Both the position numbers and the translations under genes were made by a program. A stretch of 40,716 nucleotides of DNA from Armatimonadota bacterium. GTDB taxonomy: Bacteria > Armatimonadota > UBA5829. This document shows positions 1 to 40,716 of the stretch, one piece after another. The notes beneath the pieces were generated by a model. That model was not told the DNA's origin. It was given only the letters and a program-made list of their open reading frames with translations, and ran no database searches. The DNA is taken from contig JARYME010000018.1 in assembly GCA_029907315.1 (NCBI GenBank), forward strand, positions 1 to 40,716, read 5' to 3'. Each line of letters begins with the position of its first letter. Within the stretch, counting starts at the first letter, position 1.

Positions 1-2101
1 TGGACTGCGCACGGTCGAGTACAACATAGTAGTCTGGCCGAACAAAAACCACTGCTCTGGTGTGCTCGACTCCCGGGTACAGATCTGCATAGGTGTTCTC
101 GACGAAATCTGCCAAGCGGGTCGTGCGCCACAAACCGTGCACTGGAGCCGGGTGATTCATATCGAGATTGTCTACCAGCAGCACATTGTGAGAGACGTTT
201 TTGGACAACTCGAACATTAGCGGCGTTCCGTAGGTCGTGCGTCCCGGATCGATTATGAGAGGTCGCCCATATGCATAGAGAGTTAGACTGTTCAAATCGT
301 CGTGGCCATGACTGCCGAACTTTCCGGCGCGCAGAAACAAGAACCTGGCATCTTCGAATCTTTCTCCTCGCTCACCTCCCCAGCTGCTCCTCAGAATATA
401 ATGACCGGTCTGAGGAAAACAGTAAGATTCAAACTGCGGTTTGTTACCCTGTTTGCCGGCTGTGGCTATGTAGAGGAGATCTTGACGACCGAACAACTGA
501 GCCCCTCGCATAGCTTCTCCCTTACGCCAGCCATCCCATTTTTGGACGTTGGGTCGAAAGTCCTGGCAGTCTGTGTCGCCGTAGCTGGGTATTTGGCCAT
601 CGGGCATCAGCATATAGGCCGTGTACGAAAGCGCCTTTTCAACCTTGGCGAGAAGCTCAACTGGAGGTTGTATGCCGAAGCTCTTTGCCGTCTCGATTCC
701 AGCCATCAGGTTTGCCAACGAGAATCCATGATAGTTCATCGCCGGTTCAACGCAGCCACCATCTTCGTAGAAAAGGCTGAGGGAGTTAGTCACGAGCTTC
801 TGCCAACCAAACTCAAACCACTTTTTCGAATCTTTGAAAACAGGAAATCGCGATGCGAAACGCATCAAGGCTTCAGCGACCGCATTCGCGTGGTTGCCCC
901 CAGAAGGTTCCCGCATAGCGAAGTCGGCCATCCTCGCCCAGTAATCCAGCCAGGCCAACCTGACGTCGTCGGTGAGACCAGTGGAATCGACAGCGTTTGC
1001 TACACCGTCCCAAGCGTCTCCCAGTCGCCACGCTTGGAACATTGCTACCCATCTGCCGCCGCGCATGCCTCCTTCGAACGGCGAGGTATTGTCCTGCATG
1101 TAGTCGGCCATCAGTTCATTGAGTTTACGCGCGTATTTTTCGTTACGCGTGGCCGCGTATGCGTGACCGAGCGAAGCAAACAAGTCATTCATTCGCACAT
1201 ACTCAGAGCTCTCAGGCCAAACTTCCCTCCAGGTTGTTTCGGCGCCCATAGGAATCCATTGCTCCGCGCGCTGAGGGTCGTCGCCGTAAAGCCTACCAAG
1301 ATCACAGACCTTGTCAACCCTAGTGGTGTCAAACTTTGCCTGAGGATTTAGTCTCCAAACCCAGTCGGCTGATTTCATGTAACTGTTGAACCATTTCAGA
1401 ATGGCGCTGCATGCGGCTTCGCGGTCGCCTCTGCGCACGGCTTCTCGAGCCTCAGACAGTTCTGGACGGGACAAATCGAAGCGATTGAGAAACCGGTCCA
1501 GGTTTTCTTCGCGGTTTCCCTTGGGTTTCGAGATAACAACGAAGTATAAGTCAATGTCGGTTCTCTGTGCGTTGCCCACATATGCAGTCCCGCGAGGATA
1601 CGCGTCCCGGTTTATATAGGCGACATTTATCGCGTTGTCACCTTTTCCATTGTGGGTGAGCTCAAAGTAGTAGTCGGTATTTGGTAATGTCGGCAAATGC
1701 ACGTCGAAGGCAACATCCCATTTGAACCACTTGTGGTCAAAGTCGATTGTTCGACTATAAAACTTGGTTCGCTTCTGTGGGCTGTCATATATAGTAAGCG
1801 TTACTTCCTCGCCTTGCTGCCAACTATCCGGCCAATGGCAGATCCCGACACATATCCTCCACAACACACTTGCGTTGCTTCCCACGCGGAACGTTTGACC
1901 AAGTGGTGTTTCCTTTGACAGTGTGAGGAAGGCTGCCCGGCCTTGGCTGACGAGTCCCATTGCTTCCTCTTTGATAATCTCTTCAGGACACTTCTGATCT
2001 ACAACTGGATAGTTCAGGAGATCATCCAAAACGGGACCCGCGAACGCAGAGCACTGAGCAAGCAATAGAGTGGTGGACGCTAACACAATAAATGTACGCA
2101 A
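1..2101 (-). CDS. Heparinase II/III-family polysaccharide lyase, C-terminus beyond the window
   Basis: The frame is open without a stop from a TTG at 2101 to the left edge (700 codons), so the C-terminus is missing. The TTG follows GGAGG with 8 bases between, which decides the start. Residues 1-21 look like a Sec signal peptide (hydrophobic core, then Ala-Phe-Ala before Gly). The middle is Trp-rich and helical, as in the (alpha/alpha) toroid of alginate and heparin lyases. Near residues 596-603 is HGHDDLNS, matching the His-x-x-Asp-Asp/Ala-x-x-Ser signature that opens the heparinase II/III-like beta-sandwich. The family cleaves uronic-acid-containing polysaccharides by beta-elimination, usually in the periplasm or outside the cell; the substrate cannot be told from sequence. 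It lies 61 bases downstream of the LacI-type regulator on the same strand and is probably co-transcribed with it. Confidence 0.88.
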   Translation of the reverse strand, partial: MRTFIVLASTTLLLAQCSAFAGPVLDDLLNYPVVDQKCPEEIIKEEAMGLVSQGRAAFLTLSKETPLGQTFRVGSNASVLWRICVGICHWPDSWQQGEEVTLTIYDSPQKRTKFYSRTIDFDHKWFKWDVAFDVHLPTLPNTDYYFELTHNGKGDNAINVAYINRDAYPRGTAYVGNAQRTDIDLYFVVISKPKGNREENLDRFLNRFDLSRPELSEAREAVRRGDREAACSAILKWFNSYMKSADWVWRLNPQAKFDTTRVDKVCDLGRLYGDDPQRAEQWIPMGAETTWREVWPESSEYVRMNDLFASLGHAYAATRNEKYARKLNELMADYMQDNTSPFEGGMRGGRWVAMFQAWRLGDAWDGVANAVDSTGLTDDVRLAWLDYWARMADFAMREPSGGNHANAVAEALMRFASRFPVFKDSKKWFEFGWQKLVTNSLSLFYEDGGCVEPAMNYHGFSLANLMAGIETAKSFGIQPPVELLAKVEKALSYTAYMLMPDGQIPSYGDTDCQDFRPNVQKWDGWRKGEAMRGAQLFGRQDLLYIATAGKQGNKPQFESYCFPQTGHYILRSSWGGERGERFEDARFLFLRAGKFGSHGHDDLNSLTLYAYGRPLIIDPGRTTYGTPLMFELSKNVSHNVLLVDNLDMNHPAPVHGLWRTTRLADFVENTYADLYPGVEHTRAVVFVRPDYYVVLDRAQS

Positions 2102-2162
2102 TTTAATCCTCCGCAAGCTGTTGGGGTATGTCACAACGGGAACGGACAAAGCACGTCTAGAT

Positions 2163-3224
2163 CTACCAGCCAGACTTGCCCTCTTCACAGAGTTCCGGTG
2201 GAGTCGTGTCGCCAGGGATGAACCGAGGTTCAAGTTTCTTGGGTTCCGTCCATACCGTGCCGTTTCTTACTATATCTACAATGGACTGCGCGGCTACACG
2301 ACCTGCTTGCCACCACGAAGTTGTGATGGCCGAAACTACCATGTTCTGAGCGCTTCGAAACGAGTAGCAGTCAAACCCGATCATGACCAAATCCTGCGGC
2401 ACTTTGAGACCTGCATTTTCGGCTGCGAACGTGGCCAGATGTGCACCCCATGCTTCTGTTGCAAGAACACCATCCGGTTTGTTTCGTCGGAAAAAGTCCT
2501 CCAGTATGCGCACCCTCGCAGCTTCGTCTCGCGTGCCTGCCGTGTCACACACCATGGGTTTGTAACCGAACAACTCTTGGACTCCCTGAGTAAAACCAGC
2601 AACCCTGTCTTCTTCAATATGACCGAAGAAACCACTCACAATCAATGCTGGTCTTTTGCTACCGGCGCGATAAAGCAGTTGTGCACCGAGCCTACCGGCG
2701 GCGACGTTGTCGAGGTCAATACTGTAAGGATATAAGTCTTCCCTTCGAGCAGGAAAAACTGCAATGGAGGGGATGCCCTCTTGTCGCAGCTCTTCGAGCC
2801 GTTCAACTTCCTGCCGCAGCGGTCGGCGGTAGATAAGCCCTGCAACTCCAGAATAGGCTAGCGTGTCGAGGCCCGTCACGTCGCCCGTGGTAGACTTGGA
2901 ACCCAGCACAGGGTAGTAGCCTAGTCCAAGGAGCGCATTTTCTATACCGGATATAAGAGTAAGCTCATAGGGAGCCCAAGCCTGCGCCTCCTTTTCCTCG
3001 CGTACTGGTTGAATTACCACTCCGATCCATAGCGATTTACCAGACCTCAGCGAAGCTGCAGCCGGATTCCGACGATAACCCAGTGCCGCTGCGCAGGCCC
3101 TCACTCGTTGCTTAGTGGCTTCTGAAAGACCGTCAACTTGGGGATGTTTATCGTTCAAGACGAACGAGACCGTGGTAATGGAGACACCCGCCATCTCAGC
3201 TACTTCTTTGATCGTCGGAGCCAT
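2163..3224 (-). CDS. LacI-family transcriptional regulator
   Basis: This 353-residue protein has the standard LacI layout. Residues 4-24 form the helix-turn-helix (TIKEVAEMAGVSITTVSFVLN), the hinge helix follows near residues 50-60 (NPAAASLRSG), and the rest is a periplasmic-binding-protein-like effector domain for a sugar or similar ligand. ATG 3224 follows GGAGAG with 6 bases between. Length is slightly above the usual 330-345. The heparinase-like gene lies directly downstream, so a role as local regulator of polysaccharide breakdown is likely by context. The effector is unknown. A promoter with good -35 and -10 boxes lies just upstream (3260-3288). I did not find a convincing palindromic operator there. 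Confidence 0.95.
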   Translation of the reverse strand: MAPTIKEVAEMAGVSITTVSFVLNDKHPQVDGLSEATKQRVRACAAALGYRRNPAAASLRSGKSLWIGVVIQPVREEKEAQAWAPYELTLISGIENALLGLGYYPVLGSKSTTGDVTGLDTLAYSGVAGLIYRRPLRQEVERLEELRQEGIPSIAVFPARREDLYPYSIDLDNVAAGRLGAQLLYRAGSKRPALIVSGFFGHIEEDRVAGFTQGVQELFGYKPMVCDTAGTRDEAARVRILEDFFRRNKPDGVLATEAWGAHLATFAAENAGLKVPQDLVMIGFDCYSFRSAQNMVVSAITTSWWQAGRVAAQSIVDIVRNGTVWTEPKKLEPRFIPGDTTPPELCEEGKSGW

Positions 3225-3259
3225 ACGCTGCTCTCCTGTTAAGTCGATTTACTAAAAAC

Positions 3260-3288
3260 ATTTTAACCCACACCGGCCTCTGCGTCAA
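3260..3288 (-). promoter_or_regulatory. Promoter of the LacI-heparinase unit
   Basis: On the minus strand TTGACG (3288-3283) and TAAAAT (3265-3260) are separated by 17 bases. The start of transcription would fall near 3253, about 29 bases before the ATG at 3224. Confidence 0.6.
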
Positions 3289-3404
3289 ACAAAAAGCCTC
3301 CCAGGTTTATTTTTTCGGTAACCTTGCTAGGTGAGCCCAGCAGTGTGGAAAAACTACCAAGTAGGATCCGAAATTGTGGTGAGCATTGGAACTCTTACAA
3401 TCCG

Positions 3405-3433
3405 TTGACGATGGCGAATTGTAGTGGTAGAAT
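3405..3433 (+). promoter_or_regulatory. Promoter of the sugar transferase
   Basis: TTGACG (3405-3410) and TAGAAT (3428-3433) are 17 bases apart, giving a leader of about 90 bases. The whole 3225-3532 gap between the two divergent genes holds only this promoter and the opposing one; I see no further gene in it. Confidence 0.6.
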
Positions 3434-3532
3434 CCAGGCGCCGAGCTAAGATAGACAGGTCCACTGATAGATCCATATGTAGTCAACGATCATCACGTGG
3501 ACTTACGTGTCTGTTCCTGGAGAGCATTCCTC

Positions 3533-4333
3533 GTGGTTAGAACTCGATTAGTCTCTTGTATTACAGTCGCTCTGCTATTTGGAGTGCTCGGCTCTACACA
3601 AGCTTCGGAGGACAGTTCTCGAACTGTCCCTGAGGCTGCCGCCTTCGTGTTGGCTCCCGCAGGGATAGCAGCAATAGTGGCGGCAGAACGCCGGCGTCGA
3701 CGGTTGCGCGACGTAAAGCGGGGCGTTGGCAAGGCGTACTTTGTCGTCAAGAGACTGGTCGACCTGATTCTCTCCAGTATTGCACTGCTGATTTTCTCAC
3801 CGCTGTTTGCGCTTATAGCTCTGGCGATCAGACTGGATAGCCCGGGCTGTATCGTTTACAGGCGCAGGGTCGTCGGTATGGACGGCAGAGAGTTCGATAT
3901 GTATAAGTTTCGATCAATGGTAGAGAATGCAGAACAGATCTTGCAGTCCGACGAAAAGCTCAGACGCGAGTATTACATCAACTGCAAACTGAAACGCGAC
4001 CCGCGGGTCACCAGAGTCGGCAAGTTCCTGCGCGTTACAAGTCTGGATGAACTGCCTCAACTAATTAATGTGTTCCTAGGACATATGACGTTCGTCGGCC
4101 CGCGTCCAATTGCGCCGGACGAGATCGAAAAATACGGTCCGGCATTTGAAAGATTCAAAACAGTCAAGCCGGGGATTACAGGGCTCTGGCAAATATGCGG
4201 GCGCAGCGACTTGCCTTATGAGAAACGTGTCGAGATGGACATGATGTACATCGACCGGCGCAGCATTCTACTGGACCTGTGGATCATAGTTTCCACGGTA
4301 CCTGCAGTTCTCTTGAAACGCGGAGCCCGATAG
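3533..4333 (+). CDS. Sugar-phosphate (polyprenyl glycosylphosphotransferase) transferase with an embedded PEP-CTERM-like segment
   Basis: Residues from about 66 onward are a bacterial sugar transferase of the WbaP/PglC/WcaJ type: a membrane segment (VKRLVDLILSSIALLIFSPL), then FDMYKFRSM, LDELPQL, FVGPRP and PGITGLWQICGRS. These enzymes move a phospho-sugar from a nucleotide sugar to undecaprenyl phosphate at the inner membrane, starting exopolysaccharide or glycan synthesis. GTG 3533 is chosen because GGAGAG lies 8 bases upstream; GTG 3497 in the same frame has no ribosome site. The 266-residue protein starts with a signal-peptide-like stretch (residues 1-24). Residues 32-57 then read Val-Pro-Glu, a hydrophobic run and five arginines, which is the plan and length of the PEP-CTERM tails elsewhere in this window. 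Such a tail inside an enzyme is odd. The gene converges on the next with only 4 bases between stops. Confidence 0.93.
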   Translation: MVRTRLVSCITVALLFGVLGSTQASEDSSRTVPEAAAFVLAPAGIAAIVAAERRRRRLRDVKRGVGKAYFVVKRLVDLILSSIALLIFSPLFALIALAIRLDSPGCIVYRRRVVGMDGREFDMYKFRSMVENAEQILQSDEKLRREYYINCKLKRDPRVTRVGKFLRVTSLDELPQLINVFLGHMTFVGPRPIAPDEIEKYGPAFERFKTVKPGITGLWQICGRSDLPYEKRVEMDMMYIDRRSILLDLWIIVSTVPAVLLKRGAR

Positions 4334-4337
4334 GTTC

Positions 4338-5339
4338 TCAAAGCTTTCGTCCGATAACCTCGGCGGTGGTCACTGGTCTCCGTTCCACGTCTGACTTGAG
4401 TGCTGCCCTCACAATTGCCAACGCTTTGATCGCCGCGATGCCATCTACTTCTGGCCGAGCACCCGTGCGCGCACAAATGGCAAACTCTTCAAGTTGTTCA
4501 ACCTGCGTGTCGACAGGTGTAAGGCTGACAGGTTCCTTGTCGGAACTGCCGGCTTTCTTATAAAAGAGTTGACCACCGCCTTCGCAGTACAAATTGCCAC
4601 CAGTACCGTATATGTTTACGTAGAACACGGACGGCGTTGCATAGTTGGAGCCCAGATATCCCAGAAATCCACCCCTGAACCGGAGAACGCTTACAGTGGC
4701 ATCTACATTGTCTGCTGGGATCACGACGTGTGACATAAACGATGCTACTTCCAACACATCGCCGAGTAAGTATTGAATGGTGTCGGCAAAGTGAACCCCC
4801 AGCTGCATCAAGGGGAGGGCAGGGCATCCTTCACGTGTGTAGCGCCACTGGTTAGGTTTCAAAGTCATACCTCCAGAATGAGAGAAGTTCGCTTCCACGG
4901 TGACTGGGGTTCCAACCGCACCCATATCCACGAGCTCCTTCATTTTGCGATGGCCTGGGCTGCGCCGTGTGTTATGACCCACAGCCAATACCACACCGGC
5001 CTCTGACGTGGCATCGACTATTGCCCAAGCATCTTCCATAGTGTTGGCTATCGGCTTGTCTACAAAAACGTGTTTACCAGCAGATGCTGCCGCCACAGCA
5101 TTTTCCCTGTGCGCGTTGTTTGGGCTCGCTACAACTACTCCCTCAACATCGGGCAGGCTTAACAGTTCGTCGAGAGTGGCACATTGCCGAAGGCCGTATT
5201 TCTGGGCAAGCGCAGCTGCGTTTTCCTGCACTATGTCCCAACACGCTATCAGTGCAAGCTTCTCGCTGCGAGCCGCAGCATCAGCCAAGGATGTGCCGTA
5301 CCCACCGCATCCGATGAATCCCAGGCCAAAACGCTTCAT
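4338..5339 (-). CDS. Gfo/Idh/MocA-family NAD(P)-dependent oxidoreductase
   Basis: This 333-residue protein opens with an N-terminal Rossmann motif (GFIGCGGYG) and has the family's Lys-Pro pair in VDKPIA near residue 96, followed by the C-terminal alpha/beta domain. Members oxidise or reduce sugars, inositols or sugar nucleotides with NAD(P); the substrate is not predictable. ATG 5339 is chosen because GGAGG lies 10 bases upstream. The in-frame ATG at 5357 would place that ribosome site inside the coding region. The leader carries a 9-bp inverted repeat. Next to a sugar transferase and a LacI-controlled lyase, a role in converting sugars from polysaccharide breakdown is plausible but inferred. 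Confidence 0.93.
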   Translation of the reverse strand: MKRFGLGFIGCGGYGTSLADAAARSEKLALIACWDIVQENAAALAQKYGLRQCATLDELLSLPDVEGVVVASPNNAHRENAVAAASAGKHVFVDKPIANTMEDAWAIVDATSEAGVVLAVGHNTRRSPGHRKMKELVDMGAVGTPVTVEANFSHSGGMTLKPNQWRYTREGCPALPLMQLGVHFADTIQYLLGDVLEVASFMSHVVIPADNVDATVSVLRFRGGFLGYLGSNYATPSVFYVNIYGTGGNLYCEGGGQLFYKKAGSSDKEPVSLTPVDTQVEQLEEFAICARTGARPEVDGIAAIKALAIVRAALKSDVERRPVTTAEVIGRKL

Positions 5340-5368
5340 AGCAGTGCTTCCTCCCATTAGACCGCAGT

Positions 5369-5396
5369 CGTACGCAGGCGGCGTAAGCTGCGTACG
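5369..5396 (-). promoter_or_regulatory. Inverted repeat in the leader of the Gfo/Idh gene
   Basis: CGTACGCAG (5369-5377) and CTGCGTACG (5388-5396) are perfect 9-bp arms around a 10-base loop, 30 bases before the ATG at 5339. It could be an operator or an mRNA hairpin. It is not followed by a T tract, so it is not a normal terminator. The rest of the 5340-5580 gap shows no gene and no clear promoter. Confidence 0.4.
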
Positions 5397-5580
5397 TAAG
5401 CTAGGTTTGCATTCTCCTCATATGCACTTAGTCAAGCGAACCACCGTCCCTTCAGATGAAGATGCGTTTGTCAAAGATCATCGGTCAACTCACTGCCTCC
5501 GTTTGGAGGAATTGTGTTGCTCGATGCGAAATAATGCTTTGTTCGCAAAAGCTGGAAATGAGCGAGGTTTAGATTGCGCC

Positions 5581-6549
5581 ATGAAAAGAACACTGTCGTT
5601 AGCAGCTCTTTTTGTCTTGACAGCAGCTTTGTCGGGTTGCGGTGTTAGAGTGTCGGATGTGCCGCGGACGGTTGCGAAGGTAAACGGCGATCCGATAGAT
5701 GCAGCCGTATACCTCGATCAGGTTCATCGTCGTTTTGGCGAAGATGTCCTGCGAAATCTCATCGAGCAGCGCATCATCATTCAGTGGGCACAGGACGAAA
5801 AGGTTCCTCCTACGCGCCGTCAGATTCAGGAGCAGATAGAAAGGCTGAAACGCGACGGCAATTATGAAGACCAAGTCCGAATTATGGGCGAGGACAACTT
5901 GTGGTCCGAGATAGAAGCTGTGCAAGCTAGGATAAACCTGGCTTTGAAGTTCACCAAGATAACAGAACAGGAGCTCAAAGATGCATATGAGGCAATGAAG
6001 CCTCGATTCGTGCACGGCAAACGAAGACAGGTGTTGGTTGTTCTGAACACCGACGCTGCTAAGCTCGAGAGAGCACTCAAGGAACTGAAGGACGGCCGCG
6101 ACTTCCGCGAAGTCGCGGCCAAATACGCTGACCGCCGTTTTTCGATGGGCGAACCCATAAGAGTTTGGGTTGACCTCGATGAGCCGGGTGCTATGCCGCC
6201 CGCAATTGTAAAGGCAGCTAAGGAAACAAAGGTGGGCGAAGTCAGCGATGTTCTGTCATTTGGAGGTCAGACCGGTTCGGCTCAATACGCCATTCTCAAG
6301 GTTGTTCGAGAGCAGGCGAAGATGAACAAGCCGTTCAGAGACGTTAAGGACGAGATCAAGTCCTACGTCGCGCTGCAAAAATCGCAGACCGATCCGGCCT
6401 TCCTCAGAAAGTTTAATAAGCGACTAAGGGACGCCAAGATCGAGATCAACATCAAACAATTTAGGAATCTGGTCTACGCCATCAAGAATCCTGTCGAGCC
6501 TCCTTCGATGATATCGCCCGGAGGCCGTGGACAGGGTACCGGTCAATAG
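5581..6549 (+). CDS. Parvulin/SurA-PrsA-like peptidyl-prolyl isomerase lipoprotein
   Basis: The 322-residue product has a lipoprotein signal with lipobox LSGC at residues 17-20. A SurA/PrsA-type N-terminal helical region follows (VAKVNGDPIDAAVYLDQV, then a Glu/Lys-rich helix), and then a parvulin-like domain (GKRRQVLVV, LKDGRDFREVAAKYADR, GEVSDVLSFGG, YAILKV). Such proteins help exported proteins fold outside the cytoplasm, or act as chaperones without isomerase activity. ATG 5581 is chosen because it gives a complete lipoprotein signal. The frame is open far upstream, and ATG 5524 would bury the signal. The parvulin domain is shortened and divergent, so catalytic activity is uncertain. A long perfect hairpin follows the gene. 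Confidence 0.85.
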   Translation: MKRTLSLAALFVLTAALSGCGVRVSDVPRTVAKVNGDPIDAAVYLDQVHRRFGEDVLRNLIEQRIIIQWAQDEKVPPTRRQIQEQIERLKRDGNYEDQVRIMGEDNLWSEIEAVQARINLALKFTKITEQELKDAYEAMKPRFVHGKRRQVLVVLNTDAAKLERALKELKDGRDFREVAAKYADRRFSMGEPIRVWVDLDEPGAMPPAIVKAAKETKVGEVSDVLSFGGQTGSAQYAILKVVREQAKMNKPFRDVKDEIKSYVALQKSQTDPAFLRKFNKRLRDAKIEINIKQFRNLVYAIKNPVEPPSMISPGGRGQGTGQ

Positions 6550-6575
6550 TTTCTCAGCAGATGTGTGAACCTATG

Positions 6576-6612
6576 CGCGGCGTCGAGCAGTGCAGGCTTG
6601 CTCGACGCCGCG
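6576..6612. terminator. Bidirectional terminator-like hairpin
   Basis: A perfect 14-bp stem (6576-6589 with 6599-6612) and a 9-base loop sit between two convergent genes. The flanking T tract is poor on both strands (ATTGTT on the plus strand). Confidence 0.7.
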
Positions 6613-6616
6613 ATTG

Positions 6617-7606
6617 TTAATGCCGGGCGTCATCGTTTCCAAAATCAGTATCCCAACATTCGTCGTCGGAACCGTCCGCTTCTTCGATACTCCTGTTGCG
6701 TCTTGCTAGGTATGCCGCTATCGCCAAAGCAGCCATCAGTACAGACACGAATGCAGTTGCCAGCCGAATCCACCGCAGACCACTGTAACGCTTGGAGATC
6801 TCAGCCAACCACTCCTGCTCAAAAGCAGAAAGATTGCGTCCAGTAACGGCAACCATTGCCTTGTCCATCGAGTAAGTCTCTTGCAGATGTAATATAAGCA
6901 TCCTAGGTGCCGCGCGACCGAAGCGCGCAACCATGAATCTCACTGCCGACGCCGATTCAGCGTAGGCCAGGCCGGTTCGCGACTTCGGAAACGATTTGCG
7001 CAATCTGAAAAGAGGAATAACCGAACCCTCTGCGGCAGCAGTAGCAATTATCTCGTCGTCGTAACCGCTCAGCTCTCGCGATTCATAACCCGCCAATCCC
7101 TCGTGCATCCAAAGGGGTAGTTCCGTGGCAAGCGGTCCCAGCAACCGAAATACAACCGCGTGGGTTATCTCGTGGGCAAGTATGCGTTCGGGTAAATCGA
7201 ACACTCCGCTCGCGTCGACAGCTATTTCGTCGGTGCCAAGTGAGGCTGTCCCAACGGTCAGCTTGTCGATTTCCAAACCGCCTGATTCTACGAAATCCGC
7301 ATGGCTTCTGAAGACGTACAGCGTGAACGGCCGGTTACCCGTGGGCTCATACCCCAAATCTTTCGCTATGCGCCTCAGTTCATCTTCGGCTGTTTGTGCA
7401 AGGAGACGCGCAAGGAATGGATCTTCTGGTTCATACCTAACAACGAAGTTCCGGGTACGCATAAATGACGATAGTTTGCCCAGTGCGTTCCTATGAGCCT
7501 GTTTCGCGTCTCCGGGTTGAAGGACAAGAACCAGAGAGACAACTGCTGCCAGCACAGCCAGAGGCTTCTTGCACTTGTAGAGCTGCTTGACATTCGCCGT
7601 TGCCAT
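6617..7606 (-). CDS. Membrane-anchored MA-type (gluzincin) zinc metallopeptidase
   Basis: This 329-residue protein has a membrane or signal segment at about residues 15-32 and a second transmembrane segment near 282-303, followed by an acidic cytoplasmic tail. The catalytic centre is HEITH at residues 145-149, with the third ligand probably Glu169 in WMHEGLA. This is the layout of the peptidase MA-like superfamily. The catalytic domain lies between the two membrane segments and should face the periplasm. The substrate is unknown. ATG 7606 is 18 bases after the stop of the phosphatase gene, so the two form an operon; no clear ribosome site precedes it. Confidence 0.87.
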   Translation of the reverse strand: MATANVKQLYKCKKPLAVLAAVVSLVLVLQPGDAKQAHRNALGKLSSFMRTRNFVVRYEPEDPFLARLLAQTAEDELRRIAKDLGYEPTGNRPFTLYVFRSHADFVESGGLEIDKLTVGTASLGTDEIAVDASGVFDLPERILAHEITHAVVFRLLGPLATELPLWMHEGLAGYESRELSGYDDEIIATAAAEGSVIPLFRLRKSFPKSRTGLAYAESASAVRFMVARFGRAAPRMLILHLQETYSMDKAMVAVTGRNLSAFEQEWLAEISKRYSGLRWIRLATAFVSVLMAALAIAAYLARRNRSIEEADGSDDECWDTDFGNDDARH

Positions 7607-7624
7607 CGTTTTAGGTGCTGCGCT

Positions 7625-8791
7625 TTAGGCTTTGACGCTGGGTCTGTCTACGGCTTTAACCACCAACAGAGAAATGTCGTCGCGAGGTTTGCCCGCGTAA
7701 TCTATGACTTCCTTGACCACCGCGTCTGCAATTTCGTCGGCGGACATATTAGAGCATCGGCTAACCACAGCTTTCAGCCGCTCGACTCCAAACGGTTCAG
7801 GCATGCCGGCTTCTGTAATGCCGTCCGAACCCAGGAACAGAATATCGCCCGGCTTGAGAAGCATATGGAGCTCTTCGAAGTCCGCATCTTCTATTACCCC
7901 GAGTACGGGGCCCGTAGGCGGGATGTCTTGGCACGAGTCTCCACTGCACAAAAAGACCGGGGAATGCCCTGCGTTAACGATGCTCAGCTCTGCTCTTTCT
8001 GGTCGAAGCCACCCGTAGACCATTGTGACCATGATATCGCGAGGTGTCTCGATGGTTAGAACTCTGTTGGTCTTTTTCATTACTTCCGCGGCGCTCGATG
8101 ATCCTTGGTAGAACCCGCCTGAAATGAACTTCACTGCGGCAACCAACGTCGCAGCAGCCAAGCCGTGACCTGTGATGTCAGCCAGTTTCAACGTAATAAT
8201 GTTGCCATCCTTTTTGTACTTCACACTCCAGTAGTCTCCGCCTACCTCCTCAGCCGGAATCAGCCTGCCTGCGAACTGAAAACCAGGAACATCAGGTATA
8301 ACCTTAGGAAGCAAATGCATTTGGATGCGCTTTGCCATCCTCAACTCGTCAGCCAGGCGTTCAGCACGCTCTTGGCGGATTGTTCGCTTAAGCAAGTCGG
8401 AGTTCGCTTCGCAAAAGGCGCTCGATACGATATTTGCAAACGCAATTAGATTGCGGCAGACTGCTTTCTCGACAACGCCAGAATTGTCGTATTGCGGGCA
8501 GCATTGATCCAACATTGCTTCGACCAATATGTCTCGATAAAGCCGCAGAGCTTCTTGCGCTGGGAGCCGTGTCAATACGGTACTGGCTAATTCATAGGCT
8601 GCCTTATACGCGTAATCAACTGCTTGTTTGGAATCGGTGCCCGCGGCTGCATATACGGCAAGAAGTTCCCATGCCAGGTTTGATTCTTCGTGCGGCACGG
8701 AGTACCCAACTTGCGCTGCGCGTTGCAGCCAGAGATTGTGCACCAGTTTGCACTGGAAAGACGCAGCCTCGGTATTGTTGGAGGACACCAT
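7625..8791 (-). CDS. RsbU/SpoIIE-type PP2C serine phosphatase
   Basis: The C-terminal 230 residues of this 388-residue protein are a PP2C-like SpoIIE domain. They include AEEVGGDYW, LADITGHGLAAATLVA, NAGHSPVFL, LGSDGITEA and DDISLLVV, which hold the Asp residues for the two metal ions. The N-terminal 150 residues are helical and unassigned, and a coiled coil (QERAERLADELRMAKRIQ) joins the halves as in RsbU. Family members dephosphorylate anti-sigma-factor antagonists and switch stress or developmental regulators. No antagonist or anti-sigma gene is nearby. The start is ATG 8791, with GAGG 11 bases upstream. It is transcribed with the downstream metallopeptidase. Confidence 0.93.
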   Translation of the reverse strand: MVSSNNTEAASFQCKLVHNLWLQRAAQVGYSVPHEESNLAWELLAVYAAAGTDSKQAVDYAYKAAYELASTVLTRLPAQEALRLYRDILVEAMLDQCCPQYDNSGVVEKAVCRNLIAFANIVSSAFCEANSDLLKRTIRQERAERLADELRMAKRIQMHLLPKVIPDVPGFQFAGRLIPAEEVGGDYWSVKYKKDGNIITLKLADITGHGLAAATLVAAVKFISGGFYQGSSSAAEVMKKTNRVLTIETPRDIMVTMVYGWLRPERAELSIVNAGHSPVFLCSGDSCQDIPPTGPVLGVIEDADFEELHMLLKPGDILFLGSDGITEAGMPEPFGVERLKAVVSRCSNMSADEIADAVVKEVIDYAGKPRDDISLLVVKAVDRPSVKA

Positions 8792-8824
8792 AGGAAGTTG
8801 TACCTCGAAAATGGTTTCTTGTGC

Positions 8825-8854
8825 ATAATATCAGTCCTTGAGCCGTCTGCGCAA
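8825..8854 (-). promoter_or_regulatory. Promoter of the phosphatase-peptidase operon
   Basis: On the minus strand TTGCGC (8854-8849) and TATTAT (8830-8825) are 18 bases apart. It lies back to back with the promoter of the divergent glycosidase. Confidence 0.45.
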
Positions 8855-8855
8855 C

Positions 8856-8885
8856 TTGATTTCAGGGCGTGCTGCGTGGTAGAGT
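8856..8885 (+). promoter_or_regulatory. Promoter of the GH63-like gene
   Basis: TTGATT (8856-8861) and TAGAGT (8880-8885) are 18 bases apart. Transcription would start near 8892, leaving almost no leader before ATG 8896. The -35 box is one base from that of the divergent operon. Confidence 0.4.
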
Positions 8886-8895
8886 CGAGATTGCT

Positions 8896-10095
8896 ATGTT
8901 GGAGAGGTTGAAAAAGGAAGCAGCACAGCTGGGAAAACCCAGCTGGCGAGCAATGCTTGGCTACGTTGCACAGCTGCACGAAAGAAGTATTCACGCGCCT
9001 GTTTATCCGTTTACGCTGCCCTGGGAGGAAATTGGTCCAGGGTACTTTGCGAGCCCGGCGTTTGGGCATTGGGATATAGTCCATCAGATAATGGATGTTC
9101 TTCCTAGTGAACCGGAGCACGCAGCGAATCAGATAATCAACAATCTTACTAATCAGACCGGAGACGGCATGGTCCCGGGCTCGATTTGGATGAAGAGTTC
9201 TCCACCGCGGTGGAGCAAAACAGTGAGTCATCCGCCGATCTGGCCGGTAGCCGCACAAGAATACTACGAAGTCACCGGATCATTGGATATTCTCAGCTAT
9301 TGCTTTGATCGTCTTTTGAGGCAGATAGAATGGTTTGAGAATACTAGGAAAGCTGAGCCAGAGGGCTACTATTATTTGGACATCCTGAATAGGAGTTGGG
9401 AAAGCGGCGTCGATGAAGGCGTGAGGTTCGACGAGTCACCACAAGGTCCTTATGCATGTATCGATGCTACCTCGCACGTTTACTGGCTCTACGATCACGC
9501 GTGCAAATGGGCCGAGGTTCTTAGAAGAGATCCCAGTCCGTTTAGGCGTCGGGCACAAGAGTTAGCCGATTTTATACAGAACGAGCTCTTTGATTCAGAC
9601 ACTGGTTTCTTCCACGACGTATGGGCGGTCGGCAATCCAAAGCTGCGGCATTTGACATTCGAGGGAATGTGGCCTGTTGTGGTGGGAGCCGCATCACCTC
9701 AACAAGCCGAACGCGTGATAAACGAGAACCTGGTGAACGAGGCAAGGTTCTTCACTAAGCATCCAATATCCAGCGTCGTAATCTGTGATCCGAAGTTCGA
9801 GTTGAGGTGCTGGAGAGGTCCTGCATGGAACAGCATGACATATTGGGCTGCGTGGGGCTGCGTCAGATATGGTTTTAGAGCTGAAGCGCGAGCCATCCTA
9901 GAAAACGCGCTGGATGATTCAGCCCGGCAGTTTGCGGCGTCTGGCACCATTTGGGAGTTTTACCATCCGCATGGCGGTGACCCGCTCACGCTTGCGCGCA
10001 AGCCCCAAACGGGCTACAACCATCCGTGCCCTGACTACCTCGGACATAACCCTCTAATTGCGATGGCTCGCCTGTGGCAGCATTTGTGCGACTGA
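8896..10095 (+). CDS. GH63/trehalase-like (alpha/alpha)6 glycoside hydrolase
   Basis: This 399-residue cytoplasmic protein (no signal peptide) resembles the MGH1/GH63 glycosidases: DGMVPGSIW, HPPIWPVAAQEYYE, NRSWESGVDE, CWRGPAWNSMTYW, WEFYHPHGGDP and a closing PDYLGHNPLI. The Asp in the SGVDE region and the late Glu in the WEF region are the likely catalytic acids of this inverting family. Substrates in the family include mannosylglycerate, glucosylglycerate and alpha-glucosides, and the substrate here is unknown. ATG 8896 is preferred. GTG 8869 in the same frame has no ribosome site and would lie inside the predicted promoter. The protein is slightly shorter than usual. Confidence 0.85.
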   Translation: MLERLKKEAAQLGKPSWRAMLGYVAQLHERSIHAPVYPFTLPWEEIGPGYFASPAFGHWDIVHQIMDVLPSEPEHAANQIINNLTNQTGDGMVPGSIWMKSSPPRWSKTVSHPPIWPVAAQEYYEVTGSLDILSYCFDRLLRQIEWFENTRKAEPEGYYYLDILNRSWESGVDEGVRFDESPQGPYACIDATSHVYWLYDHACKWAEVLRRDPSPFRRRAQELADFIQNELFDSDTGFFHDVWAVGNPKLRHLTFEGMWPVVVGAASPQQAERVINENLVNEARFFTKHPISSVVICDPKFELRCWRGPAWNSMTYWAAWGCVRYGFRAEARAILENALDDSARQFAASGTIWEFYHPHGGDPLTLARKPQTGYNHPCPDYLGHNPLIAMARLWQHLCD

Positions 10096-10104
10096 CAACT
10101 AAAA

Positions 10105-10135
10105 AGCCGTTCTCGCCGAAGAGTCGAGAACGGCT
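10105..10135 (-). terminator. Rho-independent terminator of the transketolase gene
   Basis: An 11-bp perfect stem (10105-10115 with 10125-10135) and 9-base loop are followed on the minus strand by TTTTT (10105-10101), 36 bases after the transketolase stop. It may also stop the converging glycosidase transcript. Confidence 0.85.
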
Positions 10136-10170
10136 TGCGACAAGCAACCGTGTATGCTTGAGTTCTCTCG

Positions 10171-12168
10171 CTACTTTAGAAGTTCAAGGGCCTTCTTAGC
10201 GATATCCTCCGCGGTTAGACCGAACAACTTCATAAGCTCCCAGGGTTGCCCGGATTCTCCAAACGTGTCCTGAACGCCTATCTGAGCTATTTTTAAAGGT
10301 TTAGTGTGGTCAGTGCGGGTTGCAGCAATGCCTGCAACGATGTTTCCGAAGCCGCCAACCTGGTGTTCCTCAGCGGTTATTATCGTGCCAATCTCATTTG
10401 CGGCGGCAAGTATTGCTGCCTTGTCAATCGGTTTCACGGTGTGAGCATTTATGACCCTGGTTTCAATGTCGTGTTCGCGCTTAAGTATCCATGCTGCTCG
10501 CATCGCTTCCGGGACCATAGGTCCGCAAGCGATAATCGCGATGTCCTCGTTCTCATTGGTGTAATCTGTGGACAGCACCTGCTCGAATGCATCAATGAAC
10601 CTTGGAGCTTCGCCGCGGAATCTGATAACGTTCGCGACGCCGAACTTATACGGCGTCTCGGGAGTTGTGACTACAGGTGTCGCTTCACGTGCGAATCTGA
10701 TATAGGCAGGTCCGACTACTTCCAACACGCAAGCCTTTGTTGCCTTCTCAGTCTCGACCGAGTCACAAGGCACCTCGACATGCATATTAGGCAGTATGCT
10801 CATAAGGGCAATCTCTTCAAGAGCCTGATGGGTAGCTCCGTCGGGTCCCACACTTATGCCTCCGTGGGCGCCTGCAATCTTAACATTCAGATTGCCGTAG
10901 CAGATGGTTGTTCTAATCTGGTCCCAAGGCCGGCCGGCTGCAAATACACCGTAGGTGCCAGTGATGGGGATCTTGCCGTTGAGAGCCAGTCCCGCAGCAA
11001 CCTGCATCATGTTTTGCTCGGCAATTCCAACAGAAAATACTCGGTTGAGCCTTTCGGGGTGACCGTCTTCAAAGTCCGTGATGCAGATCGACTTCGATAT
11101 ATCGGCGTGAAGTGTGCAGATGCGCTCATCGTCGCCGATCTTCTTTAGTGCTCGGCCGAAACCCATCCTGGTGGGGTCCATATCAACTTTCATATTGGGC
11201 TTTTCGTTCCACCAATAGTTGTCCAGGAACTTGGGGTGCCGACTATCAATGTCCTTTGATACGGCTTCGGCGTAAACTTTGGCTTTTTCAAGCAGCTCAT
11301 CGACTTTCTCAGCCGTCATAGTGGGGCATCCGATGTCCGCCAGAGCCTTGTCCAACTCCTCTCGGGTCTTGGTGGCCACGCCGTGCCATCCAGCCTGGTT
11401 TTCCATGAAGGAAACGCCTTTGCCTTTGACAGTATGCGCTATTATGACCGACGGCTTGCCCTTTGTATTCCTTGCTTCGTCGAACGCATTGAGGATCTGC
11501 TCCATATTGTGGCCGTCTATTTCAATCACATGCCAGCCGAACGCCCGGTATTTGTCAGCGATGGGTTCAATGTTCATCACGTCGCTGACCCAGCCGTCGA
11601 TCTGAAGTCGGTTGAGGTCCACAATACCGCAGAGGTTGTCCAGTTTATAGTGTCCAGCGCTCATAGCAGCTTCCCATATGCTGCCTTCTTGCTGTTCGCC
11701 GTCGCCCATTACAACGTAGATGCGTGCAGGGCACTTGTCTAGTCGGCAAGCCAGAGCGATTCCAACACCAACGCCTAGACCCTGTCCCAAAGACCCGGTA
11801 GATACTTCGATCCCTGCAAGCTTCAAGCAGTGGGGATGACCCTGGAAAGGACTTCCGCACTTGCGAAGGGTTACAACATCATCCAGGTCGTAGTAACCGG
11901 CTTTCGCAAGGCCTACATACAGAGCCGGAGCTTTGTGACCTGCCGAGAAAATAACACGGTCGCGGCATTCCCAGCGAGGATCAATCGGTTTGATGTTGAC
12001 TTCGTTAAGAAAAAGCGCAGCCGTGATATCCATAATAGAGAGCGACCCGCCCGGATGACCGGTTCCAGCTGCGTGTATCGCCACCAGTGCATAAGCGCGC
12101 ATCTCTCGGGCAGCATCCTCGAGTTCGCGAACAGATAGTCTTCTTCGAGTTGACTCAGCTACCGACAA
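10171..12168 (-). CDS. tkt: Transketolase, both halves in one chain
   Basis: This 665-residue enzyme of the pentose phosphate pathway moves two-carbon ketol units between sugar phosphates using thiamine diphosphate. The N-terminal part has HPGG at residues 38-41, the coenzyme motif beginning GDGEQQEGS at 155 and ending in DLNR, and HTVKGKG. The pyrimidine-binding half has GIAEQNM and the AHGGISVGPDGATHQ region. The C-terminal half ends with a typical EEHQVGGFG segment. Many relatives of this size class are split into two genes; here the halves are fused. ATG 12168 is preceded by GGAGG. The promoter is well defined, with a palindrome at the start of transcription that looks like a LacI/CcpA-type operator. 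The gene has its own terminator and appears to be transcribed alone. Confidence 0.97.
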   Translation of the reverse strand: MSVAESTRRRLSVRELEDAAREMRAYALVAIHAAGTGHPGGSLSIMDITAALFLNEVNIKPIDPRWECRDRVIFSAGHKAPALYVGLAKAGYYDLDDVVTLRKCGSPFQGHPHCLKLAGIEVSTGSLGQGLGVGVGIALACRLDKCPARIYVVMGDGEQQEGSIWEAAMSAGHYKLDNLCGIVDLNRLQIDGWVSDVMNIEPIADKYRAFGWHVIEIDGHNMEQILNAFDEARNTKGKPSVIIAHTVKGKGVSFMENQAGWHGVATKTREELDKALADIGCPTMTAEKVDELLEKAKVYAEAVSKDIDSRHPKFLDNYWWNEKPNMKVDMDPTRMGFGRALKKIGDDERICTLHADISKSICITDFEDGHPERLNRVFSVGIAEQNMMQVAAGLALNGKIPITGTYGVFAAGRPWDQIRTTICYGNLNVKIAGAHGGISVGPDGATHQALEEIALMSILPNMHVEVPCDSVETEKATKACVLEVVGPAYIRFAREATPVVTTPETPYKFGVANVIRFRGEAPRFIDAFEQVLSTDYTNENEDIAIIACGPMVPEAMRAAWILKREHDIETRVINAHTVKPIDKAAILAAANEIGTIITAEEHQVGGFGNIVAGIAATRTDHTKPLKIAQIGVQDTFGESGQPWELMKLFGLTAEDIAKKALELLK

Positions 12169-12200
12169 TTGTAACCTCCTGCCTACGCATTAAGAGAGCT

Positions 12201-12214
12201 TGGAAACGGTTTCA
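12201..12214 (-). promoter_or_regulatory. cre-like operator at the transketolase transcription start
   Basis: TGGAAACGGTTTCA contains the perfect palindrome GAAAC-G-GTTTC (12203-12213) and fits the catabolite-responsive pattern TGNAANCGNTNNCA at every fixed position. It begins just downstream of the expected start of transcription. The binding protein would be a LacI/GalR-family member; whether it is the one in this window is unknown. Confidence 0.55.
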
Positions 12215-12224
12215 CACGAGGCAT

Positions 12225-12254
12225 AGTATACGAAAGTCTACCTTGCTCGGTCAA
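12225..12254 (-). promoter_or_regulatory. Transketolase promoter
   Basis: On the minus strand TTGACC (12254-12249) and TATACT (12230-12225) are 18 bases apart, giving a start near 12218 and a leader of about 50 bases. Confidence 0.65.
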
Positions 12255-12295
12255 GCCTGAGAGGCAGAGGAAAACCCCGCTACAAAATGCTATGC

Positions 12296-12322
12296 CGGCA
12301 GCGCGGATCTGGCAAGCTGCCG
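12296..12322 (-). terminator. Possible terminator of the prepilin-like gene
   Basis: A 7-bp GC-rich stem (12296-12302 with 12316-12322, loop 13) lies 26 bases after the prepilin-like stop. On the minus strand only a weak TTTT follows some bases later, so termination is uncertain. Confidence 0.35.
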
Positions 12323-12347
12323 CAAAGTCAGTGTCATGATGTGGCAA

Positions 12348-13151
12348 TCACGGCTTCGGCGGCGCCAGCCGGAAGTACGGGTCCACTGCCCCTGACAAAG
12401 ATTTCACAAGTATGCCTACGTAGGGATTAGGGGTGTGAGGTGCTCCTGGCGGTTCGGGTGGAGGCAGCTCAGCGCTTGTAACATGACCGTCGAACCAGCC
12501 TACCACACTCTTACCGCTGTGCCAGCCGGGAGGCCATACGTAGTCCGGTCGACAAACGCTGGTAGACGGTGGGTAGCACATCATCGATCCACAACCCATT
12601 GTGAAAAGTCCCCAGGCCGAATTTGAACCGCTGGAATCGAATCGCCAGCTTTCCAGCAGCCGAATGGTTTTTGTGGGCTTTACAACCTCGCTGAGACTGT
12701 GGTAGCCGGGGTTGCTGGGGTTGTTAGGGTCACCACCAAGATAGTAATAGTTGTAGCCATAGGTGCGAACGAGAGTTCCAGAGATCGGGTCCTGGGGATA
12801 TGTGCGGTTTCTGGACGGGTATCTACTGGGACAAACGAAGACGCCACCCATATCAAAGTCCCCAGTTGTGGAAGCCTTTTTGAGCTGTTTGAGATAGGGG
12901 TCCACTTTGGCACACCACAACACGGACATATTAGTCCAGCCACCCATCGAGCCCGGGAGTATTTTTGAATAATCGTTCTCGTAAAGAATACACGCCTGAA
13001 GAAGAGTCTTGACGTTGTTTTGACAGACTGATTGTCGCCCAGATTCGCGAACTCGCAAAAACACGGGGAAAAGTATAGCGGCAAGAATTGCAATAATTGC
13101 GATTACGACCAGCAGCTCAATAAGCGTAAATCCTTTACTCCCCCTCTTCAT
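12348..13151 (-). CDS. Prepilin-type N-terminal cleavage/methylation protein (type II pseudopilin-like, H-X9-DG family)
   Basis: Residues 7-27 are a classic type IV prepilin signal: GFTLIELL followed by [11 protein letters not shown]. Cleavage would fall after the Gly and methylation on the Phe. The globular part of this 267-residue protein has paired cysteines. It carries His, nine residues, then Asp-Gly (HSGKSVVGWFDG) near residue 217, the H-X9-DG motif of the large pseudopilin-like families in Planctomycetes and Armatimonadetes. A proline-rich tail follows. Export probably uses a type II/IV pilus assembly apparatus, which is not in the window. ATG 13151 follows GGGGGTGATAACAA. Two relatives occur at 22639 and 38580. 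The exact role of these proteins is unknown. Confidence 0.9.
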   Translation of the reverse strand: MKRGSKGFTLIELLVVIAIIAILAAILFPVFLRVRESGRQSVCQNNVKTLLQACILYENDYSKILPGSMGGWTNMSVLWCAKVDPYLKQLKKASTTGDFDMGGVFVCPSRYPSRNRTYPQDPISGTLVRTYGYNYYYLGGDPNNPSNPGYHSLSEVVKPTKTIRLLESWRFDSSGSNSAWGLFTMGCGSMMCYPPSTSVCRPDYVWPPGWHSGKSVVGWFDGHVTSAELPPPEPPGAPHTPNPYVGILVKSLSGAVDPYFRLAPPKP

Positions 13152-13172
13152 TTGTTATCACCCCCACTGGTT

Positions 13173-13201
13173 AGTATATCCCGCGATGCTGCTAGCGTCA
13201 A
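13173..13201 (-). promoter_or_regulatory. Promoter of the prepilin-like gene
   Basis: On the minus strand TTGACG (13201-13196) and TATACT (13178-13173) are 17 bases apart, about 20 bases before the ATG. Confidence 0.6.
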
Positions 13202-13260
13202 GGACGCGTCAAGAACACCAGATTACTTACGCAAAGACGGATCTAAAAAGTAGGGCACGG

Positions 13261-14328
13261 CTAGGTGTATAGCATAACCTTCACGGCACCGGTTTCGGAT
13301 TTGTTTTCGGCTGTTCGGAAAGCTTCAATCGCATTACTAAGATGGAACCGATGTGTGATAACTGGGGCGGGTTTGATCTTGCAGCCTTGAAGAAGCGACA
13401 ATCCTTCATAGTATTCTGAAAACCGAAAATTGCAGGAGGACACCAGGGCTCGTTCCCCTGCTAGTGAAATAGTGTGCAGCTTTTGAAGCTCGTCTGTCAC
13501 GGTCATGATAACGTACGTTCCGCCTCTCGCAAGAAGTGGCAAATAGTCTCCTAAGCTGGCACCGACCGTGTCGATGATCGCTCGGCACCCGTACCCACCC
13601 GATAATCCCATCACGGACTCGCTCAGTTCGCGCAAGTCCGGGGTGAATGCCGCGTCTGCCCCCATTCTGGTCGCGACTTCGAGAACCGGTTTGCACAGAT
13701 CAACCAGCACCACTTGGGCATTCGCAATGGCTTTTGCTACCTGAATAACGAGTTGACCAACAGCCCCTCCGCCGACCACAAGGATGGTGTCGCCGTCCTG
13801 GATATTTGTCTTCCGCACGGCGTGTACTGCCACACCGAGCGGGTCCAAAAGCGCACCGGCTTCGTTGGAAACCTGGTCCGGTAGCGGCACCAACCACTTG
13901 TGGTCTACAGGTACATATTCAGCCATGCCGCCGTAGTAGTAATCCAAATCTTCCCAGCCGGCGCCGTGTCCGAGGTGCTGAGTTCTTTCGCACAAGTGTT
14001 CTTCGCCGCGGCGGCAGTGCACGCAAACCCCGCAGGTTCCAAATGCGAGAACGGCGACGCGCTTCCCGATCAGGTTGTCTGGTACGCCTGGACCGATTTC
14101 AGCTACGATTCCGGTTATCTCGTGGCCGAGTATTATGTTCTTAGGATTGGCAATATGCCGGCCGAGAGTTTGTTTGGCCCAAGGGTTGTCGCCTCGGAAA
14201 TACCGAATGTCGCTCCCGCAGATCCCGCAGTGGGTGACTCGAACCAGTGCCCACCCAGGCTTCAGTATAGGCAGCGGTACATCCAGGACCGCGAGGTCGT
14301 TTGCTGACCTCAGGACAACAGCTTTCAC
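13261..14328 (-). CDS. Zinc-dependent medium-chain alcohol/polyol dehydrogenase
   Basis: This 355-residue member of the threonine/sorbitol dehydrogenase branch has the catalytic zinc Cys37 (CGICGSD) and His69-Glu70 (GHE). The structural zinc site is Cys99, 102, 105 and 113, and the Rossmann motif VVGGGAVGQ lies near 185. It oxidises a secondary alcohol or sugar alcohol with NAD(P)+; the substrate is not determined. The start is GTG 14328, which overlaps the stop of htpX by one base (TAGTG), so translation is probably coupled. The operon with a membrane protease looks incidental. Confidence 0.93.
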   Translation of the reverse strand: MKAVVLRSANDLAVLDVPLPILKPGWALVRVTHCGICGSDIRYFRGDNPWAKQTLGRHIANPKNIILGHEITGIVAEIGPGVPDNLIGKRVAVLAFGTCGVCVHCRRGEEHLCERTQHLGHGAGWEDLDYYYGGMAEYVPVDHKWLVPLPDQVSNEAGALLDPLGVAVHAVRKTNIQDGDTILVVGGGAVGQLVIQVAKAIANAQVVLVDLCKPVLEVATRMGADAAFTPDLRELSESVMGLSGGYGCRAIIDTVGASLGDYLPLLARGGTYVIMTVTDELQKLHTISLAGERALVSSCNFRFSEYYEGLSLLQGCKIKPAPVITHRFHLSNAIEAFRTAENKSETGAVKVMLYT

Positions 14329-15167
14329 TACGCCGCCATCTCCCGGAGCCGTGCGATGCGCTCCTCGATAGGAGGATGTGTGCTGAAGAGGTTAGCAATA
14401 CCTCTCGCTGAGAAGGGGTTCACTATAAACATATGGGCTGTGGCAGGATTGGCATCCATTGGCATAACACGAGCACTCTGCTCAAGTTTGGCCAAAGCTC
14501 GTGCCAGTGCCAACGGTTTTCCGCAAATTCTGGCTCCTCCTTCGTCTGCACCAAACTCGCGAGAGCGCGAGATTGCCATCTGAATCAGAAGGGCTGCAAT
14601 CGGTGCAATAATCATCGCTACCAACAGTGCGAATGCATTGCCGTTCCGCTCTCGGTCGTCGCTTCGCCCGCCGAACCACAAAGCCATGCGGCTTATCATC
14701 ATAATGGCTCCGGCGATCGTTGCTGCTATGGTTCCCACGAGTATGTCTCTGTGCTTCACATGCGCCAGCTCATGTGCGATTACACCTTCCAATTCTTCAT
14801 CGTCCAAGAGCCGCAAGATGCCTTCGGTTACGGCCACAGCTGCGTGGCCAGGGTCTCGACCGGTGGCAAATGCATTGGGTTGATCGGCTGGAATTACGTA
14901 AACCTTCGGCATAGGAAGGCCGGCTTGCATCGTGAGCTTTCGGACAATTGAGTACAACCGAGGAGCGTCGGATTCATGCACTTCGCGCGCCCCGTACATC
15001 ATCAAGACTATTTTGTCGCTGTACCAATAGCTGAAGAAGTTCATTAGTCCAGCAAACACTAGTGCGGTTATCATTCCGTTCTGCCCTGCCACCAAATCGC
15101 CTATTAGCACCAGCAGTGCGGTCAATGCACCCATCAGCAGAAAAGTCTTTGCCCAGTTCATATGCAT
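14328..15167 (-). CDS. htpX: HtpX-like M48 membrane metalloprotease
   Basis: This 279-residue protein has two N-terminal membrane segments (about 8-28 and 32-50), the zinc motif [10 protein letters not shown] (His132, Glu133, His136), two further membrane segments (about 143-160 and 180-200) and the third zinc ligand Glu204 in SREFGAD. This is the standard HtpX layout with the active site in the cytoplasm. HtpX degrades misfolded inner-membrane proteins together with FtsH. ATG 15167 follows GGGAGG; ATG 15161 is an in-frame alternative. A TATAAT lies on the minus strand at 15216-15211, but the matching -35 box is poor. Confidence 0.95.
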
Positions 15168-15316
15168 ACCTCCCGGCTCCGAGGCATATGGCTTTTCCTT
15201 AGTATCTAGTATTATACTTCAATTCGGCCGCCAGCCACACTCGACTCCGCTAACCCCATTAGTCTAGGTGTGCTCCTGTTTGGTTTTCTTACGTTTCCAT
15301 CCGGGCGTGGGGTTCC

Positions 15317-16912
15317 TTAACCTAACCCCACAAGCAGCTGCCTACGCTTGCTTTGTATCCAAAGTGGGTCTTTTGGAAAGCTCTCGTAGCTCACGATATC
15401 TGCCAGCATCTCGTCATCCGGTTGCACACCTAGCGTTCGCAGCAGCGCCTGGTCCTGCAGAGACTCTGAGAACACTTCCCAGCGTATTGAATCAATAGGA
15501 CCGCCGGGACCAGGATAGACTACGAATGGATCCCCATACGCCCATCCGGGCCAAGCACATCCGGACTGCTCAGTGTATGGATCTATCAACTCCTGCGTTT
15601 GACTGCGATACCAGTAATTATATCCCCAATGCAGGAACCCTTGAGCATTCAACTTGTGAAACAGCCAACCCGACATCCGTATTTTCACAAGCGGCGTATC
15701 GATCAGTCTGTTGAGATACCTTCCTCTGGGACCGCAACAGAAATACACCATTGTCTTGAAGCCCTCATCTGCGAACTGCTGAGCCGATGAGATGATGGCG
15801 ACAGGAACGTCTGTGAGATTTTCTCGTGCAAACCGGACGTCACTTATCGCATCGCACGTCTTCATCCAAGGAGCAAGATCTCGAATTATCGTGCGTGCCC
15901 GTCTATAGTTCTCTAGATGCTCATCACCGTGTGGCTCGTCGGATATGTGGAACAGCGAACAGTCCAACAGGTTCTCCGAACTGAGGAATTCATAGAACCT
16001 CGGAAGGAACTGTGAGAGGAACCCTACATACACTGGCGACGTCGCTTCGGTTTCAGGCGGCCAGAGCAACGAAGAAGGATCACGGTTGGAGTAGTACACA
16101 CGGATCGGATGCTTGGCACCCCACTGTGTGAAAAGGTGAGTCCATTCGAAGAGTTTTGCGCCGCAGGACCGAGCCAAGTGTACCCAACGTCGTACGTCTG
16201 AGAAATCGAACTCATACTTGCCGTCGGCTCGACGGCTGACTTTTAGAAGCTGATGTGGACGCTTCACGCCGTCGGTAGGCGGAGTGAAGATTGGCACGTA
16301 CTGGCCTGATCCGTGCTCCGCTACGTCCTCCATGTAGGGTCTGACTATATGCCAAAACCTCTCCTCATACGGCTCTACGCCATAGTAGTCGCACAGTGCA
16401 TCCGCGTAGAACCAATGAACTACCGGAAATCCTTCTAGCGGGCGACAAACGACAGGGTGGATACACACCCGCACATTCAAAACTTCAGTAAAGCATTCTT
16501 CCCCGCTGAACCGGACTTGTACATCTTTCGTTCCTGTTGGTGCGCTCTCAGGTATACTGGCCGTTATCCAGAATGCATGGGTTTCGTTCGGCCCGAGTAC
16601 ACCGGAGTTCTCAGGGAGTAGCGGATCGGGCACAAACCCTGGGATAAACTCTGCGCCTTCCCATTCTGGTTCTGCGTCTGCATTGAGGTGCTTGACAGGA
16701 ACATATCCTACCCGCCGAACCTTTAAATCCAATTCACCGGTGGAGTATACGTCAAGACAAACGCGTTTTGGGACGCTGTCGAGATTATGCGCACAGGCCT
16801 GGAACGAAATCCGCTCGCCAAGTGCAGCGTCGATCCCCAGAAAGGAACATTGACGTGGTTTGGATTTAGGGTAAACGCGTTCAAGTGAAGTTTGCAGCCA
16901 AGTGATTATCAC
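15317..16912 (-). CDS. DUF4091 glycoside hydrolase (GH123-like)
   Basis: This 531-residue protein has an N-terminal beta-sandwich (residues 1-150) and a TIM-barrel-like catalytic domain with HISDEP near residue 343. That Asp-Glu pair is the substrate-assisted catalytic dyad of GH123-type N-acetylgalactosaminidases and DUF4091 proteins. There is no signal peptide, so it is probably cytoplasmic. The start is GTG 16912, 37 bases after the TldE stop, with a weak GGCGGAAG upstream. It is the last gene of a unit with tldD and tldE. Cleavage of N-acetylhexosaminides is likely but not proven. Confidence 0.85.
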   Translation of the reverse strand: MIITWLQTSLERVYPKSKPRQCSFLGIDAALGERISFQACAHNLDSVPKRVCLDVYSTGELDLKVRRVGYVPVKHLNADAEPEWEGAEFIPGFVPDPLLPENSGVLGPNETHAFWITASIPESAPTGTKDVQVRFSGEECFTEVLNVRVCIHPVVCRPLEGFPVVHWFYADALCDYYGVEPYEERFWHIVRPYMEDVAEHGSGQYVPIFTPPTDGVKRPHQLLKVSRRADGKYEFDFSDVRRWVHLARSCGAKLFEWTHLFTQWGAKHPIRVYYSNRDPSSLLWPPETEATSPVYVGFLSQFLPRFYEFLSSENLLDCSLFHISDEPHGDEHLENYRRARTIIRDLAPWMKTCDAISDVRFARENLTDVPVAIISSAQQFADEGFKTMVYFCCGPRGRYLNRLIDTPLVKIRMSGWLFHKLNAQGFLHWGYNYWYRSQTQELIDPYTEQSGCAWPGWAYGDPFVVYPGPGGPIDSIRWEVFSESLQDQALLRTLGVQPDDEMLADIVSYESFPKDPLWIQSKRRQLLVGLG

Positions 16913-16949
16913 GTTTGTTCGCTTCCGCCTTCTTTTTCACCTTTGTTCG

Positions 16950-18275
16950 TCAGAACTCTGTTGCGCTAACAAACCGCCACTTTTTCACTTTCATAGCTGG
17001 GGCAAGGGTCGAATTAACCAGTTTCAGATTTCGCCCTATCATTTCTACGTTTGCCAGGGCTTCTATCAAACTTTGCATAAAGCGCATGTTCTTTACCGGC
17101 TTTGTTATCCGTCCATCTTCGATGAGAAACGTTCCATCTCTAGTCATTCCGGTGATCGAAGCGCTCATCAAATGAGCAACGTTCGTGTAGTGAAAACGTG
17201 TCACGAAAAGCCCACGCTCTGTTGTTGCGATCATTTGATCCATCGTCGCATCACCGGGGCTCATAATGGGGTTGGTACTACCTGCATGTCCGGTTGATTT
17301 CTTTCTCTCGCGATGAGCTGCATAGGAGTCATAGAGAAGCTCGGAGGCGATACCTCCGTCTACAATTCGGACTAACTTTTTTGCAACACCTTCCGCATCG
17401 AATGGCCTTAGCAATGTTCGGGGATCAAGCCCATCATCCCATATGCTGATGTTGCTTCCAACGATGGGCTCGCCGATTCTTCCACAGACAAAGCTTCGGC
17501 CCTCTTGAAACGCACGCGCCCAGAACCCCAGGTGTACAAAGTAGTTGATTACTTCGGCTACGGCATACGGTGACAGCACACACTCATACTCCCCGGGTTC
17601 TACCTCGACCGGATTTGCACTTGCTCGTGCGGTTTCTGAGGCTTCGCGCCCCACGGCATGGACGTCGATGTTATCCAAATCGACCGAGCTTGCTGATGCG
17701 TATCCAAATCCTCCTTCCGGACAGGTGATCACGGTGGTTAACCTAGCCGCCGTAGATCGATAGTAGCTCCTTATCCCTAGTGAGTTCGCAACAGCGTGTT
17801 CAAACGCCCATGTTGCCAGAGATCCAGCTGCGGAGCCCGAAACGCGATCACTCTCAGCTATCACAGCACGAACCAATGATGCCCGATGTTCCGCCGTGCA
17901 CTCAGCTGTGGCGTCGGAATAGGTCTTGGGTACCTGTCGAGTTGTCTGGGCGTCCGAAGCCTCCGGCAGGGAAACAAAGTCGGGGTTGTCATCTTGATGT
18001 CGAGCCATCTCTACGGCGCGACTTATCAAATCTTTCAGACCGTCTTCGCCCGCAACGTCGGCGTAAGCAGCAGCAACCTTTTTGCCGAAAACCACGCGCA
18101 CGCGGGCAGAAATGCTCTCACTTGCCATATTCTGATGAATGTATGAATTGGCGAACCGTGTAAGAGCCCAACTGCCCACGGATAATGTCACCTCGGTTTG
18201 GTCGGCGGGTGAGAAAGTCAGAGTCTTTTCCAGTGCAGTAAGTATTTTGTCTTCTCCCATCCAACGAAAACTCAC
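16950..18275 (-). CDS. TldE/PmbA-like subunit of the TldD-TldE protease
   Basis: This 441-residue protein is the partner that lacks the zinc motif: no HExxxH, but the usual C-terminal core (SPYAVAEVINYF, then GHAGSTNPIMSPGDATMDQMIA, FVTRFHYTNV and MTRDGTFLIEDG). In other bacteria the heterodimer with TldD processes peptides such as microcins and RiPP precursors. GTG 18275 is chosen because GGAGG lies 7 bases upstream and it overlaps the TldD stop (GTGA), implying coupled translation. The frame is open further upstream into tldD, but that part is not homologous. Confidence 0.93.
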   Translation of the reverse strand: MSFRWMGEDKILTALEKTLTFSPADQTEVTLSVGSWALTRFANSYIHQNMASESISARVRVVFGKKVAAAYADVAGEDGLKDLISRAVEMARHQDDNPDFVSLPEASDAQTTRQVPKTYSDATAECTAEHRASLVRAVIAESDRVSGSAAGSLATWAFEHAVANSLGIRSYYRSTAARLTTVITCPEGGFGYASASSVDLDNIDVHAVGREASETARASANPVEVEPGEYECVLSPYAVAEVINYFVHLGFWARAFQEGRSFVCGRIGEPIVGSNISIWDDGLDPRTLLRPFDAEGVAKKLVRIVDGGIASELLYDSYAAHRERKKSTGHAGSTNPIMSPGDATMDQMIATTERGLFVTRFHYTNVAHLMSASITGMTRDGTFLIEDGRITKPVKNMRFMQSLIEALANVEMIGRNLKLVNSTLAPAMKVKKWRFVSATEF

Positions 18276-19729
18276 CTGGCAGCCTCCATCCTTACGCCTC
18301 TGAACCGCGCCGGCGCCACCCCATGTCCGACGTGGGCAATTTGCATAGGCTCTCCCTTCCCACAATTGGGCACACCCCACACGTGCCACTCGTCCTTATT
18401 GCAAATTGCGTCGCATGAGTTCCAGAAACGCGGGGTCATATCGTTATATGTGGGGTTTCTGAATATCCGACCTAGCGAGCCGTCTTTTATCTCCCAAGCG
18501 ATTTCAGTGCCGAACTGAAAATTAAGTCGCTTGTCGTCGATAGACCAGCTTTTTACTGTTGCTGCATAGATACCGTCGGCAGTGTCCTCAATGAGTTCCT
18601 CAAAAGACCAGTCTCCAGGCAATAAGTTGATGTTCGTCATCCTTATAAGAGGGATTCGGTCCCAGCCGTCGGCACGCATAGCACCTCCGCTCGGCATTCC
18701 AAGTTCCGCAGCCGTCTCGCGCGAACTCAGGTAACCAGTGAAAATCCCGTTCTTGACTATGTCGACGCACTGTGCTGGCACGCCTTCGTCGTCGTAGTAG
18801 AAGCTGCCCAGAGCGGAAGGGATAGTGGCGTCGGCGGTGATGTTGATAATCTCGGAACCGTAGGCGAACGAGCCTAATTTTTCGGTCGTCAGAAAACTAG
18901 TGCCTGCAAATGACGATTCCATGCCGAATACTCGATCCAACTCGATGGGATGTCCGCAGGATTCGTGTACCTGCAGAGCAAGCATGCTACCCTCTAAAAT
19001 CAGCGTAAACTCTCCTGAGGGGCACAACGGTGCATCCAGAAGCTGTACAGCCTCTCGAGCTATTTCTTCCGCGTGCTCGATAACCTTTAGGGATTCAACG
19101 AACTCATATCCGGCCGCAGCAAAATCGCCGCCAAGCGCCGGATACGATCGTTTCTGAACCTCGTTTCCGTTTATTGCGGTTGCGGCAATTCCTGCACCGC
19201 TTTCAACTTTGGTCTGCTCTATGTAAGACCCGTCGGTGCTTGCAAACACTTGGCTAGTCTTCCAGAAGTCCATACTGCAATCTGTGACCCTGATCTTCTC
19301 GTTCTGTCGCATCAATCTATCAGCGTCTCGAAGGACTCCTATCTTCTCTTCCAGAGGTACTTCGAACGGGTCAACCTTCCAGTCGCCGTCAAATGAGCCT
19401 TCCACCGGCTCAACTGGTGCCAGCTTGACGTCTCGGCGCTTGGCCGACGCGGAAGCACGTGCAATACGGACAGCCTCTTGGGCAACCGCTTTTCCCTCGT
19501 CCATTGTAAGCTTCGGGCTCGCTGCAAATCCCCAAGCACCGTCCACAATCACCCGTACACCGAAGCCCAGTGTTGCGCCGTAGTTCAGACCCTCGACCTT
19601 GCCTATCCTTAGATCAATACCCTCAGACTCGCGGCTCACGATCCGAACGTCCGCATAACTTGCACCTGCCGACTTGGCAGCATCCAGTACGACCTCACAA
19701 AACTTCCTAGCGTCAAACCCCTCAGTCAA
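18272..19729 (-). CDS. tldD: TldD-like zinc metalloprotease
   Basis: This 485-residue protein carries the family's HExxxH zinc motif (HESCGH, residues 255-260) and the downstream GGAMRADGWDRIPLIRMTN and GVPNCGKGEP segments. It should form the active heterodimer with the overlapping TldE. The start is TTG 19729, because AGGAGG lies 6 bases upstream. The ATG at 19765 would place that ribosome site inside the gene. The downstream DUF4091 gene shares the unit, and no RiPP precursor was recognised nearby. Confidence 0.95.
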   Translation of the reverse strand: MTEGFDARKFCEVVLDAAKSAGASYADVRIVSRESEGIDLRIGKVEGLNYGATLGFGVRVIVDGAWGFAASPKLTMDEGKAVAQEAVRIARASASAKRRDVKLAPVEPVEGSFDGDWKVDPFEVPLEEKIGVLRDADRLMRQNEKIRVTDCSMDFWKTSQVFASTDGSYIEQTKVESGAGIAATAINGNEVQKRSYPALGGDFAAAGYEFVESLKVIEHAEEIAREAVQLLDAPLCPSGEFTLILEGSMLALQVHESCGHPIELDRVFGMESSFAGTSFLTTEKLGSFAYGSEIINITADATIPSALGSFYYDDEGVPAQCVDIVKNGIFTGYLSSRETAAELGMPSGGAMRADGWDRIPLIRMTNINLLPGDWSFEELIEDTADGIYAATVKSWSIDDKRLNFQFGTEIAWEIKDGSLGRIFRNPTYNDMTPRFWNSCDAICNKDEWHVWGVPNCGKGEPMQIAHVGHGVAPARFRGVRMEAAR

Positions 19730-19818
19730 GCTATTCCTCCTGTGTTCCAGCGGTATGGTTTCCAAAGTGACCGTAGGAAGCCGTTTCTTGAGAGTTACGT
19801 GCGACTATCAACAACTAT

Positions 19819-20079
19819 TTAACCGTCGTGTCGGTTGGCGGAACTCCTGCGGTTCGAATGATGTTTCTTGCGAGAGCCGTTCCCGTCAAGTTCATAAAGT
19901 TCTGCGATTTGTTGGTAAGGGTTGATCTGCCCGGGCTGTGATTTTGCAGCTTGTTGCTCCTCTCGGTATTCTTCGATTCGCCGATCGAGTTCGCGAACGT
20001 GGCGCACTGTGTAGACGATGAGAACCGCAAGCAGCGGTATTGAGCAGACTATAAGGCAGATCCGAAGAACCTCAGCCAC
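19819..20079 (-). CDS. Small single-pass membrane protein, unknown function
   Basis: This 86-residue protein has one hydrophobic helix (residues 6-26), then a charged coiled-coil-like helix (RHVRELDRRIEEYREEQQ), and a basic, low-complexity tail. I do not recognise a family. Start GTG 20079 follows GGGTG, and a good promoter lies directly upstream, which supports the gene. It is the first gene of the TldD-TldE unit, with 89 bases before tldD. The layout recalls small shock-type or membrane-anchor proteins, but that is only a resemblance. Confidence 0.6.
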   Translation of the reverse strand: MAEVLRICLIVCSIPLLAVLIVYTVRHVRELDRRIEEYREEQQAAKSQPGQINPYQQIAELYELDGNGSRKKHHSNRRSSANRHDG

Positions 20080-20097
20080 GTCTGTGCACCCAGGTGC

Positions 20098-20127
20098 ATA
20101 ATATTCCGTGGAGAGGTCTTATGTCAA
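20098..20127 (-). promoter_or_regulatory. Promoter of the small membrane protein-tldD unit
   Basis: On the minus strand TTGACA (20127-20122) and TATTAT (20103-20098) are 18 bases apart, leaving a very short leader. Confidence 0.55.
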
Positions 20128-20250
20128 ATCTTTCGGCGTGCCGGCTATCAGTCCATATTCGATGGCTTTTTGTCAGCGCTAGAGAGGTTTCAACAGCAGC
20201 AGCACAATAGTAAAACGTGATTCCCCAATGTCACGCTACCGTCAAAGGTC

Positions 20251-20279
20251 TTGACCGCACCTCGTAACGAGGGTATAGT
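20251..20279 (+). promoter_or_regulatory. DUF362 gene promoter with an operator-like palindrome in the spacer
   Basis: TTGACC (20251-20256) and TATAGT (20274-20279) are 17 bases apart. The spacer holds the perfect palindrome CCTCGT-A-ACGAGG (20260-20272), placed where a repressor, or a MerR-type activator that distorts the spacer, would bind. Confidence 0.6.
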
Positions 20280-20329
20280 GACAGTGTCGACAGCTGCCAA
20301 CTTTTAACGGCTTTAGGAGGATACTCACC

Positions 20330-22435
20330 TTGGGTATAATGAGACTCATATTCGGCAGACCCAGATTAATAGCCGTTTTTTTCGTATCAGTAGCTCTTGC
20401 TACTCTCAGTCTAGTGGAGAACCAGGCTACGAAGGCCCAACTGGGCGATACTACGGCAGTCGTAGCAATAACGCAAACTCCGTCCGTGAACCCCACAAAC
20501 CAGGAAATAGACGCTGCAGTTAGGCAAGCGGTTGAACTCGCAGGCGGATTGCCGGAGAACATCGGTCCCGGAAAAAAGGTGGTTATTCAACCGAACCTTG
20601 TGCAAGCAGGCCATCCTATGAACAGCGGGGTAACTACCCACCCGCAAGTCATACGTACGATTATCGCGATGTGTCTTGAAGCAGGGGTATCGGTGAACGA
20701 CATTACTATCTGCGAGGGCTCCGCTTCGTTCTTGGAAGGGACTCAGGGTTCGTGGAGCTCCAGAGCGATGACCCAAAAAGCTTTTCGCGACTGCGGGCTG
20801 GACGCTGCGCCGCCGTACATGGTTGAAGACGTATACGGTGTAAAACTCGTGGACGCCAACGACTGCGGCACAGGAAGCGTATATCCCGACTATCCGGCAT
20901 ACAGCGGACCCTACAACCCAGCGAAAGTAACGCGTGTCGTAAAGCCCGGGTTCCTCATTAATCGTGTCTATATGCTTCCCAACCCGGTGGTGGACTGCGA
21001 CGTACTGATACGCGTTCCTGTTCTGAAAAATCACAACCTGGCCGGTATCACAGGTGCACTGAAACTTGCATTTGGTATAGCTCCTAGCGACATATATCAC
21101 TATCCTGGCCTGGAGTGCTACAAATGGGCTCTCCTGCATCAGACATCTTGGGGATTCAACGAATTGGAAACTAATGCGAGAGGTATGGTTGATATGACCC
21201 TATGTCGTCCTCCCGACCTGGTGGTCACTGATGGCCTGGTAGGCATAATGAATGGCCCGGTAGGAGGGCCCGATGGCGGAGGAGGGGGCGGAGGTTGGAC
21301 AGTGCTGCCGCCTGAAGGCAAGATGCACTGTATTCTTGCCAGCAGGGATCCCGTCGCGATAGATACTATTCACACCCTCCTTTGTGGATACAATGTTAGC
21401 AGCATACCATCCCTACAGCGAGCAAGAGATGCGGGTTTGGGTACCAATGACCCTGCACAGATAGAAGTTCGCGGCGTTCATGTAGCCAGTCTTAGGCGAA
21501 CGTTCGTTCAGTGGGGATGCGCCCAGCCGAACCCGGATAGAACAGGGCCCACGGTTTCAAACATTAATGTTCCAAACGGCACCTACGTGTGCGGCGGACT
21601 AGTTGTCAAACCCACTAGCTCCCCGACGGACTCTGGATCTGGAGTTTGTAAGGCGGAGCTTAGAATCGATGGAGTATTGGTAGATTCCAACCACACTGAT
21701 TATAGCACGGTGTGGATACCGACGGACGAGCCGGACGGCACGCACACTCTAACGTATACTGTGTACGACCGGATGCTGAACGAAACGAATATCTCACGTA
21801 CCATTGTTCTGCGCAGGAACAATCCGATAGGGACTGCGTTAGGGTTGACAAACGGTACACCTGTTGCCCTGGGACCTGTCGTATACACAGGTGCCGCGAG
21901 CGTTCTCGGTAGTAACGTGTTCTTTATCAGCTCAGAGTCTGGTTTACCTGCAATGCGTGTCGCATACAGTAGTGCCGTGCCCTTGTTGGCACCAGGTCAA
22001 AGACTCTTCCTTCAAGGAACTATCTCCTCGAGTAACGGCAGCCGCTACCTAAGTTGCACTTCGATGTCTCTATATGATGCGGTTAAACCGATAAGACCAT
22101 TCTTCATGACCAGTCGAGCTGTAGGCGGCGGGAATCTCGATGGGGTTACGCCCGGTGTGTACTTGGGAAGCGGTGCGTACAATGTTGGCGTTCTTATAAC
22201 CATCGCTGGCAAAGTGTCGAGCGTCGCGTCTGATTGCTTCTACGTCGACGATGGATCTCTTGCCGCTGATCCTTCTGGCGCAACAACTCTCAAAATCAGG
22301 TGCGGCTCATTTGCAAAACCAGCTGTGGGTAGCTTCGTTGTGGTGACAGGTTGGTGTAGCACTGAACTTGATAACGGCAAGGTTCGACGAGTGGTTGTGG
22401 CGAGGTCCGAGACCGATATTGTCGTAATGAGGTAG
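20330..22435 (+). CDS. Exported DUF362 protein with Ig-like and tandem OB-fold-like domains
   Basis: The TTG start at 20330 follows AGGAGG with 9 bases between. The 701-residue product has a signal peptide (about residues 10-33). A DUF362 domain covers about 40-390 (VVIQPNLV, CDVLIRVPVLKNH, AITGALKL-like, and DPVAIDT near 340), with a glycine-rich loop near residue 315. An Ig-like beta-sandwich (about 404-490) follows, then two OB-fold-like domains (about 495-580 and 583-701) shared with five other proteins here. DUF362 proteins are often associated with iron-sulfur clusters, but this one lacks the C-terminal ferredoxin motif. The function is unknown. Fusion to the binding module implies a surface role. 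Confidence 0.88.
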   Translation: MGIMRLIFGRPRLIAVFFVSVALATLSLVENQATKAQLGDTTAVVAITQTPSVNPTNQEIDAAVRQAVELAGGLPENIGPGKKVVIQPNLVQAGHPMNSGVTTHPQVIRTIIAMCLEAGVSVNDITICEGSASFLEGTQGSWSSRAMTQKAFRDCGLDAAPPYMVEDVYGVKLVDANDCGTGSVYPDYPAYSGPYNPAKVTRVVKPGFLINRVYMLPNPVVDCDVLIRVPVLKNHNLAGITGALKLAFGIAPSDIYHYPGLECYKWALLHQTSWGFNELETNARGMVDMTLCRPPDLVVTDGLVGIMNGPVGGPDGGGGGGGWTVLPPEGKMHCILASRDPVAIDTIHTLLCGYNVSSIPSLQRARDAGLGTNDPAQIEVRGVHVASLRRTFVQWGCAQPNPDRTGPTVSNINVPNGTYVCGGLVVKPTSSPTDSGSGVCKAELRIDGVLVDSNHTDYSTVWIPTDEPDGTHTLTYTVYDRMLNETNISRTIVLRRNNPIGTALGLTNGTPVALGPVVYTGAASVLGSNVFFISSESGLPAMRVAYSSAVPLLAPGQRLFLQGTISSSNGSRYLSCTSMSLYDAVKPIRPFFMTSRAVGGGNLDGVTPGVYLGSGAYNVGVLITIAGKVSSVASDCFYVDDGSLAADPSGATTLKIRCGSFAKPAVGSFVVVTGWCSTELDNGKVRRVVVARSETDIVVMR

Positions 22436-22511
22436 TTTGTGAGGCGAGTTGTTCTAAGCTTTTTTGCTGCCGACCGATAATTAGAGTGGTTCGGTAACTG
22501 TACACCAGTCC

Positions 22512-22540
22512 TTGACAGGAATTGAGAAAAGGTTTATAAA
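22512..22540 (+). promoter_or_regulatory. Promoter of the second prepilin-like gene
   Basis: TTGACA (22512-22517) and TATAAA (22535-22540) are 17 bases apart. The leader of about 90 bases has no structure I recognise. No terminator is evident after DUF362. Confidence 0.7.
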
Positions 22541-22638
22541 GACGTTGAGAAAAACAGTGAGCAGCCAGGGCGGAAGGACGCCTTGGGACAAGGTGGAAAA
22601 TATTCGGTAACGTTGATCAGAGAAAGGGAGTGGGTTGA

Positions 22639-23538
22639 ATGAAACAGAACATTCGTAAGCAAGTGGGCGGCTTTACACTGATCGAGCTACTGGTTGTAAT
22701 AGCCATTATCGCGATTTTGGCCGCGATTCTGTTCCCCGTTTTCGTCCGTGCCAGAGAAAGCGCTGTTTTGACGTCGTGCATAGCAAACATGCGACAGGTG
22801 GGAGCAGCTATTCACCGCTACCAATCCGATTATGACGATTGCTTCCCTTGGGCACCATGGTTTTCCGGCCCGATACACACTCCGCAGTATCTGCTTCCCT
22901 ACCCAGTGGGGCAGGGGGTAGGAGGACAAACCGGTCAGAGCCCTGATCCTGGGCAGCCCAAAGCCCAAGAGCGACCGCTTTACGCGTATACAAAGAACTT
23001 CAATATGTGGCGCTGTCCGAGCGAACCCAAGATCAACCCAAGCATGAATGTTGACGCGTCACTTCGGAAAACCGACTTCGAGTGGTGGGGGACAAGCTAT
23101 CCTATGAATGCAGCCTGGATGGTCAACGGCATGGTGGTAGCTACGCTTGGGGGGTATAACGAAGCTACCGGTTCCGGCCTGAAGGTTAGACCGGGAAGAA
23201 AAGCATCCACCGTGAAATCTACACGGCGCATGATCTTGCTGGGCGACCGGTGTATGCATGCGTATTTCGCAGATCCGCATACCATATGGGGTGCCTATCC
23301 GGGAGAAAGTGAGCAGGAGGCGGCCAAGCACAGATTTGCCAACCACGACAAGGACGCGCCGAGATCCCCGGTCGTCTTTTGCGACGGGCACGCCAAGTAC
23401 GTTCTGATGACCCCTGACCACGAGGAAGTTGTGGGCGGCAGAACAGTTAAAACGCTCGGGCTGTGGGACAAGGATTGGGCGCTTATGGAGCGCGGTTGGG
23501 TTCCTGGTATGCCCGATGTGGGATCGCCGCTACTCTGA
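22639..23538 (+). CDS. Prepilin-type N-terminal cleavage/methylation protein
   Basis: This 299-residue protein has the prepilin signal GFTLIELL at residues 11-18, then [17 protein letters not shown]. The globular domain carries Cys pairs and ends in an [16 protein letters not shown] segment comparable to the H-X9-DG motif of the 12348 protein, with a longer spacer. ATG 22639 follows AGAAAGGGAGTG. The protein is probably exported by a type II/IV pilus apparatus and sits at the edge of the exported-protein block. It has its own promoter and is followed by the promoter of a PEP-CTERM gene. Confidence 0.9.
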
Positions 23539-23584
23539 TTGCATTTCCGGGGTACGCAAAAATACCTGATTTCAGGTCTCTGTC

Positions 23585-23613
23585 TTGACAGCTATTGGAC
23601 CCCAGGATATATT
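23585..23613 (+). promoter_or_regulatory. Promoter of the first PEP-CTERM gene
   Basis: TTGACA (23585-23590) and TATATT (23608-23613) are 17 bases apart. Just after the start is a hairpin: GCAAC (23621-23625) with GTTGC (23660-23664), enclosing GCGGCT/AGCCGC (23628-23633 with 23645-23650). It could stabilise or regulate the mRNA. Confidence 0.65.
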
Positions 23614-23705
23614 GCAACTAGCAACGAGCGGCTATGGATGTTGCAGCCGCGCAGGTAAAGTTGCAGAGTGTTTGACGAGGATCGAGGAGGGAGGTGAAAG
23701 AAGAG

Positions 23706-24368
23706 ATGAAGAAAGCCTACTTTATTATGGCGGCGCTGCTCGCAATCAGCGTAGCAGCAACAGCCGACCCTGGTCTGGTCGTGAACGGCGATTGGGCTAC
23801 GGGCGACGAAACCGGATGGACTCGATGGTGGGCCCCGTGGGGAGCTGCAAACTGGGCGGTAACATTTAATGGTCCGTATGCTCCAGAAGGAACGGCCTGG
23901 CTCAACCAGGGTCAGTCCGGAAGCTTCGGTTGGTACCAGGTCATTCCTTGCGCTGCCGGCACGATTTGTTTTATCAGCGGCCAGTGGGCAGGCGACATAG
24001 ACGGACTAGGCTGGGCCGAGGTTATGTTCTGGACCACCAACGATCCCAACGAGAACCACGCTAACAGGGCAGATGTAGGCAATCCGGCCGACATCGCTTT
24101 CAAGAAGGACTCGTGGGGGATGAACCCGCCGACCGCGTGGGACTGGGAACCAATTATAAAATCGCCGCATCCCAACGGCAATTACGGAATGGTTGTCAGC
24201 CAGGGCTACGTGGTCGTCGCACTCAAAGTGGGTTCAGTGTCCGGGAATCCCGTGTGGGCTTCTTGGGATAACCTCTGCCTGTGCTGTGTTCCGGAACCGG
24301 GCAGCATGTTGGCTCTTGGAACCGGGCTCATCGGCCTTGCGGGATTTGCAGTCCGCCGCCGAAGGTAA
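23706..24368 (+). CDS. PEP-CTERM sorting domain surface protein
   Basis: This 220-residue protein has a signal peptide (residues 1-20), then a Trp-rich beta domain resembling the 'NGDFE' jelly-roll modules of the neighbours (VVNGDWATGDETGW at its start). Its last 26 residues are the PEP-CTERM tail: Val-Pro-Glu-Pro-Gly, a hydrophobic helix and four arginines. In exosortase-containing bacteria this tail is cleaved and the protein is anchored or released with polysaccharide. ATG 23706 is preceded by GGAGGTGA with 8 bases between; GTG 23694 overlaps that site. A strong hairpin separates it from the 24493 gene. A similar arrangement exists on the minus strand at 32413. Confidence 0.92.
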   Translation: MKKAYFIMAALLAISVAATADPGLVVNGDWATGDETGWTRWWAPWGAANWAVTFNGPYAPEGTAWLNQGQSGSFGWYQVIPCAAGTICFISGQWAGDIDGLGWAEVMFWTTNDPNENHANRADVGNPADIAFKKDSWGMNPPTAWDWEPIIKSPHPNGNYGMVVSQGYVVVALKVGSVSGNPVWASWDNLCLCCVPEPGSMLALGTGLIGLAGFAVRRRR

Positions 24369-24392
24369 GCAGCACAAACTCTCATAAATTGT

Positions 24393-24427
24393 TGCCGTCG
24401 GGCCGAGCTCGGCTCGGCGGCATTTTT
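24393..24427 (+). terminator. Hairpin with T tract between the PEP-CTERM gene and the large gene
   Basis: A GC-rich, nearly perfect inverted repeat (24393-24422, about 13-14 bp with two G-T pairs) is followed by TTTTT (24423-24427). It may be a partial terminator that lowers expression of the large downstream gene, because no separate promoter is clear before 24493. Confidence 0.75.
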
Positions 24428-24492
24428 GCTAATGCAGGTCGATTCCTGCTTACGCACTTGTGTGAGGAGAAGGGAGAAGGAGGTGACGATAG

Positions 24493-27153
24493 ATGAGGTA
24501 CAAGCTCATTACGGCGCTAGCGTGCCTTGCAATCGCGGCGACTTGTGCGCCCTGCTGGGCAGTCAACCTCTTGGTAAACGGTGATTTTGAAACTCCGCCT
24601 TACGGAAACGTGGTAGTTCCCGGTTGGAATTACTGGGGTGCAAGTGTGGACCACTTGTTTGACGGAGTGTTCGACAGCAGTTGGAACGTTCCGCCGCCCT
24701 GTAGCCCTACGGACCCCTCGAATTACGGGCCGCATGGCGGATCGTACTATCTGGGCAAGTATTTCAAGCCTCACACTTGCATCCCGGTCAGCGAAGGCAA
24801 GCGTGGCGCGCTGTACCAGCGCGTTGATGGTTTGACACCAGGCAAGACCTACTACGCACAAGCATGGTTCGTTACGCACCATCCGCACGGAGGCGGCGCC
24901 GGGTTTCGACTCGGCATTGATCCTAACCCAGGAACAGATCCGTCTCCGCAGACGGTTTGGAGTCCGCCATTGGATCCTATTTGGGGTGATAGGTTTGCTT
25001 ACAGCGAAGCTGTCTACCGCAAACTCGAGGCAGCCGCAACGGTTGGCGAATCAGGATCAGTAGCTGTATGGCTGCAGTATACCACGACCAAAAATACCGT
25101 CACCGAACCTCAAATCGTTCAGGTGGACGATGTCCGCCTCGCCGACACGCACAGTATGGAGATTCAGAACATAGACGTGATCGGCGTATCGGCAAACATA
25201 GTGCAGATTACATTCGATACGTTCGATGGACAAAACCCGCTGAGTACGTACGGGTATGTGGACTATGGTCCGACAGCAGCATACGGCACGACCAAAGCCG
25301 ACCCGTCAAATCCCAGGGCGAATCACGAAATCACGCTAACAGGTCTCACGGCCGGCGCAACATACCACTACAGAATACGAGCAACCGCAGCGGACTACGA
25401 AGATGCCTCAACCGTAGACCTAACATTTGTTGCTCAGCCTTCGCTTTATATCAAGAACGTAAAGGCCACTCCATTGGACGGCGGCACCAGCTGTTTGATC
25501 GAATGGGACACTGTAAAGAGTTCGACCGACTCGACACCGGTTCCGTCCGACAGTCGAGTCGACTATGGGCTTTCTTCGAGCTACGGACAGAGCGTGTACG
25601 ACCCGACATTGGTGAGTCATCACGCGATAACTGTCAATGGACTCTACCCGAGCACGAAGTATTACTATCGGGTAGCCTCCGTAGGACCAGGCTATAATGC
25701 TCAGCGCTATCCCAAGCCGCCTACTCTTGCAAGTTTTGTGACTACCCCTGGCGAGGAACTCTTTAACGGCGATTTTGAAATCAGCGTGCCCAATCGTACG
25801 CCCAACAGCGACATTCCGGGTTGGCAGAAAGCGACGGGTATGCCTCAGTGGTTCCGCACTGGTGAATGGTCGATCCCGTCTCAGAGCGGGACGCTCTATA
25901 CGGGCAGCGTGTCTAACTATGGGCTTAACAACTGTGCGCTGTATCAGAAAGTGCTGACCACTCCAGGTGAGGTGCTCTCCTATTCCGTCTACATATGGGC
26001 GCAGGCTTATGGCGCAGGTGATCCTTGTGCAGGCTACCCTCACAGGTTTGGTGAAACCTGCGGCTTGATAGGTATAGACCCAACAGGTGGGGCCGACCCA
26101 TCCAGCCCCAATGTTATTTGGAGTGCGGACCGACAAACCCAGGATTGGCGCAAATACAAGGAACAGGGGCCCTGCTCAAGCGCGGCCCAGTGGCAAAAAG
26201 TGGGTGTGGCAGCAATAGCAAAGGGAAACGTCGCGACGATCTTCCTTAAGACACGCATATGGTATCCGATAGGTTGGAACTTTGTCTGCTGGGACAATGT
26301 TCAAGAAGAACCCTTGGCACAAGTATCCAGCGTTGCGGAAGCGAAACAGCTGCCAAACGACACTCCGATTGATCTGGTCGGGTCCGAACCGCTGGGCAGT
26401 CCCGTTGTGACCTACATTGCCAATCCGAATTATGACCCGGACGACAACGGTGGAGAGCCGTACTTTTACGTCCAAGACCCTGACCGCAAGGCAGGAATCA
26501 AGGTGACGTTGGCGCCTGGGGCAGATTGGCCGAGCTGGCTGGAGGTCGGCAAGAAGGTCAATCTCAAAGGTAGCATTACCTGGGGCAAAATGCGCAACAG
26601 AACATTGACCAGCATGGAAATGAACCAGCAACTGCGACTGGACAAACCCGCAGGTGAGAGGGTGATTCGCGCGCTTGAGATTACTGATACAGGTCAGACC
26701 GGCACAGTCGAGCCGCTGGGTGTTTCCAACAGAGACGTTGCGGCGGGTAGCTCAACCGATCCTTGGTTCACTAATGCGGGCGCCGTCTCTGGAATTGGCT
26801 TGAACACTGTCGGACTGTTGGTTAAGACTTGGGGCCGAATCCTGCGCACTGGCTTTGATAACAACGGCAACAACTTCATAGTAATCGATGACGGCTCCAA
26901 TGTTCCAGGCTATTCTGAGTATCCACCGAATCCCAACCTAACAGGGTTGTATGTGTTCACAGGGCCGTACAGCTTCTTCGGCGAGGTTGGGAAGTTTGTC
27001 GAAGTGACAGGGATCAGTGCCGTCAAGATAGACTATGACTTCGACGATCCGAGCTATCAGATTACACCTGAGGCTATGAAGAACGTGAGAATGATCAAGC
27101 CTGCTGTCACTGAGACCGGTGAGCTGGCGATCACCTTTTTACAAGAAGAATAA
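24493..27153 (+). CDS. Large exported carbohydrate-binding protein: 2 jelly-roll, 2 FN3-like, 2 OB-fold-like domains
   Basis: Perfect ribosome site GGAGGTGA lies 6 bases before ATG 24493. The 886 residues run as signal peptide 1-23; jelly-roll module from NLLVNGDFE (25-215); two FN3-like domains (220-313 and 316-418; YGYVDYG and SRVDYG as in purple-acid-phosphatase N-domains); a second jelly-roll with NGDFE and IGIDPTGG (421-605); and the OB-fold-like pair (about 608-725, then PLGVSN ... GLNTVGLLVKTWGRI ... VIDDGS to the end). There are no catalytic motifs, so a binding role on the surface or in the extracellular matrix is likely. The gene ends in a clear terminator. It is upstream of a related gene at 27227 and downstream of a PEP-CTERM gene. 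Confidence 0.9.
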   Translation: MRYKLITALACLAIAATCAPCWAVNLLVNGDFETPPYGNVVVPGWNYWGASVDHLFDGVFDSSWNVPPPCSPTDPSNYGPHGGSYYLGKYFKPHTCIPVSEGKRGALYQRVDGLTPGKTYYAQAWFVTHHPHGGGAGFRLGIDPNPGTDPSPQTVWSPPLDPIWGDRFAYSEAVYRKLEAAATVGESGSVAVWLQYTTTKNTVTEPQIVQVDDVRLADTHSMEIQNIDVIGVSANIVQITFDTFDGQNPLSTYGYVDYGPTAAYGTTKADPSNPRANHEITLTGLTAGATYHYRIRATAADYEDASTVDLTFVAQPSLYIKNVKATPLDGGTSCLIEWDTVKSSTDSTPVPSDSRVDYGLSSSYGQSVYDPTLVSHHAITVNGLYPSTKYYYRVASVGPGYNAQRYPKPPTLASFVTTPGEELFNGDFEISVPNRTPNSDIPGWQKATGMPQWFRTGEWSIPSQSGTLYTGSVSNYGLNNCALYQKVLTTPGEVLSYSVYIWAQAYGAGDPCAGYPHRFGETCGLIGIDPTGGADPSSPNVIWSADRQTQDWRKYKEQGPCSSAAQWQKVGVAAIAKGNVATIFLKTRIWYPIGWNFVCWDNVQEEPLAQVSSVAEAKQLPNDTPIDLVGSEPLGSPVVTYIANPNYDPDDNGGEPYFYVQDPDRKAGIKVTLAPGADWPSWLEVGKKVNLKGSITWGKMRNRTLTSMEMNQQLRLDKPAGERVIRALEITDTGQTGTVEPLGVSNRDVAAGSSTDPWFTNAGAVSGIGLNTVGLLVKTWGRILRTGFDNNGNNFIVIDDGSNVPGYSEYPPNPNLTGLYVFTGPYSFFGEVGKFVEVTGISAVKIDYDFDDPSYQITPEAMKNVRMIKPAVTETGELAITFLQEE

Positions 27154-27176
27154 GCGACGATCAGGCAAGTCATCCG

Positions 27177-27206
27177 GCGGGACCTCCTTGCGAGGTCCCG
27201 CTTTTT
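27177..27206 (+). terminator. Rho-independent terminator
   Basis: A 10-bp perfect stem (27177-27186 with 27192-27201), 5-base loop and TTTTT (27202-27206) lie 23 bases after the stop of the 24493 gene. Confidence 0.95.
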
Positions 27207-27226
27207 CAGAATGGGGGAAGCAATCG

Positions 27227-29890
27227 ATGCTACACTACAGTTCCAGATTCGCTGTCGTTATAGCAGTGCTGACAATCTTTGGGGTCGCGGTTACTTCAAC
27301 AGCAGTTCTCAGCGGTAGCTTCGGTGGATACGTTGTTGACCCAATGGGCGTCGGACTGTACGAAATGGCGGTCAACTGCAACGACTACGGTAACTCTACG
27401 TGGGGAGGTGCTTATTGGACACCCCCTTCCGGATGGTTTTCATTCTACGGCACACCGGGGACGGTGCACAGCATTATCGCCGACGATCATTTGGGCTGGG
27501 GTACTACGCATGGTTTGAACTTGGCAGACAACGTTTTTAATCACAAGATCTACGCCCAAGCTACATATTTTCAGTATGCACCCACGTGGGACATGACTTG
27601 GCATAGAGGTGTCGCGCAGACCTTTGTCGCCGACGGTAGCTGCATCCTTAAAGTCACTGTGCGGATCGCTTCACCGAGCGCGTCATTTGTGGTATCGGTG
27701 CATAAAGATGGACCTACAGGACCTCAAATAGGTCCAAGTCGAACCATATCCGCAGGTTCGAGCGGTGCGCAGACCGCAGTCTGGCAGCCTGGCGAAGTGC
27801 CAACTACTCCTGGGGAAATGTATTGTGTCAAGGTGGTAAGGTCTGATGGGCAGAGCTTTTCTATATTTCTCGTTGATCCGTTAGTTGACAACGGTGACGC
27901 CTGTCCGGAAGGCTGCCTATGGTGGTTCGACGGCAGCTCTTGGAAGCCAGATTGGGACTGGGACACTGGCATACTCATCGTTTCAGACAGTGCAGAGCTG
28001 TTGTGTAATCTGAACACTGGCAAATGGGGAAAATGGGGTACTCGAATGGTCGGTGCCAGTACATACGGCCAAACATTTGTGGCTCGCGGCACAGGACTGG
28101 TTTCTGCGTCATTCACCGTTGATACATCGGGTAACTACGTAGTGTCGGTTTACAACTACGACGGTACTATCGGTTCGCAGGTCGGTACGTCCAAAGTTTT
28201 GGCTGCGCAGGCTTACAGGGAGTCAAACGGTGTGGTTTGGAGCCCAGGCGAGTTTCCACCTTTAGTTCCGGGAAATACCTATTACATAGAGATAAAGCGA
28301 CAAGATTTGGCAGCATTCGGTATCTACCGAACTAATGACGACGTTTACTCTGGCGGAACGCTCTTTGTGAATCGAATAGCACAACCTGCTTATGACCTCG
28401 CGTCTACCATATACGTCGAATCGAAGTCCGGCGAAGCAACGAAGCGGCAGGTGAGAATTGCGGACGGTTACCCGCAGGTGAGCGGCGGCATAATCTTTTG
28501 GGTTACCGACGTTCCGTCAGATACAAAAGTGGAGTACGCAGTAGGCCGGCCGCCGTATACTCATACTTACTATAGTTCGGCAAAGACTACTTACCACACA
28601 TTCCCGATGACGAATTATTCACTAAACACCGTATACCATTTTCGTGTGAGTTCTGGTGCGCCTTACTATCGCCGTGCCGTGTCGCGCGATTTTGTTTTGG
28701 TAACATCTCCCTCTTGCGACAATCTGCTGTCGAATCCAGGCTTTGAAACTGGAAGTCTCTCGCCGTGGGTTTCCTGGTCAGGAAACGTGCAGGTACACCA
28801 CGGGGAGTGGTTTTGGAACATGCCACCTCGCGGTGGTAATGCTGCTCAGTTTGCACAAAATGGCGGTCCGTACCCAACAACCGGCATCTATCAACGTGTG
28901 CGAGTTACACCAGGAAAGTGGTATCGAGCAGTGGGTTGGTTCGCTTTGTTTCCAACTGAGAGGATCAACGACAAGGATTACCTCAAGTATGACGTGTTCG
29001 GAGACAGTTTTTCGCGATTAATGCAGGCAAGGATAGGATTAGACCCGGCAGGCGGCACCAGCGGCACAGCACCCACGATAATCTGGAGTCGAAATGCTTA
29101 CTCGTTTCCCAACCCAAACGTCTTTCAAGGTAACACGGCTGCTAATTTCCGATACATATGTTTATCGACTATGGCTCAGGCTTCCAGCGAGTATATGACG
29201 CTGTTTACCGCGGTCGACGCAGGAGGATCGCTGTCTTGGAACTGTTGGAGCGTGGATGACTTTGTGCTCCAAGAAATACGGTCCGTGGATCTTCGGTCTG
29301 CCAAGTTAGCTACTGATACGGAAGTACTTATTAACGATGTCATAGTTACTGCGGTGCCTGATCAGGTCGGATCTTATTATGTCGAAAACCAAAGTCGCAC
29401 ATGCGGCATACGAGTGGAAAGCGTTGACAGCGCTGCTATTGGGAACAAGGTGACAGTCATCGGTGGTATTGCAACCAATCCGAACGGTGAGCGCGTTGTC
29501 AAGAACGCGCGGATCCTGTCTGCAGCTGCGAGCACGCCTCTTTGTCCTGTCGGTATGAGTTGTGCTTCGGTAGGAGGCTCGGACTGCTTGGGACTATATG
29601 ACGTTGGCCAGCGAGGTGTCTCAGGTGGCATTGGTCCTAATAATATTGGCTTACTGGTCCGCGTATGGGGTAGGGTGCAGTCGGTTCAGGACGAATCCGG
29701 AAACACCGTCTACTATATCAACGATGGTTCCTTGCCTGAGCATGGTCTGAAACTCGATCTTCATGGGCTGAATCCACCGCCTAATAACAGCTTCGCCTTG
29801 ATAACGGGTATATCAGCTTGCGAATCCTCTGGTACCAGTCTAACAAGGCTTCTAGTGCCGCGCACCCAAGCCGACATCCAGCTCTTTTAG
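27227..29890 (+). CDS. Large exported modular protein with two jelly-roll repeats, FN3-like, NGxFE and OB-fold-like domains
   Basis: This 887-residue protein starts at ATG 27227, preceded by GGGGGAAG. The frame also runs upstream, but through the terminator. After a signal peptide (1-27) is an N-terminal part resembling a carboxypeptidase-regulatory domain (SFGGYVVDPMGVGLYEMAV). Two tandem copies of a beta-sandwich follow, each ending in VVWSPGE/VWQPGE and a TYY/MYC segment. Then come a FN3-like domain (about 405-490), the NPGFETG jelly-roll (about 495-670) and the OB-fold-like pair (about 675-887). No enzyme motif was seen. It is probably read partly from upstream, with no clear promoter in the 20 bases after the terminator. 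Confidence 0.88.
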   Translation: MLHYSSRFAVVIAVLTIFGVAVTSTAVLSGSFGGYVVDPMGVGLYEMAVNCNDYGNSTWGGAYWTPPSGWFSFYGTPGTVHSIIADDHLGWGTTHGLNLADNVFNHKIYAQATYFQYAPTWDMTWHRGVAQTFVADGSCILKVTVRIASPSASFVVSVHKDGPTGPQIGPSRTISAGSSGAQTAVWQPGEVPTTPGEMYCVKVVRSDGQSFSIFLVDPLVDNGDACPEGCLWWFDGSSWKPDWDWDTGILIVSDSAELLCNLNTGKWGKWGTRMVGASTYGQTFVARGTGLVSASFTVDTSGNYVVSVYNYDGTIGSQVGTSKVLAAQAYRESNGVVWSPGEFPPLVPGNTYYIEIKRQDLAAFGIYRTNDDVYSGGTLFVNRIAQPAYDLASTIYVESKSGEATKRQVRIADGYPQVSGGIIFWVTDVPSDTKVEYAVGRPPYTHTYYSSAKTTYHTFPMTNYSLNTVYHFRVSSGAPYYRRAVSRDFVLVTSPSCDNLLSNPGFETGSLSPWVSWSGNVQVHHGEWFWNMPPRGGNAAQFAQNGGPYPTTGIYQRVRVTPGKWYRAVGWFALFPTERINDKDYLKYDVFGDSFSRLMQARIGLDPAGGTSGTAPTIIWSRNAYSFPNPNVFQGNTAANFRYICLSTMAQASSEYMTLFTAVDAGGSLSWNCWSVDDFVLQEIRSVDLRSAKLATDTEVLINDVIVTAVPDQVGSYYVENQSRTCGIRVESVDSAAIGNKVTVIGGIATNPNGERVVKNARILSAAASTPLCPVGMSCASVGGSDCLGLYDVGQRGVSGGIGPNNIGLLVRVWGRVQSVQDESGNTVYYINDGSLPEHGLKLDLHGLNPPPNNSFALITGISACESSGTSLTRLLVPRTQADIQLF

Positions 29891-29935
29891 AGGTCTGGGC
29901 TCGCATCATCTCGAATCGAACGCGTGCAGCAAAAA

Positions 29936-29961
29936 GCCCCAGAAGCTAAGGCTTCTGGGGC
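29936..29961. terminator. Bidirectional terminator between convergent large genes
   Basis: An 11-bp perfect stem (29936-29946 with 29951-29961) and a 4-base loop. The minus strand has TTTTT (29935-29931); the plus strand has a weaker ATCTTGTTT. Confidence 0.9.
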
Positions 29962-29998
29962 ATCTTGTTTGAAGTGTGCGGGCTGTATGCTGGAGCTC

Positions 29999-32335
29999 TT
30001 ACGGCCCCAAGTCCACTATGTCCGCACTGTCGCGCACATAGATCACCCGCACCGGATACTCATCTCCACTCTTGGGTTCCAGTGGTGTCGGATCGTGTAT
30101 TTCGACGCCTGCAACACCGGTAACTAGCAGATAGTTACCAACGCTGTACGGCGCAGTTGCCAGGCCATAATACACCTTCAGACCCGTCACGTGCTGCCCT
30201 GTGTCGTATCGTGTGCCGCCGTCCACTCCGGATCCGTCGTCTATCCAGAATGGACATAGCCAGTTGAACGGGTTCGGTACCCAATCGACTGCCACGCACC
30301 TTCCGAACGTTCTCACCAGGAGTCCTGTCGTGGAAAGACCAACTCCACCAGGAACCGCCGGCTGAATGCCAGATTGGCCGCCGCCGACCGCCTTGTTCGG
30401 TATGCCTACCGGATCTGGTATAGAGCCCATTGAATTGACGGTAATACTCGTCGCAGTAACTTGCGCCTCGTTATTGACGACTTCCGTGTAGCCGACAATG
30501 TCTATCCTATCGCCCACACTGGGAACAGGGCCTTCGTCGGGAAGCCTCACCTTAATGCCGGCAACGCGGTCATCGTCCTCGATGTAGCAGAACGGTGGAC
30601 TTAGCGAGTAAACATAAGTCACCGCCTTGTCTTTCATATCAACCGGCCATCCGGCAGGAAGCTGCTTGCACAGAGCAGCAGACGATGCAACCACGGCTTC
30701 GCCGAAACTCACGTCGTCAAACGCTGTAACATTCCAGGCATCCGCGAATTTGTGTTTGACCTGCAGGAATACGGTCGCAATGTCCTTCTGGGCATCTGCG
30801 AACACAAATATCGGCTGCCAGCCAAGCTGCTCGCCCGTCTGCCAATGCTGCGTGTAGGACCAAGTGTCTCCGGTTATATTCCATACAACTGACGGTGCAT
30901 CCGGGTTGGTTCCACCCAACGGGTCAATTCCTATTCTCACTGAGGTGTTTTGAGGCACGCCGCCTGCGTTCTGTGTCCATATGTAAGCCTGTGCCATGTA
31001 GCGCTTACCCGGAACAGTATAAACTGTCTGGAACAGTGCCGCCCCGTCTTTTCTGTCGTAGCTTGCTGCTGTACCGGCAAAGTGCGTCGGGCTGTGAGCA
31101 GTAAGACCAAAGAACCACGGTCCTTCAATCAAGCCGTCAAACCGCCCGATTTTCCGCCAAGGAGCCAACGTAGGATTGCCGGTTGCATCTTTGGCTTCGA
31201 AGTCGCCGTTGCACAACGTGGGACCGCAGGGCAAACAGGACGTCATGAACGTCATATCCGGCGAGACAGCTGGTGCGCAAGGCGGCGCCTCAGACTTAAC
31301 CGAAAAGTGGTAAGTGGCACAATCGGAAAGGCCGGTCAAGGTTACGCTGTGGTGTGTACCGCTGTCGCCTTGGACAGTGTTGGCATAGGGAGGACCGTCG
31401 TTATCCCAGTAGAGAACAGTGGAAGCAGGCTGGTCAGTGTCCCATTCTATCGTCACAAAGTCAGGACCAGTCGCAGTTACCGTAGGACCACTCGTAATGG
31501 CAACCTGACAAAGCTCCAGCCGAACATTATCCCATAAACTGCTCCAGATACCGCTTCCCCACGCGATGTGGTTTTCGATGAACAGCGTATATGTCCCTGG
31601 TCCTGGAACAGGTATGCTTATGTCGGACCATCCCGGTCCCCAGTAGTTTTGGGATCCTCGGTCTCCATACCACTCCGTGACGGCAGACCGATCGGTTGCT
31701 ACACCGCTTACGAGACCTGCCCTAACTCGGTTGCCTATGTCTGTCGGTACAAAACTCCAGTTTAACGAAAACGCCCGTGCACTGACGATCAACACTCCCG
31801 CGCCGGACGTAACCTCAAAGGTTTGATAAACTCCTCCATTCTTTGGATCGCCCCAGCCCTGGTAACCAACAACCACATCACCGTCTGCCGCACCCTGGTC
31901 GGGAAACAGCACATCGAAAGTTCCTGAACCACCAGGGCAGCCAAAACCAGGCAGGACTGCTTGCCCGCCTTCACCTTGCACGGTGTATCCGTAACGTGTC
32001 CATCCTTCGAGGGTAGCATAGCGGTAGCTTACAAGTACGGTGGCGCCGCTCGGTATGGTGCTGTTGGATGTCCGAGCAATTCTGACGCCGCCACCTATCG
32101 TGTAATCGGTGCCGAACACATACGTTACCGTTTTGTCTTGGTTGGTAACAACCACGCTGCTCGGAATGACTGGTGGATGCGCGAGGTTGACTGCGGCTGT
32201 GCCTGTGAGAACAACGGGTTCGTCGGTCACTTGAAGCGAGGCTTCAAAGCTGGGATTGATGATTTGACCAAAAGCGCCCGCAGCCAAGACCAGAACCGCT
32301 AAGACACAAAGCAACAACTGTTTCGTCTTGACCAT
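29999..32335 (-). CDS. Large exported modular protein: beta-sandwich, FN3-like, jelly-roll and OB-fold-like domains
   Basis: This 778-residue protein starts at ATG 32335, with GGAGG 9 bases upstream. The layout is signal peptide 1-23; an N-terminal jelly-roll split by a beta insertion (24-262; INPSFEAS, DYTIGGG); an FN3-like domain (265-358; TVLYWDNDG); a NGDFEAKD jelly-roll with IGIDPLGGTNPDAPSVVW (365-555); and the OB-fold-like pair (560-650, then PVGIPNKAVGGG ... GLSTTGLLVRTFGRC to the end). It is the mirror-image relative of the 24493 gene. It lies 77 bases after a PEP-CTERM gene with a hairpin between, so the two are probably one transcription unit. Confidence 0.9.
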   Translation of the reverse strand: MVKTKQLLLCVLAVLVLAAGAFGQIINPSFEASLQVTDEPVVLTGTAAVNLAHPPVIPSSVVVTNQDKTVTYVFGTDYTIGGGVRIARTSNSTIPSGATVLVSYRYATLEGWTRYGYTVQGEGGQAVLPGFGCPGGSGTFDVLFPDQGAADGDVVVGYQGWGDPKNGGVYQTFEVTSGAGVLIVSARAFSLNWSFVPTDIGNRVRAGLVSGVATDRSAVTEWYGDRGSQNYWGPGWSDISIPVPGPGTYTLFIENHIAWGSGIWSSLWDNVRLELCQVAITSGPTVTATGPDFVTIEWDTDQPASTVLYWDNDGPPYANTVQGDSGTHHSVTLTGLSDCATYHFSVKSEAPPCAPAVSPDMTFMTSCLPCGPTLCNGDFEAKDATGNPTLAPWRKIGRFDGLIEGPWFFGLTAHSPTHFAGTAASYDRKDGAALFQTVYTVPGKRYMAQAYIWTQNAGGVPQNTSVRIGIDPLGGTNPDAPSVVWNITGDTWSYTQHWQTGEQLGWQPIFVFADAQKDIATVFLQVKHKFADAWNVTAFDDVSFGEAVVASSAALCKQLPAGWPVDMKDKAVTYVYSLSPPFCYIEDDDRVAGIKVRLPDEGPVPSVGDRIDIVGYTEVVNNEAQVTATSITVNSMGSIPDPVGIPNKAVGGGQSGIQPAVPGGVGLSTTGLLVRTFGRCVAVDWVPNPFNWLCPFWIDDGSGVDGGTRYDTGQHVTGLKVYYGLATAPYSVGNYLLVTGVAGVEIHDPTPLEPKSGDEYPVRVIYVRDSADIVDLGP

Positions 32336-32358
32336 TTCTTTACCCCTCCTTTATGGCA

Positions 32359-32393
32359 GCAGCCCGGATCAGTTGCGGTGCGATCCGGGCTGC
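32359..32393 (-). promoter_or_regulatory. Intercistronic hairpin between the PEP-CTERM gene and the large gene
   Basis: A 12-bp perfect stem (32359-32370 with 32382-32393) and an 11-base loop are not followed by T residues on the minus strand. It is more likely an mRNA-stability or partial-attenuation element than a full terminator. Confidence 0.65.
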
Positions 32394-32412
32394 AATCGTC
32401 AAGAGTGTGACC

Positions 32413-33003
32413 TTATCTCCGACGCCGGAGTGCCAAGCCGGCAAGACTGACGAGACCAGTCCCGAGAGCGAGCAAGCTACCAGGCTCGGGCACAACCTGA
32501 AGGTTATCTGCTGCCGTCCAGCTCCACTCCGCGAAGTGAACGATGAAGTTCACCTTCAGCTCGTTCGCACCGATTCCAGTCACCGGAACGCTGAACGAAA
32601 CCCACGGAAACGCGTCCGCCCAGCGGTTCGGGTCTGCATCTCGGGCTACAGACGCGACCACAGTGCCGTTCCAAAGCACTTGAGTCGCAACGTTCCTCCA
32701 AGCGTCTCCGGAATGGGCTGCCGCGTAAATCTCGCCCGTCAACAGGCCGTCTCCAGTGAAGTTGACGATCTGCGTGATACTGCCAAGCGGTCCGCCCCAG
32801 TCGCCGCCCCAGGAACTGATAACGGCCGCAAACGGACCACCCGAGGGTGAAGCGGGCATCCCGAAGTCACCGGGGTTCTTGATGCCCACGCCTCCGCTTG
32901 CGATCCAGCCGTTCAGTCCGTCGTCGAACGTTCCGTTGACCACGCCGGCTTGCGCGCTTGCGGCCAGCACCAGCAGCGCAAGTGATACGAGGACTCTACG
33001 CAT
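32413..33003 (-). CDS. PEP-CTERM sorting domain surface protein
   Basis: This 196-residue protein has a signal peptide (1-19), then a jelly-roll-like domain (GVVNGTFDDGLNGW). The PEP-CTERM tail is the last 26 residues: Val-Pro-Glu-Pro-Gly, a hydrophobic helix and four arginines. The tail closely matches that of the protein at 23706 over its whole length. ATG 33003 is preceded by GGAGG with 8 bases between. A strong promoter lies upstream. The product is probably processed by an exosortase encoded elsewhere in the genome. Confidence 0.92.
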   Translation of the reverse strand: MRRVLVSLALLVLAASAQAGVVNGTFDDGLNGWIASGGVGIKNPGDFGMPASPSGGPFAAVISSWGGDWGGPLGSITQIVNFTGDGLLTGEIYAAAHSGDAWRNVATQVLWNGTVVASVARDADPNRWADAFPWVSFSVPVTGIGANELKVNFIVHFAEWSWTAADNLQVVPEPGSLLALGTGLVSLAGLALRRRR

Positions 33004-33132
33004 CCTTCTTCCCTCCTTTCCTCTTTTGGTTTTTTGCGCTCAGTTGGTGCGTCTTGCATCACGCACCCCCAGCAAACTTGGGGTTCCGACGGAATGCAGG
33101 ACACACCGCCGCGCATTTCCCAGCCACTACCA

Positions 33133-33160
33133 ATATTACTTACGAACACGAATTTGTCAA
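33133..33160 (-). promoter_or_regulatory. Promoter of the minus-strand PEP-CTERM gene
   Basis: On the minus strand TTGACA (33160-33155) and TAATAT (33138-33133) are 16 bases apart, with a leader of about 125 bases. The rest of 33004-33259 shows no gene and no clear terminator for the upstream glycosidase. Confidence 0.65.
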
Positions 33161-33259
33161 TGACTAGAATTATAGGTATAAATACCTGTTTTTTGTTATG
33201 ATCTTCACCCCTTGGTAGTGCGAAGCGCAATTCCTGGCCAATCTCTTGTCTCAAGTGTG

Positions 33260-35536
33260 CTAATCAAGAACTGAGTACAGGCCCGCATCATCGAAACAAT
33301 TTATGTGCCAGCTCCAAGGATTGTTCTGTTTCATATCCAAAAACACCGTTATATACCCGTCGGCGCAAGTGACAACGGGTGTAGCCAACTCGCGCCATTG
33401 ACAGTACCACTTCTGAGACTGGCTGTCCAACGGCGACCAAACAACCGTGTCGACAAACGGGTTTGTCCCCCCGGACGGGTCAATGCCGATTCTGTTCACA
33501 GCGGAATTCTCTGGGTTATCTCCGTGAAATACACAGCTCCAAGCGCGCGCTTGGTATTTGCCCGCGGCTACTCGAATGCGCTGGTAGACCCCACCGCTTT
33601 TTGTTCCGCCGTCGGCCGCACTGCCTATGAACCTAGAACCGGAATGCGCGGAGATACCCGCGAACCATGTCCCAGACTGTATACCATCAACCGTGCCGTA
33701 AACAGTCCAATTTGCTAGGTTCCCGGATTCAAATCCCGGATTCAAGAGGTAGTTGGTGCCTGTCCTATAAGAAAGGTCCGCTTCCGAGCGGGGTCTCAGG
33801 AGACGAACTAGCTTACCGTTAACTGCGGTGACTGCGGATATCCCAGTTACCGTTACGTACCTGCCTGTGTCCGGCAGGGGCAATCCTGAACAATCAACCC
33901 TTACACCTTTGAAACCTGACCCGTCTTGAATCCCTGACCCGTCATCCAAATAAAAGAAAGCACCGCCGGGGTCAACGTGCGAGACCCTGCCCCAGCTGCG
34001 CACAAGCAGTCCAACGTTGTTCAGACCGACCGAGTACGTGTCAGGAGGAGTGTCAAGCACAGCGCTTTGCTTGCCAAAGGCTCCACCGCCGAGGTATCGA
34101 TTCGTCAGTCCTATCGGACTCAATAAACCGTTTGTGCCAGTACGCACGACACTTGCGCCGTTCAACATGCGCTCGCCGCTGATACTGACCAATGTGCCGG
34201 CGCACTGCACTTGGTCGCCTACCGAAACTGGGGCCGCGGTGAGTACTCCTATACCTGCCGTTCGGTCTTGACTCTCCAAATATATACGCTCCTGCGCTCC
34301 ATTTACTGGGAACTGTCCCGTCACGACACCACTTATAATCACATATGAACCGTTCTCTGCGTGTTTGGCTGAGCTTATCGGAGTCAACGGCGGCAAGACG
34401 AAGCTCAGAGTTGTTGTTTGGCCGCTGTTTACCACAACCCCGGACTGGGTTATCTGAGCATACCCATTGCACTTGGCTGTAACACTGTATACCCCGGGCG
34501 GAATACTTTCGATTGCGTACGCACCACCATCGCCGGATACCGTCGTGTAGGAACCTGGTTCGGCGGTCACTATTGCCCCCATAAGGGGCAAACCTGAGGA
34601 GTTTCTGACCGTGCCCGCTACTCTACCAGGTGTAACGTTCCACGTGGTTTTCATCCAGTTGGCAACCGAAGTGCCGAAAACCTCGAAGTCAGCCCAACCA
34701 GGGGAACCAATTTGGAATACAAATACAGCTACGACTTGGTCTGCGCATCCCGCGCGATATACTTGCATCTGACGGATATAGGCTTCTTCTGTCAGCTTGT
34801 TCTGGTCGCGCCACCCGCCTCTGCATTTTGGATAGTCATCACACGACGGACAGTGGCCGCAAACTCGATCGCTGCCGAATTCGCCGATATACCACTCTTT
34901 TGTTCTTAGGTATGCATTATTGGCCAGTGCTATATCCCTGTGTCGAAACGCCAACCAGGGTGCGCAGCAGTTGACATCTAAATCGAAGTACTCATGGGTT
35001 TCGACACCATCTGAAGCATTGACGGCGGCGGTCAGATCAGAATCACTCCAAACGTTAGCATCCACCCATCCGACCCCGAAAGATCCGAAAATGATTTTGC
35101 CTTTGTAACCCAGCTGCCGTAGCCTGTTGGCGTAGTTGACGAATTCAGCACAGGTCCTCTTGCTCGCTGCAGGATTATCCCAATTGAACTCGTTACGGTA
35201 TCCAACAGCGTCCGGCTTCTCCTGGAGGTTCGCAATTTTTGCCCAGACCATATCGGCGTATTGTACGCCAGTCCGGTTTGAGGGCAGACAGCCGTCGTCG
35301 TGGTATTGTTCATCTGCATCCCAGGGTCTGTAGAACACTTTTGCCCCGGTAGCCTTCGCTGCAGCAATGTTCCAGGCATAGTGAACTTTTATCCAAGGCG
35401 CGCCGCGCGCCCAATTTCCTATGTCGGTGCTCCATTCGATTATGTAGGGACAAATCGGTGGATTCGCTGCAAATGCGAGGCCGCAGGAGACAAAAATCGC
35501 GATCAGAACAGTTATCATGCAAAGAGCAGGTCGCAC
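33260..35536 (-). CDS. Exported clan GH-A-like glycoside hydrolase with carboxypeptidase-regulatory, OB-fold-like and jelly-roll domains
   Basis: This 758-residue protein starts at GTG 35536, with GAGG 8 bases upstream; GTG 35545 has no ribosome site. A signal peptide (1-23) precedes a TIM-barrel-like domain (about 25-295) with YRNEFNW (acid/base Glu116) and WYIGEFGS (nucleophile Glu219), the two glutamates of retaining clan A enzymes. A four-Cys cluster (226-238) follows the nucleophile directly and may bind metal or form disulfides. Next are a carboxypeptidase-regulatory beta domain (about 300-380), the OB-fold-like pair (385-585) and a NPGFESG jelly-roll (590-758). Here the OB pair comes before the jelly-roll, unlike in its relatives. 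The substrate is unknown. Confidence 0.87.
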   Translation of the reverse strand: MRPALCMITVLIAIFVSCGLAFAANPPICPYIIEWSTDIGNWARGAPWIKVHYAWNIAAAKATGAKVFYRPWDADEQYHDDGCLPSNRTGVQYADMVWAKIANLQEKPDAVGYRNEFNWDNPAASKRTCAEFVNYANRLRQLGYKGKIIFGSFGVGWVDANVWSDSDLTAAVNASDGVETHEYFDLDVNCCAPWLAFRHRDIALANNAYLRTKEWYIGEFGSDRVCGHCPSCDDYPKCRGGWRDQNKLTEEAYIRQMQVYRAGCADQVVAVFVFQIGSPGWADFEVFGTSVANWMKTTWNVTPGRVAGTVRNSSGLPLMGAIVTAEPGSYTTVSGDGGAYAIESIPPGVYSVTAKCNGYAQITQSGVVVNSGQTTTLSFVLPPLTPISSAKHAENGSYVIISGVVTGQFPVNGAQERIYLESQDRTAGIGVLTAAPVSVGDQVQCAGTLVSISGERMLNGASVVRTGTNGLLSPIGLTNRYLGGGAFGKQSAVLDTPPDTYSVGLNNVGLLVRSWGRVSHVDPGGAFFYLDDGSGIQDGSGFKGVRVDCSGLPLPDTGRYVTVTGISAVTAVNGKLVRLLRPRSEADLSYRTGTNYLLNPGFESGNLANWTVYGTVDGIQSGTWFAGISAHSGSRFIGSAADGGTKSGGVYQRIRVAAGKYQARAWSCVFHGDNPENSAVNRIGIDPSGGTNPFVDTVVWSPLDSQSQKWYCQWRELATPVVTCADGYITVFLDMKQNNPWSWHINCFDDAGLYSVLD

Positions 35537-35646
35537 TTTCCCCACCTCTTGGCCAAATTCTAATTCAGATGAAGCGAACTTTTCCCTCCAGTTTGAACTT
35601 CACGTTTTAATCTGGCTAAACCTGCTGGATGAACGTTCTACACCGG

Positions 35647-35676
35647 ATTATAGGGTGACGAAAGATTGTTCGACAA
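35647..35676 (-). promoter_or_regulatory. Promoter of the minus-strand glycosidase
   Basis: On the minus strand TTGTCG (35676-35671) and a perfect TATAAT (35652-35647) are 18 bases apart. Confidence 0.6.
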
Positions 35677-35759
35677 CAACAGCGGGTGGGGGAACAAGCA
35701 TGAAGCTACTCGCCGACGATGACGCAGTGGTTAATCCGTGCCGTGCAGATATGTAGCGA

Positions 35760-35788
35760 TTGAGCTTGGTGCCAGCGAGTGTTATACT
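35760..35788 (+). promoter_or_regulatory. Promoter of the plus-strand glycosidase
   Basis: TTGAGC (35760-35765) and TATACT (35783-35788) are 17 bases apart. The 35537-35839 gap holds this and the opposing promoter and no gene that I can support. Confidence 0.6.
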
Positions 35789-35839
35789 GCAATTTAGAGC
35801 AGTTTTAGAAAAAAGAGTTTTGAGGAGGGGAACGGTATT

Positions 35840-38278
35840 ATGTTGCGATTCGGCGCATTTTTTGCGTGTGCTTTGCTGGCTGTGGCTGTCCTGCCTCCCT
35901 GTGCGTGTCGAGCAGCTAACAACAGGCCTCTAATTTTCGGAATGAACCCCGTGCCGATGGAATGGTGGGGCTATGATGCAGCTGTTTGGAACCCGTTGGA
36001 ATTCGCAAAGATGGCGGAGGCGGGGTGCACATCAGCTAGAATAGGTGTCAACTGGGATCAGATCGAACCTGTCAAGGGACAGCGCGACTGGTCTTCCGTC
36101 GATGCGTGGGTGAATTACTGCTTGGACAACAACATAGAACCGGTCATACTTATCAACAGTACGCCTTCCTGGGCTTTGCCGGACAACATAGACCCGAACG
36201 TGCCATCACCAAACGCCAGGTATCCAGCCGGAGAAGATCACATCGAGGACTTCAACAACTGGTGCTTTGATCTAGCTCGCAGATTTCGGGGTCGAGCCAG
36301 GTACTACGAGTTTTGGAACGAAGCAAACGGATACGGTTGGTATACGCCGTGGGATCCAGATCCGACGAAGCGATTCGGTCGTGCCGACCTTTATACTCCC
36401 TGGTTGATTCGGTGTTACAAAGCGGTTAAGTTGGCTGATCCCACTGCTATGGTTTCCACAACTGGCATCGACGATGGGGGCGACGGCCACGCTGCTGATT
36501 TCCTGCGACTAATGTATCAATACGGTGCGAAAGGATATTTCGACGCCGTCGCTGACCATCCTTATCCGGCAAACGGCGGACCGTTCCAATCGTGGAAGCT
36601 CGACAACATACGATCCGTCTTGGATGCGAATGGCGACGCGCACGTCAAGGTGTGGATCACAGAGTTTGGCTACTCAATGGACCCGGCGAAGTACGCAACC
36701 TATCAGCAGTATATGACTGATTACTTTAACACTCTTACCCAGGACAAGTACGATTACGTACGCATTGCGACTTGGCACACAGCCGCGGATTTTCCGTGGG
36801 AAGAAGGCTATGGGCTGATGAAGAAAGACCTTAGTCCCAAACCGCCTTACACAACCTTCAAGAACTACCCCAAGCCGTCCAGACCCGTAGTCTCCAACGT
36901 AACCGTCACGGCTCTTTCGGCAACCAGCGTGCGCATAAACTACACCACGAACGTGCCTGCAAAAGGGCTGGTCATGTACGGACCCGACAAAACCTACGGG
37001 TTCGTCACCGCACGAGAGTCTACGGCTTCCACCTCTCATCAACACGTGCTAATCGGTCTTACGCCTGCGACTTCCTACCACTACCGCATTCGCACTGGCA
37101 AGGAAGGTGTAGAAGACGGGGACGCGTTCTCAGCTGACAGAACCTTCACAACCCCTGTTGGACAAGCTGTCCACATAACTTCCGGTCCAACTGTGAGCGA
37201 GGTTAGTCAGACGTGGGCCGTCATCACCTGGTGTACAGACGTGCCCTCTGATTCCGTGGTGGAATATGGCGAAACGTTCAACTACGGCTCAACGGTCTCC
37301 TCGCAAGAACTGACCACGAACCACACGATACGACTTACAGATTTGCAGCCTGGACGCAATTACCAATTTCGCGTCATATCTGTTGCGCCTGGATTTGCAG
37401 CTGCGGCAGTCGAAGGCAGACCGTTCACCACTGCGGCACCGCGCGCAAGCCTGCTTGAAAACGGCAGCTTCGAGTCAGGACTGCAGGGTTGGAACTTCTG
37501 GGAAATATACCCTTGGGGCAACGACAGCAACGGTGACGGAGTTGTGGATTATCCCAGTCACATTTCAGCTAGAACCGACGGAGGGGGTGCTTATGTCCCT
37601 TCACCCCGCTCCAAAGATGGTAATTACGCATTGGGTCATGACGTAGGGTGGGCGAGCGCGATCGGTGGAGTGTATCAGACCATTATAGTACCAAACGGAA
37701 CGTATCTGGTGGGCGGGTGGGTGCATGCGGGCTGCGACGGTGGAGACGAAAAAATTGAACTCCGAGCAATTGATGGAGCTTTCTCTGGCGGACTACCTGG
37801 AGGGAAAATTATTGCTGGTTTTTCGAGCACCACAGATTGGACGTGGTGTGCCGACACAGTAGAGGTTACGTCTGGCAAACTGACTGTCTTGACACGTGTG
37901 AGTCAGTGGTGGGCGGTAGATATGGTTGCAGGCCACTTTGACGGTATACTGGTAGCTCCTTGTACCAAGTCCTCATTAGATGCGCTGAAATTGTGTTCTG
38001 ACGGCGACGCTGTCGCTACAGACAGTGAGAATGTAGTGAGCTGCATTATCGATGCGAACACATTCTACATTCAAGAACCAACCCGCACCGCAGGTATTCG
38101 CGTGCACACATCGTCGCAGCATGCACTGAATGAAGGTGACAGAGTTCTAGTAGTGGGAATCCGACAGACCATATCTGGGGAACCAACGATAGAAAACGCC
38201 TCGGTCGTGCGGATCTCTAGCGGACCACCACCTGCACCACTGGGAATGACGAACAAGTCCATAAGCGCAGGTGAGTGA
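35840..38278 (+). CDS. Exported clan GH-A-like glycoside hydrolase with FN3-like, jelly-roll and truncated OB-fold-like domains
   Basis: This 812-residue protein starts at ATG 35840, with GAGGAGGGG upstream. After a signal peptide (1-25), a TIM-barrel domain (about 30-345) shows YEFWNEANG (acid/base Glu161) and VWITEFGY (nucleophile Glu275), as in GH39- and GH5-type retaining enzymes. Two FN3-like domains follow (about 350-437 and 440-530), then an ENGSFESG jelly-roll (535-705) and the first OB-fold-like domain (710-795). The second OB domain stops after 16 residues, at PLGMTNKSISAGE, where the relatives continue for 100 residues or more. None of the three downstream frames restores it. The enzyme part is intact. 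Confidence 0.88.
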   Translation: MLRFGAFFACALLAVAVLPPCACRAANNRPLIFGMNPVPMEWWGYDAAVWNPLEFAKMAEAGCTSARIGVNWDQIEPVKGQRDWSSVDAWVNYCLDNNIEPVILINSTPSWALPDNIDPNVPSPNARYPAGEDHIEDFNNWCFDLARRFRGRARYYEFWNEANGYGWYTPWDPDPTKRFGRADLYTPWLIRCYKAVKLADPTAMVSTTGIDDGGDGHAADFLRLMYQYGAKGYFDAVADHPYPANGGPFQSWKLDNIRSVLDANGDAHVKVWITEFGYSMDPAKYATYQQYMTDYFNTLTQDKYDYVRIATWHTAADFPWEEGYGLMKKDLSPKPPYTTFKNYPKPSRPVVSNVTVTALSATSVRINYTTNVPAKGLVMYGPDKTYGFVTARESTASTSHQHVLIGLTPATSYHYRIRTGKEGVEDGDAFSADRTFTTPVGQAVHITSGPTVSEVSQTWAVITWCTDVPSDSVVEYGETFNYGSTVSSQELTTNHTIRLTDLQPGRNYQFRVISVAPGFAAAAVEGRPFTTAAPRASLLENGSFESGLQGWNFWEIYPWGNDSNGDGVVDYPSHISARTDGGGAYVPSPRSKDGNYALGHDVGWASAIGGVYQTIIVPNGTYLVGGWVHAGCDGGDEKIELRAIDGAFSGGLPGGKIIAGFSSTTDWTWCADTVEVTSGKLTVLTRVSQWWAVDMVAGHFDGILVAPCTKSSLDALKLCSDGDAVATDSENVVSCIIDANTFYIQEPTRTAGIRVHTSSQHALNEGDRVLVVGIRQTISGEPTIENASVVRISSGPPPAPLGMTNKSISAGE

Positions 38279-38498
38279 ATACATCGACCACCAGAGCTTT
38301 TCGCTCACCTTGTACTATTTGTTCTTCGGATTTGCATACGTGAATCGACTTGGCGAGAATCGCTTTTATCACCCACCAACTGGCAGTGGTCTCGAACTGA
38401 CAAAGGGAAACCCCCACACCGTCTGAAAATACTGGGCAGCAAAAGGCGTAAGTAAAGTAATTTCAAATCGAGGGACCAACTATTGTGATCTATACCCA
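38279..38498. other. Non-coding stretch after the truncated glycosidase
   Basis: No supported gene, terminator or repeat. None of the three forward frames resembles the missing OB-fold-like sequence, so this DNA probably arrived by deletion or rearrangement. The promoter of the next gene begins at its right end. Confidence 0.6.
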
Positions 38499-38527
38499 TT
38501 GACCTTTGCTGTCAAATTGCCCATAAT
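38499..38527 (+). promoter_or_regulatory. Promoter of the third prepilin-like gene
   Basis: TTGACC (38499-38504) and CATAAT (38522-38527) are 17 bases apart, about 50 bases before GTG 38580. Confidence 0.6.
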
Positions 38528-38579
38528 ACGAATGAAGGGGAATGGATTGGGTAATCCAGATAGAAGCGGGGTGATAAAT

Positions 38580-39290
38580 GTGAACAGAATGCGCAGGGGT
38601 TTTACCCTCATCGAGCTTTTGGTTGTGATTGCAATCATAGCAATACTTGCCGCTCTCCTGTTCCCTGTGTATTCTTCGACCAAGGCAAAAGCTCTTCAGA
38701 GCTCGTGTTCGTCGAACATAAAGCAGATTGTAATGGCGCTAATTCGCTACGCAGACGACTGGAACGGCACGCTCCCTGGCCTTAACGCATTTGGTGACTT
38801 AGTCGATGCCAGCAATACCAAACCAAACAGAGGGCCTCTCTGGCAATACGTGAAGTCCCAAGAAGTATTCCAGTGCCCGGCACAGATATGGAAGCGAAAT
38901 CCCACCAATTCTCTCGCGCCGCATAAGTTTAATTATACCTACACAATGAACGGTTACATGACGATTGCCGAAAGAGACCGCGGGCTAGCAGACTATGTTG
39001 GAGAAAAGGTGAGTAAGTCCAGAAACCCGTCTCAAACTATCCTTTTGGTCGACGAGAACTGCGACGAGACAAAGAATGAAGGACAGTACGTAGTAAACGA
39101 TGCGCTGTTCATATGGGAAGACCGCACAGGCGATCGGCATCCCGGCTCAGAACACGTAACCACGATCAACGGCGCACGCTATCTTTGCAGCGGCAGTGCG
39201 CCGGTGGGATATCTTGACGGTCATAACAGCGTCGTCCCTGGACTCATAAAGTGGCAAAGCCCTGAGGGGAAAGCCCTTTTTTACAAATAA
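38580..39290 (+). CDS. Prepilin-type N-terminal cleavage/methylation protein
   Basis: This 236-residue protein has the prepilin signal GFTLIELL at residues 6-13, then [17 protein letters not shown]. It has Cys residues at the usual places and a late VGYLDGHNS segment comparable to the DG motif of its relatives. GTG 38580 is chosen because GGGGTGAT lies just upstream and it places the basic residues directly before the signal. The ATG at 38499 would lie inside the promoter. It is a paralogue of the proteins at 12348 and 22639 with a shorter globular domain. Confidence 0.9.
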
Positions 39291-39339
39291 ATGCACAACC
39301 TCGACCTGCGAACTATGACTCGTCGGTCGTGCAAAAAAA

Positions 39340-39416
39340 TGGTAGCGGAGGTCGGGCTCGAACCGACGACGCCCCGGGTATGAGCCGGGTCCTCTAACCA
39401 GCTGAGGTACTCCGCC
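39340..39416 (-). tRNA. tRNA-Met(CAT), elongator type
   Basis: This 77-nt cloverleaf has acceptor GGCGGAG/CTCCGCT with a G1-U72 pair, D stem CCTC/GAGG, anticodon stem CCCGG/CCGGG with loop CTCATAC (anticodon CAT), T stem GTCGG/CCGAC with loop TTCGAGC, and encoded CCA. The paired end and the anticodon stem exclude an initiator. A lysidine-modified Ile tRNA also has CAT, but the G1-U72 end is more like bacterial elongator Met tRNAs. Seven T residues follow directly. Confidence 0.95.
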
Positions 39417-39429
39417 ACCTTCACTTATT

Positions 39430-39459
39430 ATAATACCAGAATAAGCGCCAGAACGTCAA
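39430..39459 (-). promoter_or_regulatory. tRNA-Met promoter
   Basis: On the minus strand TTGACG (39459-39454) and TATTAT (39435-39430) are 18 bases apart, with a start about 7 bases before the tRNA. Confidence 0.6.
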
Positions 39460-39472
39460 TCGAATCCACAGA

Positions 39473-40030
39473 CTACCTGCGTCTTTGTTTCTCCTCACCG
39501 TTGGCATCCTTGTCGTCGTGGTGAAAAACGGGCAGGTAATCACGCCACACTTCGTTCTGAGCACTTGCAACGAACTTCGTAAGGCTTATGAAAGGCACGT
39601 ACGTGGGTTTTCGCGGCTTTTGGCGAAGACGGAACCCTGCCTCCTCCAAAGTCTTGTCCCCTTTTAGATTGTTGCATTTCTTGCAGCAGCAAACGAGGTT
39701 GTCCCATGTGGTTGGGCCGCCTAGCCGTTTCGGCACGACGTGGTCGACGGTCAAATCCGGCCCGACATAACCGCAGTACTGGCACGTGTAATTGTCTCTA
39801 GCAAGTATGCTACGCCTCGACAGACGCAACTGAGGTCTCGGCCGCTTGACGTGGTTTCTCAACCTGATCACCGATGGCGAACGGAAGGACTTAGATACTG
39901 TATGTACGACTACCGAATCCTCGTGCAAGACATCTACCTTACCGAGGATGACCAGGTTAATCGCCCGTCTGAGTGTGCATATGTTCAGCGGTTCGTAATC
40001 GCTATTCAAAACAAGAACTTCGTGCGCCAC
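39473..40030 (-). CDS. HNH endonuclease
   Basis: The 185-residue form starting at GTG 40030 (AAGGGG 10 bases upstream) has an N-terminal strand-rich region, VLVLNSDYEPLNICTLRRA. The HNH domain follows: CQYCG, TVDHVVPKRLGG, WDNLVCCCKKCNNLKGDKT, with a four-Cys zinc site and the catalytic Asp-His. The tail is basic. Stand-alone proteins of this shape are widespread in bacteria and cut or nick DNA; a specific role is not known. An upstream extension of the frame (to 40129) overlaps the preceding terminator and the 44-aa gene and is probably not translated. It lies 56 bases after that small gene, behind its terminator, so it needs read-through or its own start. Confidence 0.9.
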   Translation of the reverse strand: MAHEVLVLNSDYEPLNICTLRRAINLVILGKVDVLHEDSVVVHTVSKSFRSPSVIRLRNHVKRPRPQLRLSRRSILARDNYTCQYCGYVGPDLTVDHVVPKRLGGPTTWDNLVCCCKKCNNLKGDKTLEEAGFRLRQKPRKPTYVPFISLTKFVASAQNEVWRDYLPVFHHDDKDANGEEKQRRR

Positions 40031-40051
40031 TTGGCTGCAACCCCTTCTAAC

Positions 40052-40088
40052 AAAAAAACCCACTACGACGCGTGCGTCGCAGTGGGTT
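40052..40088 (-). terminator. Terminator of the 44-aa gene, directly upstream of the HNH gene
   Basis: The stem AACCCACT/AGTGGGTT (40088-40081 with 40064-40057) is extended by CGACG/CGTCG, and a run of seven T residues ends near 40052. It overlaps the stop codon of the small gene and lies 21 bases before the HNH start, so it could also act as an attenuator. Confidence 0.9.
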
Positions 40089-40221
40089 ACGTTGCAAACT
40101 GCACATGGAACAGGTGTTGTCGGACACACGCGCCGTCTTCAAGCATGCGCAGACTGCGTGCGATGGCACCTGCCCAATAACCGAGATTCTCGTCCTGATG
40201 GGTGATGAATGAATTCAGCAT
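40087..40221 (-). CDS. Small 44-residue protein, unknown
   Basis: ATG 40221 to TAA 40087 encodes 44 residues: polar N-terminus (MLNSFITHQDENLGYWAG), a central amphipathic helix with basic and aromatic residues, and an end with two Cys and several His. I do not recognise a family. The case for a real gene is its setting. TTGACA-17-TACAAT lies 41 bases upstream, and a perfect terminator begins within its stop codon. A weak AGG precedes the ATG by about 9 bases. It sits between an IS256 end and the HNH gene. The same transcript could instead be a structured RNA. Confidence 0.55.
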   Translation of the reverse strand: MLNSFITHQDENLGYWAGAIARSLRMLEDGACVRQHLFHVQFAT

Positions 40222-40261
40222 GTTCGGTGCCTATGCAAAATGCTCAAAAAACTCTAATGTC

Positions 40262-40290
40262 ATTGTAGCAGCCCAATTAGATACTGTCAA
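40262..40290 (-). promoter_or_regulatory. Near-perfect sigma-70 promoter of the 44-aa gene
   Basis: On the minus strand TTGACA (40290-40285) and TACAAT (40267-40262) are exactly 17 bases apart, the strongest promoter match in the window. It lies just outside the IS256-family end. Confidence 0.8.
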
Positions 40291-40312
40291 TACAGACTAA
40301 TCCTGGGTAGTG

Positions 40313-40716
40313 TCAAGCCTTGTGTGTAAATTGCTTTGGCCGGTAGGCCTCATCCCACTGTTTGTTCTGATGTGTAAGCACTGAATAGAGCATGCGATCC
40401 ACGCTCCGGCGATTGGTGAAGCACGATATTGTCCGGATTCGCCTGCGCACCTCTCTGAAGACTCTTTCTATCGGGTTGGTTGTGCGCATCGTCCTCTGGA
40501 ATCGCTCGGGCACGAAGAAGAACTCCAGCAGCTCTTCTATGTCGGCTTCAAGGCAAGCAACTGCCTTTGGCTCCACGCCGATCCACTTGTCCCGCCAGGT
40601 CCGGAACCTCTTGACCGCTTCTGTACGGTTAGGAGCCAGATAGATCAGCCTGGCACCATTCAGACACGCCTCTTGGTTACACTTCTTGACCTTGTTGGCT
40701 ATGTTCCGCAGCTTAT
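40313..40716 (-). mobile_element. IS256-family (Mutator-type) transposase, C-terminal part
   Basis: The frame is open from the right edge to TGA 40313, 133 codons. Diagnostic segments are KLRNIANKVKKCNQEACL, TEAVKRFRTWRDKW, MRTTNPIERVFREVRRRIR and a final YRPKQFTHK. These belong to the helical end of an IS256 DDE transposase and include its final Glu region. The N-terminal part lies outside the window. The stop overlaps the outermost part of the element, with a terminal repeat probably reading GGGTAGTGTCAAGCC (40304-40318). Copies of this family create 8-9 bp target duplications, which cannot be checked here. Confidence 0.92.

Follow-up and report, generated by a model that had tools for sequence, protein, structure and literature searches.

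A variant sorting segment placed ahead of the catalytic domain of a phosphoglycosyl transferase in Armatimonadota hints at a link between exosortases and glycan initiation

Analysis of a 40,716-nucleotide stretch of DNA from an Armatimonadota bacterium (contig JARYME010000018.1, termed the window; genome G000) revealed a plus-strand gene at 3497-4333 encoding a putative small monotopic phosphoglycosyl transferase (PGT) with an N-terminal signal peptide and an internal sorting segment. The open reading frame of 278 amino acids extends from a GTG at 3497 to a stop codon ending at 4333, with the GTG at 3533 as an alternative start. Its Bac_transf catalytic domain (PF02397; 3749-4312, plus strand, residues 85-272) scored 209 bits against a cut-off of 27 bits, and the Asp-Glu pair at 4046-4051 (plus strand) within TSLDELPQ, presumably the catalytic dyad of monotopic PGTs, is invariant and aligns with SLDELPQ of WbaP. 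Judged by domain score and dyad, the product can be classed as a monotopic PGT, and the solved structures closest to its PGT domain were those of WbaP (1.7e-46) and PglC (7e-28). An AlphaFold2 model with 7 sequences gave a pLDDT of 43 and a pTM of 0.23, values too low for it to be informative, and it was set aside.

The region ahead of the catalytic domain, entirely on the plus strand, is made up of distinct parts. A signal-peptide-like stretch, VVRTRLVSCITVALLFGVLGSTQA (3533-3604, residues 13-36), was judged by eye from the sequence; by the same inspection the signal peptides of the orthologues are textbook-like, for example MSRLTLAAVIFLLAAGSVSA in G010. It is followed by a short periplasmic linker of seven residues, SEDSSRT (3605-3625), which is the least conserved part of the protein at 12% mean pairwise identity. 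The subsequent stretch, 3626-3703, translates in frame as VPEAAAFVLAPAGIAAIVAAERRRRR, corresponding to residues 44-69 counted from GTG 3497, or 32-57 from GTG 3533 as numbered in the original prediction. It opens with a V-P-E signature (3626-3634) that is invariant in all nine family orthologues and reads I-P-E in G240, continues as the hydrophobic helix AAAFVLAPAGIAAIVAA (3635-3685) with an A..LAP.G pattern conserved in the family alignment (A49, L52, A53, P54, G56 and A59 being invariant), and closes with the cluster ERRRRR (3686-3703), predicted to lie on the cytoplasmic side and basic in all orthologues. As 209 residues including the PGT domain come after VPEAAAFVLAPAGIAAIVAAERRRRR, the segment is not C-terminal. 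Elsewhere in the window, three type IV prepilin-like proteins have the same type of N-terminal stretch (12348-13151, minus; 22639-23538, plus; 38499-39290, plus), and a Peptidase-MA-like secreted protein with a C-terminal helix is encoded at 6617-7606 (minus); the homologue of the latter in G241 (L286) has RRRRRR after the helix, then an acidic tail, and no PE motif.

The original prediction of a sorting-like segment at 3626-3703 before a sugar transferase is confirmed, the segment being both in frame and conserved. Its description as a V-P-E start, a hydrophobic stretch and five arginines, with the same 26-residue length as true PEP-CTERM tails, was likewise borne out by translation and by TIGR02595. 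The two tails cited for comparison are real and canonical, each of 26 residues and over the TIGR02595 cut-off: VPEPGSMLALGTGLIGLAGFAVRRRR lies at 24288-24365 on the plus strand (within 24288-24368; 28.1 bits) and VPEPGSLLALGTGLVSLAGLALRRRR at 32416-32493 on the minus strand (within 32413-32493; 29.0 bits). The original prediction had given 24291-24368 and 32413-32493, with the minus strand left unstated. A total of 30 TIGR02595 tails exceed the cut-off in G000.

The identity as PEP-CTERM proper did not hold. The PEP-CTERM layout is present, with motif, helix and basic cluster spanning 26 residues behind a signal peptide recognised by inspection. The window protein gave no match to the curated PEP-CTERM models, and the segment orthologues reached at most 7.7 bits against a cut-off of 16 for TIGR02595 and at most 8.9 against 20.7 for PF07589. 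With a profile drawn from 63 PEP tails of the family itself, the window segment scored 0.6-0.8 bits, like random internal helices. The third motif residue follows P-E-[A/V/T] in all ten carriers and not Pro-Glu-Pro. Canonical membership was therefore rejected, on scores below the model cut-offs and under 1 bit in the local profile. Two outcomes had been named beforehand as speaking against a sorting signal: a failure to match PEP-CTERM profiles, which did occur, and homologues bearing the segment in genomes without an exosortase, which did not. The window sequence taken alone would prove nothing.

Rather than with canonical tails, the segment groups by its sequence with a variant tail class, PE[A/V/T/I], which also ends true C-terminally tagged proteins of the carrier genomes. 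The class was defined in this analysis by a gap-free register of P-E, L at position 9 and G at position 13, together with reciprocal profile matching; the internal segments display both features, with the window copy alone scoring low (5.4 bits). G000 itself has C-terminal tails of this class at C99:33395-33466 (IPEASALWLAPLGL.., in full IPEASALWLAPLGLTVVGRLRKRLGAG) and at C122:10963-11037 and C122:11727-11801 (IPEASTLLLAFTG.. and IPETTTLMMALMG.., in full IPEASTLLLAFTGIGSIAGFRRLRKG and IPETTTLMMALMGLGSVAGLRRLRKS), which align without gaps with the internal segments over P-E, L9 and G13; the LAP.G pattern is common to the window segment and the C99 tail. Proteins encoded beside the transferase genes end in VPEASTVMLGFVGL.., VPEVPTMLLGSIGL.. 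and VPEIPAVALGSIGL... The alanine in place of proline had been seen as a reason for doubt; as C-terminal tails of the same genomes carry that variant residue, it is no defect.

Profile searches agreed in both directions. In a set of 2,831 open reading frames, enriched in tagged proteins by the retrieval of many loci with tail profiles, the profile of the ten PGT segments recovered the transferases and then 21 matches that were all C-terminal tails. Conversely, the main internal matches of a profile built from ten C-terminal variant tails were the transferase segments. When isolated segments were scored with this variant-tail profile, nine of the ten PGT segments exceeded the best other internal stretch (9.7 bits), and the window copy, the weakest of the ten at 5.4 bits, fell below it. 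Across the same 2,831 frames (708,000 amino acids), the internal tail pattern was found only in these PGTs and in one 142-residue frame resembling a shadow frame.

Two tail classes stand side by side in G000, namely V/I-PEP-[GSA].. and PE[A/T]-[ST]... Variant tails occur with a clade-A exosortase and are absent from G005, which has only a clade-B enzyme (long, EpsI-fused-like); this distribution suggests that there are two exosortases which differ in the tails they prefer. G001 (67% complete, clade B alone seen) also has variant-like tails, and G012, in which clade A alone was seen, nevertheless has 19 canonical-type matches. A further PE-W tail variant, IPEWPALAMAASGFGLIGFVKRRF and IPEWPALLMAAPGLGLAGLLRRRF, is found near the clade-A exosortase in the exosortase loci of G003 and G004 (proteins at L098 10908-11792 and near L097 8104-8862). 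Secreted uncharacterised proteins with variant tails (VPEAST, VPEIP, VPEVP) are encoded at L082 10908-11525 (minus), 11673-12230 (minus) and 13504-14304 (plus) and at L084 10745-11518; their genes adjoin the transferase in G010-G014, and they are cargo candidates for this system.

The transferase and its layout recur in 8 other genomes of the window's family (f1). V-P-E is invariant in the nine family proteins, as are A, L-A-P and G within the helix, and mean identity by region ranged from 100% in VPE through 74% in the basic cluster, 72% in the catalytic domain and 63% in the helix down to 28% in the signal peptide and 12% in the linker. The resemblance to a sorting tail goes beyond chance, as V-P-E is held constant across nine orthologues with only 12-28% identity in signal peptide and linker. 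In four ortholog pairs, dN of the segment against that of the catalytic domain was 0.038 vs 0.040, 0.055 vs 0.050, 0.074 vs 0.072 and 0.068 vs 0.147, so that the segment evolves at about the pace of the catalytic domain, close to or below its dN; the signal peptide and linker evolve about 4-8 times faster than the segment in these pairs.

A profile search of 291 genomes of the phylum found ten proteins spanning the segment (129-149 bits), followed by ordinary transferases at 57 bits. In the transferase tree the ten carriers group as a single clade with a support of 100, and the segment-less enzyme of G006 is its sister (99). No separate tiny tail frame was found upstream of the G006 PGT, and an unfused ancestor of that arrangement in G006 was accordingly rejected. 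Scanning of 84,980 species genomes with a single degenerate pattern returned six loci covering the whole segment, three from Armatimonadetes and three matching the family members G002, G012 and G013; within the limits of this pattern, the search for fusions outside Armatimonadota gave none.

The tenth carrier, G240, belongs to another family of the same class, and in it a signal peptide and an exported domain of about 190 residues precede the transferase's segment. This domain is homologous to a free-standing protein of 255 residues in G013 (37-42% identity, 2e-35). The G013 protein ends ...HILRPDTVEQPSVPEASSMLLGALGLMPVLGMSIRKWRK followed by a stop codon; the G240 protein reads ...HILRPDTHSQPNPSPNIPEATAMVLGPSGLAMIVALEKHRRR and runs on into the transferase. 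The G013 stop falls where G240 continues, which places the internal segment exactly where a C-terminal sorting tail stands, and we regard this alignment-based comparison as the strongest and clearest evidence of all. As G240 branches within the short forms in the PGT tree, its passenger was probably gained later. The surface-protein family is seen either free-standing with a variant tail (L262; G013:C105:100234-100311) or fused to the transferase (L139, G240). The passenger domain had no match in Pfam or NCBIfam, and no homologues of it were found on plasmids.

Every carrier genome encodes an exosortase, and the Cys, Asn, Arg and His columns of the exosortases were intact in all 35 sequences examined. 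G000 has two exosortases, one of which would be cognate to the segment. Within f1 the segment occurs in 9 of the 10 genomes with a clade-A exosortase and in none of the 5 without (hypergeometric ~0.002, for genomes that are related and in some cases incomplete). Exosortase and segment are both missing from G007-G009, which also have practically no canonical tails. The segment appears dispensable in G006, which has a clade-A exosortase and an orthologous PGT without it. The exosortase of G240 belongs to another clade; strict co-dependence on one exosortase clade holds within f1 and is broken by G240, and was rejected.

Gene neighbourhoods bring the same components together to varying extents. 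In G013, an uninterrupted run of genes encodes an exosortase-EpsI, two glycosyltransferases (the one scanned being of group 1, GT1), a PMT-like protein, two variant-tail proteins, the PGT and a third protein with a variant tail; exosortase, transferase and all three tailed proteins fall within about 9 kb. The fusion gene of G240 sits between PEP-CTERM genes and an SLBB polysaccharide-export gene. Exosortase and transferase are 24-27 kb apart on one contig in G011 and G014, and a variant-tail gene directly follows the transferase in G010-G014. In G003, G004 and the segment-less G006 the transferase adjoins a chain-length/kinase-like gene, and in G000 and G002 the PGT lies away from the exosortase. 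The segment is thus conserved, equivalent to true C-terminal tails and associated with exosortases, and these observations, along with the reciprocal profile matches and the linkage to exosortase loci, uphold the sorting-signal-like reading of the original prediction.

Taken together, the first ~50-70 residues of the PGT may constitute a complete miniature exosortase-type substrate, comprising a Sec signal peptide, a short periplasmic stub and a variant sorting signal, after which the predicted cytoplasmic PGT continues with no intervening stop codon. According to the PEP-CTERM model (PMC1569441) and established rules of topology, Sec would export the N-terminus and signal peptidase may trim it. 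VPE would then be positioned at the periplasmic face of the membrane, the short helix would span it, and the arginines and transferase would remain cytoplasmic. The exosortase would bind the VPE segment as it does with a cargo protein, and through this tether the PGT, which charges the polyprenyl carrier with its first sugar-phosphate, would be held next to the exosortase, allowing glycans to be initiated where tagged proteins are cut and conjugated. A cut at VPE would leave the PGT anchored by its helix, and hence activity could be retained with docking as well as with processing. In nine of the ten carriers the exported stub is only ~5-10 residues long, with no obvious cargo; display of cargo is therefore an unlikely purpose, and docking, or processing that leaves an anchored PGT, is the better reading. 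We assign a probability of about 0.6 to the transferase being presented to the exosortase like cargo, thereby tethering glycan initiation at the sorting site, with recognition, cleavage and coupling as inferred steps.

The short stub also bears on whether the fusion could be a polyprotein, in which the exosortase would cut at VPE and part an exported peptide or protein from the PGT, giving two products or serving as a maturation or regulatory step. The exported part of G240, a ~190-residue domain homologous to a standalone tagged surface protein, suits this explanation, and internal sorting tags have been argued to be functional in mid-protein, as with the internal MYXO-CTERM of MXAN_5598 (PMC11980579). 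However, the nine f1 orthologues export a nearly random short stub (12% identity) that makes little sense as a product, and the long passenger of G240, nested among the short forms, looks derived; a polyprotein is consequently considered unlikely.

Another explanation starts from a sorting tail that lost its stop codon and now acts as the second transmembrane helix of a hairpin, a plain membrane anchor with no exosortase role. The segment would serve well as an ordinary anchor, the canonical models miss it and the G006 PGT manages without it. Yet a mere anchor needs no invariant V-P-E at the periplasmic edge, fixed while its neighbours drift, nor would it be expected to share the LAP.G pattern with a C-terminal tail of the same genome or to be confined to genomes with an exosortase, and we hold it to be improbable. 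That an ordinary transmembrane helix resembles a sorting tail by mere chance is highly improbable and largely refuted by the positional equivalence of G240 and G013 to a real tail, for even though the window copy alone scores like random helices in the PEP and variant profiles, the motif is kept in ten orthologues and nine of them surpass every other internal segment in the variant-tail profile.

By the current view, an exosortase cleaves its tagged proteins and attaches the freed end to a compound that awaits identification (PMC7468200). If the transferase is indeed presented to the exosortase like cargo, a tethered glycan-initiating enzyme makes a polyprenyl-linked sugar a candidate for the joined compound, by way of speculation. 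A bolder proposal, which we consider rather doubtful, is that tagged proteins, once cut, are joined by the exosortase through their new C-terminus to a polyprenyl-diphosphate-linked sugar or glycan started by the PGT, which would then be a working subunit of the sorting machinery; were this true, the fusion would reveal what kind of chemical compound exosortase substrates are joined to.

The link between exosortases and polysaccharide synthesis has so far been drawn mainly from neighbouring genes and from the phenotypes of mutants. That tag and PGT are naturally fused is evidence of the Rosetta-stone type that sorting and lipid-linked glycan synthesis converge on a single membrane site; it hints at a direct connection between protein display and the building of the sugar coat, and names both a partner for the exosortase and a class of compounds as candidate acceptor. 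The fusion further indicates that a sorting tail located internally, ahead of a cytoplasmic enzyme, can remain functional or is at any rate maintained by strong selection, and searches limited to C-termini will thus miss such substrates. No paper joining an exosortase with a phosphoglycosyl transferase was found in the open-access library searched, which in itself does not prove absence; both parts of the protein are of known kinds, an established enzyme and a modified form of an established sorting signal, and no description of their joint architecture was found.

Several known systems come close to parts of this architecture. Canonical PEP-CTERM regions (TIGR02595, PF07589) resemble the segment in having a signal peptide, a PE-motif, a helix of ~14 residues, a basic cluster and a length of 26 residues, and an exosortase and many canonical tails are also present in the segment's genome. 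The segment differs in having A/V/T for the third P, in scoring below the cut-offs and in being internal before a cytoplasmic enzyme; PEP-CTERM regions lie near the C-terminus virtually without exception (Haft 2006, PMC1569441). The tiny PExPT-CTERM proteins of TIGR04200 (targ_of_XrtJ, ~57 residues) consist of little beyond a signal peptide and a sorting tail, like the N-terminal modules of the PGTs, which match the model over nearly its whole length (E = 9e-4 in G010 and 0.012 in G004), much of it generic signal peptide. These proteins are, however, free-standing, and the N-terminal modules all fall below the 40-bit cut-off, with the best at 18.9 bits and the window copy not among the matches. 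No match in the 291 phylum genomes reached 40 bits and the weak phylum-wide matches were mostly signal-peptide-only or tail-only, so membership of TIGR04200 was rejected.

One adhesin-barrel protein of myxobacteria, MXAN_5598, is reported to contain an internal MYXO-CTERM (PMC11980579); like the PGT it has a C-terminal-type tag in mid-protein, and a gene fusion was proposed as its origin. The tag and protease are different, and what lies downstream there is an outer-membrane barrel and OmpA domains, not a cytoplasmic glycan-initiating enzyme. Among transferases, WbaP and PglC (small monotopic PGTs, PF02397) have a complete catalytic domain with the Asp-Glu dyad, as does the window protein; WbaP-type enzymes have a long N-terminal module and PglC-type enzymes none, whereas the window PGT has a secreted-type signal peptide and a sorting segment. 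The XrtA/PEP-CTERM-system sugar transferase EpsB_2 (TIGR03013) is a PGT tied to an exosortase EPS locus, as here, although the window protein scores 162 against a cut-off of 393 bits, with only the C-terminal catalytic part aligned. The association in TIGR03013 is one of gene neighbourhood and involves no fusion to a sorting segment.

Follow-up and report, generated by a model that had tools for sequence, protein, structure and literature searches.

The DNA analyzed here, referred to as the window, is the whole 40,716-nt stretch of contig JARYME010000018.1 from an Armatimonadota bacterium, and all coordinates are positions in it. On its minus strand, the end of an IS256-type transposase gene is followed by a promoter, a 44-codon open reading frame (the leader ORF), a terminator and a gene coding for an HNH endonuclease-like protein:

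40714–40313, minus strand: 3' end of the IS256-type transposase gene, upstream of the promoter (NF033543, E 6.9e-24)
40262–40290, minus strand: promoter TTGACA-17-TACAAT, agreeing with the consensus at 11 of 12 positions
40087–40221, minus strand: leader ORF of 44 codons, MLNSFITHQDENLGYWAGAIARSLRMLEDGACVRQHLFHVQFAT (ORF list and translation; coding test against the same-genus genome G002)
40114–40170, minus strand: conserved peptide core GAIARSLRMLEDGACVRQH, residues 18–36 (alignments and codon-level selection)
40057–40088, minus strand: intrinsic terminator stem-loop, the proposed attenuator, with 14 pairs and a 4-nt loop, at the same position in relatives
40041–40048, minus strand: probable ribosome-binding site of the HNH gene, AGAAGGGG (read from the sequence; conserved in G002)
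39473–40030, minus strand: HNH endonuclease-like gene with a GTG start at 40030, the proposed regulated gene (Pfam PF01844, E 4.5e-14)

The promoter boxes (TTGACA at 40290–40285 and TACAAT at 40267–40262, separated by a 17-nt spacer), the strong terminator at the ORF stop and the adjoining IS end are all present where the first-pass annotation had placed them. The stop codon of the leader ORF overlaps the terminator stem by 2 nt, and the stem is followed by a T-run (TTTTTGTTAG) extending to about 40052. The annotation had also described promoter, ORF and terminator as a self-contained unit. This does not hold: the GTG of the HNH gene lies 26 nt past the end of the stem, and the same layout is kept across the class. 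Since the T-run and the ribosome-binding site are only about 3 nt apart, a second promoter serving the HNH gene alone would not fit after the terminator in the window. No clear Shine-Dalgarno sequence was found ahead of the leader ORF in the window.

The leader promoter lies outside the IS, as judged from four further partial copies of the element elsewhere in this genome: their match to the window stops at 40306 in three cases and at 40303 in one. Approximately 15–16 nt ahead of the leader promoter, the window (40303–40716) and G009, a genome of a different genus (locus L006, positions 1–112), share this IS256-type end, which could reflect either independent insertions at the same place or a target site preferred by the element. 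In G002 the upstream neighbor of the leader is another one, by eye an RNase P RNA-like stretch.

The HNH protein scores 52.8 bits against PF01844 (cut-off 21.4), and its PADLOC and PHROGs matches mostly cover the shared HNH domain. The gene is present in 20 of the 28 class genomes examined, and orthologs were found in 228 of the 251 sampled genomes of the phylum. A tRNA gene (CAT anticodon by eye, probably Met) comes after the HNH gene both in the window (39343–39416) and in G011, a genome of another genus (locus L003, about 2300–2353). The plus strand of the window carries a type II secretion/prepilin-like gene at 38583–39290, recognized by eye from its N-terminal motif.

The leader peptide and its relatives

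At the DNA level, a search of 60 other genomes produced one match to the unit in each of two relatives. G002 has a 44-residue homolog in the equivalent place. Over the last 27 codons, the two sequences differ at 14 positions, distributed 4/0/10 over the three codon positions (pS 0.47, pN 0.07), and the other two frames lack such a pattern and are interrupted by stops. G011 retains AHSLRMLEDGMC. For the class leaders as a group, pN/pS is 0.42 in frame versus 0.89 and 1.57 in the other frames, and the consensus of the peptide core is SLRxLEDGxCxxQH. Judged by these comparisons, the leader ORF is a real coding sequence, since the differences from G002 are mostly synonymous and homologs exist. Thus, the first-pass annotation, which had proposed a small gene with its own promoter and had left it to alignment whether codons or base pairs are preserved, is borne out by codon-level selection. 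Its term ‘orphan’ is correct in the sense that no family for the peptide was found in Pfam, NCBIfam, PADLOC or PHROGs, but homologs do occur in G002, G011 and other families. No homologs were found in phages. Three plasmid matches (E 0.2–0.5, within unrelated genes) and the best PDB match (E 0.3) were rejected.

Profile searches extended the set of leader peptides. A blind profile of three rows matched 6 of 151 genomes; three of these were new, and all three new matches lie directly upstream of the HNH gene. None of the six searched class genomes lacking the HNH gene contains the leader peptide. A profile of 10 class peptides added further forward-frame members (L025, 7e-5; L026, 1.5e-4; L045, 0.002) and weaker ones (L175, 0.008; L052, 0.024; L023, 0.025), the best reverse-strand decoy being at 0.19. 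Iteration added L042 and L179, with the best decoy of the last round at 0.045. A profile of 12 rows was built from 12 of its own 13 strong matches, which leaves G026 as the only new one, so the blind test is the three-row profile. Six of the 19 genome matches of the 12-row profile were weak (E 7e-4 to 8e-3) and were judged to be chance; five of them do not adjoin an HNH gene, and G089 is the one without a listed HNH place. In all strong matches found, the leader peptide adjoins the HNH gene.

The peptide changes greatly between families, and given this change the leaders need not all be homologous. Family f43, also in Armatimonadota, has a different leader, RWSTGSWFGTRGRYR, unrelated but itself conserved (in-frame pN/pS 0.18), and the leader of family f8 is QQDRHWRHHRFGHVMR (0.10); the other frames of these two leaders give values of 0.68–2.63. 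A short segment conserved as amino acids with varying codons is seen in the class, f43 and f8 leaders.

Conservation of the layout upstream of HNH genes

Reading upstream of the 20 class HNH loci gave the same order every time: promoter, short ORF, terminator, HNH gene. To count these elements more widely we used a set of 70 loci, which is not random: it combines the 20 class loci with the 10 ranking next and with 40 more that were hand-picked across families from the phylum-wide ortholog list. By the rules used, eight of the 70 have no terminator and were left out of the ORF and promoter counts, so that 62 were used. A promoter with at least 10 of 12 consensus positions precedes the HNH gene in 20/20 class loci (1.2 expected from shuffles) and in 26 of the 42 further loci (1.1 expected). 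Leader ORFs ending at the terminator were counted from 28 codons upward, with the end allowed to fall from −15 to +25 relative to the first position of the terminator; 18 of the 20 class loci have one (7.9 expected; with ATG starts only, 15 versus 4.2), as do 25 of the 42 others (10.4 expected). The two class loci without one are L006 and L010, from the two genomes of genus g4, which belongs to the window's own family; here the frame continues through the terminator, and its end overlaps the HNH start by ATGA. All 12 f43 loci likewise have a frame that crosses into the HNH start, and in f43 and g4 the stop codon lies within the HNH gene, 4–23 nt from its beginning. Since these frames run through the terminator sequence, a ribosome translating one of them must traverse it. 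The spacing between terminator and HNH gene is 16–35 nt in the window's family; in the rest of the class it can be as long as 93 nt, which could accommodate another promoter.

Under one rule set, a terminator was found directly before the HNH gene in 10/13 class loci, 15/29 of loci L080–L119 and 2/19 of loci L120–L159; the ORF rule of this comparison recognized HNH genes in only 13/20, 29/40 and 19/40 of the respective loci. Just upstream of other ORFs, the control, a terminator was found in 1/22 (the count to set against the class), 2/24, 6/91 and 8/98 cases, and none of 235 other ORFs had terminator and promoter together. Direct listing gave a terminator before the HNH gene in 19/40 of L080–L119 and in 3 of the 36 loci of L120–L159 (mostly other phyla) in which an HNH start was found, these two sets being the best 80 among the matches listed. 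Because the terminator is rare in the set dominated by other phyla, the arrangement seems characteristic of Armatimonadota and not of the HNH gene wherever it occurs.

Alternative readings of the unit

The product of the leader ORF might be a small protein in its own right, such as a partner or inhibitor of the HNH protein, with the terminator only setting the ratio (much peptide, little nuclease). Amino-acid-level selection and the constant company of the HNH gene agree with such a protein, and a terminator between two genes would give an excess of the first product. Nevertheless, we regard this reading as unlikely. Conservation is limited to a core of about 20 residues, and the N-terminus drifts freely between two species that share 91% identity in their HNH proteins. 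In 20 leaders, three of which (L023, L049 and L058) were chosen by eye with weak final-iteration profile scores, the conserved Asp codon lies 42–74 nt before the terminator but 87–230 nt from the −10 box. The place of the core is more constant relative to the terminator than relative to the promoter, as expected of a cis-acting element tied to the terminator. Furthermore, the f43 and g4 frames run across the terminator into the HNH start, so the end of these leaders is set by DNA layout and not by a fold. AlphaFold predicted one long helix for the window peptide (mean pLDDT 90.6), but for a peptide modeled alone from a single sequence this says little and was taken as uninformative.

The first-pass annotation had offered a structured regulatory RNA as an alternative, in which the transcript would be the functional product and the ORF incidental. 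Strong promoter and terminator signals about 200 nt apart would suit a small RNA, and the whole 200-nt unit does fold better than shuffles (z −2.74). However, this value is due to the terminator: with it removed, the leader folds no better than shuffled sequences (z 0.22 in the window, +2.16 in G002). At gathering score, Rfam models matched tRNA only, and below it leader scores were at chance level, which also speaks against a riboswitch or other structured Rfam leader. The long-range helices of the annotation are present as letters, but TTGCA/TGCAA reads as the non-pairing GCACA/AGCAG in G002 (by eye). With substitutions following codons, we consider a structured RNA very improbable. Nor was a consistent antiterminator found: duplexes between leader and terminator arm are as a rule not better than shuffles (z −0.3 in the window, +2.2 in G002). 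In f43 (L044, L050 and L163–L172), the WSTGSW codons GGAGCACAGGCTCC show near-complementarity to GGGGAGCCTGCGC in the 5' arm of the terminator; this might be an antiterminator, but the coding constraint on these codons confounds the reading. In f8 (L032–L035, L038 and L160–L162), leader CGGACACG matches terminator-loop CGTGTCCG and is invariant in 8/8 loci; this match proves nothing, because nothing varies.

A chance frame between the IS end and the terminator, conceivable for a single short ORF given that 45% of shuffles of one leader (L004) give a comparable frame when GTG and TTG starts are allowed, can practically be dismissed in view of the mostly synonymous change in the G002 homolog, the homologs in other families and the persistence of the complete layout at loci lacking the IS.

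A probable ribosome-mediated attenuator

We consider it probable that 40052–40290 is the leader of the HNH gene and acts as a ribosome-mediated transcription attenuator of the pyrBI kind. RNA polymerase would start at the strong promoter, transcribe the leader ORF and meet the terminator just before the HNH ribosome-binding site. If the last part of the leader ORF were free of ribosomes, the terminator would fold and the HNH gene would be mostly off. A ribosome close behind the polymerase at that point would place its footprint over the 5' arm of the terminator and prevent folding, and with the terminator masked transcription would continue into the HNH gene. The conserved core would be the likely sensing element, ribosome slowing or arrest there setting how often the terminator is masked. 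We infer that HNH mRNA would arise by read-through; on the same footing, we propose that the ribosome exerts control, in the direction given here, and that it may stall at the core in response to some signal.

According to one report on E. coli (PMC4824070), the efficiency of a terminator falls from about 90% to under 10% once a stop codon is shifted to 5 bp ahead of it, and a spacing of more than 27 nt between stop and terminator is required for full termination. The same report describes terminators located within a coding region's first 100 bp as efficient, the exception being short leaders with polymerase pause sites, e.g. pyrBI; pyrL is the natural case cited for ribosome-suppressed termination (PMC5021804). 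LEDG-type leaders have their stop between −7 and +22 of the stem start, and it is because this is well inside the 27-nt range (PMC4824070, as above) that we take the unit to be a ribosome-mediated attenuator; the E. coli result may not carry over to these bacteria.

More tentatively, and with doubt prevailing, the leader peptides across the phylum (at least three types, SLRxLEDGxCxxQH, RWSTGSWFGTRGRYR and QQDRHWRHHRFGHVMR) could be nascent-chain sensors, each slowing or stalling the ribosome in response to some condition and thereby gating the conserved HNH nuclease gene via the terminator. If so, expression of a chromosomal nuclease would be licensed by the state of translation. Our analysis suggests that these bacteria tie HNH expression to translation. 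On this reading, the ‘orphan’ gene of 44 codons becomes a regulatory switch that can be tested, acting on a protein found in most sampled genomes of the phylum. A literature search for this leader found no report, and broader searching gave general papers only. Mechanisms of this kind are already on record; within the literature searched, neither the leader families nor the HNH target had been described.

The unit can be compared with three kinds of known leaders. The trp and his attenuators likewise place a leader peptide and a terminator ahead of the regulated gene. However, the window peptide has no run of one regulatory codon and the HNH target is not biosynthetic, which together speak against an amino-acid operon attenuator; the absence of a consistent antiterminator is a further difference.

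With arrest leaders (SecM, TnaC and the Erm type), the unit shares a short upstream ORF and a short segment conserved as amino acids, nearly fixed in position relative to the RNA element that it would control. Stalling within the leader is here a proposal from sequence comparison, and we know of no arrest motif matched by SLRxLEDGxCxxQH.

The E. coli pyrBI leader peptide (pyrL) also has 44 residues. Its ORF reaches an intrinsic terminator ahead of the structural gene, and a closely following ribosome suppresses termination (PMC5021804, PMC4824070). The leader frames described here likewise end at the terminator (18/20 class loci) or cross it (2/20, and 12/12 in f43). They differ from pyrBI in having a core conserved as amino acids and in their target, which is an HNH nuclease gene and not pyrimidine synthesis.
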